From Rothia mucilaginosa (lineage in GTDB: Bacteria > Actinomycetota > Actinomycetes > Actinomycetales > Micrococcaceae): a DNA stretch of 64,000 nucleotides. Both the position numbers and the translations under genes were made by a program. Position 1 is the first letter of the stretch. The number at the start of each line of letters is the position of its first letter. Under the pieces are notes generated by a model that worked only from the letters and a program-made list of their open reading frames with translations, did no database searches and had not been told where the DNA came from. This document shows positions 1 to 64,000 of this stretch, piece by piece. The DNA is taken from NCBI RefSeq assembly GCF_001548235.1, contig NZ_AP014938.1:1054001-1118000 (forward strand), written 5' to 3'.

Positions 1-1
1 G

Positions 2-2341
2 ATTGAGGACGGCATGAAGCAGATTGCCGACAACGAGAAGAAGCTCGACGACTCACAGGTGCAGATTAGTGCAGGCCAGGAGCAGCTCGCCTCCGCGCAG
101 AAGCAGGTGGACGACGCGCAGGCACAGCTGAAGGACGGCTACGCCCAGGCGGAGGCAGCAGGCTCACCCGCCGCCATGATCGAGCAGCTCAACGCCCAGC
201 AGGCGCAGCTGACCGAACAGCAGAATGCCCTCAATCAGCAGCGCGATACCCTGACTGAGAGCCAGAAGCAGGTTGATGCGGGCCGTGCAGAAATCGCCTC
301 GAAGAAGGACGAGCTGGCTGAGGGTCAGAAGAAGCTGGAGGAGCAGCGCAACCAGTTGCAGAAGACCGAGAATGAGCTGCCGGCGCAGCGTGAGCAGTTG
401 GAGCGTCAGCAGAAGCTCTACGACTTCACCTCCGGCTACCGTATGGTCTCTGAGGATCAGTCGACGGCGATTGCGACGGTCTCGTTTAAGAAGAAGATTT
501 TTGAGGTTCCGTCCGCTGATTTGCAGAAGGTTATGTCTAATATCGAGTCGGCGGACCTGCACGGTGCGACTGTCCAGTTTGACGCGAACCTGAGTGAGTC
601 CGCGCCTGGTGGTGGCTCCCACACCGGTGAAGTTGCGGGTATGGTCATCGCCTTCATCGTGCTGATGGTTATGCTCGGCACCTTCGTGGCTGCTGGCCTG
701 CCGATTCTCATGTCTCTGGTGGGCGTGGTGGTGGGTGTGCTCGGCACGCTCTCGCTGTCTTCTGTTATCCAGATGAGCTCCACCGCCTACACTCTGGGCA
801 TGATGCTTGGCTTGGCGGTTGGTATCGACTATTCGCTGTTCATTCTGAACCGCTACCGCACGAACCTGCTGGACGGCATGCCGAAGGTCCAGGCGATTGC
901 CCTGGCGAATGGTACGAGCGGTAACGCCGTGGTTTTCGCGGCAAGCACCGTGATTATTGCGCTCGTGGCACTGAATGTAACCGGTATTCCTTTCCTGGGC
1001 GTGATGGGTAACGCCGCCGCGTTCTGTGTGGTGGTTGCCGCTCTGATCGCGGTGACTCTTACCCCTGCGGTGCTGTCCCTGGCGGGTACCAAAGTCATGT
1101 CGAAGAAGCTGTGGGCATCCATCGATACCCTGAAGAAGATTGAGGAACGCCGCGCGCAGGATGCCGAGCGCACCGAGAAGCCGAACGGCTGGTTGCGCTT
1201 CGTGCTGGCGCGTCCGCTGCTGACCCTGGTGGCCGGTACGCTGGCGCTGCTGGCGGTTGCCGCACCCATGACGCAGATGCGTCTGGGCCTGCCGGACGCC
1301 TCGAACTACCCCTCCGATAGCGCCGCGTATAAGTCCTACGCTCTCATCAGTGAGAAGTTCGGTGAGGGCATGAGTGCCCCGTTGGTTGCGGTCGCGCACA
1401 CTCCCGCGCATATGAGCGAGGAGCAGGCTCAGCAGGCGCAGATTGATATTGCTACTGCTGTCAAGGAACGCGGCGGCTCGAACGTGCAGGCTGTGGTTCC
1501 CGGCGGTATGACCGATGACCGTACCCTCATGATTTTCCAGGTGATTCCTTCTCACAGTGCAAGCTCCGTGGAGACTGAAGAGCTCGTCCACGAGCTGCGC
1601 TCCGTGACCGTTCCGGTTCAGGGTTCTGAGGTGTCTCTCGGCGTTGCGGGTCAGACCAGCGGCAATATTGACGTCTCCGAGGTGCTTGCCCAGAAGCTGC
1701 CCCTGTACCTGGGCGTGGTGATGGGTCTGTCCTTCCTGGTGCTGATCCTGGTGTTCCGCTCGCTGATGGTTCCGCTCATCGCCTCGCTCGGTTTCCTCTT
1801 CTCGGTGCTGGCGAGCTTCGGCGCCGTGGTGTCGATTTACCAGCTGGGCTTCATGGGTGCCCTCTTCGGTGTGGACCACCCGGGCCCGGTGCTGTCCTTC
1901 TTGCCGACCCTGCTGATTGGTATTCTCTTCGGTCTTGCCATGGATTACCAGATGTTCCTGGTGACCGGCATGCGTGAAGCGTACATGCACGGCAAGGACG
2001 CACGGACTGCTATCGTAATCGGTTATAACCATGCGGTGCGTGTGGTGGTGGCTGCCGCGATCATCATGATTTCGGTGTTTGGTGGCTTCATCTTTGCCGA
2101 ATCGACCATGATCCGCCCGATGGGCTTCGGCCTGGCGTTTGGCGTGCTCGTGGATGCGTTCATTGTGCGCATGACGCTGACCCCGGCGATTATGGCCCTG
2201 CTGGGCGATAAGGCGTGGTGGATGCCGAAGTGGCTGGATCGCCTCACCCCGAATATGGATATTGAGGGCGCCGCGCTGAGCGAGAAGATTCAGCAGGAGC
2301 GCGAGTCTGCCGCTACTGACTCGGGTAACAAACTCGGGTAA
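2..2341 (+). CDS. MMPL family transporter, 5' end outside the window
   Basis: The reading frame is open from the first bases, so this is the C-terminal 779 residues of a longer RND/MMPL membrane transporter. The first ~150 residues are Gln/Lys/Glu-rich and strongly coiled-coil-like; this is the extracytoplasmic insert between TM1 and the first MMPL bundle, as in actinobacterial MMPL and YhgE-like exporters. Two MMPL bundles follow, each with the family signature: LGLAVGIDYSLF in the first and FGLAMDYQMFLV in the second. The Asp-Tyr in each is the usual proton-relay position. MMPL proteins move lipids, siderophores or drugs out of the cell; the substrate cannot be read from sequence. The C-terminus is a short hydrophilic tail. 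It is followed 70 bases later by the fluoride channel genes with no obvious terminator. Confidence 0.9.
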   Translation: MEDGMKQIADNEKKLDDSQVQISAGQEQLASAQKQVDDAQAQLKDGYAQAEAAGSPAAMIEQLNAQQAQLTEQQNALNQQRDTLTESQKQVDAGRAEIASKKDELAEGQKKLEEQRNQLQKTENELPAQREQLERQQKLYDFTSGYRMVSEDQSTAIATVSFKKKIFEVPSADLQKVMSNIESADLHGATVQFDANLSESAPGGGSHTGEVAGMVIAFIVLMVMLGTFVAAGLPILMSLVGVVVGVLGTLSLSSVIQMSSTAYTLGMMLGLAVGIDYSLFILNRYRTNLLDGMPKVQAIALANGTSGNAVVFAASTVIIALVALNVTGIPFLGVMGNAAAFCVVVAALIAVTLTPAVLSLAGTKVMSKKLWASIDTLKKIEERRAQDAERTEKPNGWLRFVLARPLLTLVAGTLALLAVAAPMTQMRLGLPDASNYPSDSAAYKSYALISEKFGEGMSAPLVAVAHTPAHMSEEQAQQAQIDIATAVKERGGSNVQAVVPGGMTDDRTLMIFQVIPSHSASSVETEELVHELRSVTVPVQGSEVSLGVAGQTSGNIDVSEVLAQKLPLYLGVVMGLSFLVLILVFRSLMVPLIASLGFLFSVLASFGAVVSIYQLGFMGALFGVDHPGPVLSFLPTLLIGILFGLAMDYQMFLVTGMREAYMHGKDARTAIVIGYNHAVRVVVAAAIIMISVFGGFIFAESTMIRPMGFGLAFGVLVDAFIVRMTLTPAIMALLGDKAWWMPKWLDRLTPNMDIEGAALSEKIQQERESAATDSGNKLG

Positions 2342-2410
2342 GGGTAAAGTATTTAGTGTGCGCTACGGCGCTCTCTAAAGACTTATGCGATGTGAAAGGG
2401 CAGGTGCACG

Positions 2411-2869
2411 GTGATGAGGAACCGCGCGAGTATCCGACAGGGGATAGGAGGCGTTCTGAATCGTGTGCCTGCCCCTTTTCTTGTCTTCTTGGGTGGCGGT
2501 ACGGGTGCGCTGTGCCGTGTGAACACTCCTGGCGGCGTGCTGGTGGCGAACCTGCTGGGCTCGTTCACGCTGGGTCTGCTGACGGTGGTGTGGAATGCTT
2601 ACGCACGCCGTGATGGTGAGGAGCGGATTCATTCGTTCCGCCTGCTCTTTGGTGCCGGTATGATGGGTGGCTACACGACGTATTCGTCGATTGCGGCGGT
2701 TTTGGCGCAGACGATTTTTCTGCCGTACACGGTGCACGAAGGGTACATGGCGCTTGCTCTTCTGGTGTTGCTTGTGGGTGGTTTGGTTGCCGCCGCGGCG
2801 GGCATGCTGACGGGTCGTTTTGTGGCGTCCCGCCTGGTGCCCGCTCGTGAGGGTGAGGAGGGTCGCTAA
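2411..2869 (+). CDS. crcB: CrcB/Fluc fluoride channel subunit 1
   Basis: A 152-residue protein with about four membrane segments, matching the CrcB/Fluc family that exports fluoride passively as a dual-topology dimer. Visible family motifs are GGGTGALCR (TM1), VANLLGSF (TM2) and GAGMMGGYTTYSS (TM3 break and Phe-box region; the usual form is GGFTTFST). The stretch between TM1 and TM2 is unusually short: only a few residues separate the Arg of GALCR from the GG of GGVLVAN. The motif Asn follows Ala instead of Val. The start is uncertain: GTG at 2411 and ATG at 2414 are weakly supported, while a better GGAGG (2447-2451) lies before GTG 2465, which would give the more typical short N-terminus. 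Its stop overlaps the start of the next crcB gene by one base, so the two are translationally coupled and probably form a heterodimer. Confidence 0.88.
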   Translation: MMRNRASIRQGIGGVLNRVPAPFLVFLGGGTGALCRVNTPGGVLVANLLGSFTLGLLTVVWNAYARRDGEERIHSFRLLFGAGMMGGYTTYSSIAAVLAQTIFLPYTVHEGYMALALLVLLVGGLVAAAAGMLTGRFVASRLVPAREGEEGR

Positions 2870-3321
2870 TGTTTTTCACACTGATGGTTTTCCTCTGCGG
2901 CGGTTTGGGCGCGATGACCCGCTTCTTCGTGGATAAGGCGATGTCGCCTCGCCTGCGTACTGAGTCGTCGATTATTAGCCCGGTGTTCGTCATTAACCTG
3001 GTGGGTTCGTTCCTGTACGGGCTACTGATCATGCCGGTGTCTAATCCGCGCGCGCTGGGGGTACACTATAACGCCACGGAAGAGGTGGCGTTCTGGTGCA
3101 CGGTGATTACGACCGGTCTGCTGGGTGGTTTTACGACGTTCTCGACCGCCATGGTGGAGGCGCTGACCGCCCGCTCTGAGGGTAAGACGGTGAAGTTCCT
3201 GATGCTGTGGCTGGTGCAGGTGCTTGGTGCGATGGTGGCTGCGATTGTGGGTGCACTCTTGTTTGTGTTGCTGTTTGGTCGGTATATTGCGCCGGTGTTC
3301 CCGCCGGATGTTCTGTACTGA
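2869..3321 (+). CDS. crcB: CrcB/Fluc fluoride channel subunit 2
   Basis: A 150-residue, four-TM Fluc subunit with canonical motifs: CGGLGAMTRFF at the N-terminus, FVINLVGSFLYG in TM2 and GLLGGFTTFSTAMVEA in TM3. The Asn of VINxxGS and the TTFST stretch are the known pore residues of the family. The gene starts at an ATG overlapping the TAA of the upstream crcB (TAATG). Paired crcB genes are common in Gram-positive bacteria, where the two antiparallel subunits form one channel. This copy is better conserved than its partner. No terminator is evident after it. Confidence 0.93.
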   Translation: MFFTLMVFLCGGLGAMTRFFVDKAMSPRLRTESSIISPVFVINLVGSFLYGLLIMPVSNPRALGVHYNATEEVAFWCTVITTGLLGGFTTFSTAMVEALTARSEGKTVKFLMLWLVQVLGAMVAAIVGALLFVLLFGRYIAPVFPPDVLY

Positions 3322-3541
3322 TGGCACCGACTGTAAGTGTGCGTTCCGCGTTGGGTGCCGTACAGCTTTTTCACAGTTTCGCTTAGGGTGAGCCATAGGG
3401 CGGTCTTTTACACTGGTGGTGAACGATATGCGGCGGGCATGAACAGGAACCCGCTATATACCACCAAGAATATATGTTGGAACGGGCATATATACAGGTG
3501 GGGTGCCTATATTCACTCTCACGACCTAAGGAACACACAGC

Positions 3542-4183
3542 ATGCAGGAATTACTGAATAAACACATGATTGGCACTTTCGCCATTGAGATTGCGATGCT
3601 CACTATCGTGCTCTCCATCATTGGTTTTATCGGTATGCGCCTGCGTGCCAAGAAGACCGGTCGAGCGCACAGCGTCCGCCAGTACCTGCTGACCGCCTCC
3701 TTCGCGTTGTTCCTTGCCTCGATTCTTTCTTTGACACTAACTCCGATTGGTAGCGCAAATAGCGTCACGAACCCCGAACTCTACTATCCGCGTTTCTATG
3801 TGGGTTGGAGTTGGCAGCAGGCGTGGGATCTGACTAACGGCATGGGTCTGCGCCGCTTCGCAACCACCGTGTATGCGCAGCTCTTCTTCAATATTGCGAT
3901 GTTCATCCCCCTGGGTTTCTTCACTGCGGGCTGCCTGCGTTGGGGTCTGCGCGCCACGGCGCTGAGTGGCTTCGCGCTCTCAAGCTTTATTGAGTTGAGT
4001 CAGCTGACCGGTAACTGGGGTCTGGCGGGCTTCACTTACCGCACCTTTGATGTGGATGACATTATGAATAACACTGCCGGCGCGGTTCTCGGTGCGGTCT
4101 GCATCTGGGTGGTGCGTGCGATTCGGAAGCGCCGCGCGGCTAAGCGTGACCGGGTGCTGGCAATGGCTACTGCCGCCGCGTAG
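3542..4183 (+). CDS. VanZ-like family membrane protein
   Basis: A 213-residue protein with about five hydrophobic segments and the VanZ-like pattern: an LTLTPIG segment near residue 65, NIAMFIPLGFF in the middle, then SSFIELSQL and the FDVDDIMNNTAGAVLGA signature near residue 170. VanZ is linked to low-level teicoplanin resistance, but most VanZ-like proteins have no known function, so I do not infer resistance here. ATG 3542 is preceded by AAGGAA. The 220-base gap before it contains AT-rich sequence (3450-3515) that could hold its promoter. The gene is probably monocistronic; the next gene has its own promoter. Confidence 0.85.
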   Translation: MQELLNKHMIGTFAIEIAMLTIVLSIIGFIGMRLRAKKTGRAHSVRQYLLTASFALFLASILSLTLTPIGSANSVTNPELYYPRFYVGWSWQQAWDLTNGMGLRRFATTVYAQLFFNIAMFIPLGFFTAGCLRWGLRATALSGFALSSFIELSQLTGNWGLAGFTYRTFDVDDIMNNTAGAVLGAVCIWVVRAIRKRRAAKRDRVLAMATAAA

Positions 4184-4196
4184 AAGCCTCTGAATA

Positions 4197-4248
4197 GCAG
4201 ACGTTTTCATAACATGATTGATATAATTCATGTTATGAAAACGTCTGC
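4197..4248 (+). promoter_or_regulatory. Perfect palindrome over a leaderless promoter
   Basis: Two arms of about 22 bases, built around TTTCATAACATGA and its exact complement TCATGTTATGAAA, flank a 10-base centre. The centre contains TATAAT at 4222-4227, an ideal -10 box. The ATG at 4235 follows the -10 by 7 bases, so transcription would begin at or next to the A of the start codon (leaderless mRNA). A repressor bound here would cover the -10 and start site. Autoregulation by the HTH protein encoded immediately downstream is the simplest reading. Confidence 0.75.
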
Positions 4249-4840
4249 TCCTAGTCTCCTTCCTATCTTGCGTAGTGACCTGCAGGGTGAAGTGATGGCA
4301 TTGCTGTTTTCTCACCCTGAGCGGCAGTACACGGTGTCTCAGATTGCCGATGCAACAAGCGCCTCATTGCCGACTGTTTCCCGAGAAGTGAATCGTCTGA
4401 ATCAATCTGGTCTAGTGACTGTCCAGAATGTTGGTAAGGCCCGTATGGTGCAAGCCAAGGTTGATAATCCGGTGGGCCGGGCGATGCGTCAGCTGATTTT
4501 GGTAACTTATGGTCCTGTTCCGGTGCTCCGGGATACTTTGCAGAGTGTTTCCAATATTGAGGGTGCCGCTATTTATGGCTCGTGGGCTAGCCGTCGTTCT
4601 GGAGTGGCTGGGCACGTGCCGAACGATATTGATGTGCTGGTTGTTGGTTCTCCTTCACCTCAGAAGCTATATGAGGCTATTGATGATGCTGAGCAGAAGC
4701 TTGGCTATGAGGTGAACGTGAAGCGGTTATCTCCTGAGGCTTGGAACTCGCAGGATGGCTTCGTGCAGACTGTGCGGTCGCGTCCTATGGAGGTTCTCTT
4801 TGGGCAGCTGGAGGTGAACGATGTCCACGCTGAAGCCTAA
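4235..4840 (+). CDS. HTH-domain nucleotidyltransferase (MNT-type) regulator
   Basis: A 201-residue two-domain protein. Residues ~10-75 form a winged helix of the ArsR/MarR kind (YTVSQIADATSASLPTVSRE is the recognition helix region, followed by LVTVQNVGKARMVQ as the wing). Residues ~85-190 are a minimal nucleotidyltransferase fold: GSWASRRSG then NDIDVLVVG, the GSx...DxD signature of MNT-type enzymes. Similar fusions act as autoregulated DNA-binding proteins, often beside a HEPN partner in toxin-antitoxin-like pairs. The start at 4235 is chosen because it sits 7 bases after a TATAAT -10 box. An in-frame ATG at 4214 lies inside the palindrome upstream of the predicted transcript start. A second strong start signal overlaps its 3' end (4810-4823) but leads to only 11 codons. 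Confidence 0.8.
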   Translation: MKTSAPSLLPILRSDLQGEVMALLFSHPERQYTVSQIADATSASLPTVSREVNRLNQSGLVTVQNVGKARMVQAKVDNPVGRAMRQLILVTYGPVPVLRDTLQSVSNIEGAAIYGSWASRRSGVAGHVPNDIDVLVVGSPSPQKLYEAIDDAEQKLGYEVNVKRLSPEAWNSQDGFVQTVRSRPMEVLFGQLEVNDVHAEA

Positions 4841-4856
4841 ACTGGGACCTTTTTAA
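4821..4856 (+). pseudogene. Remnant start of a lost partner gene (11 codons)
   Basis: Inside the 3' end of the HTH-nucleotidyltransferase gene there is a consensus ribosome site GGAGGTG (4810-4816) five bases before ATG 4821. This is the geometry of a translationally coupled downstream gene. The frame encodes MSTLKPKLGPF and then stops at 4854-4856, before a terminator. HTH-nucleotidyltransferase genes often precede a partner (for example HEPN) gene, so this may be the 5' stump of a deleted partner. It could instead be a chance ribosome site. Confidence 0.35.
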
Positions 4857-4907
4857 GGTGCATTTCCTATCATCACCTCCGAAGCTTCTTCCGTGAGGTA
4901 GACGCAA

Positions 4908-4971
4908 CGAACCCCTCATTTTCATAACCTGACTCGTGTTGTGCAGGTTAAAATGAGGGGTTCGCTGTTTT
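4908..4971. terminator. Bidirectional intrinsic terminator
   Basis: A long stem (left arm 4908-4931, right arm 4944-4964) pairs CGAACCCCTCATTTT with its complement, with a 3-base bulge and an inner AACCTG/CAGGTT stem, followed by CTGTTTTT. It lies between the convergent HTH-nucleotidyltransferase and aquaporin genes. The left arm contains TTTCATAACCTGA, one base different from the operator half-site of the upstream gene. Confidence 0.85.
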
Positions 4972-5011
4972 TAGATGAAACCCTATACAGGGAAGTTCCC
5001 AAACGGGAAGA

Positions 5012-6016
5012 CTACTCGTCGGTCACCCGGTTTACAACACGAGTGCTGCGGTTGCCCTTGACCTCCTCGGGCAGCAGGACCGGCATGGAACCGGTCGGCG
5101 TGTAGGTTGCCGCGCGTGCCGCCGCGGTAGCGTGGGTGTCCTCAAACTCGGGGATGACCTCGGCGCTGGGTGCGCGGTACAGGTGGCTATTAGCCCACCA
5201 CGCGAAGAGCAGAACCACAACCGCCAGGGCACTGGAAACGAACAGCCACGGGCTGAGCTGACCCTCGTAGTAGAGCTTGAAGAACGCGCCGCCCATGAAA
5301 CCGCCGGCAATCGGGCCGCAGATCGGAACCCATGCGTAGAACCAGCGTGAAGTGCCCTTATCGTGGATGGGCAGCAGAGCGTGCATGAGGCGCGGACCGA
5401 AGTCACGGGCGGGGTTCAGTGCGTAACCGGTCTGACCACCCAGACCGATGACGAGCACGGCGACCATGAAACCGAAGGCGAGGGGCTTGAGCACGTCGTT
5501 GAGGTTGAGAGAGAGTTCTACACCGCCGCTGATGGACGGCTTGAAGTTCACACCGGTGTACAGTGCCGAGAAGACCAGCATGAACGTGCCGATCATTTCG
5601 GAGAGGGTGTTGGTGAAGTAGTTATGAATAGCGGGCACGGTGCCGAAAACGCCGAGCTTAATTTTCTTGTCGGCGGTTGCTTTCCAGTGCGGCAGGTAGT
5701 TGAGGTAGACCAGCCCGGCACCAACCATTGCGCCGAGGACCTGGGCGATGATGTAGCCGGGGACTTTCTCCCAGGGGAATTCGCCGTAGGCTGCCAGGCC
5801 GATGGACACGGCGGGGTTGAGGTGGCCGCCGGAGTATGCGTGGGAGGCGTAGACACCGAAGGTGACGGCGAAACCCCATCCGAAGGCGATGGTGAAGAAG
5901 TTGTCGCCGTGGCCTTTGGATCGGCGAAGTTCGACGTTGGCGATGACGCCGCAGCCGATGGTGCACATGATGAGCGTGCCGAAGAATTCGGCGAGGTAGG
6001 GGCTGATGGTGTACAC
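5012..6016 (-). CDS. glpF: Aquaglyceroporin (MIP family)
   Basis: A 334-residue, six-TM major intrinsic protein. Both half-helix motifs are present: HLNPAVS (NPA at residues 67-69) and ALNPARDFGPR (NPA at 201-203). The Asp right after the second NPAR (D205) is the classical mark of glycerol facilitators rather than water-only aquaporins. The protein likely carries glycerol and other small polyols across the cytoplasmic membrane. It has a hydrophilic C-terminal extension of ~55 residues. The start is a GTG at 6016 preceded by AAGGA. It stands alone; no glycerol kinase is adjacent. Confidence 0.9.
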   Translation of the reverse strand: MYTISPYLAEFFGTLIMCTIGCGVIANVELRRSKGHGDNFFTIAFGWGFAVTFGVYASHAYSGGHLNPAVSIGLAAYGEFPWEKVPGYIIAQVLGAMVGAGLVYLNYLPHWKATADKKIKLGVFGTVPAIHNYFTNTLSEMIGTFMLVFSALYTGVNFKPSISGGVELSLNLNDVLKPLAFGFMVAVLVIGLGGQTGYALNPARDFGPRLMHALLPIHDKGTSRWFYAWVPICGPIAGGFMGGAFFKLYYEGQLSPWLFVSSALAVVVLLFAWWANSHLYRAPSAEVIPEFEDTHATAAARAATYTPTGSMPVLLPEEVKGNRSTRVVNRVTDE

Positions 6017-6505
6017 GGGGTGTCCTTCAGGTAGTGAACTGCATGGTGGTGCAGTGCCGAGCGTGAGGGAGGTGTGGTTTTGTGTGGATTATGCCGCCTG
6101 GGTGGCGTGTTTACCCTTTGGCATCTATGGAACCTTGAATCCCCTAGAAGGGCAATACTTTGGTGTTATTTCACCCTTAGACATAAGCGGTTTTTCGGGT
6201 TTTTCGTTTAAAAATAAATGTGGAAAATGAGGGGAAAACCGGGCATAGTCCACACCTTGGACTCGTCCCTCAACTCGCGGTTGAACCCGTGGGTAAATTT
6301 ATGAATAAATCCACGCATAAACTCACGAATAAACCCGTAGATCGATCAACACGTGAACCCCGCCTACACCACCTTCCGCCAGCACAGAATGCCCGGGCGC
6401 CCCATACGGGGGACCCGGGCAGATTCTATGGTTTTCAGGTTGTGGCGGCTTCTGGGCGGCTTGCGCGAGCCGCTGCGCGTGGGCTGTTACGCCCCTACTC
6501 GGTCG
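6017..6505. other. Intergenic region with A-rich direct repeats and a GC hairpin
   Basis: No gene is supported in these 489 bases. The first ~200 bases should contain the aquaporin promoter (minus strand). At 6312-6350 there are three degenerate direct repeats of the type ATAAAyyCACG, one every 11-13 bases. At 6391-6420 a perfect hairpin (GCCCGGG arms plus CCCC/GGGG) lies downstream of the argE-like gene and may be its transcription stop, though it lacks a clear T tract. Confidence 0.5.
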
Positions 6506-7735
6506 CTACTTCGCGCTCGCCCAGTCGAGAATCGCCTCGAAGAAGCGCTCGCATTCGCTCAGCTGCTCCAGCTCAATCCATTCGTTCGGAGTGTGCGCCT
6601 GAGCAATGTCACCGGGGCCACAGATGATGCTCTGCACGCCGGCACGCTGGAACTGGCCCGCCTCCGTGCCGTAGGTGACCTTCTGCGGCACGCCGTCGGT
6701 ACCCAGCCACTCGTGCGCCAGGTGGATGAGCGGCGCGTCATCGGCGGTACCCAGACCCGGTACGGCGGCGAGTAGCTCGTGCTTCACGCCCACGCGGGAG
6801 GTGAGGCTACCGGGCTCCGCGCCGGTCAGCTTCTCGGCGCGTGCGGCGCGCGCCTGCAGATCGGGCAGAATCACCTCCGAAAGCTCACGGTCAATACGCT
6901 CCACAAAAGACTCGGTGGTCACCTGCGGCAGGGTGCGCACATCGTACTCCACGACCGCCTGCTCGGCGACAATGTTGTACTGCAGGCCGCCGGTTGCCAG
7001 GTTCACGCTGCCGGTGGAGTGGGGAATGATGAACGACTCGTCGAACGGGCCTTCTTCTTCCCACTGGTCCGCCATGTCGGTGAAGAAGGTGATGAATTCG
7101 CCGGCTGCGGCGACCGCGTTCACGCCGTGGGTTGCCAGGGAGCCGTGCTTGGGCACGCCGGTGAAGGTGACGCGGCCGCGGTGTGCACCCTTGTGCGCGG
7201 AGATAATGCGCATGCTGGAGGGCTCGCCAACAATTGCGTAGTCGGGGGCGAGGTTGCGGGCCACGAACTCCTCAATGAGGGAGGGCGCACCGACGCAACC
7301 GATTTCTTCATCGTAGGAGAACGCGAAGTGCAGGGGAGTGCGCAGCTTCGCCTCGGCAACGCGCGGCAGCAGCCAGAGCGCGACGGCGAGGAAGCCCTTC
7401 ATATCGCAGACACCGCGGCCGTAGGCGCGGGTACCCTCCACGCGCAGGGTGAACGGGTCGGCGTCCCATGCCTGACCGGCAACGGGCACGACGTCCGTGT
7501 GGCCGGAGAGGATGAGCCCGCCGCGGGTGGTGCCGTCAGCGGCGGGAATGGTGACCAGCAGGTTAGCGCGGGTGCCGTCCTCGTTGTAGGTGCGCACGCC
7601 GCTGTAGCCGTAGCGGGCGAATTCGGCTTCGATGAGCTCAATGAGTTCCAGATTGGAGGTTCCGGAGACGGTGGGGATTGCGATGAGCTTTTCGAGCCAG
7701 GGGAGGGATGCGGGCTGGGTGGTCTGAGCCGTCAT
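6506..7735 (-). CDS. argE: M20 family acetylornithine deacetylase-like peptidase
   Basis: A 409-residue dinuclear-zinc M20 amidohydrolase. Visible metal and catalytic residues are H79 and D81 in SGHTDVVP, D111 in GVCDMKG, the Glu pair E143-E144 in YDEEIGC, VGEP near residue 180 and a late HTPNEW near residue 385. The D-x-x-G-F-L-A context and GTEAGQFQRAG match proteobacterial-type ArgE (N-acetyl-L-ornithine to L-ornithine plus acetate). The specificity call is tentative because actinobacteria usually make ornithine with ArgJ, and this gene is not near other arg genes. A different N-acyl amino acid may be the substrate. ATG 7735 has AGAAGGAA upstream. Confidence 0.82.
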   Translation of the reverse strand: MTAQTTQPASLPWLEKLIAIPTVSGTSNLELIELIEAEFARYGYSGVRTYNEDGTRANLLVTIPAADGTTRGGLILSGHTDVVPVAGQAWDADPFTLRVEGTRAYGRGVCDMKGFLAVALWLLPRVAEAKLRTPLHFAFSYDEEIGCVGAPSLIEEFVARNLAPDYAIVGEPSSMRIISAHKGAHRGRVTFTGVPKHGSLATHGVNAVAAAGEFITFFTDMADQWEEEGPFDESFIIPHSTGSVNLATGGLQYNIVAEQAVVEYDVRTLPQVTTESFVERIDRELSEVILPDLQARAARAEKLTGAEPGSLTSRVGVKHELLAAVPGLGTADDAPLIHLAHEWLGTDGVPQKVTYGTEAGQFQRAGVQSIICGPGDIAQAHTPNEWIELEQLSECERFFEAILDWASAK

Positions 7736-7848
7736 GACTGTTCCTTCTGAGCTGTGTTGGATGCGCCGTGTTGGGGTGCTGTGCGCTGTGTTGGGATGGA
7801 TGCGCTGTGCCGTGTGCCGCGTGCGCTTTTATGTTCAGGGTACGCCGC

Positions 7849-7889
7849 GGGGCGGTATTCGTCGCCTCATGGTCGTCGAATACCGCCCC
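7849..7889. terminator. Intrinsic terminator-like hairpin
   Basis: Perfect 13-base arms GGGGCGGTATTCG (7849-7861) and its complement (7877-7889) lie just past the flavin reductase stop codon on the minus strand. A second smaller GC element follows (7892-7908). The T tract is poor in both directions. Confidence 0.6.
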
Positions 7890-7906
7890 GTGACCCCTGC
7901 GCGGGG

Positions 7907-8449
7907 TTAGATGCTGTAGTTGTTCACGTTCGAGTGGTCGCCCAGCGCGTGGAAGTTACGCGAGTGGTAGACCAGCGGGGTGCCTTCGCAGCCGTTGCGG
8001 ATGAACTCTTCAACCTTTGCGGTGAAGACGAGTGCGGGACCAGCCTCAACGCGGCTGAGCGGGGTTGCGCGCAGTACACGGCGCACGCCGTGGACGAGGG
8101 GCTCGCCGGTGTGGATGAATTCCCAGGTGCTGGGGTCTTCGAAGCGGGGGTAGTCGTGGGTTGCGAAGTTCTTCGCGAGGGTGACATTCTCAGCGTCGAG
8201 CATGTGCACGAGGAAGGAGGGTGCCGCCGCAATCTTTGCTGCGGAGCCGCTATTTGCCTTGAGGGAGAATGCGATGATGGGCGGTTCTGCGGCGACGGAG
8301 GTCAACGAGGAGGCGGTGAAACCTGCGGGTGCGCCGTTTTCATCAGTTGCGGTGATGATGGCGACACCTGCGGGCTGGTGGCCGAAGGCGAGCTTGAACT
8401 GCTCGGAGGTGTCGGCGAGGGGTGCCTGTGCTGCAATGGTTTCGGTCAT
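7907..8449 (-). CDS. Flavin reductase family protein (FMN-binding split barrel)
   Basis: A 180-residue protein of the HpaC/flavin reductase-like family. The N-terminal pattern PAGVAIITATDENGAPAGFTASSLTSVAAEPPIIAFSL is diagnostic, with the T-x-S-S-x-x-S flavin phosphate-binding stretch. Asn-Phe in LAKNFA and a conserved GDHSNV near the C-terminus also fit. These enzymes reduce FMN or FAD with NAD(P)H for a two-component monooxygenase; no monooxygenase is adjacent. The ATG at 8449 is preceded by AAAGGG. Confidence 0.88.
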   Translation of the reverse strand: MTETIAAQAPLADTSEQFKLAFGHQPAGVAIITATDENGAPAGFTASSLTSVAAEPPIIAFSLKANSGSAAKIAAAPSFLVHMLDAENVTLAKNFATHDYPRFEDPSTWEFIHTGEPLVHGVRRVLRATPLSRVEAGPALVFTAKVEEFIRNGCEGTPLVYHSRNFHALGDHSNVNNYSI

Positions 8450-8845
8450 GATCGACCCTTTCTTCTGCGGCTGCTTTTGAGGGTTCGTCCTGTGGTGTTT
8501 GCTCTGGGCGACCCTTTAGTTAAGGGGAGATATGTTTCAGAGTAAAGCTAATGGGTGCTGAACACCTTATTTATTGCCCTATGTTTCTTAGGTATACCTT
8601 TCATGACGTGGGGCGTGAAATATTACGTCATATTCTTTGCCGTTTGGGAGCTTCGAAGATGCACTCCGCCGGTTGCCCCGCTTCTGGGTCTGAGTAGTGG
8701 GTTGCGGGTGCTATCCCTCTCTCTTCTGCGGGGTTTCGCGGGGGTGAAGAGGGCTCTAGGGTATCCTTGCTTGGTACGCGAAAGCGCACCGCGCCCCGTA
8801 TTTGAGGGGTTTTTCGGTGCGTGAACTGTGGGGAGAAGAGGGTTA
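8450..8845. other. Intergenic region between divergent genes
   Basis: No gene is supported in these 396 bases. They hold a perfect AGGTATACCT palindrome at 8590-8599 and a TGACGT/ACGTCA dyad (8604-8609 and 8625-8630). At 8786-8822 a hairpin has CGCACCG/CGGTGCG outer arms and CCCC/GGGG inner arms; it could be a terminator or leader structure ahead of the polysaccharide operon. The dyads are candidate operators for the flavin reductase and/or the operon. Confidence 0.45.
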
Positions 8846-10867
8846 ATGAGCTGGTTGGCAACTATTCCGCTGCTGCTTTTTGCGGTCGTGTTGGCTTTTG
8901 GCCCGGGCTATGCGATGGGCTGGGCGTTGCGTGTTCCTGCGCGTCTGCGCGTTTTTTATGCGCCGCTACTGACTTTTGCCCTGGTGACTGTCTCCGCGAT
9001 TGTGCTGGGTAAAACCGGTATTCCGTGGAGTCTGATTTCTTTCGTGCCGGTCGCCGCCGTGATGGTGGCTGCTGCCGCGGGTGTGATGCACCTGGTGGGC
9101 CGCCGCTGGCCCTTCGCCGTACCCGACGGCTCCAGCGAGGCGGCAGAGAACTGGGCGGGTAACACTGTGCCCGTCGCCTGGCCCGTTATCGGTGCGGTGC
9201 TGGGTGGTTTCTTGACCCTGCACGCAACCCAGCATATGGTCTTTGGCCCCGAGGCGTTCTCGCAGACCCTCGATAACTCGTTCCATATGAATGCGATCCG
9301 CTGGATTCAGGAGCACGGAGACGCCTCCAGCCTGACCATGGGCGCGGTTGCCGCTGCGAATCAGGAACCTACTTTTTATCCTGCGGGCTGGCACGACTTC
9401 GTGTACCTGATTTACAGCACGACCGGCACGAGCATCGCTACGGCAACCATTGTCATGATTCTGCTGGCGGCGGGCATTATTTGGCCCTGCTCCCTGGTGG
9501 CAATGTGCTTGAGTATTCCGCATCTGCGCCCCCTGCAGGCGCTCGCTATTCCGGCGCTGACCTGCGGTTTCTTTGCGTTCCCCGGTCTGCTGCTGTTCTG
9601 GGGTGTGCTCTTCCCGAACCTTCTTGGTTACGCCCTGCTGCCCGCGTTCGTGGCGCTGCTGCTGCACATGATTCAGCTCATGGTGCGCCGCGAGTATTCC
9701 TTCGTGCTGTCCCTGTCGCTGACGATTCTGGTGGGCCTGGGCGGTTTGGCTCTGGTGCATCCGAACGCCGTGGTTTCTGCCGCCGTGTTTGCTGTGCCCA
9801 TGCTCCTGGGTGGCGTGGTGCAGGTGCTGCGTGCACGCGGCGCGTCCACGCGTGAGCGTCTGGTGGGTACCGGCGTGCTGGTGGCGCTCATCGCCGGATG
9901 CGTCAGTATCTGGTTGACGTTGCGTCCGAGCGAGGAAGCCAGCGACCTGTGGACTGCCATCATGAGCGAGGGCGAGGCGGTCTACCAGTTCCTGTTCCTG
10001 GGCCTGGAGAACGCAAACCCGCTGGGCGGTAATTTTGCTCCCGCATATCTGCTGGGGTTCTTGGCGCTGTGGGGTGTTGGTTACCTGCTGTACAAGCGCC
10101 GTAACCTGTGGCTGATTGGCAGCTGGATGCTCGTCGGCTACATGTGGATTGTTGCGGCTTCGGTGCCGCGCGGTGATTTCCGCCTGCTGATGGTTGCTCC
10201 CTGGTACACCGACCACTTCCGCCTGGCGGCTCTGGTGGTGTTCCCCGCAGTGCTTCTTGCCGGTATCGGTCTGGGTGGCACCGTGGAGGGCCTCTTCGTG
10301 CGCATCATGCATGCTATTCCGCGTGAGAAGCACGCGAAGATTGCCCCTGCGATGATGGGTGCCTCCATGGTGTTGGTGCTCGCGGTTGCGGGCCTGTCTT
10401 CCCGTACCCAGGCAATGCACGACGCAACCTTGCAGGTGGCGAACAGGTATCAGGTGACCCCGACCTCCGACATCCTGAACCAGGATGAGATGAACGTCAT
10501 TAACGAGATCCAGAAGATCGTTCCCAAGGGCGACGTCATTGCGAACAACCCCTGGGACGGTAGCGCCTACATTTACGCGCTGGCTGACCGTCACCTGACC
10601 AGCTACCACTTCGAGTTCCAGACCTCCCCGAAGTATGAGCCAATCCTGAAGGATTTGAAGGATGCCCGCACGAACCCGGAAGTCTGCCGCGTCGTGAACG
10701 AGTACAACGTCCACTGGTACGTGCACTTGGAGAACCAGGGCAACTTCGGTCCCTCCCAGCAGAAGAACTATGACGGCATGGTTGCTGCTATCGGTACGGA
10801 CGTTCTGACCCCGGTGTACTCTTCGGGTCCGATGACTCTGTACCGTATTAGCGCGTGCGATAACTAA
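8846..10867 (+). CDS. DUF6541 family polytopic membrane protein
   Basis: A 673-residue membrane protein with roughly a dozen hydrophobic helices and a C-terminal soluble part (from about residue 535). Its pattern resembles the actinobacterial DUF6541 family: FGPGYAMGW at the N-terminus, FHMNAIRWIQEHGDAS in the first large loop, TFYPAGWHDFVYLIY after it, and a soluble tail with IPKGDVIANNPWDGSAYIYA-type sequence. The overall design is that of a GT-C-like enzyme, with a long first loop rich in acidic and aromatic residues, but activity is unproven. ATG 8846 is chosen over GTG 8828 because GGAGAAGAGGG precedes it. It is the first gene of a five-gene polysaccharide cluster. Confidence 0.82.
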   Translation: MSWLATIPLLLFAVVLAFGPGYAMGWALRVPARLRVFYAPLLTFALVTVSAIVLGKTGIPWSLISFVPVAAVMVAAAAGVMHLVGRRWPFAVPDGSSEAAENWAGNTVPVAWPVIGAVLGGFLTLHATQHMVFGPEAFSQTLDNSFHMNAIRWIQEHGDASSLTMGAVAAANQEPTFYPAGWHDFVYLIYSTTGTSIATATIVMILLAAGIIWPCSLVAMCLSIPHLRPLQALAIPALTCGFFAFPGLLLFWGVLFPNLLGYALLPAFVALLLHMIQLMVRREYSFVLSLSLTILVGLGGLALVHPNAVVSAAVFAVPMLLGGVVQVLRARGASTRERLVGTGVLVALIAGCVSIWLTLRPSEEASDLWTAIMSEGEAVYQFLFLGLENANPLGGNFAPAYLLGFLALWGVGYLLYKRRNLWLIGSWMLVGYMWIVAASVPRGDFRLLMVAPWYTDHFRLAALVVFPAVLLAGIGLGGTVEGLFVRIMHAIPREKHAKIAPAMMGASMVLVLAVAGLSSRTQAMHDATLQVANRYQVTPTSDILNQDEMNVINEIQKIVPKGDVIANNPWDGSAYIYALADRHLTSYHFEFQTSPKYEPILKDLKDARTNPEVCRVVNEYNVHWYVHLENQGNFGPSQQKNYDGMVAAIGTDVLTPVYSSGPMTLYRISACDN

Positions 10868-10983
10868 GGCGATAACTAAACGGTGTCTCAGTGCTCCTAC
10901 GGGGGTGAACGCATCTGCAGAAATTCGTGCACTGGTCTGCATTCTGGCGCTAAATCTGAGATACCGCGGAACCACTGATATGA

Positions 10984-11021
10984 TGAAAGCCGGTATGTCC
11001 ACTAGGGCATACTGGCTTTCA
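10984..11021. other. Hairpin between the first two polysaccharide genes
   Basis: GAAAGCC-GTATG-CC pairs with GG-CATAC-GGCTTTC across a 5-base loop, about 40 bases before the next start codon. There is no T tract, so it may be an mRNA processing or attenuation element rather than a terminator. Confidence 0.5.
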
Positions 11022-11063
11022 CACGCACGGTAAGACACATTCGTTAGGAGGGGTAGCTGACCT

Positions 11064-11807
11064 ATGGGTTCTCCCACATCGCCTCTTACCCCCCGCACGT
11101 ATCCTCGTACGCTGGTGATTATGCCCGCATGGAACGAGGAAGAAGCACTGCCCGGCACTATTACTGAGTTGCAGGAGACGGTACCCTATGTGGACCTGGT
11201 GGTGGTCAATGACGGCTCCACCGACAACACCTCCGCTGTGGCTCGTGAGGCGGGTGCTTTTGTGATTGACCTGCCCTACAACATGGGTGTGGGTGCCGCC
11301 ATGCGTACCGGCTACAAGTACGCGCAGCGCATGGGTTACGACTACGCTATGCAGGTGGATTCGGACGGTCAGCACCACCCCGAGAGCATCCCCTCGCTCA
11401 TTGAGGCGGTTGAGGATTACGACATCGTGATTGGTTCCCGCTTTGCCGATGGCGCGGTGGACTATGAGGTGTCGGGTCCGCGTAAGTGGGCGATGAGCCT
11501 GCTGTCTTTCCTGTTTACCCGCGCGGCGGGTACCCCGTTCACGGATGTGACGAGCGGCTTTAAGATTGCTAACCGCCGCGGTATCGACTTCTACTGCCGC
11601 AACCTGCCCGCCGAATACCTGGGTGACACGATCGACATCACCGCCATGGCGATTAGCAACGGTTTGCGGGTGCGTCAGGTTCCGGTGCATATGCGTGAAC
11701 GCCAGGGAGGTACCCCCTCCTCCGGTCCGCTGAAGTCTGCTGTCTATCTGGTTCGTTCACTGTTTGCCTACGGCATTTCGGTGAGCCGCCGCCCCGAGGA
11801 GAAGTAG
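11064..11807 (+). CDS. Family 2 glycosyltransferase (DPM/GtrB-like)
   Basis: A 247-residue soluble GT-A fold enzyme. Motifs seen: VIMPAWNEEEALP at the N-terminus, VVNDGSTDNT (nucleotide binding), NMGVGAAMRTGYKYA, the DxD equivalent QVDSDGQH near residue 100, and IGSRFADG. This set is typical of polyprenyl-phosphate sugar synthases and related GT2 enzymes that load a sugar from a nucleotide donor onto a lipid or growing glycan. There are no transmembrane segments at the C-terminus, unlike GtrB. The start has AGGAGGGG upstream. The next gene begins two bases after its stop, so the two are co-translated. Confidence 0.9.
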   Translation: MGSPTSPLTPRTYPRTLVIMPAWNEEEALPGTITELQETVPYVDLVVVNDGSTDNTSAVAREAGAFVIDLPYNMGVGAAMRTGYKYAQRMGYDYAMQVDSDGQHHPESIPSLIEAVEDYDIVIGSRFADGAVDYEVSGPRKWAMSLLSFLFTRAAGTPFTDVTSGFKIANRRGIDFYCRNLPAEYLGDTIDITAMAISNGLRVRQVPVHMRERQGGTPSSGPLKSAVYLVRSLFAYGISVSRRPEEK

Positions 11808-11809
11808 CC

Positions 11810-12187
11810 GTGAGCGCCAGTGTTTTCTTCTTGATTCTTGCCATTCTGGTTTGCACTTTCGTGGTGATTCAGGTGCGTCACCAGCGCATGAAGGAGCGGT
11901 ACGCCGCCCTGTGGCTGATTATTGGTGCCATCATCATTGTGTTGGGTGCTTTCCCGACTCTTCTGAACGGTGTGGCGGACTTTGTGGGCGTCGCCCTGCC
12001 GGTGAATCTGCTGTTCCTCCTGTCGATTCTGTTGCTGATGGGCGTGAGTATTCACCTGACCCTGGAACTGTCGCGCCTGTCGGAGAAGACCCGCATCCTG
12101 GCTGAGGAAGTTGCCATTTTGAAGGCGCTTCAGGAGCAGCCGGAGGGTGCCGCCGGTGCGAAGAAGCGTAACCAGCAGGATTCTTAA
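11810..12187 (+). CDS. DUF2304 domain membrane protein
   Basis: A 125-residue protein with three hydrophobic helices (residues ~3-20, ~35-55 and ~65-85) followed by a charged coiled-coil-like tail with LSRLSEKTRILAEEVAILKALQ. The pattern RMKERYAALWL in the first cytoplasmic loop is characteristic of DUF2304. This family is almost always found next to GT2 dolichol-phosphate-sugar synthase-like genes, as here. It may be a membrane anchor for the soluble upstream glycosyltransferase. GTG start, two bases after the previous stop. Confidence 0.88.
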   Translation: MSASVFFLILAILVCTFVVIQVRHQRMKERYAALWLIIGAIIIVLGAFPTLLNGVADFVGVALPVNLLFLLSILLLMGVSIHLTLELSRLSEKTRILAEEVAILKALQEQPEGAAGAKKRNQQDS

Positions 12188-12236
12188 AAGCTTTACTGTC
12201 GAGACTTTCCATTTTTGTGAGTTGGAGTAATACCTC

Positions 12237-13112
12237 ATGACCGTTGATATTCTGTTCCCCTACTACGGCGACGTCGCCATGATGAAGCAGGCTGTGCTGT
12301 CTGTGGTCGGTCAGACCAACCCGGACTGGCGTCTGATTGTTGTCGATGACGGCTACCCGGATGATTCGATCCCCGGCTGGTTCGAGTCGCTGAAGGACGA
12401 GCGCATCACCTACATGCGTAATGAAACCAACCTGGGTGCGAACGCGAACTACCGCAAGTGCTTGACCTTCGTGGAGAACGAGCTGGTCACCGTCATGGGT
12501 GCTGACGACGTTATGCTCCCCAACTACGTGCAGTGGCTTGTGGATGCGGCGGCTAAGCACCCCGAGGCGTCCATCTTCCAGCCCGGCGTGGTTGTGATTG
12601 ATGAGAACAACGGCCTGTCGAACACTCTGGTGGAGCAGACTAAGGCGTTCTACCGCCCCAAGGGTGAGGCTGTTCTGCAGGGTGAGGAGCTGGCTACCTC
12701 CCTGCTGCGCGGCGCGTGGTTCTACTTCCCGTCCCTGGGCTGGCGTAAGGACGCTATCGTGGGCACCGGCTTCCGCGAGGGCCTGAACGTTATCCAGGAC
12801 ATGGCGCTGATCCTCGACATTACGATGCGCGGCGGCTCCCTGTACTACGACCCGCAGGTCGCGTTCATGTACCGCCGCCACGGTGGCTCTGACTCGTCCT
12901 GGCGTGCCCTGGAGGGTACCCGCTTTGAGGAGGAGCGCCGCTACTACAACACCATGGTTGAAGAGATGACTGCCCTGGGTTGGACGAAGGCTGCCCGCGT
13001 GGCTCGTATTCGTTTCTCTTCGCGTGCTCACGCGCTGACTCTGCTGCCGAAGGCGGCTCTGGCGAAGAAGTGGCAGGGTGTTAAGAACCTTGCCGAGCAC
13101 GTCGTAAAGTAA
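12237..13112 (+). CDS. Family 2 glycosyltransferase
   Basis: A 291-residue GT-A enzyme. Evidence: DILFPYYGDVAMMKQAVLSV at the N-terminus, VVDDGYPDD as the donor-binding acidic motif, NLGANANYRKCL, and MGADDVMLPNYV with the DD metal site near residue 85. It resembles rhamnosyl- and other sugar transferases of wall polysaccharide clusters. The C-terminal third has PKAALAKKWQGVKNL, a basic amphipathic end that may bind the membrane. The sugar specificity is not readable. It lies 49 bases after DUF2304 in the same operon. Confidence 0.87.
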   Translation: MTVDILFPYYGDVAMMKQAVLSVVGQTNPDWRLIVVDDGYPDDSIPGWFESLKDERITYMRNETNLGANANYRKCLTFVENELVTVMGADDVMLPNYVQWLVDAAAKHPEASIFQPGVVVIDENNGLSNTLVEQTKAFYRPKGEAVLQGEELATSLLRGAWFYFPSLGWRKDAIVGTGFREGLNVIQDMALILDITMRGGSLYYDPQVAFMYRRHGGSDSSWRALEGTRFEEERRYYNTMVEEMTALGWTKAARVARIRFSSRAHALTLLPKAALAKKWQGVKNLAEHVVK

Positions 13113-13156
13113 AGACTTCAATCTAATAGGTGCGACCAGCAGAGAACGGAGATAGT

Positions 13157-14467
13157 GTGGAATCATCGGTAGAATCCCAACCGAAGAAAATGACTCGTGG
13201 TCATTCAATGGCAATTTTGGGATCGTCCGGTTTAGCTGCACTATCTTCTTTGGGAATTACCGTTATTGTGAAACGGTTTCTGGAGGGCGAAAGCCTGACG
13301 GAATTCCTTCTCTTCTGGTCGCTTCTTTTTGCCCTCTACGGCGTGGTGGTAGGTATCCAGCAGGAAGCTACCCGCGCTGTGGGCACTGCACGCCGCGATG
13401 GTAAAACAGGTGCGCGTATTGCCCCCGTGGGTGCTCTGGTAGGCCTTATTGTGGGCGGTCTGACCTTAGCAACGAGCCCTCTGTGGGCTTCTGCCCAGAT
13501 TCCCTTGAGCGGGTTTAGCGGTGTGCTTCTTCTGAGTGTTGGTGTGGCTCTCTACGCTATGCACATGACTCTCTACGGTGCGGCTGCTGGCCAGGAAAGC
13601 TGGTACCTCTTCGCGAGTGTGTCGGGGTTCGACGCTATTTGGCGTATCGTAGCTATCTGCGCGGTCGGTCTGGTCTCTGCACATCTAATCGGTCTTGAAG
13701 CCGCAGCGGTTTCTCCGGTGCTTCTGTGGCTGCTGATGGTGCTTCTGCTTCCAGAAGCTCGGCGAGTTTTTAGCTCTCGTGCGGATGTTTCCGCGGGTCG
13801 TCTGCTGTATAACTACACGCTGTCGATGGGGTCGTCCACCGCTAACGCGGTTCTTATGATGGGCTTGCCGCTTCTGCTGAACGTTAGCATCGATTCAAAT
13901 GACCCGTTGCAACAGGTTATTTTGGCGGTTCTGATTCTCGCGATTTCGATTACGCGCTCGCCGATTATGATTCCTTTGCAGGCTTTTCAGGGTGTGGCGG
14001 TGTCTGCTTTCTTGAAGCAGCAGAACCATCCGTTGCGTGCTTTTGCGAAGCCTGCTGGTGCGCTGTTGGGTGTGGGTCTTGTGGGCGCTGTGGCGGCTTA
14101 TGTGCTGGGGCCGTGGCTGTTTGGTCTGCTTTATCCGCCGAAGCCTTCAGAGGTTGAAGCGTACGCTCAGGTGGTGATTTCTCCGGTGCTTGCGCTTCTG
14201 GTGTTTGCTTCTGCTTTCCTGGCGCTTCTGGTGCTGTCGGGGTCGCTGGTGATTGCGTTGAATATGCACCGTTCGTATGTGGCTGGTTGGGCGCTGGCGG
14301 CTGTGGTTGCTTGTGTGGTGGCGGTGTCGCCGTTGCCTCTTCTGACTCGCACTCTTCTTGCCCTGTATGCGGGGCCGATGCTTGGCCTGCTAGTACATGT
14401 GGTTGCGATGGTATGGCATGCGCGTTCTGTGTCGAGTAGCGGCAACGCTGAGATGGAGAGTATTTAA
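13157..14467 (+). CDS. Polysaccharide flippase-like membrane protein (Wzx/MOP superfamily)
   Basis: A 436-residue polytopic protein with about twelve hydrophobic helices, fitting the MOP-exporter fold of O-antigen/teichoic-acid flippases. Its position at the end of a glycosyltransferase cluster supports a role in moving the lipid-linked glycan across the membrane. Primary sequence is divergent, so the call rests on topology and context. GTG 13157 is preferred over GTG 13130 because GGAG lies five bases before it. The third codon position is less GC-rich toward the 3' end (many GCT/CTT/GTG codons) than in the first genes of the operon. A strong terminator follows. Confidence 0.75.
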   Translation: MESSVESQPKKMTRGHSMAILGSSGLAALSSLGITVIVKRFLEGESLTEFLLFWSLLFALYGVVVGIQQEATRAVGTARRDGKTGARIAPVGALVGLIVGGLTLATSPLWASAQIPLSGFSGVLLLSVGVALYAMHMTLYGAAAGQESWYLFASVSGFDAIWRIVAICAVGLVSAHLIGLEAAAVSPVLLWLLMVLLLPEARRVFSSRADVSAGRLLYNYTLSMGSSTANAVLMMGLPLLLNVSIDSNDPLQQVILAVLILAISITRSPIMIPLQAFQGVAVSAFLKQQNHPLRAFAKPAGALLGVGLVGAVAAYVLGPWLFGLLYPPKPSEVEAYAQVVISPVLALLVFASAFLALLVLSGSLVIALNMHRSYVAGWALAAVVACVVAVSPLPLLTRTLLALYAGPMLGLLVHVVAMVWHARSVSSSGNAEMESI

Positions 14468-14477
14468 TAAATAAATG

Positions 14478-14520
14478 ATGAGGGGTTGAGCAGATATTAT
14501 GCTCAACCCCTCATTTCTTT
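14478..14520 (+). terminator. Intrinsic terminator of the polysaccharide operon
   Basis: Perfect 14-base arms ATGAGGGGTTGAGC (14478-14491) and its complement (14501-14514) with a 9-base loop, followed by TTCTTT. Confidence 0.92.
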
Positions 14521-14585
14521 ATCGCTTATGAGCTGGCTGGGGCTAGGGGTATCAGCCCGCTATTACTACTTCACACTCTGGGAAC

Positions 14586-14598
14586 TTAGGTTAACCTA
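14586..14598. promoter_or_regulatory. Iron-box-like palindrome
   Basis: TTAGGTTAACCTA contains a perfect 12-base palindrome and resembles a shortened DtxR/IdeR operator (TTAGGTTAG half-site). It lies 114 bases upstream of the MHS-family transporter. The full 19-base operator is not present, so the assignment is weak. Confidence 0.3.
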
Positions 14599-14711
14599 TG
14601 GAAAATGCGCTGGGTGCTCCCTAGACTAAAAGGGCACATTGACAGACTGCACGGGCCGCCCACACCGCGGCCCCGCCCCTCCCAGCGGGTAAACCACCGA
14701 AGGAGCCACCC

Positions 14712-16004
14712 ATGAGCCGACGCACCGACGCGCCCGCCCGATCACCACGACGAGCCGCCCTTGCCAGCTGGATAGGCTCCGCCCTCGAATACTACGACTT
14801 CGCCGTCTACGGCACCGCCGCCGCAATCGTGCTCAACCGCATCTTCTTCCCCGAAGACACCCCCGCCATTGGCATCCTCAAGTCCATGGTGGTTGTGGGC
14901 GTCGCTTACGTTGTGCGACCCTTCGGTGCCATGATCGTTGGCCCCCTCGGAGACCGCTACGGCCGCCGATTCGTCCTCATGCTCACGCTCTTCCTGATGG
15001 GTGCCGCCACCTTCGCGATTGGTTGCCTGCCGACCTACAGTGAGGCGGGCATTATCGCACCCACCCTGCTGGTTGCCTGCCGTATGCTTCAGGGCCTCTC
15101 CGCTGCCGGTGAGCAGGCAAGCTCCATCTCCATCTCCCTGGAGCACGCCAACGAGCATCAGCGCGCCTTCACCACCAGCTGGACCCTGCAGGGCACCCAG
15201 TTCGGCTCGCTGCTGGCAACCGCCGTGTTCATTCCCTTCGCCGCCCTGCCGGACGAGCACCTGCTTAGCTGGGGCTGGCGCGTACCCTTCTGGCTCTCCG
15301 CCTTTGTGGTGGTGACCGCCTGGCTGATTCGCCGCACCCTCTCCGAGCCGCCCGCCTACCTGCAGCGCGAAAAGCTCACCGAATCCCCGCTCATGCTGGT
15401 CTTCAAGCACCACAAGCGCGCCGTACTCACCATCGCCGTGTGCGCCATGGTCAACACCGTGAACATGGTCTTCACGACCTTCGCGCTTTCCTTCGCCACC
15501 AAGGGTTACGGCCTTGACCGCAGCACCATGCTGCTGGTGCCGGTCGCCTCCAACACCCTCGGTCTGATTGCGATTCCGCTCGCCGCCATGCTTGCCGACC
15601 GGATTGGTCGTAAGCCCGTGTTCATTACCGGTGCGGTTGCTTCGTCCCTGGTGATGTTCCCGTACCTCGGCGCGATTACCGAGGGTAACTGGGTGGGTAT
15701 CTTCGCCTACGGCGTGCTCATGCACGGTGCGCTGTACTCCATGGCGAACGGCGTGTGGCCCGCCTTCTATGCGGAGATGTTCCCGACCCGCGTGCGCGTG
15801 ACCGGCCTGGCGTTGGGTACCCAAATTGGCTTCGCAATTTCTGGAGGCGTCGCCCCCGCCGTGGCGACGAGCCTCGCCGGTGCCGACCTGCATAACGCGG
15901 TGCTGCCCGCCGTGTTCACGGTTGCCATGTGCGCGCTCGTGGCGTTGGGTGCGCTGACGGCTCGTGAAGGGTACAAGAAGTCCCTGGCTGAGCTGGATGC
16001 ATAA
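14712..16004 (+). CDS. MFS transporter, metabolite:H+ symporter (MHS) subfamily; possible shikimate/quinate transporter
   Basis: A 430-residue, twelve-TM transporter. The N-terminal ASWIGSALEYYDFAVYGTAAA and RPFGAMIVGPLGDRYGRR motifs are diagnostic for the MHS branch (ShiA, KgtP, ProP, CitA). A second copy of the loop motif, ADRIGRKPVFITGA, appears after TM8. MHS members import organic acids or osmolytes with protons. The convergent neighbour is a quinate/shikimate dehydrogenase, and in corynebacteria shikimate is imported by an MHS protein. Shikimate or quinate is therefore the best guess for substrate, from context only. AAGGAGCC precedes the ATG. Confidence 0.85.
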   Translation: MSRRTDAPARSPRRAALASWIGSALEYYDFAVYGTAAAIVLNRIFFPEDTPAIGILKSMVVVGVAYVVRPFGAMIVGPLGDRYGRRFVLMLTLFLMGAATFAIGCLPTYSEAGIIAPTLLVACRMLQGLSAAGEQASSISISLEHANEHQRAFTTSWTLQGTQFGSLLATAVFIPFAALPDEHLLSWGWRVPFWLSAFVVVTAWLIRRTLSEPPAYLQREKLTESPLMLVFKHHKRAVLTIAVCAMVNTVNMVFTTFALSFATKGYGLDRSTMLLVPVASNTLGLIAIPLAAMLADRIGRKPVFITGAVASSLVMFPYLGAITEGNWVGIFAYGVLMHGALYSMANGVWPAFYAEMFPTRVRVTGLALGTQIGFAISGGVAPAVATSLAGADLHNAVLPAVFTVAMCALVALGALTAREGYKKSLAELDA

Positions 16005-16037
16005 CCCGAACAATATATTCCATATATAGAATAAATA

Positions 16038-16074
16038 CAGGTGGGGCTGGATAGTTAGCTATCCATCCCCACCT
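16038..16074. terminator. Bidirectional terminator between convergent genes
   Basis: CAGGTGGGG..GGATAG pairs with CTATCC..CCCCACCTG across TTAG, with a partial T tract on the plus strand (GCGTGTTT) and an AT-rich flank on the other side. Confidence 0.8.
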
Positions 16075-16088
16075 GCGTGTTTAACCTT

Positions 16089-17003
16089 CTAAGCCCCCTG
16101 CTGAGCCGCAATCAGCGTCTCAAAATGCGCCGCCATACGCTCAGCGTTCGGTTCCAGCCCGGTGAAGAGGCGGAACGCATCCACCGCCTGACCCACCGCC
16201 ATGTAGCCACCCGTTAGCACCTCGCATCCGGCGGTACGCGCCGCGCGCACCAGCTGCGTCTGTTGCGGCAGATAGATGACATCCGCAACCCACAGGCCTT
16301 CACGCAACACCCCGGCACTCAGCGCCGACTCGCTCAACGGCATACCCGGATGCACGTGCATGCCCACCGGGGTTGCGTTCACCAAACCCTGAGCTTGTAG
16401 TAGAGCTTCAATCAAGTGCTCGTCGTCGCTCAGCACCTCGACCCGGGTCTGCGGGAAGAGCCCGCCCAGCTGCTCCGCAAGCTCCTGCGCTTTCGCCGCG
16501 TCACGCTCAAAGAGACTCAGACGGCGCACCCCCAGGCGGCACAGGGCGTACGCCGTGGCGCTACCGGCACCGCCAGCACCCAGCTGCACCACGTGCTCCA
16601 GGCGCGCCGGGTTCTCCGCCACCTGCGGCAGGCCGCGCTTCAATCCCGCAATGAACCCGGAGTAGTCCGTGTTGTCGCCGTAGAAGCTGCCGTCCTCGCC
16701 GATCACTACGCAATTGACCGCGCCCAGGGCGCGTGCCGCATCCGAAAGCTCGTGCAGGTGCTCCATGACCGACTGCTTGCACGGGTGCGTGATGTTGAAA
16801 GCGTTGAAGCCGAGCAGTGCCGCCGCATCCAGAAGCGCCGGGGCGGAGGCGCCATCCAGGTTCAGGGCGTCCAGGTCGACGGGGCGGTACAGGTAGCGCA
16901 CCCCGTGCGCGTCCGCCTCTGCCTCGTGCATGGGAGGGGTCAGGGAGGAGGTGATGCCGTCACCAATGAGGCCCACTAGGAAAGATTCAGTACGCAAACT
17001 CAT
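16089..17003 (-). CDS. Quinate/shikimate dehydrogenase (QsuD/AroE family)
   Basis: A 304-residue NAD(P)-dependent dehydrogenase of the shikimate dehydrogenase family. Seen: the substrate-binding N-terminus VGLIGDGITSSLTPPMHEAEA, NITHPCKQ with the catalytic Lys, DNTDYSGF, the Rossmann loop QLGAGGAGSATAYAL, VNATPVGM and the C-terminal AVDAFRLFTGLEPN. The extended N-terminus and these variants are typical of the catabolic quinate/shikimate enzymes of actinobacteria (C. glutamicum QsuD type) rather than biosynthetic AroE. The longer upstream frame (to 17192) reads through promoter-like AT-rich sequence and is not used; ATG 17003 aligns with the family start. It pairs by context with the MHS transporter. 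Confidence 0.88.
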   Translation of the reverse strand: MSLRTESFLVGLIGDGITSSLTPPMHEAEADAHGVRYLYRPVDLDALNLDGASAPALLDAAALLGFNAFNITHPCKQSVMEHLHELSDAARALGAVNCVVIGEDGSFYGDNTDYSGFIAGLKRGLPQVAENPARLEHVVQLGAGGAGSATAYALCRLGVRRLSLFERDAAKAQELAEQLGGLFPQTRVEVLSDDEHLIEALLQAQGLVNATPVGMHVHPGMPLSESALSAGVLREGLWVADVIYLPQQTQLVRAARTAGCEVLTGGYMAVGQAVDAFRLFTGLEPNAERMAAHFETLIAAQQGA

Positions 17004-17237
17004 AGTTTCACTGTACGTGTCCGCCTCGTAAGATGCACCTACTTTCTTGAACCCGTACCAAATGCGCGCTGGAGTTGGGAAGAAGATAAAAATAATTTCT
17101 ACGCCCACAAGAGCGATATGTCTGACAGAAACACCTCGAAGGTATAAGCTTGGTATAAGTGCTCGCGCGCCACGGCGCGCACATGAGACCACACAGACAC
17201 CGTCACAGTGAAGTGATACCGATATTCGGAGGATAGA

Positions 17238-20200
17238 TTGTCAATGACTGACAAGGCTATGGCACACTTCGCTGGCGCCGATGCATGGGTCGAGCAGTAT
17301 TTCCTGAACAGCCCCGAAGATGAGCGTGAAGAGTTCACCCCGGCAGAGTTAGAGGATTTGGCTCGCACCCACCGTGCGCTGGCTCAAATCCGCCTGCCTA
17401 AGACCGCTGTCGTTGCCGCACGCAACGACGAGTACAACACCACCCTATACGTCGCGACCGACGACATGCCGCACATCGTCAGCTCCCTGACCGCATGCCT
17501 TGCCGCACACTTTGGTGGTTTCGTCACCATTCTTCACCCCACCTTCCTCGCTGAACGCGGCCCGGACGGTACCCTTCTGAGCCTGCGTGGCACCGGCATG
17601 CGCGGCAACCTTGCCAGCGGTGATACCGCCACTCTTGGCGTGCCCTCCCTCAAGCTCAGCGAGAACGCCCCGGCGGGTACCACTGTCGCTATTGAAGCCT
17701 GGATTGCGGTTCGCCTGACCCGCTACCTCACTGAGGAAGAGCAGCGCCGCTGCGAGAAGGAAGTTGAACGCGTCCTCGCTGACGTTCGTGCCTGCCACAC
17801 CGACCTGGATGCTATGGTCGCCCGCGTTTTCGACCTGGCGCAGTCCATGTACGACCTGCGCGGCGCAACCCTGGGTCACGGCGAGGAATCCTACGCCGCC
17901 AACCCGCGCGGTGTGGAGCCTGCCTCCCGTGTGGAGGTGGCACAGGACTTCCTGCGCTGGCTGACCCGCGGCAACTTCGTGTTTATGGGTGTTAAGGAGC
18001 GCGTGCTGGATGGCACCTCCGGCGCTATTTCTCTGGTGGACCGCCCCGGTTCGGCGCTCGGTATTCTGCGCACCACGGAGGGTAAGAGCCGCATCCCGCT
18101 CTCAGGCGAGACTCTGGAGCGCGCCCTGTTCCCGCGCCCGCTGTACATCACGAAGGCGAACTCTCGCTCCACCGTCGCACGCAACGACTACCTGGACTAC
18201 ATTGGCGTGCGCCGCTTCGACCTGAACGGCCGCGTGATTGGTGAGTACGTCATTTTGGGTCTGTTCACCCGCCAGGCGTACGCGTTGCCCGCTATTGAGA
18301 CTCCGCTGGTGCGTGAGCGTATCGCGATGGTGCGCCGCCGCCTCGGCTACCACCCCGGTTCTTACTCTGACAAGGCGCTTCTGGGTGCCTTGGAGGATTA
18401 CCCCCGCCTGGAACTGCTGCACGCTTCCGCTAATGATTTGACCGAAACTTTTGGCGGCATCATGGGCCTGGAGGAGCGCCGCAAGACCCGCCTGTTCCTG
18501 CGCGCTGACATGTTCAACCGGTTTATTTCCGCCGTGGTGTACCTGCCTCGGGACCGCTACAACACGAACGTGTGTGCGCGAATCCAGCGGGTGTTCCAAC
18601 AGGAATTTGATCTTAGTGCCATCGACCATGAGGTGTACCTGTCCTCCTCATCGTTGGCGCGCCTATTTTTCCGCATTCGACTCACCAACCCCAACGATGT
18701 GCCGAAGACGGATCATCAAGCTCTCGAAAAGCGACTGCAAGAAGCCGCCCGCTCCTGGGTGGAAGCAACCGCAGCTGCTATTGAGGCATGGAAACCCGGA
18801 GCGGAAGGCCGCCGACTCGCATCAGCCTGGGCAGATGCGACGAGCGCAGCCTACCGAGCCGATTACACAGTAGAACAAGCAATCGAGGATATCGTGATTC
18901 TTGAATCTCTCTCGGGCCAGAAGCCCGCCGCAATCAAGGTTGAAGCCGGCGAAGCCAACACCACCCGACTGAAGACCTACCTGTCCGCACCTCACACCCT
19001 CACCGAGCTTCTGCCGGTTATGCAGAATATGGGCCTGGTCGTTGTTGATCAGAAGCCCTACGAGTTCAAGCCTGAGGACGGCGAAGACTACGGCTACCTC
19101 TACGACTTTGGGGTCCAGTTCCCCGAGGGCGTGGACGCAAACGCTGTGGCTTCCCTGTACGAGGATGCCCTGAACGCCTACCTGCTCGGTGAGCGCGAGT
19201 CCGATACCCTGGACCGCCTGATCCTGGCTGAGGGCCTGACCTGGCAGGAAGTACGTCTGTTCCGTGCTCTGAACCACTACCTAATTCAGCTGGGCCTGGG
19301 CTACACTCCATCCTTCATGTCGAACACCCTGCTCGCTAACCCGGCCATCACCAAGCACCTGGTCGAGTTCTTCGAGGTCAGCTTCGACCCGAACAACGGT
19401 CTCAACGATGAGCAGCGCAACGCACGCCGTGAGGAAATCGAAGCAGCCCTGGTTGAGGAACTGAACCAGATCCCCACCCTGGACGCTGACCGCTACCTGC
19501 GCTCCCTCGGCAAGGTTATCCGCGCAATCCTGCGCACCAACGCATACCTGGCTGACCGCCCCGCACTCGCATTCAAGGTGGCACCGCAGGAGATCGACTT
19601 CGCACCCCTGCCCCGCCCCAAGTTCGAGATTTTCGTCTACTCCCCGCGCGTTGAGGGTGTTCACCTGCGCTTCGGTAGCGTCGCACGTGGTGGCCTGCGC
19701 TGGTCGGACCGCCGTGACGACTTCCGCACCGAGGTTCTGGGCCTGGTCAAGGCACAGATGGTGAAGAACGCCGTCATTATCCCCACCGGCGCGAAGGGTG
19801 GCTTCTACCCCAAGCAGCTGCCCGACCCCGCAGTGGATCGCGACGCATGGATCACCGAGGGCCGCGAGTCCTACAAGGTCTTCATCGGCTCCCTGCTGGA
19901 CGTCACCGACAACCTCGCAGTTGGCAATGACGGCTCCGAGACCGTTGTCCGCCCCGAGGGTGTTGTGGCACGCGACGCTGACGACTACTACCTGGTGGTT
20001 GCAGCGGATAAGGGCACCGCGGCATTCTCCGACACCGCAAACGCAATCAGCCTGGAGCGCGGCTTCTGGCTGGGCGACGCCTTCGCATCCGGCGGCTCCG
20101 TCGGCTACGACCACAAGGCAATGGGCATCACCGCACGCGGTGCATGGGAGTCCGTCAAGCGTCACTTCGCTGAGCTCGGCCACGACGCTCAGACTGAAGA

Positions 20201-22133
20201 GTTCACCGCAGTCGGCATCGGCGACATGTCCGGTGACGTGTTCGGTAACGGTCTGCTCCGCTCCAAGGCAACCCGCCTGGTCGCAGCATTCGACCACCGC
20301 GACATCTTCCTGGACCCGAACCCCAACGCGGCTGTCTCCTTCGACGAGCGTCAGCGCCTGTACGACCTGCCCCGTTCCTCCTGGCAGGACTACAACCGCG
20401 ACCTGATTTCCGCAGGTGGTGGCGTGTACTCTCGCGGCCTGAAGTCCATTGAGATCACCCCCGAGGTGCGCGAGGTTCTGGGCCTGGACGAGTCCGTCAC
20501 CGAGCTGGCACCGACCGAGCTGATTTCTGCCATCCTCAAGGCACCGGTCGACCTGATTTACAACGGTGGTATCGGTACCTACGTGAAGGCTTCCACCGAG
20601 ACCAACGCACAGGTGGGCGACAAGGCTAACGATGCACTGCGTGTCAACGGCAAGGACCTGCGCGCCAAGATCGTTGGCGAGGGTGGTAACCTCGGCTTCA
20701 CCCAGCTGGGTCGTATTGAGGCTGCGCGCAACGGCGTCATCCTCAACACCGACGCAATCGACAACTCCGCAGGTGTGGAAACCAGTGACCGCGAGGTCAA
20801 CATCAAGATTCTGGTGGACCGCCTCGTGGCACACGGCGAACTGCCCGTTGAAGAGCGTGCTTCCTTCATCGAGTCCCTGCAGGACGAGGTGGGCGGCAAG
20901 GTGCTCGGCACCAACGTCGAGCAGAACGTTCTGCTGCAGGGCGAGTTCCACGGTTCCTTCCTGGGCACCAACCTGTACAAGCGCCTCATGCACGACCTGG
21001 AGGAGCACGCCGGCCTGAACCGCGCCGTCGAGTTCCTGCCCACCGACGAGGAGCTGGATATTCGCCTGGAGACCACCGGCGACCGTCTGACCCGCCCCGA
21101 GCTGTCCGTCCTGGCTGCGTACGTGAAGATTTACCTCACCCACGCACTGGAGCAGACCGACTTCGCGGACGACCCCTACCTGGAAGGCGTTCTGCGCAGC
21201 TACTTCCCGGCAGCACTGGTCGAGCGCTTCGGTCAGCACCTGGATTCGCACCCGCTGCGTAAGGAAATCATCTGCACCCGCGTCGCTAACGAGCTGGTCA
21301 ACATCGGCGGTATCACCTTCGCATACCGCGTGATGGAGGAGTTCAACGTCGGTATCGATTCCGTCGCACGCGCCTTCATCGTCGCTCGCGAACTCTTCGA
21401 GCTGGGCACCGCAGCTAAGCTGCACCGCGAACTGCCCCCGAAGACCCCGCTGGATGCATGGTTCACCGTCCTGCGTGACAACCAGCGCGTTCTGGATCGT
21501 GCAGTCCGCTGGTTCATCACCGAGCGTGGGGTAGTTGCAGGCACCAGCATCTCCGAGCTGCTGGAGACCTTCGGCCCCGTCGTCGAGATGCGCCACAACC
21601 TGCCCGAGTACCTCTCCGGTACTTCCCGCGAGCGTGTTCGTGCAAAGCGTGACGCAGGCGAGGCATGGGGTCTGCCCGAGGAACTCATCGTCATCTGGAT
21701 TCGCGGCTTCGAGGGCTACGCCCTGCTGGACGTCATCCGTTCGGCACGCGACCACGACTTCGAGGCAACCTCGCTGGCACCGGTCTACTTCGCAACCTAC
21801 GACCGCTTCAAGGTGGACGAGCTGCTCGGCCTCATCTCCGAGCTTCCCCGTAGTGACCGCTGGGAGATCCTGGCACGTCAGGCACTGCGCGGCAGCCTCT
21901 ACGAGACCGCTGCAGAGTTGGCACTGTCCGTGGCTGAAGGCGCGAAGGGTGACTTCTCCACTGTTGACGGCGCCCAGAAGGCACTGGCTGAGTGGATTGA
22001 GAGCCACCCGACCCGCGTGGGCAACATTGACCGCATCCTGAAGGAGATTCGCGAAGCTGCTCCGGACGTCACCGGTCACCCGCGCCTGGCTGTGGTGTCT
22101 GTGGCACTGCGTACTCTCTCGAGCGCATCCTAA
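17238..22133 (+). CDS. gdh: NAD-dependent glutamate dehydrogenase, large (L_180) type
   Basis: A 1,631-residue enzyme, the size of the L_180 class found in actinobacteria and proteobacteria. It oxidises glutamate to 2-oxoglutarate and ammonium with NAD+ in the cytosol. The catalytic domain lies around residues ~800-1,150: RFGSVARGGLRWSDRRDDFR, LVKAQMVKNAVIIPTGAKGGF with the catalytic Lys, and GIGDMSGDVFGNGLL for the dinucleotide-binding part. The ~750-residue N-terminal region contains ACT-like segments (for example YVATDDMPHIVSSLTACLA), which in this class sense amino acids; the C-terminus is helical. The start is either TTG 17238 (GGAGG five bases upstream) or ATG 17244; the spacing favours TTG. 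The gene is monocistronic with its own terminator. Confidence 0.95.
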   Translation: MSMTDKAMAHFAGADAWVEQYFLNSPEDEREEFTPAELEDLARTHRALAQIRLPKTAVVAARNDEYNTTLYVATDDMPHIVSSLTACLAAHFGGFVTILHPTFLAERGPDGTLLSLRGTGMRGNLASGDTATLGVPSLKLSENAPAGTTVAIEAWIAVRLTRYLTEEEQRRCEKEVERVLADVRACHTDLDAMVARVFDLAQSMYDLRGATLGHGEESYAANPRGVEPASRVEVAQDFLRWLTRGNFVFMGVKERVLDGTSGAISLVDRPGSALGILRTTEGKSRIPLSGETLERALFPRPLYITKANSRSTVARNDYLDYIGVRRFDLNGRVIGEYVILGLFTRQAYALPAIETPLVRERIAMVRRRLGYHPGSYSDKALLGALEDYPRLELLHASANDLTETFGGIMGLEERRKTRLFLRADMFNRFISAVVYLPRDRYNTNVCARIQRVFQQEFDLSAIDHEVYLSSSSLARLFFRIRLTNPNDVPKTDHQALEKRLQEAARSWVEATAAAIEAWKPGAEGRRLASAWADATSAAYRADYTVEQAIEDIVILESLSGQKPAAIKVEAGEANTTRLKTYLSAPHTLTELLPVMQNMGLVVVDQKPYEFKPEDGEDYGYLYDFGVQFPEGVDANAVASLYEDALNAYLLGERESDTLDRLILAEGLTWQEVRLFRALNHYLIQLGLGYTPSFMSNTLLANPAITKHLVEFFEVSFDPNNGLNDEQRNARREEIEAALVEELNQIPTLDADRYLRSLGKVIRAILRTNAYLADRPALAFKVAPQEIDFAPLPRPKFEIFVYSPRVEGVHLRFGSVARGGLRWSDRRDDFRTEVLGLVKAQMVKNAVIIPTGAKGGFYPKQLPDPAVDRDAWITEGRESYKVFIGSLLDVTDNLAVGNDGSETVVRPEGVVARDADDYYLVVAADKGTAAFSDTANAISLERGFWLGDAFASGGSVGYDHKAMGITARGAWESVKRHFAELGHDAQTEEFTAVGIGDMSGDVFGNGLLRSKATRLVAAFDHRDIFLDPNPNAAVSFDERQRLYDLPRSSWQDYNRDLISAGGGVYSRGLKSIEITPEVREVLGLDESVTELAPTELISAILKAPVDLIYNGGIGTYVKASTETNAQVGDKANDALRVNGKDLRAKIVGEGGNLGFTQLGRIEAARNGVILNTDAIDNSAGVETSDREVNIKILVDRLVAHGELPVEERASFIESLQDEVGGKVLGTNVEQNVLLQGEFHGSFLGTNLYKRLMHDLEEHAGLNRAVEFLPTDEELDIRLETTGDRLTRPELSVLAAYVKIYLTHALEQTDFADDPYLEGVLRSYFPAALVERFGQHLDSHPLRKEIICTRVANELVNIGGITFAYRVMEEFNVGIDSVARAFIVARELFELGTAAKLHRELPPKTPLDAWFTVLRDNQRVLDRAVRWFITERGVVAGTSISELLETFGPVVEMRHNLPEYLSGTSRERVRAKRDAGEAWGLPEELIVIWIRGFEGYALLDVIRSARDHDFEATSLAPVYFATYDRFKVDELLGLISELPRSDRWEILARQALRGSLYETAAELALSVAEGAKGDFSTVDGAQKALAEWIESHPTRVGNIDRILKEIREAAPDVTGHPRLAVVSVALRTLSSAS

Positions 22134-22164
22134 TCAGCTAAGACCCTTGCGGGTCGCTGTATAA

Positions 22165-22207
22165 AGCATCCCGGTTCTCTCCAATCGGAGGGGCCGGGAT
22201 GCTTTTG
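22165..22207 (+). terminator. Intrinsic terminator of glutamate dehydrogenase
   Basis: AGCATCCCGG (22165-22174) pairs with CCGGGATGCT (22194-22203) and is followed by TTTT. Confidence 0.9.
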
Positions 22208-22526
22208 CACAGGGGGAGTTTGTACAGGGGGAGGGATATCGCAAAATCTATGCAGAAACCTCTGACAAGGAACGATACGTTTTTACACTAAATGCAGTGT
22301 AGAAATGTGTCCTAAATCCCTTCAAATATCAAGTAGAGGGTTAAGGAAACCAAAGGTTTTAGTTGATATATGCCGTATATTGATTCACGGCGGCATCAGC
22401 GCAAGCCATGGGGACCCGGCACTTCTCGGCATGACGAATCCCCACTCTGCGGCACGTGAGGCGGTGCTACCAACCAAAAACACACTGCCCCTAATCTTTA
22501 CGATTATCGACTGAAAGTCTGCAAGA
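22208..22526 (+). promoter_or_regulatory. Structured leader region upstream of the Pel-like locus
   Basis: No gene is supported here. A TACACT/AGTGTA dyad sits at 22284-22301. From 22383 to 22470 the sequence is GC-rich and can fold: TGGGGA (22409-22414) pairs with TCCCCA (22439-22444) around an inner CCG/CGG hairpin, followed by a GCAC/GTGC hairpin (22453-22467). The downstream gene starts with TTG and no clear ribosome site. This could be an mRNA leader with a control element, or an interspersed palindromic repeat. I could not match it to a known riboswitch consensus. Confidence 0.4.
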
Positions 22527-23882
22527 TTGTCTACCAACCACGGTACTGAGGAAAAAAGCAACAGCGTATGGCGCCTCCTCATTAACTTTCTGCTTTACGT
22601 CTCTCCGGTCGCACTGCTGACCACCGTCTTCCCCATCGTCACCCCGACCATTAACCGGTACAACCTCGATGGTGTCCCCCTGATCCAGGTGATCCTGGCA
22701 GCGTCCATTACCGTTCCTTGGCTCAGCCAGGCGGCCTGCCTGCCCCTGTACCGTGCTATCCAGATGGAGCACAAGAAGATTGCGGACGCCCGCGAAGGCC
22801 TGCGCATTCACGCTGAAACCCTTGAGCACCAGCTCAAGCGCGCCGAAGCGCGAGCCGTACGCGCACGCATGTCCGAACCGCAGTTCCAGGACATTACCGA
22901 CCTGACCGCGTTCACCCGCAACTGGCTTTACCTCTTCTTCATGACCATGCCGCTGGTACTGATCTTTGCCGTACCGGTCGCCCTCGTCCTGCACTGGACC
23001 CCGACTGCATTCGGCGCGTTCTTCGTCCTGGGCGTTCTCAACATCGCGTTCGCGCAGCTGCTGGTCATCCCGAACCTTGCGAAGAACCGCATCATCTGGT
23101 TCATCGCGTGGCTTGGTTACACTCTTGCCCTGTACTTCTTCCCGAAGGAATGGTTCCTGCCGCCGCTGGTTGGTTCGCTCATCCTGCTGGTGAGCCTCGG
23201 CAAGGACCTGGTGCACCTGCTGCACTTCGCGCGCATCCCGCTCAAGGACATTGCGCTCGACGCCCTGCGCGGCTTCTTCACCGGCTCCATCATCTGGGCC
23301 GATAAGTACATGCTCTTCCTGGTCACCGGCGGCGAAATCAACGTCGTGGCGATCTACCTGAGCCTAATCCCCTGCGTTATCGCCTACAACTACTTCTTCG
23401 TGGTGGAGGCAGACCGCGTCAACGCAAGCATCCAGCACCTGTGGACCATCTTCGACCGCCTGCCCTACAAGGGTGTTCAGGAGGAGTCTTCCAAGGCTCT
23501 GGGTGCTTCTAACCGCGCGATCCGCAACTCCCTGCTGATTTACATCGCCAGCGCCATTGTCACTGGCATCCTGATGTACATCTTCCTGCCGCAGTCCTAC
23601 CCGCTGGCGCTCTCCGGTCTGGTCGTCGCGTTCCTCTTCGTTGCAGTGGCACTGCTGATCTACCAGATCGAGTACATGACCATGTACGTCACCGTGCAGC
23701 TGCTCTCCGCGGCGCACCTGGTGCTGCTCTTCATCTCCTTCATGATTCTGCCCAACGAGACCGGCTATCTGCCCATCATCGTGGGCGAGGCAGTGCTCAC
23801 CTTCGCGTGCTACCGCGTCTACCGTCAGGCGTGGGCAACACCTGAGTACTCCCTCTTCTGGCGTCGAGCCCTCGCCTGGTAA
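22527..23882 (+). CDS. pelG: PelG-like exopolysaccharide transport membrane protein
   Basis: A 451-residue polytopic protein with about twelve hydrophobic helices and one basic, coiled-coil-like cytoplasmic loop (HKKIADAREGLRIHAETLEH, residues ~75-110). P. aeruginosa PelG, a MOP-superfamily protein that works with PelF in Pel export, is about 456 residues with the same layout. The motif ADKYMLFLVTG near residue 255 and the gene directly behind it (PelF-like) support the call; taken alone it would only be a multi-TM protein. TTG 22527 is forced because an in-frame TGA lies at 22512-22514. There is no good ribosome-binding site. It is separated from PelF by 33 bases. Confidence 0.72.
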   Translation: MSTNHGTEEKSNSVWRLLINFLLYVSPVALLTTVFPIVTPTINRYNLDGVPLIQVILAASITVPWLSQAACLPLYRAIQMEHKKIADAREGLRIHAETLEHQLKRAEARAVRARMSEPQFQDITDLTAFTRNWLYLFFMTMPLVLIFAVPVALVLHWTPTAFGAFFVLGVLNIAFAQLLVIPNLAKNRIIWFIAWLGYTLALYFFPKEWFLPPLVGSLILLVSLGKDLVHLLHFARIPLKDIALDALRGFFTGSIIWADKYMLFLVTGGEINVVAIYLSLIPCVIAYNYFFVVEADRVNASIQHLWTIFDRLPYKGVQEESSKALGASNRAIRNSLLIYIASAIVTGILMYIFLPQSYPLALSGLVVAFLFVAVALLIYQIEYMTMYVTVQLLSAAHLVLLFISFMILPNETGYLPIIVGEAVLTFACYRVYRQAWATPEYSLFWRRALAW

Positions 23883-23915
23883 GAACCGCACGGTCCGCGA
23901 AAGATACATACGACA

Positions 23916-25631
23916 ATGACTGAACAGATGTACCGAAACCACTACGCGCCGCTGCAGCTTCTGGCTCCCGGCCCCCACTACAGCGACCCCGAATACCCGG
24001 ACGTTGACGTCGCCATCATCATGGAATCCACCTACCCCTACCTCAAGGGTGGTGTGTCTGCGGTGGTGCACGATATCGTCTGCGAAAACCCGGATCTGAC
24101 CTACGGCATTATTCACATCGCCTGGGATAAGAACTCCCCCCACGAAGACCTCTACGGCATGCCCGAGAACGTCAAGTGGGTCAAGGTGCTGTACCTGAGC
24201 CTGGATGTCAACCGTGACGCCTTCGCGGAAGCCTGCGACCCCTCCGCACTGCGCATGAGCTTTGCGGAGCGTCAGGCACTCACCCAGCGCCTCATGGACG
24301 GCTTCAGCGCCCTCATCGCCGGCGACGTGAACCCCCTCTGGAAGCTCTACGACGAAGGCATCAACCCCGCAACCCGCAGCTACAACCTCTTCGGCCTCTT
24401 CGGAACCCGCGAGTTCATGCAGGCGATTGCGGGCCTGGGTTTCTTCTCTGAGGTGCCCTTCGGTGAGCTCTTCTGGAAGGTGCGCGATTTCGTCTCCATC
24501 CTCTTTGCGCTCCTGCACGAGCGGATGCCGCACGCCCGCGTCTACCACGCCCACACCACCGGCTACGCGTCGCTCATCGCCGCCGCAGCCGCACGTGACC
24601 ACGGCACCAGCTTCCTGCTGACCGAGCACAACCTCTACATTCGCGACACCGTGAACACCAAGCTCGAACGCAACATGGCGAAGCCCGTCACCACCGACTA
24701 CGCCTTCCTCAACGAGGAGCGTGAGCACCCCGGCCTGGGCCCGGTCACCCTCGACGAGCGTGCCTGGTGTGTCTGGTTCGTTGAAATGGGACGCTTCTGC
24801 TACCCCAGTGCAGACATGGCAACCTACCTGTACCCCAAGGCGCTGGAAGAGGCGCGCGGTATTGGTGCGCCCATCGACCAGATGAACGAGGGCGAGAAGG
24901 ACCGCGCAATCATCCTGCCCAACGGTATGCTCATCGAGTCCGTGGCGGAAGCCTACTACGCCCGCCAGGCGGCGCGTGCGCGCATCCTCGCTGAGGGCCG
25001 CGGCCACGTGTGGCGCTTCGTGTTCATCGCCCGTGTGGTGCCCATTAAGGGCCTGACCGACCTGATTCGCTCCCTCGCGGTGCTGCGCGATCAGGGCCTG
25101 GTGAACTTCCACCTGGACGTGCTCGGCCCCAAGGACCACCTGCCCGAGTACTACGAGCTGTGCCTGCGCACCATCGAAGAGCTCAACATGGGCGAGTACA
25201 TCACCTTCCACGGCACCGTGAACGTGCGTGCGATGCTCGACCGCTTCGACCTGCTGCTCATGCCCAGCTACAATGAGGGTCAGCCGATCGTGGCGCTCGA
25301 GGCGATGGCTGCGTCCATCCCGCTGGTCAGCACCGACGTGGGCGGTATGTCCCAGCTCATCGATGATGTGCTGGTCGCCCCCGACGGCCACGAAATCGGT
25401 AACTGCGGTATCTTGACCATCCCCGGCGATATTCACGGCTTCGCGGCGGCGCTGCGCACCCTCATGGAGGAGCCCAGCATCTACGAACGCTACTGTGTGA
25501 ACGCTTACGACCGTATCGTCAGCTTCTTCCAGCTGAAACTGGTCATGGACCGCTACAACACGATCTACCGCGAGCTGGGCAAGCTGCCCCCTCGCGCCCC
25601 CGAATTCGACCCGGAGTACGATGGCGAATAA
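23916..25631 (+). CDS. pelF: PelF-like GT4 glycosyltransferase
   Basis: A 571-residue GT-B enzyme of family GT4. Near the N-terminus, DVAIIMESTYPYLKGGVSAV is the PelF hallmark (E-x-TYPY-x-x-GGVS). TEHNLYIRDTVN near residue 240 corresponds to the conserved TEHGIYxRE segment. The donor site is intact: RVVPIKGLTDLIRS and the E-x7-E-type motif in PSYNEGQPIVALEAMA. PelF polymerises the Pel backbone (GalNAc/GlcNAc-rich) from UDP-sugars in the cytosol, next to PelG. This protein is about 60 residues longer than P. aeruginosa PelF; the extra length includes an insert around residues 245-320. Its stop overlaps the next gene by 11 bases. Confidence 0.85.
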   Translation: MTEQMYRNHYAPLQLLAPGPHYSDPEYPDVDVAIIMESTYPYLKGGVSAVVHDIVCENPDLTYGIIHIAWDKNSPHEDLYGMPENVKWVKVLYLSLDVNRDAFAEACDPSALRMSFAERQALTQRLMDGFSALIAGDVNPLWKLYDEGINPATRSYNLFGLFGTREFMQAIAGLGFFSEVPFGELFWKVRDFVSILFALLHERMPHARVYHAHTTGYASLIAAAAARDHGTSFLLTEHNLYIRDTVNTKLERNMAKPVTTDYAFLNEEREHPGLGPVTLDERAWCVWFVEMGRFCYPSADMATYLYPKALEEARGIGAPIDQMNEGEKDRAIILPNGMLIESVAEAYYARQAARARILAEGRGHVWRFVFIARVVPIKGLTDLIRSLAVLRDQGLVNFHLDVLGPKDHLPEYYELCLRTIEELNMGEYITFHGTVNVRAMLDRFDLLLMPSYNEGQPIVALEAMAASIPLVSTDVGGMSQLIDDVLVAPDGHEIGNCGILTIPGDIHGFAAALRTLMEEPSIYERYCVNAYDRIVSFFQLKLVMDRYNTIYRELGKLPPRAPEFDPEYDGE

Positions 25632-26817
25632 ACTCACCCGTTTAGGCGGACCCGGCAAGTTTGGTGCCTGGGTCCGCTACGGCGGTAAGCCCATTACCCA
25701 GAAGCAGCTCGATTTTGCGGTCAAGAACTACTCTGTCGCAATCCTGCAGCCCTGGGAACTGGACGCGGCACGCTACCTGAAGAAGCGTGCACCTCAAATG
25801 GTGGTGCTGGCGTATAAGTGCCTGTCCTCCACCCGCTCTTACGAGCCCGGCCCGATTTATTCTTCGGGTGTGTCTTACCCGCTGGCTGTGTCGATGGCGA
25901 ACTCCGGTAAGGATTTCTTCGCCCACCGCCTCAACGGCGACCGTATCGAGTGGAAGGGCTACCCCAAGCACTTCCAGATGCAGGTGTGGAACACCGACTA
26001 CCGCTGGCACTGGGTGGACGCTGTGGTGCGCGAAATGCGCAACTCGCCCTTTGACGGGGTTATGGCGGATAACGACGTGGAGAACGACTACTACGGTCTG
26101 GACCTGCCCATTCAGGGCGTGGAGTCCATGACGAAGATTCGTGAGCACCTGGATTTTCTGGTCGCGTACGCCGGTATTGAGCTGAATAAGATTGGCAAGA
26201 TTCTGGTGCCCAATATTGCTGAGTCGCGTCTGCGTTACGGCAAGTGGGAGCGTCACAGCGCCTACGGTGGCGGCTTTGAGGAGGTGTGGCTCGGCTGGGG
26301 TCCGAACGACTACCTGTCTTCGCCGTACGCCGTGATGCAGGGCCGTGAGATTGCGAACGGCTCGGCGGGCGACGTGAACCTGGGTGCTACTTTTGCGGGC
26401 CTGGGTGGCCGTAGTGCCGCTTCGCAGAAGAAGGTGACGATTCTGCGTACCCCGCTGAGCGACCGCAAGGCTGCGATTACCGGTACGGATGAGAATTTCC
26501 TCTACGGTTTGGCGGGCTTCTGGGTGTTCGGTGGAGGCGCCTTCACCGGCATCAGCGCAACCCACCACGATGCCTACGACGAGATCCCGCACGCCCCGGA
26601 GCTCTCCTACGACCTGGGGGATCCGGTCGGCGGTATTATCGCTCAGAAGACCGCTCAGACTCGTGCCTTTACTCGTGGTTGGGCTGCCCTGAACACCGGC
26701 TCGAAGGATGTGACCGTGAAGGTTCCCTCTCATCTGGTGGATGCGGCAAACCGCCCGGTGCCTTCGAGCTTCACGCTGCGGGCGCATCAGGGTGTGGTGT
26801 ACCGCCGTAAGGCGTAA
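25621..26817 (+). CDS. Glycoside hydrolase-like TIM-barrel protein (GHL15-like)
   Basis: A 398-residue protein resembling the hypothetical glycosyl hydrolase family GHL15. Features: RYGGKPITQKQLDFAVKNYS, ILQPWELDAARYLKKRAP with VVLAYKCLSSTRS (early barrel strands), WNTDYRWHWVDAVVREMR, then FDGVMADNDVENDYYG with acidic residues where barrel glycosidases carry their catalytic Asp/Glu. A small beta-rich tail follows (GWAALNTGSKDVTVKVP to YRRKA). There is no signal peptide or membrane anchor, so it appears cytosolic, unlike PelA. It starts inside the end of pelF (11-base overlap), so it is translationally coupled to it and should act on the same glycan or its precursor. Specificity and activity are unproven. 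Confidence 0.68.
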   Translation: MANKLTRLGGPGKFGAWVRYGGKPITQKQLDFAVKNYSVAILQPWELDAARYLKKRAPQMVVLAYKCLSSTRSYEPGPIYSSGVSYPLAVSMANSGKDFFAHRLNGDRIEWKGYPKHFQMQVWNTDYRWHWVDAVVREMRNSPFDGVMADNDVENDYYGLDLPIQGVESMTKIREHLDFLVAYAGIELNKIGKILVPNIAESRLRYGKWERHSAYGGGFEEVWLGWGPNDYLSSPYAVMQGREIANGSAGDVNLGATFAGLGGRSAASQKKVTILRTPLSDRKAAITGTDENFLYGLAGFWVFGGGAFTGISATHHDAYDEIPHAPELSYDLGDPVGGIIAQKTAQTRAFTRGWAALNTGSKDVTVKVPSHLVDAANRPVPSSFTLRAHQGVVYRRKA

Positions 26818-26852
26818 TTGACCGCTCATCTGCGTATATAACCTCATAAACA

Positions 26853-26897
26853 AACCCACCGGCAATATAGCCAAATGGCTATATGTACCGGTGGGTT
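26853..26897. terminator. Bidirectional terminator, Pel-like locus / GAPDH
   Basis: AACCCACCGG (26853-26862) pairs with CCGGTGGGTT (26888-26897), and an inner ATATAGCC/GGCTATAT stem closes on AAAT. It sits between convergent genes. Confidence 0.88.
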
Positions 26898-26929
26898 CGT
26901 TATATGTGTGCTAGATGAGCTGGGGTAGC

Positions 26930-28366
26930 TTACTTAGCGGGGTAGGAGGGGACGTCGTAGCCGCCCATACGCTCCAGAACGCGAATCACCTGGCAGGAGT
27001 AACCGAACTCGTTGTCGTACCAGACGTAGACAATTGCGGAGTCATCGGTCACCACGGTTGCCAGCGAGTCCACAACACCTGCGGTGCGGGAACCCACGAA
27101 GTCGGTGGAAACAGCCTCGGGGGAATCCGAGTAGCCCACCTGGCGGCGCAGCTCGCCGTCGATGGACTCGCGGCGGAACAGCTCGTTCAGCTCCTCAGCG
27201 GAACCTGCGGGCTTGGTCAGCTTCACGTTCAGGATTGCCATGGAGACATCCGGGGTGGGAACGCGGATCGCGTTACCGGTCAGCTTGCCTTCCAGCTGCG
27301 GCAGAGCCTTAGAAACAGCCTTCGCTGCACCGGTCTCGGTGATGACCATGTTCAGCACAGCGGAGCGACCGCGGCGGTCACCCTTGTGGAAGTTATCAAT
27401 CAGGTTCTGATCGTTGGTGAATGCGTGAACGGTCTCAACGTGGCCGCGCTCAACACCGTATGCGTCATCCAGAACCTTCAGTGCCGGAGTAATCGCGTTG
27501 GTGGTGCAGGATGCTGCGGAGAGGATCTTGTCCTCATCGGTGATGACGTTGTCGTTCACGCCGAACACGATGTTCTTCATGTCGCCCTTACCGGGAGCGG
27601 TCAGCAGAACACGAGAAATGCCGGGGCGGTTCAGGTGCTGCTCAAGGCCCGGAACGTCGCGCCAGCGGCCGGTGTTGTCCACCAGCAGAGCGTCCTTGAT
27701 GCCGTACTCGGTGTAGTCGACAGTGGTCGGGTCAGAGGAGTAAATGAAGCGAACCGGAACACCGTTAGCGATGATGGTGCTGTTCTCCTCGTCCACCTCA
27801 ATAACGCCCTTGAACGGGCCGTGAACAGAGTCGCGCTCCAGCAGGGATGCGCGCTTGACCAGGTCCTTATCGCCGTTCTTACGCACCACAACAGCGCGCA
27901 GGTTCAGGCCAGAACCCAGCGGCGAGGAGGAGCGCTCCAGCAGAATACGAGCCAGCAGGCGACCAATACGACCAAAGCCGTACAGCACAACGTCCTGCTC
28001 CTTAGGCTGGTCGCCCTGGTGGTTCACGGAGGAACCCAGCTGCTCGGGCAGCCACATGGACAGCTCGGGGGAGCCAGCCTCACGGTGAGCCTTGTGCAGA
28101 GCAGCAATGTTAATCGAGCATGCACCCAGGTTCAGCTCAGCCAGAGCGCGAACCAGCTCCAGGGTGTGTGCGGGGTTCAGAGGTGCACCATCAATGTGAG
28201 ATACAAAATCGTGCAGCTTCAGCAGCTCAATGACAGACTTGTTGACCAGGCTACGGCCGTGAATGCTCAGCACCACACCGTTCTCGCGGTGCAGCTTACC
28301 GATGAGGGGGATCAGCTCCTCTGCGGTAGCCTCACGGTTAACCCAGGTAGCGGTTGCAGTCGTCAC
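26930..28366 (-). CDS. gap: Glyceraldehyde-3-phosphate dehydrogenase, long GapB-like form
   Basis: A 478-residue GAPDH with an extra ~125-residue N-terminal domain before the Rossmann start VVLYGFGRIGRLLARI. This layout matches corynebacterial GapB, the mainly gluconeogenic NADP-dependent enzyme, rather than the ~335-residue glycolytic GapA. The active site SAASCTTNAITP holds the catalytic Cys; TETGAAKAVSKALPQLEGKLTGNAIRVPTPDVS and WYDNEFGYSCQV are intact. The start at GTG 28366 is chosen because AAGAAGG precedes it; the longer frame to 28426 lacks this. Whether it serves glycolysis or gluconeogenesis here is inferred only from family resemblance. Confidence 0.9.
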   Translation of the reverse strand: MTTATATWVNREATAEELIPLIGKLHRENGVVLSIHGRSLVNKSVIELLKLHDFVSHIDGAPLNPAHTLELVRALAELNLGACSINIAALHKAHREAGSPELSMWLPEQLGSSVNHQGDQPKEQDVVLYGFGRIGRLLARILLERSSSPLGSGLNLRAVVVRKNGDKDLVKRASLLERDSVHGPFKGVIEVDEENSTIIANGVPVRFIYSSDPTTVDYTEYGIKDALLVDNTGRWRDVPGLEQHLNRPGISRVLLTAPGKGDMKNIVFGVNDNVITDEDKILSAASCTTNAITPALKVLDDAYGVERGHVETVHAFTNDQNLIDNFHKGDRRGRSAVLNMVITETGAAKAVSKALPQLEGKLTGNAIRVPTPDVSMAILNVKLTKPAGSAEELNELFRRESIDGELRRQVGYSDSPEAVSTDFVGSRTAGVVDSLATVVTDDSAIVYVWYDNEFGYSCQVIRVLERMGGYDVPSYPAK

Positions 28367-28642
28367 GTATGACCTTCTTCCTAACTTCGTCGTTGGAGGG
28401 TAGGCGCGACGGTGCTGTCGCGTCAATACCGTGCCGGGCGTTAAAGACCCGGCGTCGGTTTAAGTCTAACCCGTGCGAACCCCTCTAGAGCCTCAAAATT
28501 AGTGATATTGGGGCTAAAAGTCAGAAGAGGTAAAAGTCAGTTCCTGCACCCGCCCGGCAAGCCAACACAAGCCCTCAAAAGGAAAAGTAAAACCACTTCA
28601 AATACCCACAAAAACACACCCCACGACATGGGAAAACATAGG

Positions 28643-28655
28643 TAAAATTGAAACC
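28643..28655 (+). promoter_or_regulatory. Probable leaderless -10 box of the PfkB kinase
   Basis: TAAAAT (28643-28648) ends seven bases before the ATG at 28656 and no ribosome site is visible. The -35 region is unremarkable. Confidence 0.45.
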
Positions 28656-29591
28656 ATGTTGACTGTAATCGGTGAAGCACTCGTAGACGTCGTCCACCAG
28701 CACGACGGAGAAACCCGCGCCTACCCCGGCGGATCGCCCATGAACGTAGCCGTGGGCGCACGCCGCCTCGGCCACCCCACCAACTTCGTCGGCCACTACG
28801 GCCCCGACGCCTACGGCAAGAGCATTGACGCACACCTGGAAGCATCCCAGGTGACCCTGCCCTTCGAACACAGTGCTGAGCGCACCTCCGTCGCCCAGGC
28901 AACTATCGGTGCCGACGGCGCAGCAGAGTACGAATTCGACATCACCTGGTCCCTCGACTCCGTCGCCGAGAAGCTCACCGAACTGGCACGCACCTCCGAT
29001 GCAGTGCACACCGGCTCCATCGCCGCCATGCTCGAACCTGGCGCGCACGTGGTCGCCGCAGCCTTCGAAGCCGCCCGCGACAGCGCCCTGCTCAGCTACG
29101 ACCCGAACTGCCGCCCCACCCTCATCCACAATGTTGATGAGGGCCGCGCCTGGGCTGAAAAGTTCGTGTCCCTCTCCACCGTTGTGAAGGCATCCGACGA
29201 GGACCTGCAGTGGCTCTACCCCGAGCGCTCCCTCGACGACACCGCCCGCGCGTGGCTCGACCTCGGTGCAGAGCTGATGGTTATCACCCGCGGCGAAGAC
29301 GGTCCCATCGCCTTCACCAAGAAGTACCCCGAGGGCATCAGCCAGCCCGCACACCGCGTTGAGGTTGCGGACACCGTCGGCGCAGGCGACTCCCTCATGG
29401 CGGCACTCATTGCGGGTCTGCTCGACCGCGGTATCGCCGGCGCTGAGGCGCGTTCCAAGGTCGCCGCACTGACCGCCGAAGACATCGCCGACCTGCTGCG
29501 TTTCTCTGCAACCGCAGCCGGCATCACCGTTTCCCGCGCGGGCGCTAACCCGCCCACCCGCGAAGAACTCGACGCCGTACTCAACGGCTAA
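28656..29591 (+). CDS. PfkB family carbohydrate kinase (fructokinase-like)
   Basis: A 311-residue ribokinase-fold sugar kinase. Evidence: the first PfkB signature GGSPMNVAVGARRLG near residue 25, and the second, DTVGAGDSLMAALIAGL, near residue 243 with the catalytic Asp and anion hole. Fructose is the common substrate for this subgroup; other ketoses or nucleosides are possible. No sugar transporter or hydrolase adjoins it. The start follows a TAAAAT -10 box by seven bases and lacks a ribosome site, so the mRNA may be leaderless. Confidence 0.9.
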   Translation: MLTVIGEALVDVVHQHDGETRAYPGGSPMNVAVGARRLGHPTNFVGHYGPDAYGKSIDAHLEASQVTLPFEHSAERTSVAQATIGADGAAEYEFDITWSLDSVAEKLTELARTSDAVHTGSIAAMLEPGAHVVAAAFEAARDSALLSYDPNCRPTLIHNVDEGRAWAEKFVSLSTVVKASDEDLQWLYPERSLDDTARAWLDLGAELMVITRGEDGPIAFTKKYPEGISQPAHRVEVADTVGAGDSLMAALIAGLLDRGIAGAEARSKVAALTAEDIADLLRFSATAAGITVSRAGANPPTREELDAVLNG

Positions 29592-29604
29592 ATAATCTAC
29601 GCCT

Positions 29605-29636
29605 CGCCGGCGGATAGCTCACTCTGTCCGCCGGCG
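29605..29636. terminator. Hairpin after the sugar kinase
   Basis: CGCCGGCGGA (29605-29614) pairs with TCCGCCGGCG (29627-29636). It is a strong stem without a T tract. Confidence 0.55.
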
Positions 29637-29674
29637 TCGCCATATCCACCCGCACCCCAACGCTGAGGAACATC

Positions 29675-30220
29675 ATGACCAACATTGGCACCGCACCCCT
29701 GCCCCGCGAACCCTACGCGGGCCTGCCCGACCTGCCCGAATTCACCCTGACCTCCACCGACATTCAGGACGGCGGCACCGCCCCCGAATGGATGCTCTCC
29801 GCCCTTTTCGGCGTGGCGGGCGGTCAGGACCGCTCCCCGCAGCTGTCCTGGAGCGGCTTCCCCGAGGGCACCAAGTCCTTCGTGCTGACCTGCTTCGACC
29901 CGGACGCACCGGTCCCTAGCGGCTTCTGGCACTGGACTGTCTCCAACATTCCCGCCAACGTGACCAGCATTGACACTGGCGCGGATGCACCCGCCGGCGC
30001 TCTGACGCACCGCAACGACGCCGGTGTGGCGGGCTTCCTGGGTGCTGCCCCTCCGGCTGGTCACGGCCCGCATCGCTACATCTTCTGCGTCACCGCCGTG
30101 GACGTGGAGAAGCTCGATATTGACGAGAACGCCAGCCCCGCCGTCGTGAACTTTAACCTGCTCGGCCACGGTCTGGGTCGCGCGTTCCTGACCGTCACCT
30201 ACGCGGAACCGGCGGCATAG
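29675..30220 (+). CDS. YbhB/YbcL family Raf-kinase-inhibitor-like protein
   Basis: A 181-residue PEBP-fold protein. The ligand pocket motifs are present: GQDRSPQLSWSGFPEGTKSFVLTCFDPDAP (with the conserved DPDAP) and GFWHWTVSNIP, followed by GPHRYIFCVTAVD. Bacterial members bind small anions or lipids, but their cellular role is unknown. There is no signal peptide. The gene is between the kinase and the HAD phosphatase on the same strand, about 100 bases from the latter, so co-transcription is possible. Confidence 0.93.
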   Translation: MTNIGTAPLPREPYAGLPDLPEFTLTSTDIQDGGTAPEWMLSALFGVAGGQDRSPQLSWSGFPEGTKSFVLTCFDPDAPVPSGFWHWTVSNIPANVTSIDTGADAPAGALTHRNDAGVAGFLGAAPPAGHGPHRYIFCVTAVDVEKLDIDENASPAVVNFNLLGHGLGRAFLTVTYAEPAA

Positions 30221-30322
30221 CGGCACACCGGCTCGCTGGCACAGTCTAACGAGCCCCGCGCCCTAACCAGCCCTGCACCCTGCCCAGCACCGATACACCC
30301 CACCACTGAAGGCAAACACTGC

Positions 30323-31135
30323 ATGATTAAACTCATCGCCAGCGACCTGGATGGCACCCTCATCGGGCACGATTTCCGGTTCCGTCCGCGGACCCTGCGC
30401 GCCCTTGAGGCCGCCCGCGCCGCCGGGATTGACATCGTCTTCGTCACCGGCCGCCCGAGCCGCTGGCTCACGCCCCTGCGCGAGCAGACCGACTTCGACT
30501 CCTACGCCATCTGCTCTAACGGTGCCGTGGTGTACCACCTGGGCGCGAACGAGGTGGAAGAAGTTAACGGCGCTGATCCCGTGGTGATTGCCCGTACTCA
30601 CGAGCTGCTGGAGCCCATGTTCCCCGACGCCACCTACACTCTTGAAACCGTGGATACCGTCTACATTCAGGGTCCGTACGAGGGCGGTGAGGTGCTTGAG
30701 GGTGCCCGCGTGGTGGAGGCGAAAATCGCCGAGGCGCTCGAACGTATTGGTTCAACCCCGGTCATTAAGTACCTGATTCGTGTGCCCGGAATGGACCCGG
30801 ATATTCTACAGGCACGCGTGCATCAGGCGGTGGGTTCGCTGGTGTCGGTGACCCGCGGCGTGGTTGGTGAGCCGCTCGTGGAGATGGGCTCGAAGACCGT
30901 GAATAAGGGACGGATTTTGGAGAAGTTCGCGGCGCGCCACGGCATTGAGGCGCACGAGGTGATGGCCTTTGGCGACATGCCGAATGATGCGGAGATGCTC
31001 TGCTGGGCGGGGGAGAGCTTCGCCATGGCCTCGGGCCAGCCGGCACTCATTGCGAAGGTGGGGCGCACCTGCCCGTCCTTCCATGAGGATGGTGTGGCGC
31101 AGACGATTGAGGCGATGCTCGCCGAACGGTCCTAG
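30323..31135 (+). CDS. Cof-type HAD-IIB hydrolase
   Basis: A 270-residue HAD phosphatase with a class IIB (Cof) cap. Motif I is DLDGTLIG (residues 8-15, nucleophile Asp), motif II is VTGRPS, the late Lys is in GSKTVNKGRILEKF, and motif IV is FGDMPNDAEML. Such enzymes dephosphorylate sugar phosphates, FMN or pyridoxal phosphate; the substrate cannot be predicted. It ends about 200 bases before the AlbA regulator. Confidence 0.92.
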   Translation: MIKLIASDLDGTLIGHDFRFRPRTLRALEAARAAGIDIVFVTGRPSRWLTPLREQTDFDSYAICSNGAVVYHLGANEVEEVNGADPVVIARTHELLEPMFPDATYTLETVDTVYIQGPYEGGEVLEGARVVEAKIAEALERIGSTPVIKYLIRVPGMDPDILQARVHQAVGSLVSVTRGVVGEPLVEMGSKTVNKGRILEKFAARHGIEAHEVMAFGDMPNDAEMLCWAGESFAMASGQPALIAKVGRTCPSFHEDGVAQTIEAMLAERS

Positions 31136-31196
31136 CCGCCTAGCACTAGTTATCTAGCATGAACCATCCAGCATGAGCGGCTGGGTGAGTCTCCGC

Positions 31197-31336
31197 AGAC
31201 ATAACAGACATAACTCAGACATAAACTTTTATGTCTACACATAAAAAATTTGAGTCTAGACATAAAAATTTATGTCTAGACTCAAATTTTTGTGTCTGAT
31301 TTACATCTGATTTGTGTCTAGACTAAAATTTTTTGT
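31197..31336 (+). promoter_or_regulatory. Dense palindromic operator array and leaderless promoter
   Basis: Three direct copies of AGACATAA begin at 31197, 31206 and 31217. An inverted copy follows, TATGTCT at 31230-31236. The core is a perfect inverted repeat with 23-base arms (31244-31266 and 31269-31291) and a 2-base centre, built from TCTAGACATAAA. Two further GTGTCT half-sites lie at 31292 and 31314. The -10 box TAAAAT (31324-31329) ends seven bases before ATG 31337, so the transcript is probably leaderless. The large palindrome could also stop transcription from the HAD gene. Confidence 0.7.
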
Positions 31337-32854
31337 ATGAACAACGTGGAATGGACCCCCGAATGGCTTGCTGAAACCATCAAACTACTGCGTACTCACG
31401 GCAGCGATACGCAGTTCATCGAGGTCAAAAAAGCCCACGGAGGCTACCCTGGAAGCCTAGATGCAACCCTGAGTAGCTTCTCCAATAGTTCCACGGGCGG
31501 AATCATTATCTGCGGCCTCGATGAGAATAATGACTTTGCACCTGTAGGCGTATACGACCCTGCAGACCTAGAAAAAACTCTCGGCAACAAGCTCCGCAGG
31601 GGCCTCAAGCCGCCGAACACCATGGAATCCGGCACCATCCTCTACGAAGACGCCAAAATCTTTGTTGCCACCATCCCTCCGCTGCCTCCCTACGAACGCC
31701 CCGCCTACATTGGCGGTAAAGCGTACGTGCGTTCCGGCGATGGCGACCACGAAATGAGCCGCCACGAAACCGACCTGATGGTGGCTCAGCGGACACGCAT
31801 CGGATTCGATGAGGAACCGGTGGAATACACCTCCCTGGCTGACCTAGATGAAGGCCTCAAAACTGCCTATCTGCGAGACGTACGCGCTAAATCACGCCGC
31901 CTTGCTACAAGCTCCGATGAAGAGGTGCTCCGCCGCAAGGGAATTATTGCCCTCGGAACCGACAACCTTTCCCTTGCGGGCTTGTACGCCTTGGGTGCCT
32001 ACCCTCAAGAGTTCAGGCCCTCGCTCAAAGTCACCGGAGTCGTCATCGACCCAAGCGGTAAAGTCCGTAACCTCGACAAATTCGAAGCGGACGGCCCCAT
32101 CCCCGCCATGCTCGAAGAGACCCTGGCATGGGTCAAGCGGAACCTGGCACACCCGGTTGTTGAGCTGACCAATGGGCACCTCGTCAACGGGCAGGAAGTG
32201 CCCGATATTGCCCTTCGCGAGATCCTGTCGAATGCGCTCGTACACCGCAGCCTCAACCCCAAAGCAGATACCGAAGAGGTGCGCGTCAGGATTTTCCCCG
32301 ACCGAATCTCTGTAGAAAACCCCGGCGGCCTATACGGAATCACACTCCAGCGCCTGCAAGAGTACGGCGAACGTTCCCGCGTGAACGACCGCCTGTATGA
32401 CGTGTGCACGCACGTAACAACCCCCGACGACGGATACCGAGTCATCGAGGGTGAGGGTAGCGGCATCTACACGGCGCAGGAGGCGGTGCGTCAGGCAGGG
32501 CTGAAACCCATCCAGTTCATTGACGGGGTCATTCGTTTTACTGCGATTATCAGCAGGGAGCCTCTGGATGGTGCTCATGCCGCTGACGTCGGTTCACCGC
32601 AGCAGAAGTCGGACGTAGACCCGCGCCAATCGTCACCTACGGTTCCCAGTAGCCGTCAGGAGGCGGTGCTCCTCGCTCTGCGCTCGCTACGCCACCCCGC
32701 CGGTATCGACGACATCATGGGTGCTCTTCCAGAGCCTTTTGCTGAGCTGCAGAAACCGCAGGTCCGGTACGTCCTCACGAAGCTCCTTCAAGAAGGAGTT
32801 ATTACCCGTGAAGGCGGTCGAGGCAACCGCAACACCGTGTACCGCCTGGCCTAA
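31337..32854 (+). CDS. AlbA_2/Schlafen-type DNA-binding ATPase-like regulator
   Basis: A 505-residue protein of the COG2865 type. The N-terminal AlbA_2 domain (residues ~15-150) has FIEVKKA with the E-x-K pair and SSTGGIIICGLDENND. The middle/C-terminal part has a GHKL-like ATP site: REILSNALVHRS (N-box, about residue 300) and VENPGGLYG. Residues ~430-505 look like a winged helix (LLALRSLRHPAGIDDIMGALP ... VLTKLLQEGVITREGG). These proteins are described as putative transcription regulators or defence-related nucleases. Codon choice is ordinary for the window. The palindrome array directly upstream suggests that it controls itself. Confidence 0.85.
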   Translation: MNNVEWTPEWLAETIKLLRTHGSDTQFIEVKKAHGGYPGSLDATLSSFSNSSTGGIIICGLDENNDFAPVGVYDPADLEKTLGNKLRRGLKPPNTMESGTILYEDAKIFVATIPPLPPYERPAYIGGKAYVRSGDGDHEMSRHETDLMVAQRTRIGFDEEPVEYTSLADLDEGLKTAYLRDVRAKSRRLATSSDEEVLRRKGIIALGTDNLSLAGLYALGAYPQEFRPSLKVTGVVIDPSGKVRNLDKFEADGPIPAMLEETLAWVKRNLAHPVVELTNGHLVNGQEVPDIALREILSNALVHRSLNPKADTEEVRVRIFPDRISVENPGGLYGITLQRLQEYGERSRVNDRLYDVCTHVTTPDDGYRVIEGEGSGIYTAQEAVRQAGLKPIQFIDGVIRFTAIISREPLDGAHAADVGSPQQKSDVDPRQSSPTVPSSRQEAVLLALRSLRHPAGIDDIMGALPEPFAELQKPQVRYVLTKLLQEGVITREGGRGNRNTVYRLA

Positions 32855-32875
32855 TCGAACATCGGGCTAACGTGC

Positions 32876-32920
32876 AAAAGCGGCCCGGATGGAAACCAAT
32901 CCATCCGGGCCGCTTTTCTT
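32876..32920. terminator. Bidirectional intrinsic terminator
   Basis: 18-base perfect arms (32876-32893 and 32900-32917) beginning AAAAGCGGCCCGGAT and ending in CTTTT sit between the convergent AlbA regulator and the uracil permease. Confidence 0.92.
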
Positions 32921-32965
32921 ACAGCCTACGCCTTGGGAGAATCACTCCAGCGGGCGGTCGGGCGC

Positions 32966-34300
32966 CTAGTGCACCTCAGCGCTCTTCTCAGGGTCGAAGG
33001 GCTCCAGCGGGTCGCCAGCAGCCTTCGTGTACTTCGCGATGAAGGTCATCAGGTGGAAGATAATCAGGGTCGCAGCGGTACCCAGAGCAATACCAGCGAA
33101 GGACAGCTCACCGAAGGTCCAGGTGTAGTCCGCAATACCCACAATCAGCGCCACAGCGGCGGTGGTCAGGTTGATCTGGTTCGAGAAGTTCACTCGGTTC
33201 TCGCTCCAAATACGGGCACCGAGCATACCAATCATGCCGTACAGCACGGTTGCGGCACCACCCAGAACACCCGCGGGAACGGTCGCAATTGCCGCACCGA
33301 ATGCGGGGAACATGGACAGCGCAATCGCGAAGATAGCAGCCACCCAGTACGCCGCGGTGGAGTACACCTTGGTCGCAGCCATCACGCCGATGTTCTCAGC
33401 GTAGGTGGTGGTACCGGAACCGCCACCCATACCGGCGATGGTGGTTGCCAGACCGTCCGCCATGAGGGCGCGGCCGGAGTAGTCGTCCAGGTTCTTACCG
33501 CTCATCAGAGCAACAGACTTCACGTGACCGATGTTCTCAGCGACGAGCACCAGAATCACGGGGATGAACAGGCCTGCGAGCTCCCAGTGGAACTCGGGGG
33601 TCTGGAAGTGCGGCAGACCGATGATGCCCTGAGTCTGCACAGCCGTATCAATCTTAGAGAAGTCCACCTCGCCGCGAATGACAGCGGTAATGTAGCCGAT
33701 GCCCACACCCAGCAGGATGGACAGGCGACCAATAATGCCCTTGAAGAGCACCGAAATCAGGATGATGGAGCACAGGGTCACCAGCGCGGTCACAGGTGCC
33801 ACCATGAAGTTGTCCTTAGCGCTCTTCGCCAGGTTGAAACCAATCAGCGCCACAATCGAGCCGGTTACGACCGGGGGCATGAGCTTGGTCAGCCAGCCGG
33901 TGCCAGCGAACTGAACAATCAGACCGACCAGGAACAGCGCCACACCCGCCATGACGATACCGCCGAGTGCACCAGCGGGGCCGTGCGAGTTCATGGCAGC
34001 CGCCAGGGGCGCAATGAACGCGAAGGAGGAGCCCAGGTAGGAGGGGACGCGTCCGCGGGTAATCAGCAGGAACAGGATCGTGCCGATACCCGAGAAGAAC
34101 AGGGTGGTTGCCGGCGGGAATCCGGTAATGATCGGCACGAGGAAGGTTGCACCGAACATTGCGACCACGTGCTGCGCGCCGATGCCGATGGTAATCGGCC
34201 ATGCGAGGCGCTCGTTCGGGGCAACAAAGGAACCGGGCTTGATGCTGCGGCCGTCGCCGTGGATCGACCAGTCAAAGCCGAGAAGCTTAGAGATGCTCAA
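32966..34300 (-). CDS. uraA: NCS2 family uracil/xanthine permease
   Basis: A 444-residue nucleobase:cation symporter-2 with about 14 hydrophobic segments. Family landmarks: GIGAQHVVAMFGATFLVP (the QH motif of TM1), SSFAFIAPLAAAM (TM3 half helix), VAENIGHVKSV (the substrate-binding Glu of TM8) and GMGGGSGTTTYAENIGVMAATKV (TM10). The last two match UraA-type uracil carriers. The start is uncertain: TTG 34300 has AGGAG six bases upstream, whereas the ATG at 34342 has none. The protein would supply uracil for salvage; no upp gene is adjacent. Confidence 0.88.
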   Translation of the reverse strand: MSISKLLGFDWSIHGDGRSIKPGSFVAPNERLAWPITIGIGAQHVVAMFGATFLVPIITGFPPATTLFFSGIGTILFLLITRGRVPSYLGSSFAFIAPLAAAMNSHGPAGALGGIVMAGVALFLVGLIVQFAGTGWLTKLMPPVVTGSIVALIGFNLAKSAKDNFMVAPVTALVTLCSIILISVLFKGIIGRLSILLGVGIGYITAVIRGEVDFSKIDTAVQTQGIIGLPHFQTPEFHWELAGLFIPVILVLVAENIGHVKSVALMSGKNLDDYSGRALMADGLATTIAGMGGGSGTTTYAENIGVMAATKVYSTAAYWVAAIFAIALSMFPAFGAAIATVPAGVLGGAATVLYGMIGMLGARIWSENRVNFSNQINLTTAAVALIVGIADYTWTFGELSFAGIALGTAATLIIFHLMTFIAKYTKAAGDPLEPFDPEKSAEVH

Positions 34301-34465
34301 AGGGAGCTCCTGAGGTGAATGTGGTGGTGTATAAAATTCCACATAATTCTACGCGCATATGGGTTTAGGTCTCAGCTAAACGGGTGTAAATATGAGCAGG
34401 GATACGTTGAACAGGGCATATATTCTCTTATCGTGGGCTCTGTATCCCGTTATATAGCCCAGAAA

Positions 34466-34515
34466 GCATCAATACCCCGTATATGCGGTTCAAGGCATAT
34501 ACGGGGTATTGATGC
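34466..34515. terminator. Intrinsic terminator, 21-base perfect stem
   Basis: Arms at 34466-34486 and 34495-34515 (GCATCAATACCCCGTATATG and complement) enclose an 8-base loop. It lies downstream of the acyl-CoA dehydrogenase-like gene on the minus strand. Confidence 0.85.
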
Positions 34516-34556
34516 AAAGAGCGAATAAAAACACTCGCTACACACAGCTCAGTAGC

Positions 34557-35642
34557 TTAGAGAGCGTCACGCAGGTTCTCCAGGTGATCGTAACGCGCCA
34601 GCTCATAACGCAGGTGACCCTCGGTCGGGGACTGAACCGGCAGGAACGACGCCTCACGCAAGCGACGAGCAGTCGGGGAATCAGCCACGTAACCGGCGCC
34701 TCCAACAACCTGCAGCTCAAAGTGAGTAGCAATGGTCGCAAAGTGCGAAACACCCAGGCGCAGGCTCAGCAGGTCACGACGCTCAGCACGCTCCGGCTCA
34801 GAAGCCAGGCGAACCAGTTCCTCACGCAGGCTCTGGTACTCCGCCAGAATCAGCGGGAACTCAGGGCGGAACACGCCCTGCGAGACGTCCAGGTGCTTAG
34901 CAGCCTCCTGCAGTGCACCAGCGGCAAGACCCAGGCAGAACGACGACTGAACCAGCAGGAACGGCGCGGTCACATCGTGCAGGAAAGCCTCAATATTGTC
35001 GCTCAGAATGTCCTCGCTCGGAACGAAAACGTCCTCGAACTTCAGGGTGCCGGACTCGGTGCCGTTCAGTGCCAGCAGGTTGCGGTGGTAGTCAATGCTC
35101 AGGCCCTCGACGTCCTGGCGGACCGTCACAATGTAGCGGTTCGGGTGACTCTCCGGGGCGTTCTGCACAGCCACCGGAAGAACAATCACGCCGCCCGGGT
35201 ACAGGTTCGACGCCCACGACACGGAACCGTTCAGCTTCAGACCGCCCTCAACGAGGGTACCCTCCACCTTGATCGGTGCCAGACCCGAAGCCTCCTTGTA
35301 CGCCGCCGCCATGGCGGTAGTGCCGCTGACGGTCGCATCCGCCAGACCGGCGGGCAGCTCGCGGCCCACAGCGTCAAAGAACGCAATGGTCGAGCGGTGA
35401 GCCCACAGGGAGAACGCCGTGGAGGCGTCCTCGGTGGCAAGGTCGAAAGCCACCGAAACCTGGGGTACCAGGGAACCGCCGTCGCGGCCCAGGGTAATCA
35501 GACCGTCCTTAGCGATTTCGCGCAGGTTTTCGAAGGGGGAACGCTCGCCGCGGTCAACAGCATCTGCGTGGGTTCGGGCGAGTGCGAGCACCTGCTCGCG
35601 CTGGGGGTAGTCGTAGAGGGGTTCGAGAGTGAACTCGGACAT
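34557..35642 (-). CDS. Acyl-CoA dehydrogenase-like flavoprotein, short form
   Basis: A 361-residue protein with the acyl-CoA dehydrogenase fold: an N-terminal helical part, the middle beta domain (GSVSWASNLYPGGVIVLPVAV ... LKFEDVFVPSEDIL) and a C-terminal helical domain ending in VVGGAGYVADSPTARRLREASFLPVQSPTEGHLRYELA. It is ~20-40 residues shorter than typical members. I cannot place the catalytic Glu with confidence, so it may be a DszC/HpaH-like monooxygenase or SfnB-type relative. It starts 30 bases after the DUF4242 gene on the same strand, so the two form an operon. AGGAGAAA precedes the ATG. Confidence 0.78.
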   Translation of the reverse strand: MSEFTLEPLYDYPQREQVLALARTHADAVDRGERSPFENLREIAKDGLITLGRDGGSLVPQVSVAFDLATEDASTAFSLWAHRSTIAFFDAVGRELPAGLADATVSGTTAMAAAYKEASGLAPIKVEGTLVEGGLKLNGSVSWASNLYPGGVIVLPVAVQNAPESHPNRYIVTVRQDVEGLSIDYHRNLLALNGTESGTLKFEDVFVPSEDILSDNIEAFLHDVTAPFLLVQSSFCLGLAAGALQEAAKHLDVSQGVFRPEFPLILAEYQSLREELVRLASEPERAERRDLLSLRLGVSHFATIATHFELQVVGGAGYVADSPTARRLREASFLPVQSPTEGHLRYELARYDHLENLRDAL

Positions 35643-35672
35643 GGGGTTTCTCCTAAGCGGGGAGCATCGCGT

Positions 35673-36197
35673 CTATGCGTGCAGCTTGAACAGTCGATCG
35701 ATGGGGGTGCTGACGGCCTTACGGGCGCGAACAACAGCTTCTTCGTCGGGTGCGTCGTAGAAGCAGAGGCACTTTGCGGTGTCTTCGCGAACGTAGGTGC
35801 GCAGGAAGGAAACCTCGGGTACTTCAGCGTACTTGGGGGCGTTTGCCTTCTTGCGGGTCAGGTACTGTTCCATGGTGATTTCTGCGGGGATGTCCCACTC
35901 AACCAGGTAGTCTGCGTCCTTCTTGAGTTTCTTGATGTCTTCGAGCTCTGCGCCGACCAGGCGGACTGCGTCGGGGCCTGCGACGGATGCGCGCTCACCG
36001 ATTGCTGCGGCGAGGTCGGGGCCGAATGCGGTGTTCTCGGATTCGACGATGACGAAGACAATCTTGTGGTCTGCGGAGACCTGGGTTTCGATGAGCTCGG
36101 CGCCGTTGGTCAGGGACGAGTTGACGGTCTCGATGAGTGCGGTTGCTTCGTCCTTGGACGGGTTAGCGGGGGTCAGTTCTACCAGGTACAGTGCCAT
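35673..36197 (-). CDS. DUF4242-like ferredoxin-fold protein
   Basis: A 174-residue protein. The C-terminal ~80 residues match DUF4242 (the SCO4226 nickel-binding family): YLVEWDIPAEITMEQYL and KCLCFYDAPDEEAVVRARKAVSTPIDRLFKL. The N-terminal half (MALYLVELTPANPSKDEAT ... DHKIVFVIVESENT) looks like a second, diverged copy of the same alpha-beta fold. In Streptomyces the single-domain form binds nickel; here the metal ligands are not clear. First gene of an operon with the acyl-CoA dehydrogenase-like protein. AAGGAGA lies before the ATG. Confidence 0.72.
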   Translation of the reverse strand: MALYLVELTPANPSKDEATALIETVNSSLTNGAELIETQVSADHKIVFVIVESENTAFGPDLAAAIGERASVAGPDAVRLVGAELEDIKKLKKDADYLVEWDIPAEITMEQYLTRKKANAPKYAEVPEVSFLRTYVREDTAKCLCFYDAPDEEAVVRARKAVSTPIDRLFKLHA

Positions 36198-36417
36198 GAT
36201 GTTCTCCTTGGGAGGTTGCGTTGGGGTGGCCGGCCGCGTGTTTGTCCGGCCGTTCTGGAATCACCTTAGACCTGTGGTTGAAGACTGTCTAATAGATTTC
36301 TGTTCGTGGCTTAATGCGTCCTTTTTGACTCTGTATTTCGTCATGCGTGTTCACGTGGAGACATAAATCGTCACAGTTCCGCGCATTGGAACCCGCCTGC
36401 GGCCGCAGAATTTTCAC

Positions 36418-36435
36418 GCGGGTTAATGAACCCGC
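36418..36435 (-). terminator. Small hairpin after the Fic gene
   Basis: GCGGGTT/AACCCGC arms with a 4-base loop, located 9 bases past the Fic stop codon on the minus strand. It is followed by TGAAAATTCT and is a weak terminator. Confidence 0.5.
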
Positions 36436-36443
36436 AGGCGCTT

Positions 36444-37634
36444 CTATCCGCGTCGTCCTGCTCGTGCCGCAAAATCGTCAAGGGCACGGTTGAGAGCGGG
36501 GACGGTCCACACTTTTTGCCCCTGAATTTTGACGCGTTCTTCACGCAGAATCTGCAGCTCCACCATGCGGTTGAGCAGGCGATACACACTAGCTCGGGAC
36601 CCCTGTGTGTGCTCCTCCACCATGTGTGCGGTGAAGGCGGGCTCGGTGCAGCATAGATCGGTGAGGGAACGCAGGAGAGGGGTTTTACGCTGGGTAGTGG
36701 CTAGTATCTGCTGTTGTAGATTCTCAATGTCTTGCGCCAGGATTTCTGCGTTGGTGATTGCCTTCTGCGCGGCGTTGATGAAGAGCTCGATGATGGGCTC
36801 GGCATCACCTGCACGGTAGTCGGTGAGCGCCTGAATGTACCCTTCGGTATCGTGCAACAGCCCGGAGGAGACGGGCAGAATCACGTGGCGGGTGACGCCG
36901 CGGGCGAGCAGGAGCGCGGAGATGAGGGCGCGCCCGGTTCGGCCGTTGCCGTCAGTGAAAGGGTGGATCGTTTCAAATTGGGCGTGCGCGATAGCCGCCT
37001 GCGCGAGGGGGTCAATATCGCGGCGGTTCATGAAGGCTACAAGGTCTTCGAGGGCGGCAGGAACCCTCTCGTGATGCGGCGCCACATAGTCGGCGGTTAC
37101 CGGCGAATCACCCTTAATCCACACCCACTGGGTGCGGAGCACACCGGAGTCTTGCTGCAGGCCGCGGGTCAGCTCGCGGTGCATCGCGAAGATGTTATCG
37201 ACGCTAATGTTTTCAGCAGTGTTCAGGGCTGCACGCATGGCGTGAACGTTGCGTGCCACCAGCTCAGCGTTAACGCCGACCTTCGACCCGCTTGCACCCA
37301 GGACAGCCAGTGAGAGCCTGCGTGCACTAACGGTGAGGTTTTCAATCTGCGAACTGGAGGCGGATTCGCCGCGCAGAAGAACCGCAGAGAAGGGGATGCT
37401 GCCGATGTGGTGGAGCCGCTCATCGAAGCGGGTCATTGCGGTGGCGTTCTCCTGGAGGCGCGCTCGCAGTGCGGGGCTGAGTTCGACGTTAAGTTCGGCA
37501 ATGGAGGCGGGTACGGCGCTGGAGAAGGTGCCGGAGTTGCGGCGCGTTGCGCGTCGGGAGGCGAGGGCGTCCCGGTGAACCCAGGGGTCTTGCGGCTCCC
37601 ATTCGAGGGCGGGCCAGGTGATGGCTGAGGGCAT
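36444..37634 (-). CDS. Fic family protein (class II, with C-terminal winged helix)
   Basis: A 396-residue Fic protein that would transfer AMP (or another NMP) to a target hydroxyl. The catalytic motif HPFTDGNGRTGR is complete (residues 224-235). The inhibitory helix motif S-x-x-x-E-N is present as SSQIEN (residues 94-99) before the Fic core, the class II arrangement in which the Glu blocks ATP. Residues ~315-396 form a winged helix (FTAHMVEEHTQGSRASVYRLLNRMVELQILREERV). The start at 37634 is preceded by a perfect AGGAGGA; the longer frame (to 37868) would read across the operator array. A four-half-site operator upstream suggests self-regulation through the C-terminal domain. Confidence 0.92.
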   Translation of the reverse strand: MPSAITWPALEWEPQDPWVHRDALASRRATRRNSGTFSSAVPASIAELNVELSPALRARLQENATAMTRFDERLHHIGSIPFSAVLLRGESASSSQIENLTVSARRLSLAVLGASGSKVGVNAELVARNVHAMRAALNTAENISVDNIFAMHRELTRGLQQDSGVLRTQWVWIKGDSPVTADYVAPHHERVPAALEDLVAFMNRRDIDPLAQAAIAHAQFETIHPFTDGNGRTGRALISALLLARGVTRHVILPVSSGLLHDTEGYIQALTDYRAGDAEPIIELFINAAQKAITNAEILAQDIENLQQQILATTQRKTPLLRSLTDLCCTEPAFTAHMVEEHTQGSRASVYRLLNRMVELQILREERVKIQGQKVWTVPALNRALDDFAARAGRRG

Positions 37635-37682
37635 GCTTCCTCCTCCTGGGTGTCGTCTTGCTAGGTGCGTTTGGGGTGGGGT

Positions 37683-37757
37683 CTTAATAAGACAATACAC
37701 TTCAATTTTCTTATTAAGGCGCTTAATAAGAAAATCTGCGCGGATTGTCTCATTAAG
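37683..37757 (-). promoter_or_regulatory. Four-half-site palindromic operator upstream of fic
   Basis: Four 14-base half-sites alternate in direction: CTTAATAAGACAAT (37683-37696), ATTTTCTTATTAAG (37705-37718), CTTAATAAGAAAAT (37722-37735) and ATTGTCTCATTAAG (37744-37757). The inner two are exact complements separated by three bases. The outer pairs are each separated by eight bases. The array is symmetric about 37720 and lies about 50 bases upstream of the Fic start. Confidence 0.75.
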
Positions 37758-37874
37758 GAACATGCCCCGAACGCCCCTCCTCAACTGCCCCTCAACATTC
37801 CGGGGCTCCAGCGCTCCGGCCGCTGGGGCATACACCGGAGCATGCACCGGGAACTTATGCCAGGGCATACAGCA

Positions 37875-37914
37875 AGGGCCCCGAACCCTTGGTAATTCAA
37901 GGATTCGGGGCCCC
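37875..37914 (-). terminator. Hairpin terminator of the peptide transporter
   Basis: GGGCCCCGAA..CCTTG pairs with CAAGG..TTCGGGGCCC around TAATT. It lies downstream of the POT gene and lacks a long T tract. Confidence 0.65.
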
Positions 37915-37992
37915 TAGCCTATATGCACTAGCCTCATACGCTCACGCTGCCCGAAAAAAGCGAGCCAGCGGTCTAGACAAGCAACTTTGCGG

Positions 37993-39453
37993 TTACTTCA
38001 CGCCGCGCATGAGCTTCTGAACCGGCTTGTGCACCAGGAACAGCAGAATACCGGTCGCGATGGTGATGATACCCATCCAGGTGAAGTAGGGAACCTCGGT
38101 CTCCATGCTGTAGAACGGAGCCAGCCAACCCGACAGCACGGTACCCATTGCCACGGAGGTGAAGTACAGCGCCATCATGTTCACGCGGTGCGCCTTCGGT
38201 GCGAGCTTGGTCGCCAGCGAAATACCCACCGGCGAAATAATCAGCTCGGCGATGGTGCAGACGAACAGAATCAGCACAATCCAGCCGACGTTCACGCTCT
38301 GAACTCCCGCCTGAGTGAGGAAGATCCAGAACGCCAGGCCGATGATAATCAGCGCTGCGGAGAACTTCAGGGTGGTGACCGGCTGGCGGTCGCCCCACTT
38401 GGTCCACAGGGCGGAGAACATCATGCCGAAGATGATGATGAAGACCGGGTTGATGGAGTTGACCAGGTTCGGGGTCAGCTCCATGCCCAGGATGTTCCAA
38501 TTGAGGCGCTCATCCGAGTACACCGCCATGACGGTGAACTGCTGCTGGTACAGTGCCCAGAACACGGCGTTAGCAATCCACAGGGGAATGAACGCGGTGA
38601 CGCGGGAACGCTCATCCGCGGTGACATCCTTGGCGGTCAGCATCTGCGCGAACAGGGCGATAGCGCCGATGAAGATGAAGGCCATGACCCAGTTCTTGAG
38701 GTTGTCTGCGGTCATCAGGCCGGTTGCCAGTAGAATGCCAAGAACCACGACGATACCGACCAGCGCCAGGGCGAAGTTACGCTTCTGGGCGCCGGTGAAG
38801 GGGGTACCCACGTGGTGTACGGATTCAGGCAGGTTATTGCGGGTCAGCGAGTACTGAATCAGGCCAGCAGCCATACCGATGGCGGCAAAACCGAAGCCCA
38901 TGTGGAAGCCCCAGGTGCTCCAGCCCCAACCGGTCAGGAGCGGGCCGAGGAGTGCACCGGTGTTCACACCGATGTAGAAGATAGTGAAGCCTGCATCGCG
39001 GCGGGAGTCGTGGTCGCCGTAGAGCGAGCCGACCAGCACGGATGCGTTACTCTTCAGACCACCGGAGCCGATAGCGACCAGCAGCAGACCAATCACCACG
39101 CCCGGAATGCCGGGGATGAGGGAGAGGGAGATGTGACCCGCCATGATGCCGATGGCGGAGTAGAAGAGGGTACGCTCGGGGCCGAGGAGGCGGTCACCGA
39201 GTATACCGCCGAGGATTGCCATGAGGTACACGACTGCACCGTACGCACCGATAACGCCGGTGGCGAGGTCCTTGTCGAGGCCCAGGCCGCCCTTGTCTGC
39301 GGTGTAGTACAGGTAGTAGATCATGATGCCCTGCATGCCGTAGAAGGAGAAGCGCTCCCACATTTCTACGGTGAACAGGTTCGCGAGCATGCTCGGGTGG
39401 CCGAAGAAGGTCTTGGTGTCCTTGGGTTCGGCACCTGTGATGGTGTTGGACAT
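37993..39453 (-). CDS. dtpT: POT/PTR2 family di-/tripeptide:H+ symporter
   Basis: A 486-residue proton-dependent oligopeptide transporter with ~14 TM helices. The N-terminal EMWERFSFYGMQGIMIYYLY contains the ExxERFxYY-type proton and substrate motif. FTIFYIGVNTGALLGPLL corresponds to the second PTR2 signature, and the late IAELIISPVGISLATKLAP matches TM10 of DtpT-like proteins. It imports di- and tripeptides. ATG 39453 starts the conserved part; the longer frame to 39531 runs through the AT-rich promoter region. Confidence 0.93.
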   Translation of the reverse strand: MSNTITGAEPKDTKTFFGHPSMLANLFTVEMWERFSFYGMQGIMIYYLYYTADKGGLGLDKDLATGVIGAYGAVVYLMAILGGILGDRLLGPERTLFYSAIGIMAGHISLSLIPGIPGVVIGLLLVAIGSGGLKSNASVLVGSLYGDHDSRRDAGFTIFYIGVNTGALLGPLLTGWGWSTWGFHMGFGFAAIGMAAGLIQYSLTRNNLPESVHHVGTPFTGAQKRNFALALVGIVVVLGILLATGLMTADNLKNWVMAFIFIGAIALFAQMLTAKDVTADERSRVTAFIPLWIANAVFWALYQQQFTVMAVYSDERLNWNILGMELTPNLVNSINPVFIIIFGMMFSALWTKWGDRQPVTTLKFSAALIIIGLAFWIFLTQAGVQSVNVGWIVLILFVCTIAELIISPVGISLATKLAPKAHRVNMMALYFTSVAMGTVLSGWLAPFYSMETEVPYFTWMGIITIATGILLFLVHKPVQKLMRGVK

Positions 39454-39763
39454 GGTGGAAATTCTTTTCTGTTGTGCCCGGTTTTCTGTGTGACCCGGAC
39501 AATATGTGTATAAGTGTATACCCTTGCCCATGCATATGTATACACGGTACGCGCCTATATTTCAAAGAATGAATTCTCTTGCAGTGCATGAAAAACCATT
39601 TCGATTTTTTCGTATGCACCGCTTCTGAATCTCACAAACCCCCAAATACCGGGCTAGATGCGCCTCGTGCCCTTAACGCGATAGAGTGGAACCACAACTA
39701 TGCCCACCCGGCACCCGGCCGTACCGACCGGCTCATTTTTAATCATTTCAAAGGAGAACCCCC
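39454..39763. other. Intergenic region with overlapping TATAC palindromes
   Basis: No gene is supported in these 310 bases between the divergent peptide transporter and rhodanese genes. At 39501-39546, GTGTATAAGTGTATAC and GCATATGTATACAC form overlapping dyads suited to a regulator of the peptide transporter. AAAGGAGAA before 39764 is the rhodanese ribosome site. Confidence 0.45.
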
Positions 39764-40096
39764 ATGACCGCTGTACCCCAGGTTGACCCCCGCGACGTTC
39801 CCGCCGGCGCAACCATCATCGACGTGCGTGAAGACTACGAGTGGGAGGGCGGCCACGCGACCGGCGCAAAGCACATCACCCTCGGCACCATTGCTGAGCG
39901 TCTGGCAGAACTGCCTGCACCCGGCGAAGACTTCTACGTCATCTGCCACGGTGGCGGCCGTTCGAACCGCGCGGCAACCTTCCTGCGTGAGCACGGCTAC
40001 GCCGCACACAACATTGCTGGTGGCACCAGCGCGTGGTTTGCTGCCGGCCTGCCGATGACCAGCGAGAACGGCGAAGCACCCGCGGTCGTTCACTAA
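39764..40096 (+). CDS. Rhodanese-like domain protein
   Basis: A 110-residue single-domain rhodanese. IIDVREDYEWEGGHATGAKHI carries the CH2A motif, and the active loop C61-H-G-G-G-R-S has the persulfide-forming Cys. GTSAWFAAGLP is the usual C-terminal signature. It would carry sulfane sulfur in the cytosol, with an unknown acceptor. AAAGGAGAA is upstream. pabB begins about 30 bases later, so the two may be co-transcribed. Confidence 0.92.
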   Translation: MTAVPQVDPRDVPAGATIIDVREDYEWEGGHATGAKHITLGTIAERLAELPAPGEDFYVICHGGGRSNRAATFLREHGYAAHNIAGGTSAWFAAGLPMTSENGEAPAVVH

Positions 40097-40132
40097 ACCG
40101 CCAGTTCGCCTGCACGCCATACAATGGAGTCC

Positions 40133-41731
40133 GTGACTGAAACTTCCGCGGACCGTATTTTGTCTACCCCGAACCCTCCCGCTTCTGCTTCCCCTCATGC
40201 CCTGCCGAGTATTCTGCAGAGCATCCCGTGGGATGCGCAGACGCGGGAGCTCATCGTGCGCCCGCTGCCTTTTGCGGTGAACTGCGAGGAGGCGTACCCG
40301 CTGCTGACTGGCGGTGCTGAGTATTCCTTCTGGCTGGATTCGGCGCGTGAAGAGTCACCCATGTCGGTTGCCTCGTACGTGGGTGCGGTTCCGGCGCAGC
40401 TTTCGCCCCTGCGCGTGGATTCGGCACGTGCGGCGGCTGAGTCCGGCGGGGAAGACCCCTTCGTCCAGCTGGAGGCGGCGCTCGCCTCCGCACCGCGCGT
40501 GCACCCGGATGCCGCGGCGGCAACCGGCCTGCCCGCGGGTTTGGGCGGCGGTTACGTGGGCTATTTCGGCTATGAGGCGCGTGCCGCCATGGGCTTGGAG
40601 CACGGCCACCCGGTGCCTGGCTACCTGCCGGCGCATGAGGCGCCGACCCCGGATTCTCTGTGGTTGCCGGCGGTCCGCTACCTGGTGCACGAGCATGCCC
40701 GCCCGGGTCGTGCGGCGCGCAGCTGGCTGGTGGGCGATGAGCCGTGGTGTGAGGCGGCGGAGCGGCTGCTGAGCGCGGTGCTGCCTCCGGTGCTGACCGC
40801 GGCGGGGGAGCGTGCCTCGGAAACTGCCGCCTCCAAAACTGCTTCTGACAGCACCCCCGTAAATGCCCCTGAGCTTACCGAGCCTCTGCTCTTCACTGCA
40901 CCCGCCGCGGAAGCCTATATGGATTCTGTTCGCGCTAGTCAGCACGAAATCTATGAGGGCAATAGCTACGAGGTGTGCCTGACCGCGCAGACGGTCGCGC
41001 GCATCCAGAATCCGAGCCCGGAGCTTTTCTTTGAGCTGTACCGCCGCCAGCGCGCCCACAATTCGGCGCCGTATGCGGCGTATCTGCGGTGCGGTGATTT
41101 TTCGGTGCTCTCCTCCTCCCCGGAGCGTTTTTTGAGCGTGGATACGCACCGCAACGCGCAAACCAAGCCGATTAAGGGTACGGTGCCGCGCGGCGCCACC
41201 CCGGAGGAAGATGCCGCCGCCGCAGCCTGGCTACGCAGTGACCCAAAGACCCGCGCCGAGAACCTCATGATCGTGGACCTGCTGCGTAATGACCTGTCCA
41301 CGGTGTCTGACCCGGCGTCCGTGCGCGTGCCGGTGCTCATGGGTGTGGAGAGCTACTCGACCGTGCACCAGCTGGTGTCCACGGTCAGCTCTCGCCTGCG
41401 CGAGGGAATTTCCGCGGTGGCCGCCGCGCGGGCGTGCTTCCCGGGCGGCTCCATGACGGGTGCGCCTAAGCCTTCGACCATGCAGATTATTGAGCGCCTG
41501 GAGGGTCGCGCTCGCGGCGTGTATTCGGGTGCCCTGGGCTTTGTGTCGGCGGATGGTTCGGCGAACCTGTCGATTGTGATTCGCACGCTCGTGGCGCACG
41601 ATGAGGGCACGGTGACTCTCGCTGCCGGTGGCGCGGTGGTGGCCGATTCGGATCCTGCCGCCGAGTATGAGGAGATGCTGACGAAGCTACGCGCCGCCCT
41701 ACCGCCGTCGGTGGGCCGCGTGGTGGAATAG
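40133..41731 (+). CDS. pabB: Aminodeoxychorismate synthase component I
   Basis: A 532-residue chorismate-utilising enzyme. The PIKGT motif near residue 345 has the Lys that marks PabB (TrpE has PIAGT). Downstream are ENLMIVDLLRNDLS, ESYSTVHQLVSTV, CFPGGSMTGAPKPSTMQIIERLE and GVYSGALGFVS, all intact. It turns chorismate into 4-amino-4-deoxychorismate for folate, using ammonia from a PabA partner that is not adjacent. A low-complexity segment around residue 235-255 (ASETAASKTASDST) is a linker. GTG 40133 sits seven bases after a TACAAT -10-like box; ATG 40124 is the alternative. Confidence 0.9.
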   Translation: MTETSADRILSTPNPPASASPHALPSILQSIPWDAQTRELIVRPLPFAVNCEEAYPLLTGGAEYSFWLDSAREESPMSVASYVGAVPAQLSPLRVDSARAAAESGGEDPFVQLEAALASAPRVHPDAAAATGLPAGLGGGYVGYFGYEARAAMGLEHGHPVPGYLPAHEAPTPDSLWLPAVRYLVHEHARPGRAARSWLVGDEPWCEAAERLLSAVLPPVLTAAGERASETAASKTASDSTPVNAPELTEPLLFTAPAAEAYMDSVRASQHEIYEGNSYEVCLTAQTVARIQNPSPELFFELYRRQRAHNSAPYAAYLRCGDFSVLSSSPERFLSVDTHRNAQTKPIKGTVPRGATPEEDAAAAAWLRSDPKTRAENLMIVDLLRNDLSTVSDPASVRVPVLMGVESYSTVHQLVSTVSSRLREGISAVAAARACFPGGSMTGAPKPSTMQIIERLEGRARGVYSGALGFVSADGSANLSIVIRTLVAHDEGTVTLAAGGAVVADSDPAAEYEEMLTKLRAALPPSVGRVVE

Positions 41732-41810
41732 CCTAGCGCCGGGATAACGCGGTAGTGGGATAGCGCAGGATAGCCTGCACCGCCTGCACGTGAGCCGCTA
41801 CACTGGAACT

Positions 41811-42392
41811 ATGACTAAGCTTTCTGAAAACCTCCCCATTGAAGAAGCCCGTGAACGCCTGCGCCAGCTGATTATGGAGCTGGCTGTGGTGCGCGGGCAC
41901 GTGGTCCTCGCCTCCGGCAAGGAAGCCGACTACTACGTTGACCTGCGCCGCATCACCCTGCACCACGAGGCTTCTCGCCTGGTCGGTCAGGTCATGCTGG
42001 ACCTGCTGGATAAGAACGGCATCGAGTTTGAGGCTGCTGGCGGTCTGACCATGGGTGCTGACCCGGTGGGTACCGCGATTATGCGTGCTGCTGGCGATCA
42101 GGACCGTGCGATTGACGCGTTTGTGGTGCGTAAGGCTCAGAAGTCTTACGGCATGGGCCGTCAGGTGGAGGGCCCGAGCGTTGAGGGTCGCCGCGTGGTT
42201 GCTGTTGAGGACACCTCCACTACCGGTGGTTCTGCGCTGACTGCTGTTGAGGCGCTGCGTAAGGCTGGCGCTGAGGTCGTAGCGGTTGCTGTGATTGTTG
42301 ACCGTGCGACCGGCGCGAAGGAGCATGTGGAAGAGGTTGCGGGCGTTCCGTGCCTGTACGCGTACTCGAAGGATGAGCTGGGTCTGGACTAG
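41811..42392 (+). CDS. pyrE: Orotate phosphoribosyltransferase
   Basis: A 193-residue type I phosphoribosyltransferase. ASGKEADYYVDLRR is the orotate-binding N-terminus; VVAVEDTSTTGGSALTAVEALR is the PRPP-binding loop with the DTSTTG motif. It joins orotate and PRPP to give OMP in pyrimidine synthesis. ATG 41811 follows TACACT (41799-41804) by six bases and no ribosome site is visible, so the mRNA is probably leaderless. It is alone, not in a pyr operon. Confidence 0.94.
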   Translation: MTKLSENLPIEEARERLRQLIMELAVVRGHVVLASGKEADYYVDLRRITLHHEASRLVGQVMLDLLDKNGIEFEAAGGLTMGADPVGTAIMRAAGDQDRAIDAFVVRKAQKSYGMGRQVEGPSVEGRRVVAVEDTSTTGGSALTAVEALRKAGAEVVAVAVIVDRATGAKEHVEEVAGVPCLYAYSKDELGLD

Positions 42393-42452
42393 TCTCTACT
42401 GGCTTGGACTAGGACCTCGTGAATTTTTAAGGCATTCCCGTTGCGGCGGGTG

Positions 42453-42499
42453 AACCCGTGCCGCTGGCTACTGTGTGTGGCTGGTGGTGCGGGTTTTTG
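42453..42499 (+). terminator. Terminator after pyrE
   Basis: AACCCG (42453-42458) pairs with CGGGTT (42490-42495), with partial inner pairing (GCC/GGT), and TTTTT follows. Confidence 0.6.
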
Positions 42500-42560
42500 T
42501 CTGTAAGATGGCTCTGTGGGCGCCGGAGTGGCGCTGGTTGTTGGCGTGAAGGTGGTTGTG

Positions 42561-43262
42561 ATGGTTGAGAATCGTGAGGCGGCTGAGGCTGTGCCTGCGG
42601 AGGCGGCTGTAGCTGAGACTGTTGAGGGTACTGAGCAGGGTACTGCCCGTTTTGAGGTGGGTGTGGGCCCGTGGGAGGGCCCGTGGCCTGAGGGTGACCA
42701 CTGGGATGAGGAGCTGCTGCGTGAGGGCGACCGTCGTAACGTGGTGGATAAGTACCGTTACTGGTCGATGGACGCGATTATTGCTGACCTGGATACGCGC
42801 CGCCATGATTTTCATGTGGCGATTGAGAATTGGCAGCATGACCTGAATATTGGCACGGTGGTGCGTACTGCGAATGCGATGTTGGCGAAGGAGGTCCATA
42901 TTATTGGGCGTCGCCGCTGGAATCGTCGTGGTGCGATGGTGACGGATCGTTATCAGCATGTGCGTCATCATCCGACGATTGAGGATTTTGTGGCGTGGGC
43001 GCAGGGTGAGGGCCTGGAGATTATTGGTATTGATATTTTTCCGGATTCGGTGCCCCTGGAGACTTATGATCTGCCGAAGAAGTGTGTGCTGGTTTTTGGT
43101 CAGGAGGGCCCGGGCTTGTCGGAGGAGCTGCATGCGGCGGCTAGGGATACGTTGTCGATTGAGCAGTTTGGGTCGACGCGTTCGATGAATGCGGCGACGG
43201 CTGCGGGTATTGCGATGCATGCGTGGGTTCGCCGCCATGTGTTTGGCCAGATTCCGTCGTAG
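42561..43262 (+). CDS. TrmH/SpoU family RNA 2'-O-methyltransferase
   Basis: A 233-residue SPOUT methyltransferase. The first ~40 residues are acidic and low complexity. Motif 1 is NWQHDLNIGTVVRTANAML, motif 2 is VLVFGQEGPGLSEEL, and motif 3 is LSIEQFGSTRSMNAATAAGIAMHAW. These form the knotted SAM site. It methylates tRNA or rRNA ribose; which position is unknown. ATG 42561 follows AAGGTGG; the longer frame starting at 42516 is less likely. Confidence 0.92.
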   Translation: MVENREAAEAVPAEAAVAETVEGTEQGTARFEVGVGPWEGPWPEGDHWDEELLREGDRRNVVDKYRYWSMDAIIADLDTRRHDFHVAIENWQHDLNIGTVVRTANAMLAKEVHIIGRRRWNRRGAMVTDRYQHVRHHPTIEDFVAWAQGEGLEIIGIDIFPDSVPLETYDLPKKCVLVFGQEGPGLSEELHAAARDTLSIEQFGSTRSMNAATAAGIAMHAWVRRHVFGQIPS

Positions 43263-43287
43263 CCTGGCGGCTGTTTATGAGGTGTTT

Positions 43288-43326
43288 AAAGGTTCCGATG
43301 CGTTGTGTGCGCGTCGGAACCTTTTT
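43288..43326 (+). terminator. Intrinsic terminator of the RNA methyltransferase
   Basis: AAAGGTTCCGA (43288-43298) pairs with TCGGAACCTTT and ends in TTTTT. Confidence 0.92.
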
Positions 43327-43502
43327 ATTGGGCTTTGGGTGGCTTAAACCACGCATGGAATTACCTAGGCGTGTTAGTGTTAACGCAAATCACAGGAGAT
43401 ATGAGAATCGCACTCTCAATTTCCTGGCTTCGGCTCGCTACTGGTTGCGGGTTGTGGGTATGAATGACCGCGGCGTCATTCCCCTGAAAGGAGTCGGTAA
43501 CA

Positions 43503-44327
43503 ATGAAGAAATCTGCTGCTCTGTTCGCCTGCTTTGCTTTAGCTTTAAGTTCCTGCGCCGCTGCGCCTAAAGATACTAGCCTCAAAGCCCAGCTGGATTT
43601 TGAAAATAACTATATTACTCTTCCGCTCGACGAATACGACATGAGTGACCAGGCCAAAGATATAACGGTTAGGGCGTCATTGTTGATTCGTAAAGAGTGC
43701 TACGCGAAAAAAGGATACGATTTTGAAATCGTAGAAAACGGCTGGGTTTCTAGCGGCGCCTCCCAGTACGGCTCCTGGAATGTGAAGCATGCGGCGAATC
43801 ATTATACGTCCAGCAAAGTCAGAGAAGAGCAGTATAGGATTTATGAGAGCATCCCTGAAGACGTCAAGGACAGCTGCCACGAAGAGCATCGGGAAGAACT
43901 GGATGCGCTCAAGTTTGATGAGGCTCATGAGGAAAAGTACCGCCCCGTCAATCGTATCCGTGGCGAAGCGTACCAGCGTGCGCAGGGTGACCCTGAATGG
44001 AAGAAAGCCCGCTCAGATTGGTGGGACTGTCAGCGTGAGAAAGGGTTGACGCCTCGCACCGGGGACGGCGAATGGACGAGCAAAGAAGCGGCCAGAATGG
44101 CCAGTCTGAATTCTGATGATCCCAAAGTGTTGGAGGAGGAGATCCGCCTGGCAACCATTGAAGCTCAATGTAGTGAGAAGGTGAGGTTAGCTCAGCGTTT
44201 GGGTGATCTTGAGGCGTCCTATCAGGGGCCTTTGATTGAGAAGAATCAGGCGTTGCTGAATGATTTGAAGGCTGAACGTGACGCGAAGATAGCCAAGGCG
44301 CGTGAAATTATCGCCACCCACCAGTAG
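43503..44327 (+). CDS. Lipoprotein of an unrecognised family, copy 1
   Basis: A 274-residue protein with a lipoprotein signal peptide (KK, hydrophobic core, lipobox LSSC with the lipidated Cys at residue 18). The mature part is highly charged. Shared landmarks with two paralogs in this window are ITLPLDEYD (residue ~38), KECYAKKGYDFE, QYGSWNVKHA, DWWDCQREKGLTPR and a C-terminal helix EEIRLATIEAQCSEKVRLAQRLGDLEASYQGPLIEKNQ. Three or four conserved Cys outside the lipobox (in KEC, DSC, WDC and AQC) suggest disulfides. I do not recognise the family or its function. AAGGAG lies upstream. It is followed 87 bases later by copy 2. Confidence 0.82.
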   Translation: MKKSAALFACFALALSSCAAAPKDTSLKAQLDFENNYITLPLDEYDMSDQAKDITVRASLLIRKECYAKKGYDFEIVENGWVSSGASQYGSWNVKHAANHYTSSKVREEQYRIYESIPEDVKDSCHEEHREELDALKFDEAHEEKYRPVNRIRGEAYQRAQGDPEWKKARSDWWDCQREKGLTPRTGDGEWTSKEAARMASLNSDDPKVLEEEIRLATIEAQCSEKVRLAQRLGDLEASYQGPLIEKNQALLNDLKAERDAKIAKAREIIATHQ

Positions 44328-44414
44328 ATATCAGTAACAAGAAGATAGGAGCTCTTGGGATAATTGGGGTAACTCCGTTTAACGCTACAACGAGGTATGG
44401 AGGAGGAAAAGCCT

Positions 44415-45227
44415 ATGCGTAAGGCTCTCTCTGCGGTAACAGTATTCTGCCTGCTGGGGGCGTGCGTGTCCTGCTCCAACAGTGCCGAGCGGGACACCTC
44501 ACGAAAAGCTGTTCTCGATTATTCAAAGAACTATATACATCTTCCACTGGACGAGTATGCCTTCGATGAACTAACAGTCCGTACGGTGAGCACGGCGTGG
44601 CACACGCTCATGTCCGAATGCTACGCGCACCACGGGCAGTCCTACGCTGTGCCCTCAATAGACACCCCGCAACCCGGGGGGCTATACGGCAACTGGAACG
44701 TCGAGTACGCCAAAAAGTACGGGTACTCCCAGAAGGAATCCCGAGGCCCAGACGATTCAGCATCAGACGACATCAACGCCCGGTGCCAAGAAGAGGTGAA
44801 AACCGCATTCTCTGAGGTTGAACTGGACGAAAAAGAATACCGGTTCGTAGGAGAGCTAAACTCACAGGCATACACCTACGCCTCCCAAACCGATGAGTGG
44901 AAAAATATCCGCTCAGAATGGTGGACCTGCCTGCGTGAACGTGGGCTAACCCCCAGAGAAGGAGAAAGCGACTGGATGTCCGAAGAAAGCGCACATTTCA
45001 TGGCCTCCTCCCAAGGCAACGAAGAAACTAAGCCGGAAGAAATTCGCCTCGCAACCATCGAAGCTGAATGCAACCAGAAGGTGGGTATGGCTCAGCGTTT
45101 GGGTGATCTTGAGGCATCCTATCAGGGTCCTCTCATTGAGAAGGATCAGGCGAAGCTTAACCAGTTGAAAGAAGAGAAAGAAAAGCGTGTGGCGAGGGCG
45201 CGTGAAATTATCGCCACCCACCAGTAG
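44415..45227 (+). CDS. Lipoprotein of an unrecognised family, copy 2
   Basis: A 270-residue paralog of the preceding gene. The signal peptide ends in a lipobox around LLGAC or CVSC (two candidate Cys). Shared landmarks are IHLPLDEYAF, SECYAHHGQSY, YGNWNVEYAKKYGY, EWWTCLRERGLTPR and EEIRLATIEAECNQKVGMAQRLGDLEASYQGPLIEKDQ. The last ~160 bases are much more similar to copy 1 at DNA level than the rest, and the final ~30 bases are identical, pointing to gene conversion or a recent duplication of the 3' end. ATG 44415 is preceded by GGAGG; an upstream ATG at 44397 is less likely. Confidence 0.82.
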   Translation: MRKALSAVTVFCLLGACVSCSNSAERDTSRKAVLDYSKNYIHLPLDEYAFDELTVRTVSTAWHTLMSECYAHHGQSYAVPSIDTPQPGGLYGNWNVEYAKKYGYSQKESRGPDDSASDDINARCQEEVKTAFSEVELDEKEYRFVGELNSQAYTYASQTDEWKNIRSEWWTCLRERGLTPREGESDWMSEESAHFMASSQGNEETKPEEIRLATIEAECNQKVGMAQRLGDLEASYQGPLIEKDQAKLNQLKEEKEKRVARAREIIATHQ

Positions 45228-45298
45228 CCACACCCGCTGAAGGGCAGAACGGGCGAACCAGCCGCAGAATGCCCACAAGCAAATTTCACAAGAAGGAG

Positions 45299-45325
45299 CC
45301 GGGGAGTGTCACCACTCCCCGGCCC
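45299..45325. terminator. Terminator hairpin
   Basis: CCGGGGAGTG (45299-45308) pairs with CACTCCCCGG (45313-45322) with a TCAC loop, between convergent lipoprotein and ornithine cyclodeaminase-like genes. The T tract is interrupted. Confidence 0.75.
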
Positions 45326-45417
45326 TCACTTTATTCACTCTCAACCTCGCAGCCCATGCTGGCGCACCTACAGGCCCGCCAGCTCAAGGCCACTCAGCGT
45401 CAGGTTACTTTAGCCCT

Positions 45418-46470
45418 TTAGCCCACCGGAACGTTAACGTTCACCAGCGAGTACAGATCCTTCGGATCATCCGGGCTAGCAACCAGGTCAATGAACTGCT
45501 GCAGGTCGGTGTCCTGCGTAGCCGCACGGGCATAACGCAGACCCGAGAAGTCAGCAATCGCGAAGCCCACCGAATCAAACAGGGTAATCTGCTCATCCGA
45601 CACGCGGCCGGGCTCCTCACCGGTCAGAACCTTCCAGAACTCCACCACGGGGAAGTCCGGGTCCTTCTGCTGAATCTCGCCCTCAATGCGGGTCTGCGGC
45701 GGGAACTCAACGAACACGGTGGAGCGGTCCAGAATTTCGCTTTCCAGCTCGGTCTTGCCGGGGCAGTCGCCACCAATAGCGTTCAGGTGCACGCCGGGCT
45801 TCACTTGGCGGTCCAGCAGAACCTTCGCCTGCTGCTTATCGGCGGTGCAGGTGGTAATAATGTCGGCACCCTCAACAGCCTCGTCCACGTCCTTAGCCAG
45901 GTGGATGCGGAAGCCCAGCGGCTCCAGGTTACGGCGGAACTTCTCCATCGCGTGCGGATCAACGTCGTAGACGGACAGGTCCTCAATGCCGAGCACCGCG
46001 CGCATACCCAGCGCCTGGAACTCAGACTGCGAGCCGGTACCAATCATCGCCATCTTCTTCGAATCCTTGCGTGCCAGGTGCTTAGCAACCATGGCGGACA
46101 CGCCGGCGGTACGCAGCGCGGTCAGCAGGGTCATCTCAGCCAGGAACACGGGGTAGCCGTTGTCCACGTCAGCGAGCAGACCGAACGCGGTCACGGTCTG
46201 GAAGCCGCGTGCCGGGTTCGACGGGTGGCCGTTCACGTACTTGAAGGAGTAGGTGATGTTGTCGGAGGTGGGCATCAGCTCAATCACACCGAAGGGGGTG
46301 TGGGAGGCGACGCGCGGAATCTTGTCGAAGCTCTGCCACTTCTTGAAGTCTTCTTCGAGGAAGTCGACCATGCCGGCAATGATGTTGCCTACGCCGTCCT
46401 TCTGAATCCACTTCGCCATCGAGGCGACGTCAACAAATTCCACCGCGTGTGCGCTAGGACGTTCAGTCAT
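45418..46470 (-). CDS. Ornithine cyclodeaminase family protein
   Basis: A 350-residue mu-crystallin/ornithine cyclodeaminase family enzyme. Evidence: SFKYVNGHPSNPARGFQTVTAF (substrate loop with conserved Lys), LLTALRTAGVSAMVAKHLAR, the NAD-binding MIGTGSQSEFQALGM, VYDVDPHAMEKF and NAIGGDCPGKTELE. True OCD makes proline and ammonia from ornithine; relatives reduce imines or dehydrogenate other amino acids, so the exact reaction is uncertain. ATG 46470 is preceded by AAGGAGAA; the longer frame (to 46563) is unsupported. The upstream gene on the same strand is an amino-acid permease with its own terminator between. Confidence 0.86.
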   Translation of the reverse strand: MTERPSAHAVEFVDVASMAKWIQKDGVGNIIAGMVDFLEEDFKKWQSFDKIPRVASHTPFGVIELMPTSDNITYSFKYVNGHPSNPARGFQTVTAFGLLADVDNGYPVFLAEMTLLTALRTAGVSAMVAKHLARKDSKKMAMIGTGSQSEFQALGMRAVLGIEDLSVYDVDPHAMEKFRRNLEPLGFRIHLAKDVDEAVEGADIITTCTADKQQAKVLLDRQVKPGVHLNAIGGDCPGKTELESEILDRSTVFVEFPPQTRIEGEIQQKDPDFPVVEFWKVLTGEEPGRVSDEQITLFDSVGFAIADFSGLRYARAATQDTDLQQFIDLVASPDDPKDLYSLVNVNVPVG

Positions 46471-46778
46471 GATTTTCTCCTTTGAATATCTGCACAAAAC
46501 TTCTTTGTGCATCTGGTGGTCACTACGGATATCTATTATCTCAAAATATATTGCAGGACACACCGTATTAGAAATGCTGTAGATATGTACTTTGCTTTAT
46601 GTATTACACGGATGTAATACGGAACGAACACGAAAAGACGTACAGGGAGGGGGTTCCAGACTCTATTGGCTAGAGTTTATTGGTGAGGGTCTAGCGGCTG
46701 GGGTCTAACAGCTGGGGTCTAGAACCCCCTCATTCGCCGTCACCGGGATATCACCGGGATTGGAGGCAACCGGTCGGG
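46471..46778 (-). promoter_or_regulatory. Promoter region with dyad and large terminator stem
   Basis: A GTATTAC/GTAATAC dyad (46601-46607 and 46614-46620) is a candidate operator for the ornithine cyclodeaminase-like gene. A 10-base perfect stem GAGGGGGTTC/GAACCCCCTC (46647-46656 and 46722-46731) encloses two direct copies of GCTGGGGTCTA and is probably the terminator of the permease. No gene is supported here. Confidence 0.55.
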
Positions 46779-48380
46779 TTAGTGGCCCTTCGGCTTGTCC
46801 TCGTCCTCAATGTCCAGATCATCCAGGTCAATGTGGGTACGAGGCTCCGAAACGAGCTTCTTCACCACGGGGCGGGCAGCAATCACAGGCACGGAACCGG
46901 TGTAGCCTTCACGGACGCGAGCAATCTCGTTGACGCGGTCACGAACCGTGTACCAGCCGATAATCAGCAGCGGGATAACCAGCAGCAGCGATGCCAGGGT
47001 GTAGGTGCCGACCGGGTAATCCAGAGCCATCAGCACCAGCACAGCAGCGAGGAATACCATCACGGCCCAGTCGCTGAAACGACCGCCGGGTGCACGGTAG
47101 TTGGGGCGCTTGTACTTGCCCTCGCCGACCAGCTTCAGGTACTTCTGGTGCGACATAGCGATAGCCGCCCAGCTAGCCATGGTACCCACGGATGCGATGT
47201 TCAGCACGACCTCGAACGCCTGCTCGGGAACGAAGAAGTTCAGCACAACACCGAAGAGGCCAATCACACCGGTGAGCAGAATACCTGCCACGGGAACACC
47301 GGAGCGGGACACCTTAGTGGTGAACTTCGGTGCCGAACCGGCAACACCCATCGAGTGGAGGATACGGCCGGTGGAGTACAGGCCAGCGTTCAGCGAGGAA
47401 GCAGCCGCGGTAATAACGACCAGCTGCATAATCGGTGCGGTACCGTCAATGCCGATAGCGTCGAAGAAGGTCACGAACGGCGACTCTGCGTCCTTGTATG
47501 CGGTGTAGGGCATGAGCAGGCAGAGCAGAACCACGGAACCAACGTAGAAGATCGCAATACGCCAGATCACGGTGTTGATAGCGCGGGGGATAACCTTCTC
47601 AACGTTCTTGGTTTCACCACTGGTGGTGCCGACCAGCTCAATACCGGCGTAGGCGAACACAACGCCCTGAACCACGATCAGAGCGGGAAGAATGCCGTTG
47701 GGGAAGAAACCGTCATGGGCAGCGATGAGTTCAAGGCCGGGGCGGACGCCGTTGATGGGCTCACCGAAGACCAGGTACCAGATACCAACTGCCATAAAGG
47801 ACAGCAGAGCAAGAATCTTAATGAGTGCGAACCAGAATTCCAGCTCACCGAAGAGCTTCACGGAGATGAGGTTCAGAGCCACGGTGACGATAACGACGAT
47901 GAATGCGCTAAGCCACTGGGGAATGTCAGCGAAGAACTGGTTGTATCGACCGAACCAGCTGATGTAGATAGCGATAGCGGTGGCGTCTGCAACGGCGGTC
48001 ATTGCCCAGTTCAGCCAGTACAGCCATCCGGATACGAATGCAGCCTTTTCACCGTAGAATTCGCGGGTGTAGGAGACGAAGGATCCCGAGGAGGGGCGGT
48101 GAAGGATCAGCTCGCCGAGGGCTCGAAGAATCAGGTAGCCGAAGAAGCCGATGACGGCGTAGATGACGGCGAGCATGGGGCCCGCGTCCTGCAGGCGGCT
48201 ACCGGTGCCCAGGAACAGGCCGGTACCAATTGCGGAACCGATGGCGATCATCTGGAGCTGACGTGCGCCAAGTCCCTTGTGGAAGCCTTCCTGTTCGTGT
48301 GCGAACGGGTCGTCTGTGGGGGGCTTGGTGTACTGATCCGCTGCAGAAGTCTGCGGGTTCTTGTTCGGTGAGGTGCTCAT
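46779..48380 (-). CDS. ansP: APC family amino-acid permease (AnsP-like)
   Basis: A 533-residue, twelve-TM permease with charged N- and C-terminal tails. KGLGARQLQMIAIGSAIGTGLFLGTG is the APC/AAT TM1 signature. LILRALGELILHRPSSGSFVSYTREFYGEKAAFVSGWLYWLNWAMTA-type sequence and KLFGELEFWFALIKI place it close to L-asparagine permeases (AnsP). Other amino acids are possible. The start has AAGGAGGT upstream. Transcribed toward the ornithine cyclodeaminase-like gene, which suggests related amino-acid use. Confidence 0.88.
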   Translation of the reverse strand: MSTSPNKNPQTSAADQYTKPPTDDPFAHEQEGFHKGLGARQLQMIAIGSAIGTGLFLGTGSRLQDAGPMLAVIYAVIGFFGYLILRALGELILHRPSSGSFVSYTREFYGEKAAFVSGWLYWLNWAMTAVADATAIAIYISWFGRYNQFFADIPQWLSAFIVVIVTVALNLISVKLFGELEFWFALIKILALLSFMAVGIWYLVFGEPINGVRPGLELIAAHDGFFPNGILPALIVVQGVVFAYAGIELVGTTSGETKNVEKVIPRAINTVIWRIAIFYVGSVVLLCLLMPYTAYKDAESPFVTFFDAIGIDGTAPIMQLVVITAAASSLNAGLYSTGRILHSMGVAGSAPKFTTKVSRSGVPVAGILLTGVIGLFGVVLNFFVPEQAFEVVLNIASVGTMASWAAIAMSHQKYLKLVGEGKYKRPNYRAPGGRFSDWAVMVFLAAVLVLMALDYPVGTYTLASLLLVIPLLIIGWYTVRDRVNEIARVREGYTGSVPVIAARPVVKKLVSEPRTHIDLDDLDIEDEDKPKGH

Positions 48381-48686
48381 GCTATACCTCCTTGGATAGT
48401 TACGTCTGAAGCACGTGTTACACGAAATGTGGTTGGGAACACGTCTGTGGGTTGTAACGACTATAGCACGGTAATTTGACTAAATATAACCCGCATCACG
48501 TAACAATTTATATACATATAATGCATATTTTATGAAAATATTTGGTTCATGTTGTATTGTGTGGTTTTAATTGTTTTGTGAAATAGATTATTTGAACTTT
48601 GAGTCTAAAAAATCAATTCCCCCACCACCGCACAGCACAAGAGCACCCACAACGGGGTGCTCCAGCAACATATTCAGAACGGAGGC
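48381..48686. other. AT-rich intergenic region
   Basis: No gene is supported in these 306 bases. The part next to the permease (48400-48600) is AT-rich and contains GTTAC/GTAAC half-sites, probably its promoter. GAGCACCC (48641-48648) pairs with GGGTGCTC (48655-48662) as a terminator for the small gene on the minus strand. Confidence 0.5.
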
Positions 48687-49073
48687 TTAGCCCTCCATCA
48701 GGCGATCAATCTTCGCCCGCAACGCGCGCTCACGACGATTCAACCACCACCAGCTCGGCCAACGCATCAACGACTTACGCCCAACCTGCACGACCGAGGG
48801 GAGCTTCGCCTCCGCAAGCGCCGCATCAATCTCGTGGTCGCTCGCGCCCTCATCACGCATTTTCTCCATCATCTCAAGGGATTTTGCCATATCGCCATGC
48901 CCCAAAACATGACGACTCTTACGCTCCAGAACCTCATCCAACCGAGCGCGCACCGGGGCAATAGCCGCCGCATTCGGATGCTCACGCTCAGCACGACGCT
49001 GCGCCTGGCGGGCACGCTTCTCACGCTTCGCGTCGAGCTGTTTCGGATTATTTTTAGCGCTCGCCTTGCTCAT
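48687..49073 (-). CDS. Small charged protein of unknown function
   Basis: A 128-residue protein I do not recognise. The first ~35 residues are Lys/Arg-rich and low complexity (MSKASAKNNPKQLDAKREKR). The middle has EVLERKSRHVLGHGDMAKSLEMMEKMRDEGASDHEIDAAL, probably helical, and the C-terminus is VGRKSLMRWPSWWWLNRRERALRAKI. There is no signal peptide or membrane segment. The basic ends suggest nucleic-acid or ribosome contact, but that is a guess. ATG 49073 is chosen over 49094 because it starts the conserved-looking basic segment and has AAAGGAT upstream. Confidence 0.6.
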   Translation of the reverse strand: MSKASAKNNPKQLDAKREKRARQAQRRAEREHPNAAAIAPVRARLDEVLERKSRHVLGHGDMAKSLEMMEKMRDEGASDHEIDAALAEAKLPSVVQVGRKSLMRWPSWWWLNRRERALRAKIDRLMEG

Positions 49074-49337
49074 GGGAGGATCCTTTCGCCGCATTCAGGG
49101 TGACGTGTACGCTGACCTGCACGCACAGAAGACATTTAGTCATTAACACCTCTACTTTACCGCGGTATTTGGCAGAACTTTTATTGCAGTAAACCCAAAA
49201 AAACCCACAAAAAATTAACGATAAATAAGTCGTATCTTGGTAAAATAGTGCGAGTAGGAGGCGTCTCGCGCGCCAACAAAATATGGTGAACCGGCCCTGC
49301 CTCGGTAACCGGTCGCATCTATCCAAGGAGTCAGCAT

Positions 49338-50363
<1,026 letters not shown>

Positions 50364-50430
50364 GGTGCTGTTCGCCCGCCGTAGCTCCCGTAGGTGCTGC
50401 CGGGTGTGAACCTAAGCTTCGTTAAGCGAA

Positions 50431-50476
50431 AGCGGTGCCCGCTTCCTCATCACGAGGAGGCGGGCACCGCTCTTTT
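50431..50476. terminator. Terminator of fba
   Basis: AGCGGTGCCCGC (50431-50442) pairs with GCGGGCACCGCT (50460-50471), with an inner TCCTC/GAGGA pairing, followed by CTTTT. Confidence 0.92.
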
Positions 50477-50564
50477 AACTTTTGGGTGAAAGCCAGCCGG
50501 GGCTGGTTCTCGCGCTAGTTCCTGTGCTGAGGCTCAGCAGGCTCTTAGCGGGGGAGGGGCGGGT

Positions 50565-51146
50565 TTACTTGCCGCCGCAGCCGCAACCACCGCATCCGCA
50601 GCCGCCGGACTTCACAGCCACCGAACCGGAGGTGGGGATACCGTCGCCGGTGTCGCCACCCATGAGGTTCACGCGGTTACCAATCTCGGGGCCGCCGACC
50701 GGCTGAGGTGCCTTACCCGCCAGGGTTGCCGCGAAACCGGCGGGTTCGCCGCTCAGGTTCGGGATCATCGACGCCGCCGGGGAACCGGACGGGCCGCACG
50801 CAGCCGCTGCCGCGTTCGCCTTCGGCTGGGCGACCAGGTGTGCGCGGGAGAATCGCTTAATCTGCTCGGCAGTCGGGTAGGAGAAGGACACCTTCACCTC
50901 ACCGTTGACGAGCATGAGCGGCAGAACCTCGCGGCCGTTCATCTCAATCTGCTCCGCCACGGGTGCGCACTCTTCAAATGCGGAAGGGTAGGAGTCGGTG
51001 GAGTACACCTCAATGTCCACGCCCGAATCCAGCGCCTCCTGCGCGGCACCCAGGAACTCGGAGCGCTCCATATCCTGCGGATCCTCCGGGTTCTCGCCGG
51101 GACCCGGAATAAATACTTCAAGAACGGTCTCAGCCGCTTCAGTCAT
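50565..51146 (-). CDS. ArsD-like thioredoxin-fold protein with Cys/Gly tail
   Basis: A 193-residue protein. Residues 1-105 follow the arsenic metallochaperone ArsD pattern: TVLEVFIPGPGENPEDPQDMERSEF, VDIEVYSTDSYPSAFEECAPVAEQIEMNGREVLPLMLVNGEVKVSFSYPT-type sequence (given here in outline), then an Ala-rich linker. The usual ArsD Cys-Cys (CCSTGVCG) position is replaced by GPGENP. The only Cys in the fold is C61-like in EECAP. The tail ends in SGGCGCGGCGCGGK, a likely soft-metal-binding site. No ars operon is adjacent. ATG 51146 aligns with the ArsD start; the 81-base longer frame is not supported. Confidence 0.65.
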   Translation of the reverse strand: MTEAAETVLEVFIPGPGENPEDPQDMERSEFLGAAQEALDSGVDIEVYSTDSYPSAFEECAPVAEQIEMNGREVLPLMLVNGEVKVSFSYPTAEQIKRFSRAHLVAQPKANAAAAACGPSGSPAASMIPNLSGEPAGFAATLAGKAPQPVGGPEIGNRVNLMGGDTGDGIPTSGSVAVKSGGCGCGGCGCGGK

Positions 51147-51484
51147 CAGTTTCAGCCTTTTCTCTCTTATGGGCACCGGCTCGGGGGAGGGGTGCCAGTC
51201 CTTCACTAAGTGTACTCGCGACCTCAAGAGTGCAGAAGTGTGAGTTGAAGTTCCAGATTTGCGGAATATTTGCAGAATTCGAGTCGAATGACCCTCAGCT
51301 CGTGAGCTACGGGTTTAGGTGTTGTATTCTGAGTGCATATGCACCGGAGTGTGCGAACCCTGCAATTCAGGCAGGCGCCGCCCGGTGTGAAACCAAGAAG
51401 GCAACGACGCCCGCATCCGACGCGGACGCATCAGCGCTACAAATACACGCTATTCATAGCGCCACACGACCAAAAGGAGCATAT

Positions 51485-51997
51485 ATGTTCGGTTTCGGCA
51501 AGAAGAAGAAGGAAGCTGCCGCACAGGAAGCATCGTCCGCAGACGTCTACGTCGCGCCTGTTACCGGCGAGTACCTGCCGCTGAGCGAAGTCTCCGACCC
51601 CGTTTTCTCTCAGGGCGTTATGGGCGACGGCTACGCAGTGAACCCCACCGCAGGCACCATCGTCGCACCCGTCGCAGGCACCATCGCACTGATTCAGGAC
51701 ACCCTGCACGCATTCATGCTTCGCACCGAAAACGGCGGCGAGGTACTGGTTCACATCGGTATCGACACCGTTGAGCTCGGTGGTGACGGCTTCACCAAGA
51801 TCGCTAACGTAGGCGACAAGGTTGAGGCAGGCGCACCCATCATCGAGGTCGACTGGGCAGCAATCGAGGGTCGCATCCCCTCCAAGGAAACCATGGTGAT
51901 GATCACCAACACCGCAAAGTTCAACATCTCCAAGGACTCTGAGTCCCGCCGCCCCGTCGCAGCCGGCGACCGCGTCGCTCAGGCAACCAAGAAGTAA
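51485..51997 (+). CDS. crr: PTS glucose-type EIIA component
   Basis: A 170-residue EIIA-Glc. A short basic amphipathic N-terminus (MFGFGKKKKE) is followed by the EIIA fold: VYVAPVTGEYLPLSEVSDPVFSQ, VNPTAGTIVAPVAGTI, the phosphoryl-accepting H90 in GEVLVHIGIDTVELGGDGF and the helper H75 in TLHAFML. It passes phosphate from HPr to a sugar-specific EIIB. It is a stand-alone domain; the permease is elsewhere. AAAGGAGCAT precedes ATG 51485, and the longer frame starting at 51230 is promoter sequence. Confidence 0.93.
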   Translation: MFGFGKKKKEAAAQEASSADVYVAPVTGEYLPLSEVSDPVFSQGVMGDGYAVNPTAGTIVAPVAGTIALIQDTLHAFMLRTENGGEVLVHIGIDTVELGGDGFTKIANVGDKVEAGAPIIEVDWAAIEGRIPSKETMVMITNTAKFNISKDSESRRPVAAGDRVAQATKK

Positions 51998-52060
51998 GCT
52001 GAACCAGCGAAAATAGCTCAGCTTCAACAGCGGTGAAAAACCCGCGAAAACACTTAACGC

Positions 52061-52109
52061 AAAAGGTCGCGTTCTGCAGGCTCAATCGGTCCACAGGCGC
52101 GGCCTTTTT
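52061..52109 (+). terminator. Terminator of the EIIA gene
   Basis: AAAAGGTCGCG (52061-52071) pairs with CGCGGCCTTTTT (52098-52109), one mismatch, with an inner CTG/CAG pair. Confidence 0.8.
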
Positions 52110-52385
52110 CGTTACACGAGAAATTTTAACGCCGCATGAAATGCCGCTATGAAAAGCGGCGGAAAAGGAGGAACACATTCACCCGCATTACATGGCGGGC
52201 AAGAATGAGGCGCGTATAATACTCTATTTGTCTGTGAACGTAGTGAATTACCGATAAAAAATCGTTATGCTACTTAGAGTTGTAGTTTGAGTTGAGAGAA
52301 TCCGGACCCTCAGCTATAAACCAAAACTTCAATGACCAACCACACACATTACGCTCAACTCATAAACGAAAAAAGGACCACTACG

Positions 52386-53990
52386 GTGACTGCATTCCCG
52401 AAGACCTCTAAGAATCTGAGCCGCCGCGGCTTCATCGGTGCCTCCGCACTGGCACCTGCCGCCCTCATGCTCCAGGCAGGCGAAGCCCACGCCGCAGCCA
52501 ACACCCGCGCACAGCTCGCGGCAGTACACAGCGGCTCCCCCGCACATCAGCTGCTCTACAAGACCGATGAATTCTTCATCGCCCACCGCGGTGCCGGCAA
52601 CATCAGCCCCGAGCACACCGCCTACGCCTACGCAGAATCTGTACGCCGAGGCGCCCTCGCCGTCGAAATTTCCGTACGCACCACCAGCGACGGCCAGTTC
52701 GTCTGCATGCACGACACCAACATCAAGCGCACCACCGGTGCGTCCATGGACGTGCGCGGCCACACCCTCGCAGAACTGCGCCAGTACAAGGTCAACATGC
52801 GCAAGAACCTGGGCGAGAAGACCGACCTCTACGACATCCCCACCCTTGAAGAGGCCATCGCCGCAATTAACGCCGTACCTGCTGGTGGCGAATACGCCTC
52901 CGTCGGCGGCAAGAAGGTCGTGCTGTTCCTCGAAGCGAAGGACGGCCCCGCACAGGCAGGCCTCGTCAAGTTCATCACCGAACGCGGCCTGCAGCGCCGC
53001 ACCGTCATCAAGATGTACCGCGACGGCAGCGGTGGCTTCAAGCCCACCTCCAAGTACCTGAAGCTCGCCAACTCCGCAGGCTGCGCCACCTGGTGCTACT
53101 TCGACGGCGGCGACCCCATCGACAAGATCTCCGCAATGGCACGCCACGAAAACGTGGACGCCATCGGCGTACCCTACTACGAGAAGCCGACCGGCGCATC
53201 CCACGGCTCCATGAGCGAGGCGAACGTACGCACCCTCACCAGCCTGGGCAAGGCAGTCATCGTCTGGGAAATCCACCGCCGCTCCGCCTACGAAAAGTAC
53301 AAGGCACTGGGCGTGAAGGGCTTCATGTGCCCCGACCCCTACTGGGTGATCGGTGACCCCTTCGACTCCAGCGTCAAGATTAAGACCGGCAAGCGCCCCC
53401 ACGGCATGCTACCCGCCGACCCCTCCGTCGCAGCGGATATGCCCGACCTGACCGGCGCAGCCATCGTGCACAACCAGCGCTACGACGAATCCGTGCTGCT
53501 CGGCCCCCTGGCGAACTACACCACCCGCGACAAGTACACCCTCGACTTCTCCATGAAGTGGACCGGCGCACTGCCGCAGCAGGCGGGCCACTACGGCTAC
53601 ATTGCTTTCGGTCGCGAACACGACGGCCCCTTCGGCATCGGCAAGAAGTTCGCCGCAAACCAGGAAGACGGCACCTACGTGCTCGCTATCCGCCCCAACT
53701 ACAACGGCGGCTCCGTAGCGCAGATCCTCTGCTTCGAACCCAAGCAGACCAGCCCGCGCGTACTGCACACCATGAAGCTGCGCCAGAAGGTCACCACCGG
53801 CCAGGCACTGAACTGCAAGATCGTGGTGAACAAGAACAGCTTCTACTACACGGTCAACGGCCAGTACTCCAGCCCCATCAACCACAGTGCCTACCGCGGC
53901 CCGTACGTACACTTCGGCCGCTTCCACGGCACCAACGATGGCGGTCCTCTGGAGCTGACTCGAATCGAGGCACGTCAGTCCTGGATTTGA
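52386..53990 (+). CDS. Tat-exported glycerophosphodiester phosphodiesterase with C-terminal beta domain
   Basis: A 534-residue secreted enzyme. The Tat motif SRRGFIG (residues 12-18) and ALAPAALMLQAGEAHA form the signal peptide. The GDPD TIM barrel (residues ~60-320) has HRGAGNISPEHT, EISVRTTSDGQFVCMHD and FLEAKDGPAQ (catalytic His/Glu and metal Glu residues). The last ~190 residues form a beta-rich LamG-like domain (FSMKWTGALPQQAGHYGYIAFGRE to HFGRFHGTNDGGPLEL). It hydrolyses glycerophosphodiesters, possibly teichoic acids or lipids, outside the membrane. GTG 52386 follows AAAGGA; ATG 52332 would disrupt the signal peptide with a long leader. Confidence 0.87.
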   Translation: MTAFPKTSKNLSRRGFIGASALAPAALMLQAGEAHAAANTRAQLAAVHSGSPAHQLLYKTDEFFIAHRGAGNISPEHTAYAYAESVRRGALAVEISVRTTSDGQFVCMHDTNIKRTTGASMDVRGHTLAELRQYKVNMRKNLGEKTDLYDIPTLEEAIAAINAVPAGGEYASVGGKKVVLFLEAKDGPAQAGLVKFITERGLQRRTVIKMYRDGSGGFKPTSKYLKLANSAGCATWCYFDGGDPIDKISAMARHENVDAIGVPYYEKPTGASHGSMSEANVRTLTSLGKAVIVWEIHRRSAYEKYKALGVKGFMCPDPYWVIGDPFDSSVKIKTGKRPHGMLPADPSVAADMPDLTGAAIVHNQRYDESVLLGPLANYTTRDKYTLDFSMKWTGALPQQAGHYGYIAFGREHDGPFGIGKKFAANQEDGTYVLAIRPNYNGGSVAQILCFEPKQTSPRVLHTMKLRQKVTTGQALNCKIVVNKNSFYYTVNGQYSSPINHSAYRGPYVHFGRFHGTNDGGPLELTRIEARQSWI

Positions 53991-54395
53991 GAGAATCGGT
54001 GGGCATAGTCCACCTGGGTGCCCGCCTCACCGCCCGCTAAGCGGTGAAGGCGCGGGTACCGGGCAGAGCGGATGCAACACCGAGCATCCCTTCCGGGCAA
54101 CGCTTTCCATAATTCCTAGCTCCATGATTATTAGCTAGGCGCTCGCGCGCCGAGCGAGAATCTACCCGAGGAATCCACCTGAAGGGGGTCGTATCCAACG
54201 CGGATGCGGCCCCCTTCGGCGTGCCCGCGGTCTTTCAGGGTGGGGAGGGGGAGAGCGGAGAGCGCAGGCGAGGATAGGGCGCGCGGGGACGTGTAGGCGC
54301 GCAGGGGAGTAGAGAGGGGGTAGGGGAGCGTGCGGGACTAGAATTAAAAGCGTCAGAGTCGACCGCACCGGCCGCCCCAACCCGAAAGGCACGCC
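53991..54395. other. Intergenic region
   Basis: These 405 bases have no supported gene. A stable hairpin lies at 54181-54219 (GAAGGGGG pairs with CCCCCTTC, with inner GTATCC/GGAT pairing), probably the end of the glycerophosphodiesterase transcript. TAGAAT at 54340-54345 is a possible -10 box for the aldehyde dehydrogenase. Nothing else is seen. Confidence 0.5.
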
Positions 54396-56057
54396 ATGAC
54401 TACCTCACCCGAAAGCTCCGCTCAGAAGCCCGCCGCGAAGTCCGCCGCGAAGTCCGCCCAGCTGCGAGGCCGCACCGAACCGCACATGCACAGCTTCAAC
54501 ATGCCGCAGCTCGAACCCATCGACCCCTACGAGCGGCCCTCCTACCCCTTCTTCTACGTGCCCACCGACCTGCTCATCGGCGGTAGCTGGGTCACCGGCG
54601 ACAACGGATCCTTCCCCGTGCACAACCCCTCCTGCGGCCAAATCCTCGCGCACGTCGCCGACGCCAGCGTCGAACAGGGCATCGAAGCGCTCGACGCCGC
54701 CTGCGACGCCCGCACCTCCTGGGCGGCAACCAGCGTCCGCGAACGCGCCGACATCCTCAACCGCGCCTACACGCTCATGACACAGCGCACCGAAGTCATC
54801 GCCCGGCTCATGACCCTCGAAATGGGCAAGCCCCTCGACCAGTCCCGCGGCGAGGTCGCCTACGCCGCGAACTACCTGCGCTGGTACGCCGAAGAAGCCG
54901 CCCGCAACTTCGGCCGCACCGCCACCGCCCCCGAATCCGGGCTGCAGATCACCACCGTACGCCGCCCCGTCGGCCCCTGCCTGCTGATTACCCCCTGGAA
55001 CTTCCCGCTCGCCATGGCGGCACGCAAGGTCGCCCCGGCGCTCGCCGCGGGTTGCACCGCGGTGCTCAAGCCCGCCTCCATGACCCCGCTCAGCTCCCTG
55101 TACTTCGCGTCCCTGATGCGTGAGGCGGGCCTGCCGGACGGCGTGCTGAACGTGGTGACCACCAGCCGCACCGGCGAGGTTGTCTCCGCGCTGATGGCTG
55201 ATGAGCGTCTGCGGAAGGTCTCGTTCACCGGCTCCACCGCCGTGGGCCGCACCCTGCTCGCGCAGGCCTCGCAGAACGTTCTGCGCACCTCCATGGAGCT
55301 GGGCGGCAACGCACCGTTCATCGTCTTTGAGGACGCGGACATCCCCGCCGCCGTGGAGGGCGCCTACGCGGCGAAGATGAGGAACATGGGCGAGGCGTGC
55401 ACCGCCGCTAACCGATTCATCGTGCACGAGGACATTGCCGAAGAGTTTACCCGCGCTTTCGTGGAGCGCATGGAGGAGACCGTCGTGGGTGACGGAACCG
55501 TTGATGGAACCGACTGTGGACCGCTAATTCAACCTTCAGCGGTTGAATCCATGCTTTTTATGGTGGAAGATGCCCTGGGTAAGGGTGCGCTCCTCGCCTG
55601 CGGCGGGTACATTCCCGAGCTTGCAGAAAATGTTCCGAGCGATACCGGCGGCATGCCCAAGAACCTGAACAAGGGCAACTTCGTGACCCCCACCGTGCTG
55701 ACCGGCGTGACCGATTCGATGCGTGTGTGGCGTGAAGAAATTTTCGGCCCCGTCGCCCCGATTGCCACGTTCGGCGGCTACGGTGAGGAGGGTGAACGCA
55801 CCGCCCTGAAGCTCGCCAACGACACCGAGTACGGCCTGGCGGCGTACGTGTACACGAGCAACCACCCGCGCTTTACGCGCATGGCGGCAGGACTCGAGTT
55901 CGGCCTGATCGGCTACAACTCCGGCGTCATCTCGAATGCGGCAGCCCCCTTCGGTGGTGTGAAGCAGTCCGGCATGGGTCGCGAGGGTGGCCCCGAGGGT
56001 CTGGAGGAGTACACCGAACTGCAGTACATCGGCGCGCCGAACCCGTTTGCCGGATAA
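54396..56057 (+). CDS. gabD: Succinate-semialdehyde dehydrogenase (NAD(P)+)
   Basis: A 553-residue aldehyde dehydrogenase. The catalytic Cys is in MGEACTAANRF and the Glu in MELGGNAPF; the cofactor pocket PWNFPLAMAARKVAPALAAG and the GSTAVGR turn are also intact. MGEACTAANR is the form typical of SSADH, which turns succinic semialdehyde into succinate in GABA breakdown. The protein carries an N-terminal extension (residues ~1-45, KSAAKSAQLRGR) and an ~18-residue Asn/Lys insert before the C-terminal domain (GGMPKNLNKGNF). No gabT lies next to it. The ATG has GAAAGG upstream. Confidence 0.9.
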   Translation: MTTSPESSAQKPAAKSAAKSAQLRGRTEPHMHSFNMPQLEPIDPYERPSYPFFYVPTDLLIGGSWVTGDNGSFPVHNPSCGQILAHVADASVEQGIEALDAACDARTSWAATSVRERADILNRAYTLMTQRTEVIARLMTLEMGKPLDQSRGEVAYAANYLRWYAEEAARNFGRTATAPESGLQITTVRRPVGPCLLITPWNFPLAMAARKVAPALAAGCTAVLKPASMTPLSSLYFASLMREAGLPDGVLNVVTTSRTGEVVSALMADERLRKVSFTGSTAVGRTLLAQASQNVLRTSMELGGNAPFIVFEDADIPAAVEGAYAAKMRNMGEACTAANRFIVHEDIAEEFTRAFVERMEETVVGDGTVDGTDCGPLIQPSAVESMLFMVEDALGKGALLACGGYIPELAENVPSDTGGMPKNLNKGNFVTPTVLTGVTDSMRVWREEIFGPVAPIATFGGYGEEGERTALKLANDTEYGLAAYVYTSNHPRFTRMAAGLEFGLIGYNSGVISNAAAPFGGVKQSGMGREGGPEGLEEYTELQYIGAPNPFAG

Positions 56058-56095
56058 GTCTGAGATCCCGGCTACAGCGAACTCTGGATGCAGTG

Positions 56096-56136
56096 AAGCC
56101 CCGGCGGGTACCCGAGAAGGTGCCCGCTGGGGCTTT
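56096..56136. terminator. Terminator after gabD
   Basis: AAGCCCCGGCGGGTA pairs with TGCCCGCTGGGGCTT around a CCGAGAAGG loop. The stem is strong and the T tract is short. Confidence 0.75.
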
Positions 56137-56160
56137 GCGCTGTCTAATCATGCGCGGGTG

Positions 56161-56228
56161 CTAGAGCTGGCGCAGTGGCTAGGACTAGTGCTGCCTAGAA
56201 CTGACTCTGCCTAGAGCTGGCGCAGTGG
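56161..56228. repeat. Short direct repeat at the 3' end of the sucrase/ferredoxin-like gene
   Basis: CTAGAGCTGGCGCAGTGG occurs at 56161-56178 and again at 56211-56228. A diverged copy (GAGCTGACGCAG) forms the last codons of the adjacent gene. The pattern suggests local duplication of the gene's end. Confidence 0.6.
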
Positions 56229-57338
56229 TTAGAGCTGACGCAGCGCGAGCAGCTCGCGACTGAAAGCATCCGCGGGACCCTTGCCGCAGGAGTTGGGGCG
56301 CGGCTCAAGGGTGACCCGCTCAAAGAAGGTGACCCAGGTGCGTCCGTCGGTGTGGGAGGTGAGCGCCGCCTCCATGGTGGGGTGTTCGGCGGTATCTACC
56401 GGGGGCTCGATGCCCGCCTCGCGGAGTGCGTTTAGCGCCTCCGCTGCCGATGTTTCACGTGAAACCAAACCTCCAGAGGTTACTTCTTCACCCTTTTTCT
56501 CCAGTTCGAGGCGTACGGCAACCTCCGCCGCCTGCTCCACCGGGGTATCCGTGCTGCGGCCTCGCAGACCGTGCAGCGACGGAATGGAACGACCCGCCAG
56601 CGACAGGTACGCCGCCAGCGCCGAAGGCTCCGAGAGGCGACCGTAGGTGTAGCCGGTGGGCAGCATAATGCCGACCGGGGCAAAGCGGTGACCGCCCGTA
56701 TGCGAGCACTCCCAGACCGCATTACCCGGCAGGATATCCGCCAGGTGTGCCGCAATGGGGCGACCGCGCAGGGCACAGCAGCGGTCACGCTTGGAATGGG
56801 TGCACACGAGAATGGCGGGGGAATCCATGAGCTCCGCGTCGGTCGCCTGAATCAACTCCTCCGGGTTGCCCAGGGGTAGTTCGAGGAGCTGTTCGGGGGT
56901 GCTCACGCTGAACGAGTAGAGCTTCTCCTCACCCGGAGTGCAGAGCGCGTAGAGTACCCGGTGGGTCGGGTTGCCGGATGTATCCGGCACGCCGTGCAGT
57001 ACACGCCCCGCCCTGCCCACCTGGCGGATCAGCAGGAACTTCAAACCCGCCTGCGAGACTGCCTCGCCCAACGCCTCCGAAAGCTCCTCGCCGAGGGCGG
57101 AGCCGTCCAGCACGTCGCGGCCCCACTGGCCCACGTGTTCGAGCGCAAGCCATGCGGTGGCGCGTCCGGCGGTGCCGCCGAGCGCCTCGTCGTCGTAGAG
57201 GGAGCAGGAGTCTGCCGGGATGCTCGTGGCACGCGTGCGGGATGAGAGCTCATCGGCGTGCGCGGCACGCAGATTCTTTAGCTCGGAGGGGTCGCTGGCG
57301 CGCGGCTCGGGGGTGGTGGGGGTGCAGGATTCAGTCAT
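56229..57338 (-). CDS. Sucrase/ferredoxin-like protein (thioredoxin-like 2Fe-2S)
   Basis: A 369-residue protein of the sucraseferredoxin-like family. The Fe-S motif is complete: CTHSKRDRCC (C179, C187, C188), GRPIA and WECSHTGGHRFAP (C211, H213, H217). Members bind a [2Fe-2S] cluster in a thioredoxin-like fold; their reaction is unknown. The N-terminal ~170 residues have GTAGRATAWLALEHVGQWG, the family's sucrase-like part, and the C-terminal ~100 residues are variable. It lies alone between two convergent-side genes. GAATT precedes the ATG with no clear ribosome site. Confidence 0.85.
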   Translation of the reverse strand: MTESCTPTTPEPRASDPSELKNLRAAHADELSSRTRATSIPADSCSLYDDEALGGTAGRATAWLALEHVGQWGRDVLDGSALGEELSEALGEAVSQAGLKFLLIRQVGRAGRVLHGVPDTSGNPTHRVLYALCTPGEEKLYSFSVSTPEQLLELPLGNPEELIQATDAELMDSPAILVCTHSKRDRCCALRGRPIAAHLADILPGNAVWECSHTGGHRFAPVGIMLPTGYTYGRLSEPSALAAYLSLAGRSIPSLHGLRGRSTDTPVEQAAEVAVRLELEKKGEEVTSGGLVSRETSAAEALNALREAGIEPPVDTAEHPTMEAALTSHTDGRTWVTFFERVTLEPRPNSCGKGPADAFSRELLALRQL

Positions 57339-57452
57339 AATTCCTCGATTCTACGCCTGCAGACTGTGAGGGTGCTATAGCGCTCAAAAATCGCCGATAA
57401 ATCCAAAAGACAACCGTATCAGGGTGATTTTCAGGGGCTATCGGGCGGTCAA

Positions 57453-58076
57453 CTACTCAGGAAGAAGCGCCAAAGCGACGCGGTAGAGGCGGTCCTTCTC
57501 TTCGGCGCTACCGATGAAGGAGCGGAGCATGTACCCCTGGAAAACCATCATGAAGGCGTCTGCATGGTCGCGGGCGTAGTCGGCGATGAGCGCCTCCTGC
57601 TTGGGGGTGCGCCGTGTCGGGTCGGGGTTGATTTCGTGCAGAACGCGCAGCTGTTCGGCCGCCCAGGGGGTGAGGGCCTTGATGATGATGCCCTGCAGCA
57701 GGGGAATCGTGTCCGCGGTTGCCTTGGCAATTTCGGGTGCGTGGAGCGATTCGAGGCGGATGCGCAGCATGGCGGAGAAGTTCTCGTTAATCATTTGGTT
57801 GGTGTGGATGGTTTCGAGAATGTCCTGGGGGCCGGCGCCTTCGGGGAGCGCGGCGTAGAGTGCCTTAATGCTGGTGAGTCGCTCGTTGATGGCGCTGATG
57901 AGGATGTCTTCTTTGCCGGTGAAGTGCGAGTAGATGGATCCGGAGGACAGCCCGGAGGCTTTGATGATGTCGCTCATGGAGGTGTTGGTGTAGCCGCGTT
58001 CGATAAAGCAGGCGATGGCTGCTTCGATGATTTGGGCTCGGCGTGCGGCTTTGGTGGCTTCTGTTAGTCGGGGCAT
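57453..58076 (-). CDS. TetR/AcrR family repressor
   Basis: A 207-residue TetR regulator. The HTH covers residues ~10-55: RRAQIIEAAIACFIERGYTN, SMSDIIKASGLSSGSIYSHF. The variable ligand domain follows. The ATG lies six bases after TAGACT, with a TTGTAA -35 box at 17-base spacing and no ribosome site, so the mRNA is leaderless. One of three matching operators overlaps that -35, so the protein very likely represses itself and the divergent membrane protein gene. Confidence 0.93.
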   Translation of the reverse strand: MPRLTEATKAARRAQIIEAAIACFIERGYTNTSMSDIIKASGLSSGSIYSHFTGKEDILISAINERLTSIKALYAALPEGAGPQDILETIHTNQMINENFSAMLRIRLESLHAPEIAKATADTIPLLQGIIIKALTPWAAEQLRVLHEINPDPTRRTPKQEALIADYARDHADAFMMVFQGYMLRSFIGSAEEKDRLYRVALALLPE

Positions 58077-58111
58077 GGTTCCAGTCTAGGGAGTTGGCAT
58101 AAAACTTACAA
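58077..58111 (-). promoter_or_regulatory. Leaderless promoter of the TetR gene
   Basis: On the minus strand: -35 TTGTAA (58106-58111), 17-base spacer, -10 TAGACT (58083-58088), six bases, then ATG (58074-58076). Confidence 0.7.
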
Positions 58112-58131
58112 ACACAATGGAAATTCTTTTT
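58110..58131. promoter_or_regulatory. TetR operator site 1
   Basis: AAACACAAT-GGAA-ATTCTTTTT, a 9-4-9 dyad overlapping the -35 box of the TetR gene. Confidence 0.6.
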
Positions 58132-58141
58132 GTGACTTTGT

Positions 58142-58163
58142 AAACAAAATGGCTATTGTGTTT
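58142..58163. promoter_or_regulatory. TetR operator site 2
   Basis: AAACAAAAT-GGCT-ATTGTGTTT, the best 9-4-9 match. It abuts the -35 (TTGCGC 58162-58167) of the divergent gene, whose -10 is TAGAGT (58185-58190). Confidence 0.7.
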
Positions 58164-58200
58164 GCGCTCGGTCAAAAACGGGAGTAGAGTTCTATCCCGT

Positions 58201-58222
58201 AAACGAAACAGACATTTTGTTT
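58201..58222. promoter_or_regulatory. TetR operator site 3
   Basis: AAACGAAAC-AGAC-ATTTTGTTT, directly before the GGAGG ribosome site (58223-58227) of the membrane protein gene, about +4 from its predicted start of transcription. Confidence 0.65.
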
Positions 58223-58232
58223 GGAGGTTGTC

Positions 58233-59414
58233 ATGAGCAACGAACCCACCACCGCGCCCACCGCAGAATCGGTGAGCGCCACCAACCCCACTACCACCAA
58301 GACCCCGGCAGAAACCCCCGAGCGCTCCTCCTGGATTAAGGTCATCAGCACCTCACTGCTGGCATCCCTGATCGTTGCGGTTGTTATCCTCGCCTTCACA
58401 TGGCCCACCAAAACCATGGAAGCGAAAAACCTGCCCGTCTCCATCACCGGCCCTGAAGTGACCGTCAGCCAATTTGAGCAATCCCTCAAAGACCGCGGCA
58501 TCGAAACCTTCGACCTGAAGCAGGCCACCTCCCGCGAAGACGCCGAAAACCAAATCAAGCAGCGCGAAACCTACGGCGCTATCGTCTTCACCGAAGGCGC
58601 AGCCCCCGAGGTGCTCACCGCCCCCGCCGCTAACGCCGCAGCAACCCAGATGCTCAACAGCGTAGCCACCCAGCTGAACGCGCAGATTCAGCAGCAGGCG
58701 CTCGCCGCTAAGACCGAAGCCCTCACCCAGGCGGTGCAGGCCGGCGGTGAGCAGGGCGCACAGGCTGCCGCTCAGCTGGAGCAGATGAAGGCAGAAGCTG
58801 AAAAGGCCTCCGCTATGACCGTGAAGACCACCGCCGTAGTGCCCCTGAGCGAGAGTGACTCCTCCGGTTCTGGTATCGCTATCTCTGCGTTTCCCCTGGT
58901 CATCGGCGGTATTCTGGGTGGTTCCTTCTCCGCCCTGCGCGTGAACGGTACCTGGCGTCGCTTCGCCACCGCTAGCCTCTACGCCGTGATTGGTGGCGCA
59001 ATCACCGCCCTGATTCTGAGCACCTGGTTCGGTTTCATCCCCGGCGACTTCGCAACCCTGTGGGCAGCATTCGGCGCCACCTACCTTGCCACCGCATCCT
59101 TCATGATTGGCTTCGGTAGCCTGCTCGTCCCCGCCGCAGGCCTGGGCCTGGGCGCCGTCGTCACCATGTTTATCGGCAACCCGATTTCCGGTGCAAGCAT
59201 GCCGAGCGTATTCCTGCCCGGCGCGTGGGGTGCTATCGGTCAGATGATGGTGCCGGGTGCCTCCTCGACCCTACTGCGTTCCATCGCGTACTTCCCGGAG
59301 GCTGCAACGAGCGGCCAGTGGCTGGTGCTCGGCTCTTGGATTGCCTGCGGTCTGCTCGCCGGCGTGATCGGCTGGGCTCTCAAGGAGCGCCGCACCGCAA
59401 CGGTGGAGGCATAA
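58233..59414 (+). CDS. YhgE/ABC-2-like membrane export protein
   Basis: A 393-residue membrane protein: a Thr/Pro-rich cytosolic N-terminus (~35 residues), one TM (WIKVISTSLLASLIVAVVIL), a ~165-residue extracytoplasmic domain with a Gln/Ala-rich coiled coil (NAQIQQQALAAKTEALTQAV), then about five TMs. This layout fits the YhgE/Pip and ABC-2 permease relatives that pair with TetR regulators in drug or toxin export. No ATPase is adjacent, so it may work with another pump or without ATP. Regulation by the divergent TetR is strongly suggested by three operators. GGAGG lies before ATG 58233. Confidence 0.78.
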   Translation: MSNEPTTAPTAESVSATNPTTTKTPAETPERSSWIKVISTSLLASLIVAVVILAFTWPTKTMEAKNLPVSITGPEVTVSQFEQSLKDRGIETFDLKQATSREDAENQIKQRETYGAIVFTEGAAPEVLTAPAANAAATQMLNSVATQLNAQIQQQALAAKTEALTQAVQAGGEQGAQAAAQLEQMKAEAEKASAMTVKTTAVVPLSESDSSGSGIAISAFPLVIGGILGGSFSALRVNGTWRRFATASLYAVIGGAITALILSTWFGFIPGDFATLWAAFGATYLATASFMIGFGSLLVPAAGLGLGAVVTMFIGNPISGASMPSVFLPGAWGAIGQMMVPGASSTLLRSIAYFPEAATSGQWLVLGSWIACGLLAGVIGWALKERRTATVEA

Positions 59415-59476
59415 GCGCCGCGGGTTAGACCGCCGGTGCAGCGTAGCCGGTAAAAATATAGCCGGTGCAATGTAAG

Positions 59477-59518
59477 AAGGGTGTGCGCCGTGTTCACTGA
59501 ACACGGCACACACCCTTT
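59477..59518. terminator. Bidirectional terminator
   Basis: AAGGGTGTG..CCGTGTTCA pairs with ACACGG..CACACCCTT around CTGA, between the membrane protein and lipoprotein copy 3. Confidence 0.85.
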
Positions 59519-59542
59519 CGGCTTACCGACTGTTATGCGCTG

Positions 59543-60457
59543 TTACTGGTTGTCGAGAACGTACTGCTTGAACTGCTCATCCTTGCGTTTGAATTCTTTG
59601 AGCTCATTCTCCAGGGCAGCCTGGTTCTTGGCGATGAGCGGCTTCTGGTACTGCGCCTCCAGGTCGTAGAGCTTCTGCGAACGGCCTACATCCTGATTGC
59701 ACTGCGCCTGGATGACTGCGATTCGAATTTCTTCTTCGGAGGGGGTGTTGCTCTGAGGAATGTTCTTTTCTTCCTTGACGGTCATCTCACTATCGGGGGT
59801 GAGACCCTTGTCCTTGACGCATCGCTTCCACTCGTCGTCGAGAGATTCTTTGAGCTGCCTATCGCCTGCGGCGTTTCGAACGTCGTTCTCCACACGCCTA
59901 TACGTGGCGGAGCCGAATGGGATCTCTCCAATTTGCTTCATCTCATCGACGGCGCGCTGATAGCATTCGGTGCTGACATCCTTCCCAGGGTCGGAGGAGG
60001 GCGCAGGGGAGGACAGATCCAGCGTATTCGATTCATTAGGCTCGTGGAGGCCGTACTTTTGGGCGTACTCAACGTTCCAGATTCCGTAGGTCCTGCCGTG
60101 GTTCCTGCCGGATCCCTCGGTGCGGACAAACATCTTGTAGTGCTGCCCGTGTTCGGCAAAGCACTTTTTGCGGGCGAGCTCAAGGGCTTTGGTGTAGTAT
60201 TCGTCCTTGCCGGTGGTGTCGTATGCGTCCAGGGGTAGGATTACCTGGTCATTTTCTGCGTCGAAGATTGCTCGGGCACTTTCATCTTTCTCCAGCGAAG
60301 GACCGAAAGAGCACGAGGAGAGCGTGAGACCCAGCAGGATTGCGGCGGCAGCTCGCGCAAAGTTACGCCTTGCGCCGGTAGATGCTGTGCGACCGGTAGG
60401 TGCTGTATGGCGGGTATACCCTGCACTGCCGGTAGAGCTCATGCGGTGGTTAGACAT
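59543..60457 (-). CDS. Lipoprotein of an unrecognised family, copy 3
   Basis: A 304-residue lipoprotein related to the tandem pair at 43.5-45.2 kb. The signal region has a long N-terminal part (MSNHRMSSTGSAGYTRHTA ... RRNFARAAAAILLGLTLSSC) with lipobox LSSC. Shared landmarks are VILPLDAYD, KKCFAEHGQHYK, TYGIWNVEYAQKYGL, EWKRCVKDKGLTP and EEIRIAVIQAQCNQDVGRSQKLYDLEAQYQKPLIAKNQ. It carries a longer Ser/Pro-rich linker (SSPAPSSDPGKD). Function unknown. A run of nine C (nine G on the coding strand) lies 49-57 bases upstream of its ATG. Confidence 0.82.
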   Translation of the reverse strand: MSNHRMSSTGSAGYTRHTAPTGRTASTGARRNFARAAAAILLGLTLSSCSFGPSLEKDESARAIFDAENDQVILPLDAYDTTGKDEYYTKALELARKKCFAEHGQHYKMFVRTEGSGRNHGRTYGIWNVEYAQKYGLHEPNESNTLDLSSPAPSSDPGKDVSTECYQRAVDEMKQIGEIPFGSATYRRVENDVRNAAGDRQLKESLDDEWKRCVKDKGLTPDSEMTVKEEKNIPQSNTPSEEEIRIAVIQAQCNQDVGRSQKLYDLEAQYQKPLIAKNQAALENELKEFKRKDEQFKQYVLDNQ

Positions 60458-60782
60458 GGTGTGTCTCCAATCTGTTACGGGGAGCCCGTGGCGTCGCGGC
60501 CACAACCCCCCCCCGTAGGCCACGCGAACTAGGTGGCCTTGAGAACACTTCTTGAGAAGGTGACTTAACAATACCCCTAGTGAGGGCGGGTTCGCGCTCA
60601 ATAGGCTGGTGCGTGCGCTAGAAAATTTTCTGCCGCACGGTGGGTTTGCGCAGGTCACGGCTCAGCCCGGCAAAAATACGGCGGAATCACGGCGGAATCA
60701 CTGCAAAAACAGCGCAAGCGCAGGACGGGTAGGCGGGCGCACCTGATTTGGTACCCCGCCCACCTCGCGCCACAATGAACAC
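60458..60782. other. Intergenic region with a C9 tract
   Basis: No gene is supported in these 325 bases. A run of nine C lies at 60506-60514, upstream of lipoprotein copy 3, within sequence that can fold (GTGGC/GCCAC elements at 60489-60533). Two direct copies of CTTGAGAA lie at 60538-60545 and 60551-60558. The S4 protein promoter is at the right end. Confidence 0.6.
60748..60782 (+). promoter_or_regulatory. Leaderless promoter of the S4 RNA-binding protein gene
   Basis: -35 TTGGTA (60748-60753), 17-base spacer, -10 CACAAT (60771-60776), six bases, ATG 60783. No ribosome site is present. Confidence 0.65.
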
Positions 60783-61175
60783 ATGACCGCAGAAGACACC
60801 ACCACACTAACCAGCGCCAGGCTCGACCTCTGGCTCTGGTCAGTGCGCATCTTTAAGACCCGCTCCCTCGCCGCCGACGAATGCAAAGGCGGCCACGTGC
60901 GCGTCAACGACGCACCCGCCAAGCCCTCCCAAAAACTCAAGAAAGGCGACATCGTCAAGGTCCGCTACCCCGGCTGGGAACGCGTCTTCAAAGTCGAAAA
61001 GCTCCTCGTCAAACGCGTAGGCGCGCCCATCGCCGTCACCTGCTACGAAGACCTCTCCGGCCCGCGCCCCGCCTACCTCTCCATGCCGCCGGTCGCCAAA
61101 CGCGAACGAGGCAGCGGCCGCCCCACCAAGAAGGAACGCCGCGCCCTCGACGAACTGCGCGGTCGAGGCGCCTAA
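60783..61175 (+). CDS. S4 domain RNA-binding protein (Hsp15/HslR-like)
   Basis: A 130-residue protein. The S4 domain spans residues ~10-60: RLDLWLWSVRIFKTRSLAADECKGGHVRVNDAPAKPS. The C-terminal segment GSGRPTKKERRALDELRGR is a basic helical tail typical of Hsp15/HslR. E. coli Hsp15 rescues stalled 50S subunits that still carry peptidyl-tRNA. Probable leaderless mRNA. Confidence 0.93.
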   Translation: MTAEDTTTLTSARLDLWLWSVRIFKTRSLAADECKGGHVRVNDAPAKPSQKLKKGDIVKVRYPGWERVFKVEKLLVKRVGAPIAVTCYEDLSGPRPAYLSMPPVAKRERGSGRPTKKERRALDELRGRGA

Positions 61176-61247
61176 AGCGCATCTCACGGAGTGCACCCCG
61201 CCCCGCGTGCAGGCACCCGCCGGGGCGGCGGGGAGTAGCCTAGAGGG

Positions 61248-62675
61248 ATGAGCACACAGAAGCACCCGAACAACGCGCCCGGTCAGAACGCCGCGAACCC
61301 CAGCGTGAATGCCGCCGCGAACACCTCCGAGCCTTCGTTGAACCGGCGCATCCTCGCCCTCGCCGTACCCGCCTTCGGCGCGCTCATCGCCGAACCCATC
61401 TTCGTGCTCACCGACTCCGCCCTCATCGGCCAACTCGGCAAGGCAGAACTCGCCGGCATGAGCATCGCCGCCACAATCGTCACCACGGTCGTGGGCCTCA
61501 TGAACTTCCTCGCCTACTCCGTCACGCCCGCCGTGGCGCGCGCCTTCGGTGAGAAGAACCTGCGCCGCGCCTGGCAGATCGGCGTGGACGGCGTGTGGGT
61601 CGCCTTCGGCCTCGGCATGCTCCTCATGATCGCCGGATACGCCTTCGCAGACCCGCTGCTGCGCGGCCTCGGCGCGACCGACGAAACCATCAGCTACGCC
61701 CTCGACTACCTGCACCACTCGCTCTGGGGCATCCCGCCGATGATGATTATCCTCGCGCAGGTCGGCACGCTCCGCGGGTTGCAAGACACCGTCACCCCGC
61801 TCAAAGTCGCCACGGTCGGCACTCTCATCAACATTGCGCTGAACTGGCTGCTCATCTACCCGGTCGGCTGGGGCGTCGCCGGTTCGGCGACCGGCACCTC
61901 CCTCACCCAGTGGGGCATGGCTGCCGCGCTCGGTACGGTCATGATGCGCGGCACCCGCGAGCACGCCGTCCGCTGGGCACCCGACGTTGCCGGCATGCGT
62001 TCGGTGCTCTCGCTCGGCTCCTGGCTCATGCTGCGCACCCTGTCCATGCGCATTGCCTCCCTGCTGACCGTGTTCGTCGTGGCGCGATTCGGCACCGAAC
62101 ACACCGCCGCCTACCAGCTCGGCATGGGCGTATTTAACCTCTTCCTCTACGCCCTGGACTCCCTTGCCATCGCCGCCCAGGCGCTACTCGGCAAGGAACT
62201 CGGCGAACGCGACCTTAACGTAGAATCCGAGCGTGCGAAGGTGCGCCAGCTGAAAAACCGACTGCTGCGCATGAGCCTCATCTACGGCGTTATCACCGGC
62301 CTGATCTGCCCGCTCATTGGCTTCTTCGGCTCCTGGATTTTCACGCAGGATGCGCAGGTGGCGTTCCTCTTCACCATCGCCACCGTCATCATTGCGCTCG
62401 GCCAGCCCATCGCCGCGTACGTGTTCACCCTGGATGGCATCCTCATGGGCGCGCAGGACGTGAAATACCTGGCAATCGGCTGCTTCATCATGCTCGTCAT
62501 GTACGTGCCCGTCATGCTCGGGCTGCACTGGGCGGTCGGCAACGGCACCATGGATGCGCTGACCGGGTATTGCGGCTTGTGGGCGGCGTATATTCTGTAC
62601 TTTCAAGGAATCCGCGCGGTCATTTTCGGTCGCCGCGCCTCCTCGGACGTGTGGATGAAGGCGGGGGCCGAGTAG
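61248..62675 (+). CDS. MATE family efflux transporter (DinF-like)
   Basis: A 475-residue MATE exporter with twelve TMs in two halves. LALAVPAFGALIAEPIFVLTDSALIGQLGKAELAGMSIA is the DinF-branch N-terminus, and ALDSLAIAAQALLGKELGERD marks the second half. These proteins move cationic compounds out with H+ or Na+; DinF members are tied to oxidative or bile stress. The first ~30 residues (Asn-rich) are a low-complexity leader. GAGGG or TAGCCT lies before ATG 61248, so it may be leaderless. Likely follows the S4 gene in a transcript only weakly, since the gap is 72 bases. Confidence 0.92.
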   Translation: MSTQKHPNNAPGQNAANPSVNAAANTSEPSLNRRILALAVPAFGALIAEPIFVLTDSALIGQLGKAELAGMSIAATIVTTVVGLMNFLAYSVTPAVARAFGEKNLRRAWQIGVDGVWVAFGLGMLLMIAGYAFADPLLRGLGATDETISYALDYLHHSLWGIPPMMIILAQVGTLRGLQDTVTPLKVATVGTLINIALNWLLIYPVGWGVAGSATGTSLTQWGMAAALGTVMMRGTREHAVRWAPDVAGMRSVLSLGSWLMLRTLSMRIASLLTVFVVARFGTEHTAAYQLGMGVFNLFLYALDSLAIAAQALLGKELGERDLNVESERAKVRQLKNRLLRMSLIYGVITGLICPLIGFFGSWIFTQDAQVAFLFTIATVIIALGQPIAAYVFTLDGILMGAQDVKYLAIGCFIMLVMYVPVMLGLHWAVGNGTMDALTGYCGLWAAYILYFQGIRAVIFGRRASSDVWMKAGAE

Positions 62676-62888
62676 GGGCATCATAGGAGGTGCTGGGCAG
62701 GTGCGCTCTGGGCGCCTTGGGTACCAGCCCACCGGCTTCGTACACCCTGTAATACGACACCGGCAATACGGTCCCGCCGCTCGCGGGCGTATTTCCTGCA
62801 GGCGTAACTGACCACATTTTCCGCCGCCCGCACCCTCCGCGGGTGTAGCATGACAGGGTAATGAAACCCTCATGCAAAGGATGAAACC

Positions 62889-63545
62889 GTGACCGTAACC
62901 CGCGAAGAAGCCCTCGAAATTTTCGCCCGCCGCCGCGCAACCCGCGCCTACGACCCCGACCGCCGCATCAGCGACGAAGACTTCGCCGCAATCCTCGAAT
63001 TTGCGCGCCTGTCGCCCAGCTCCGTCGGCACCGAGCCGTGGAAGTTCCTGGTCATCCAGGACCCCGAACTGCGTGAAAAGCTCAAGCCGATTGCCTGGGG
63101 TATGGCGGGTGCCCTCGACGACGCAAGCCACCTGGTCGTACTGCTGGCGAAGAAGGGTCTGCGCTACGACACCCCGTGGATGCGCCGCACTCTCGAAAGC
63201 CGCAACCTCACCGAGGAGCAGATGGAGGCCGCACTCGAGCGCTACGGCAACTTCCAGAAGAACGACATGAAGGTCCTGGAAAGCGACCGCGCGCTCTTCG
63301 ACTGGGCATCCAAGCAGACCTACATCGCCCTGGGCAACATGATGACCGGCGCCGCAATGCTCGGCATCGACTCCTGCCCCATTGAGGGTATGAACTACGA
63401 AGCAGTGAACGAGCTGCTCGTCTCTGCCGGCCTGTTCGACCCGGAGGAATACGGCGTGTCCGTGGCTGTGACCTTCGGTTACCGTGCCCGCGAGATTGCC
63501 CCGAAGAGCCGCCGCTCCATCGAGGACCTGGTCACCTGGGCCTAA
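62889..63545 (+). CDS. Nitroreductase family protein (YfkO/MhqN-like)
   Basis: A 218-residue FMN-dependent NAD(P)H oxidoreductase. FARRRATRAYDPDRRISDED is the FMN phosphate-binding Arg stretch, RLSPSSVGTEPWKFLVI the second FMN motif, and CPIEGMNYEAVNELL the conserved segment near the dimer interface. It is close to MhqN/YfkO types that reduce quinones or nitro compounds. GTG 62889 follows AAAGGATG. Confidence 0.92.
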   Translation: MTVTREEALEIFARRRATRAYDPDRRISDEDFAAILEFARLSPSSVGTEPWKFLVIQDPELREKLKPIAWGMAGALDDASHLVVLLAKKGLRYDTPWMRRTLESRNLTEEQMEAALERYGNFQKNDMKVLESDRALFDWASKQTYIALGNMMTGAAMLGIDSCPIEGMNYEAVNELLVSAGLFDPEEYGVSVAVTFGYRAREIAPKSRRSIEDLVTWA

Positions 63546-63689
63546 GGTTCTGCCCGGTTCTCGGCGAGGTTTTCTCAGCAAGGTTTTCTTGCCGGGTTTT
63601 GAGCTCGGGCTGTTGGGCGAGGCGTTTGAGCCAGGTGTTCGCGCCTGGTGTTCAAGCTAGGCGCTCAAGCCGCCGCCCGTGAAAACTGA

Positions 63690-63737
63690 ATATAAAGAAA
63701 TGCACCGCCTTTACACGGGCGGTGCATTTCTTTATAT
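63690..63737. terminator. Bidirectional terminator, 20-base perfect stem
   Basis: Arms 63690-63709 (ATATAAAGAAATGCACCGCC) and 63718-63737 pair exactly around an 8-base loop, with T-rich ends on both strands. It separates the nitroreductase from the convergent P-type ATPase. Confidence 0.92.
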
Positions 63738-63781
63738 CTTTTACCGTGCGAAAAGCACGGCGAGATATGCTTTTGAATTTT

Positions 63782-63829
63782 TCGTTTGAAATCGCGCGGT
63801 TTGAAATCGCGCGGTTTGAAATCGCACGC
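63782..63829. repeat. 15-base tandem repeat, three copies
   Basis: TTTGAAATCGCGCGG is present twice exactly and a third time as TTTGAAATCGCACGCGG. It lies outside any supported coding region, just past the end of the P-type ATPase gene. Confidence 0.8.
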
Positions 63830-63858
63830 GGCAATTCATTCTGTACAACGGCAGAGCG

Positions 63859-64000
63859 CTACTTCCTAAACGCCGTCAGACGCATAGAATTCAGCACCAC
63901 AAACACCGAACTAAACGCCATTGCCGCACCCGCAATCATCGGGTTCAGCAGGCCCGCCACGGCGACCGGAACAGCCACCGAATTGTAGGCGAACGCCCAG
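63859..64000 (-). CDS. Metal-transporting P-type ATPase, C-terminal end only
   Basis: Reading the minus strand from the window edge gives 46 residues and a [23 protein letters not shown], then [20 protein letters not shown] and LTAFRK. This is the last TM pair of P1B-type ATPases (W-x-F-x-YN-x-x-A-x-P ... GLLNP ... AGAAMAxSS). The M-x-x-SS motif in the final TM helix is the Cu+-binding signature of CopA-type pumps, so copper export is likely. The rest of the gene is outside the window. Confidence 0.85.

Follow-up and report, generated by a model that had tools for sequence, protein, structure and literature searches.

A compact gene trio of Rothia and other actinobacteria as a probable Pel-related, c-di-GMP-independent exopolysaccharide machine

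Three consecutive genes of Rothia mucilaginosa, here called G, F and H, probably (at roughly 60%) encode a compact, c-di-GMP-independent actinobacterial exopolysaccharide machine that is related to the Pel core and in which a cytosolic endo-glycosidase takes the place of the exported PelA hydrolase. The genes lie in a stretch of 64,000 nucleotides (the window), which is part of a single-contig genome of 2.29 Mb (Table 1). A first-pass annotation made from the letters alone had described three coupled genes flanked by glutamate dehydrogenase and GAPDH, and its observation of the trio is confirmed: the open reading frames were found at the same coordinates on the plus strand, with 33 bases between G and F and 11 bases shared by F and H, and the flanks again look by eye like a large glutamate dehydrogenase and a GAPDH. 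All three genes are under purifying selection, with dN/dS between the window and locus L026 of 0.157 for G, 0.113 for F and 0.127 for H (0.118 for the neighboring dehydrogenase).

Table 1. The three genes and one insertion within G, in window positions
Feature	Positions	Strand	Remarks
Gene G	22527-23882	+	451 aa; TTG start (TTG also in L025 and L026)
Gene F	23916-25631	+	571 aa; ATG start
Gene H	25621-26817	+	398 aa; ATG start; overlaps F
Longer loop in G	22761-22907 (approximate)	+	about 35 extra residues; alignments A2 and A5

The trio recurs well beyond this genome. A scan of public genomes gave 106 stretches encoding relatives of H, the best 80 of which were fetched; the closer set comprises 54 loci (L073-L126), the 26 distant ones (L127-L152) being left out. 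In these 54 closest of the best 80 of 106, F lies nearby in every case and G in 53, the one locus without G (L095) being a contig of 4.5 kb. Host genera include Rothia, Kocuria, Arthrobacter, Pseudarthrobacter, Kineococcus, Geodermatophilus and Actinoplanes, among others, and the best named match of H comes from Rothia mucilaginosa 141_RMUC (L073; 86% identity), in a comparison that may omit records of the window's own genome. Where all three genes were called (50 loci), G and F always share a strand (50/50) and F and H do so in 43, H lying on the opposite strand in 7; F and H overlap by 4 bases in 26 of the 50, are separated by one to two kilobases in a few, and in L081 H precedes G-F. Near the distant relatives of H (30-42% identity), whose hosts are Amycolatopsis, Lentzea and relatives, the only GT4 matches are weak and no G is found. 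GHL15, the Pfam family of H, scored over its cut-off in 7 of 396 sampled genomes of the phylum, the window's own included. The actinobacterial G-F-H trio, its H 48% identical to the window H, also sits on a contig whose label is Vibrio cholerae strain 35D (L107:7049-11077); this assembly looks mislabelled or contaminated.

Within Rothia the three genes co-occur among 35 genomes, with G in 16 and H in 15; a protein scoring above the PelF cut-off is present in 15 as well. Genome G031 has G without H on a contig that ends in F, and genome G027 has G without F over the cut-off. Across loci L025-L039 the order G-F-H is kept as far as contigs and broken copies allow, and the flanks vary, with the dehydrogenase and GAPDH at some loci and different genes at others. 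The first-pass phrase of a reduced locus in an actinobacterium understates the case: the trio occurs in many actinobacterial genera, and an alternative architecture describes the arrangement better than local loss does.

It is hardly credible that the trio is merely what decay has left of a canonical Pel operon, without function, an idea in whose favor stand genome G027, where no more than pieces remain, and genome G001, where all three genes are interrupted; the window genes have dN/dS of 0.11-0.16, and G, F and H form the common core of the 54 loci. At L030:8000-9800 (G027) all three genes are broken and only fragments are left, while at L029:9400-13700 and L117 (G001, Rothia aeria AP017895.1) frame changes interrupt each trio gene and may be sequencing error. 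Left out of alignments A1-A3 were L025, a near copy, and L029 and L030 with their broken genes, along with the F of L036 from A3 (frame change) and the G of L039 from A2 (contig end); L035 has no H. L095, L107, L113, L117, L119, L122, L124 and L125 were dropped before A7 and A8, as were gene calls of unusual length.

By its sequence, F is assigned to the PelF family of GT4 glycosyltransferases. It scores 205.8 bits against the NCBIfam PelF model NF038011 (cut-off 100), covering model positions 1-489 of 489, which bears out the PelF hallmark seen in it earlier, and it contains the Pfam domains DUF3492 (PF11997; 133.3 bits) and Glyco_trans_1_4 (PF13692; 86 bits). The stretch ESTYPYLKGGVS is present in F, and the form ESTYP(Y/F)LKGG(V/L)S recurs in 12 of 12 rows of the F protein alignment (A3), in all of which Glu454 and Glu462 are invariant as well; these two residues, arranged as E454-x7-E462, we take to be the GT4 E-x7-E pair. 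A tree of 27 proteins splits 15 F and 8 PelF proteins from 4 other GT4 enzymes (branch 96/97), so that F groups with PelF and not with the unrelated GT4 enzymes; the 15 F rows form their own side (94/96, unstarred) adjoining the 8 PelF rows (99/99), and since the program warned of long branches this grouping counts as support rather than proof. Four PelF rows are annotated pelF and four were assigned because they are located before a PF16933 match; the GT4 loci L003 and L004 of the window's own genome, with no usable match, stayed outside the tree. Glycogen synthase models match F weakly (46 bits against a cut-off of 302.4), and this, with no evident signal peptide in H, would suit an intracellular storage polymer made by F as a glycogen-synthase-like GT4 enzyme and degraded by H in the cytosol. 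Such a polymer is very improbable, given that F lies over the PelF cut-off but below the glycogen one and that a MOP-like transporter stands beside F and H in 53 of the 54 loci.

G occupies the PelG place and is, according to its model, a polytopic membrane protein with a MOP-flippase-like fold. Canonical PelG is itself a member of the MOP group. No Pfam or NCBIfam model matches G at E<=1, and PF16933 (PelG) has no match at E<=0.001 in the genome. The predicted structure, which includes a long helix at residues 52-101, resembles MOP flippases and is placed within their fold, Foldseek by itself reaching MOP structures no better than at E about 1e-3. Profile comparison with canonical PelG by hhalign is weak (probability 5.5%, P 0.007) and weaker with fewer rows (P 0.015, P 0.18); 2 of 200 block shuffles scored as high as the real profile, and the reversed profile scored lower. 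The alignment stays colinear as far as the C-terminus and pairs W-x-DK and proline columns. The earlier description of G as PelG-like, which was to fall if no PelG or MOP profile matched, accordingly divides: PelG size and a MOP-like predicted fold stand, but family membership by sequence profile does not. The loop listed in Table 1 is long in the window and in L025-L028 and shorter in other aligned relatives. Many G proteins from outside Rothia (A5; for example L105:6784-8241) have an extra N-terminal stretch, containing hydrophobic segments, that Rothia G proteins do not have.

F and G could instead synthesise a lipid-linked saccharide or a glycolipid and flip it, with G as a Wzx-like flippase, F as the chain builder and H as a trimming enzyme. 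We regard this as unlikely, because F scores above a PelF equivalog cut-off and no polymerase or ligase cluster is common to many of the 54 loci, the next gene cluster beyond G, F and H reaching 13 (by our own gene caller). A Pel-related synthase remains the preferred reading.

H matches Pfam GHL15 (PF14885) at 223.4 bits (cut-off 27) over model positions 1-271 of 271, and its model is a TIM barrel, (beta/alpha)8, with pLDDT 92.2; the GHL15-like barrel named at first pass is upheld. Its nearest structural matches are GH168 fucanases, followed by GH191, GH114 and PelA-hydrolase alpha-galactosaminidases, and the model falls within the barrel fold of the GH168/GH191/GH114/GH166 group. The best of these matches, GH168 endo-fucanases (PDB 9jom, 9nhf and others, 9nhf being deposited as a GHL15 protein), extend over H residues 7-396 and have a DGV-x-x-D stretch in common with H; they act on fucan and are 12-16% identical to it. 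Identity to the GH166, GH191, GH114 and GH135 endo-galactosaminidases is 9-12%, with H set apart as leaderless.

Asp150 and Glu220 of H, which end strands 146-150 and 217-220 of the model, are present without exception in the 46 proteins aligned. Their spacing of 70 is close to that in GH191 (69, 68) and FsGH114 (68) and differs from that in the PelA hydrolase (GH166; 63) and Ega3 (58), going by the available part of the source (PMC12054363); the catalytic residues of FunA (GH168), D206 and E264, are 58 apart. By profile, Asp150 aligns with the region of the DGxxxD aspartate of GH168, and the alignment around Glu220 is uncertain. Given the differing spacing and the equal conservation of E75, D152, D156, E201, E221 and D317, Asp150 and Glu220 are put forward as a candidate pair only.

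PelA-type hydrolases act outside the cytoplasm. H might likewise work outside after leaderless export, which would turn the locus into a Pel-like operon whose hydrolase is of the PelA type; two distant Pseudonocardiales homologues of H (L129 and L144), in a different exopolysaccharide cluster, are lipoprotein-like by eye and would agree with this. We hold it to be quite improbable, as some loci have a separate secreted-looking protein and as the highest 12-residue mean hydropathy in the first 45 residues of 46 aligned H proteins is 1.21, a crude measure that depends on our own gene-call starts. No signal peptide is thus evident in H, as had been noted from the window sequence, and it is on this that the preferred placement of H inside the cell is based.

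Control by c-di-GMP is unlikely in Rothia, as GGDEF was found in none of 35 Rothia genomes, with 8 of 14 controls positive. The PelD domain (PF16963) was likewise found in 0 of 35, a search in which the controls were silent too, as was DUF2194 (0/35), chosen because it occupies the PelA place in a Cetobacterium pel locus. GH114 (PF03537) has no match in the window's own genome and one among the 35 Rothia genomes (G021, which is without G); two Polysacc_deac_1 proteins are encoded elsewhere in the window's genome. From the first-pass proposal of a reduced, c-di-GMP-independent Pel-like system, F, H and freedom from GGDEF survive, but not a PelG profile match or the word "reduced."

Gram-positive pel loci are known, actinobacterial ones with PelD included, according to the portions available of PMC7112168 and PMC7112194. 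Set against the operon of Bacillus cereus ATCC 10987, given there as pelDEADAFG (PMC7112168), the trio is alike in that a polytopic membrane protein adjoins a synthase of the PelF family; it differs in its order G-F-H, in that no PelD or PelA-type partner and, in Rothia, no GGDEF domain was found, in a G that the PelG profile misses, and in a hydrolase-like protein that is leaderless. Epimerases provide another link, being fused to PelD in some Gram-positive species (PMC7112168, available text) and, as GalE-type genes, neighboring the trio in some relatives. For some Gram-positive loci only pelF and pelG were identified (PMC7112194), and the trio resembles these in having PelF and a protein in the PelG place without recognised PelD or PelE; the accessible part of that paper neither states that such loci include the trio nor mentions a GHL15 partner. 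No description of the G-F-H trio was found in the literature searched (subscription papers and supplements lying outside its reach), nor any paper that brings PelF together with exopolysaccharide, Actinobacteria and Arthrobacter; where PelF and PelG meet a glycoside hydrolase in actinobacteria, only the 2020 Pel papers came up, and the Rothia mucilaginosa genome paper, in its accessible text, has no words starting with polysaccharide, glycosyl or capsul (PMC3667864).

Neighboring genes, taken together with the synthase family and the barrel group, point to a polymer of alpha-hexosamine or galactose, as far as sequence can suggest one. Of the 54 loci, 13 contain an epimerase/SDR cluster, and 10 of these have a GalE-like RR-x-GD stretch with a serine four residues after the Asp, at what we take to be the GalE gatekeeper position (Tyr299 in the E. 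coli enzyme, Cys307 in the human one). The window genome's own GalE also has serine in this column; the L083 epimerase, compared with PDB entries, is GalE-like throughout, the column holding Cys in 3enk and Val in 8wop. Nine of the ten serine-gatekeeper loci are from Pseudarthrobacter or Arthrobacter and one is from Piscicoccus, so they represent few independent events. A GalU-like cluster was found in 7 of 54 loci (one member profile-tested) and a cluster of Spherulin4 (PF12138), a family presumably linked to Sph3/GH135, in 3 (two members profile-tested); the epimerase and Spherulin4 neighbors occur in genera other than Rothia. Among four annotated plasmid pel regions, three have galE or polygalactosaminidase genes nearby and the fourth has none in the stretch shown.

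Other proteins accompany the trio at some loci. Five Arthrobacter-type loci (L099:11367-12626, L100:11195-12649, L105, L106 and L107) encode after H a secreted-looking protein, with no Pfam match in the one member tested, which might hydrolyse the same polymer outside the cell. DUF4832/DUF4874 proteins, in two clusters, lie near the trio in 15 loci, 9 plus 6 (for example L085:11123-12940 and L083:12133-13530; one member of each was tested, one having NPCBM).

The following account of which polymer is made, which way it is transported, and what H does and where is inferred from this evidence. F would polymerise a nucleotide sugar at the cytosolic face with retention of configuration, giving alpha linkages, the substrate most likely being UDP-GalNAc or UDP-Gal from a serine-gatekeeper GalE. 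G, in the PelG place, would carry the growing chain outward. H, as a leaderless barrel of the retaining endo-alpha-glycosidase type, could act in the cytosol on nascent or stalled chains, serving chain-length control, clearance or primer formation, and outside the cell Spherulin4 or another secreted protein seems to be added in some relatives. A bolder form of the proposal, possible but on balance doubtful, is that an internal retaining glycosidase governs a Pel-like synthase by cutting or transglycosylating the chain before or during export, in place of control by PelD, PelE and PelA, and that this is widespread in actinobacteria.

If the preferred reading is correct, many actinobacteria would make a Pel-like matrix polymer, and oral Rothia would gain a candidate gene set for one. 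Such loci would count as incomplete in standard pel searches, since the PelG model does not detect G and PelD and PelA are not found. The trio would also offer a minimal system for asking what c-di-GMP, PelD and PelE add, and a conserved glycosidase internal to a synthase would be a new control point.

Some smaller features deserve record. In L026 the final 26 codons of H occur again (positions 12128-12205; 92% identity) some 740 bases downstream from the intact gene, perhaps as the relic of a local duplication. Elsewhere in the window are a protein that combines a Schlafen AlbA_2 domain with a RecG-C-like ATPase domain (31337-32854) and a DUF6541 protein of 627 aa (8984-10867; 524 bits).
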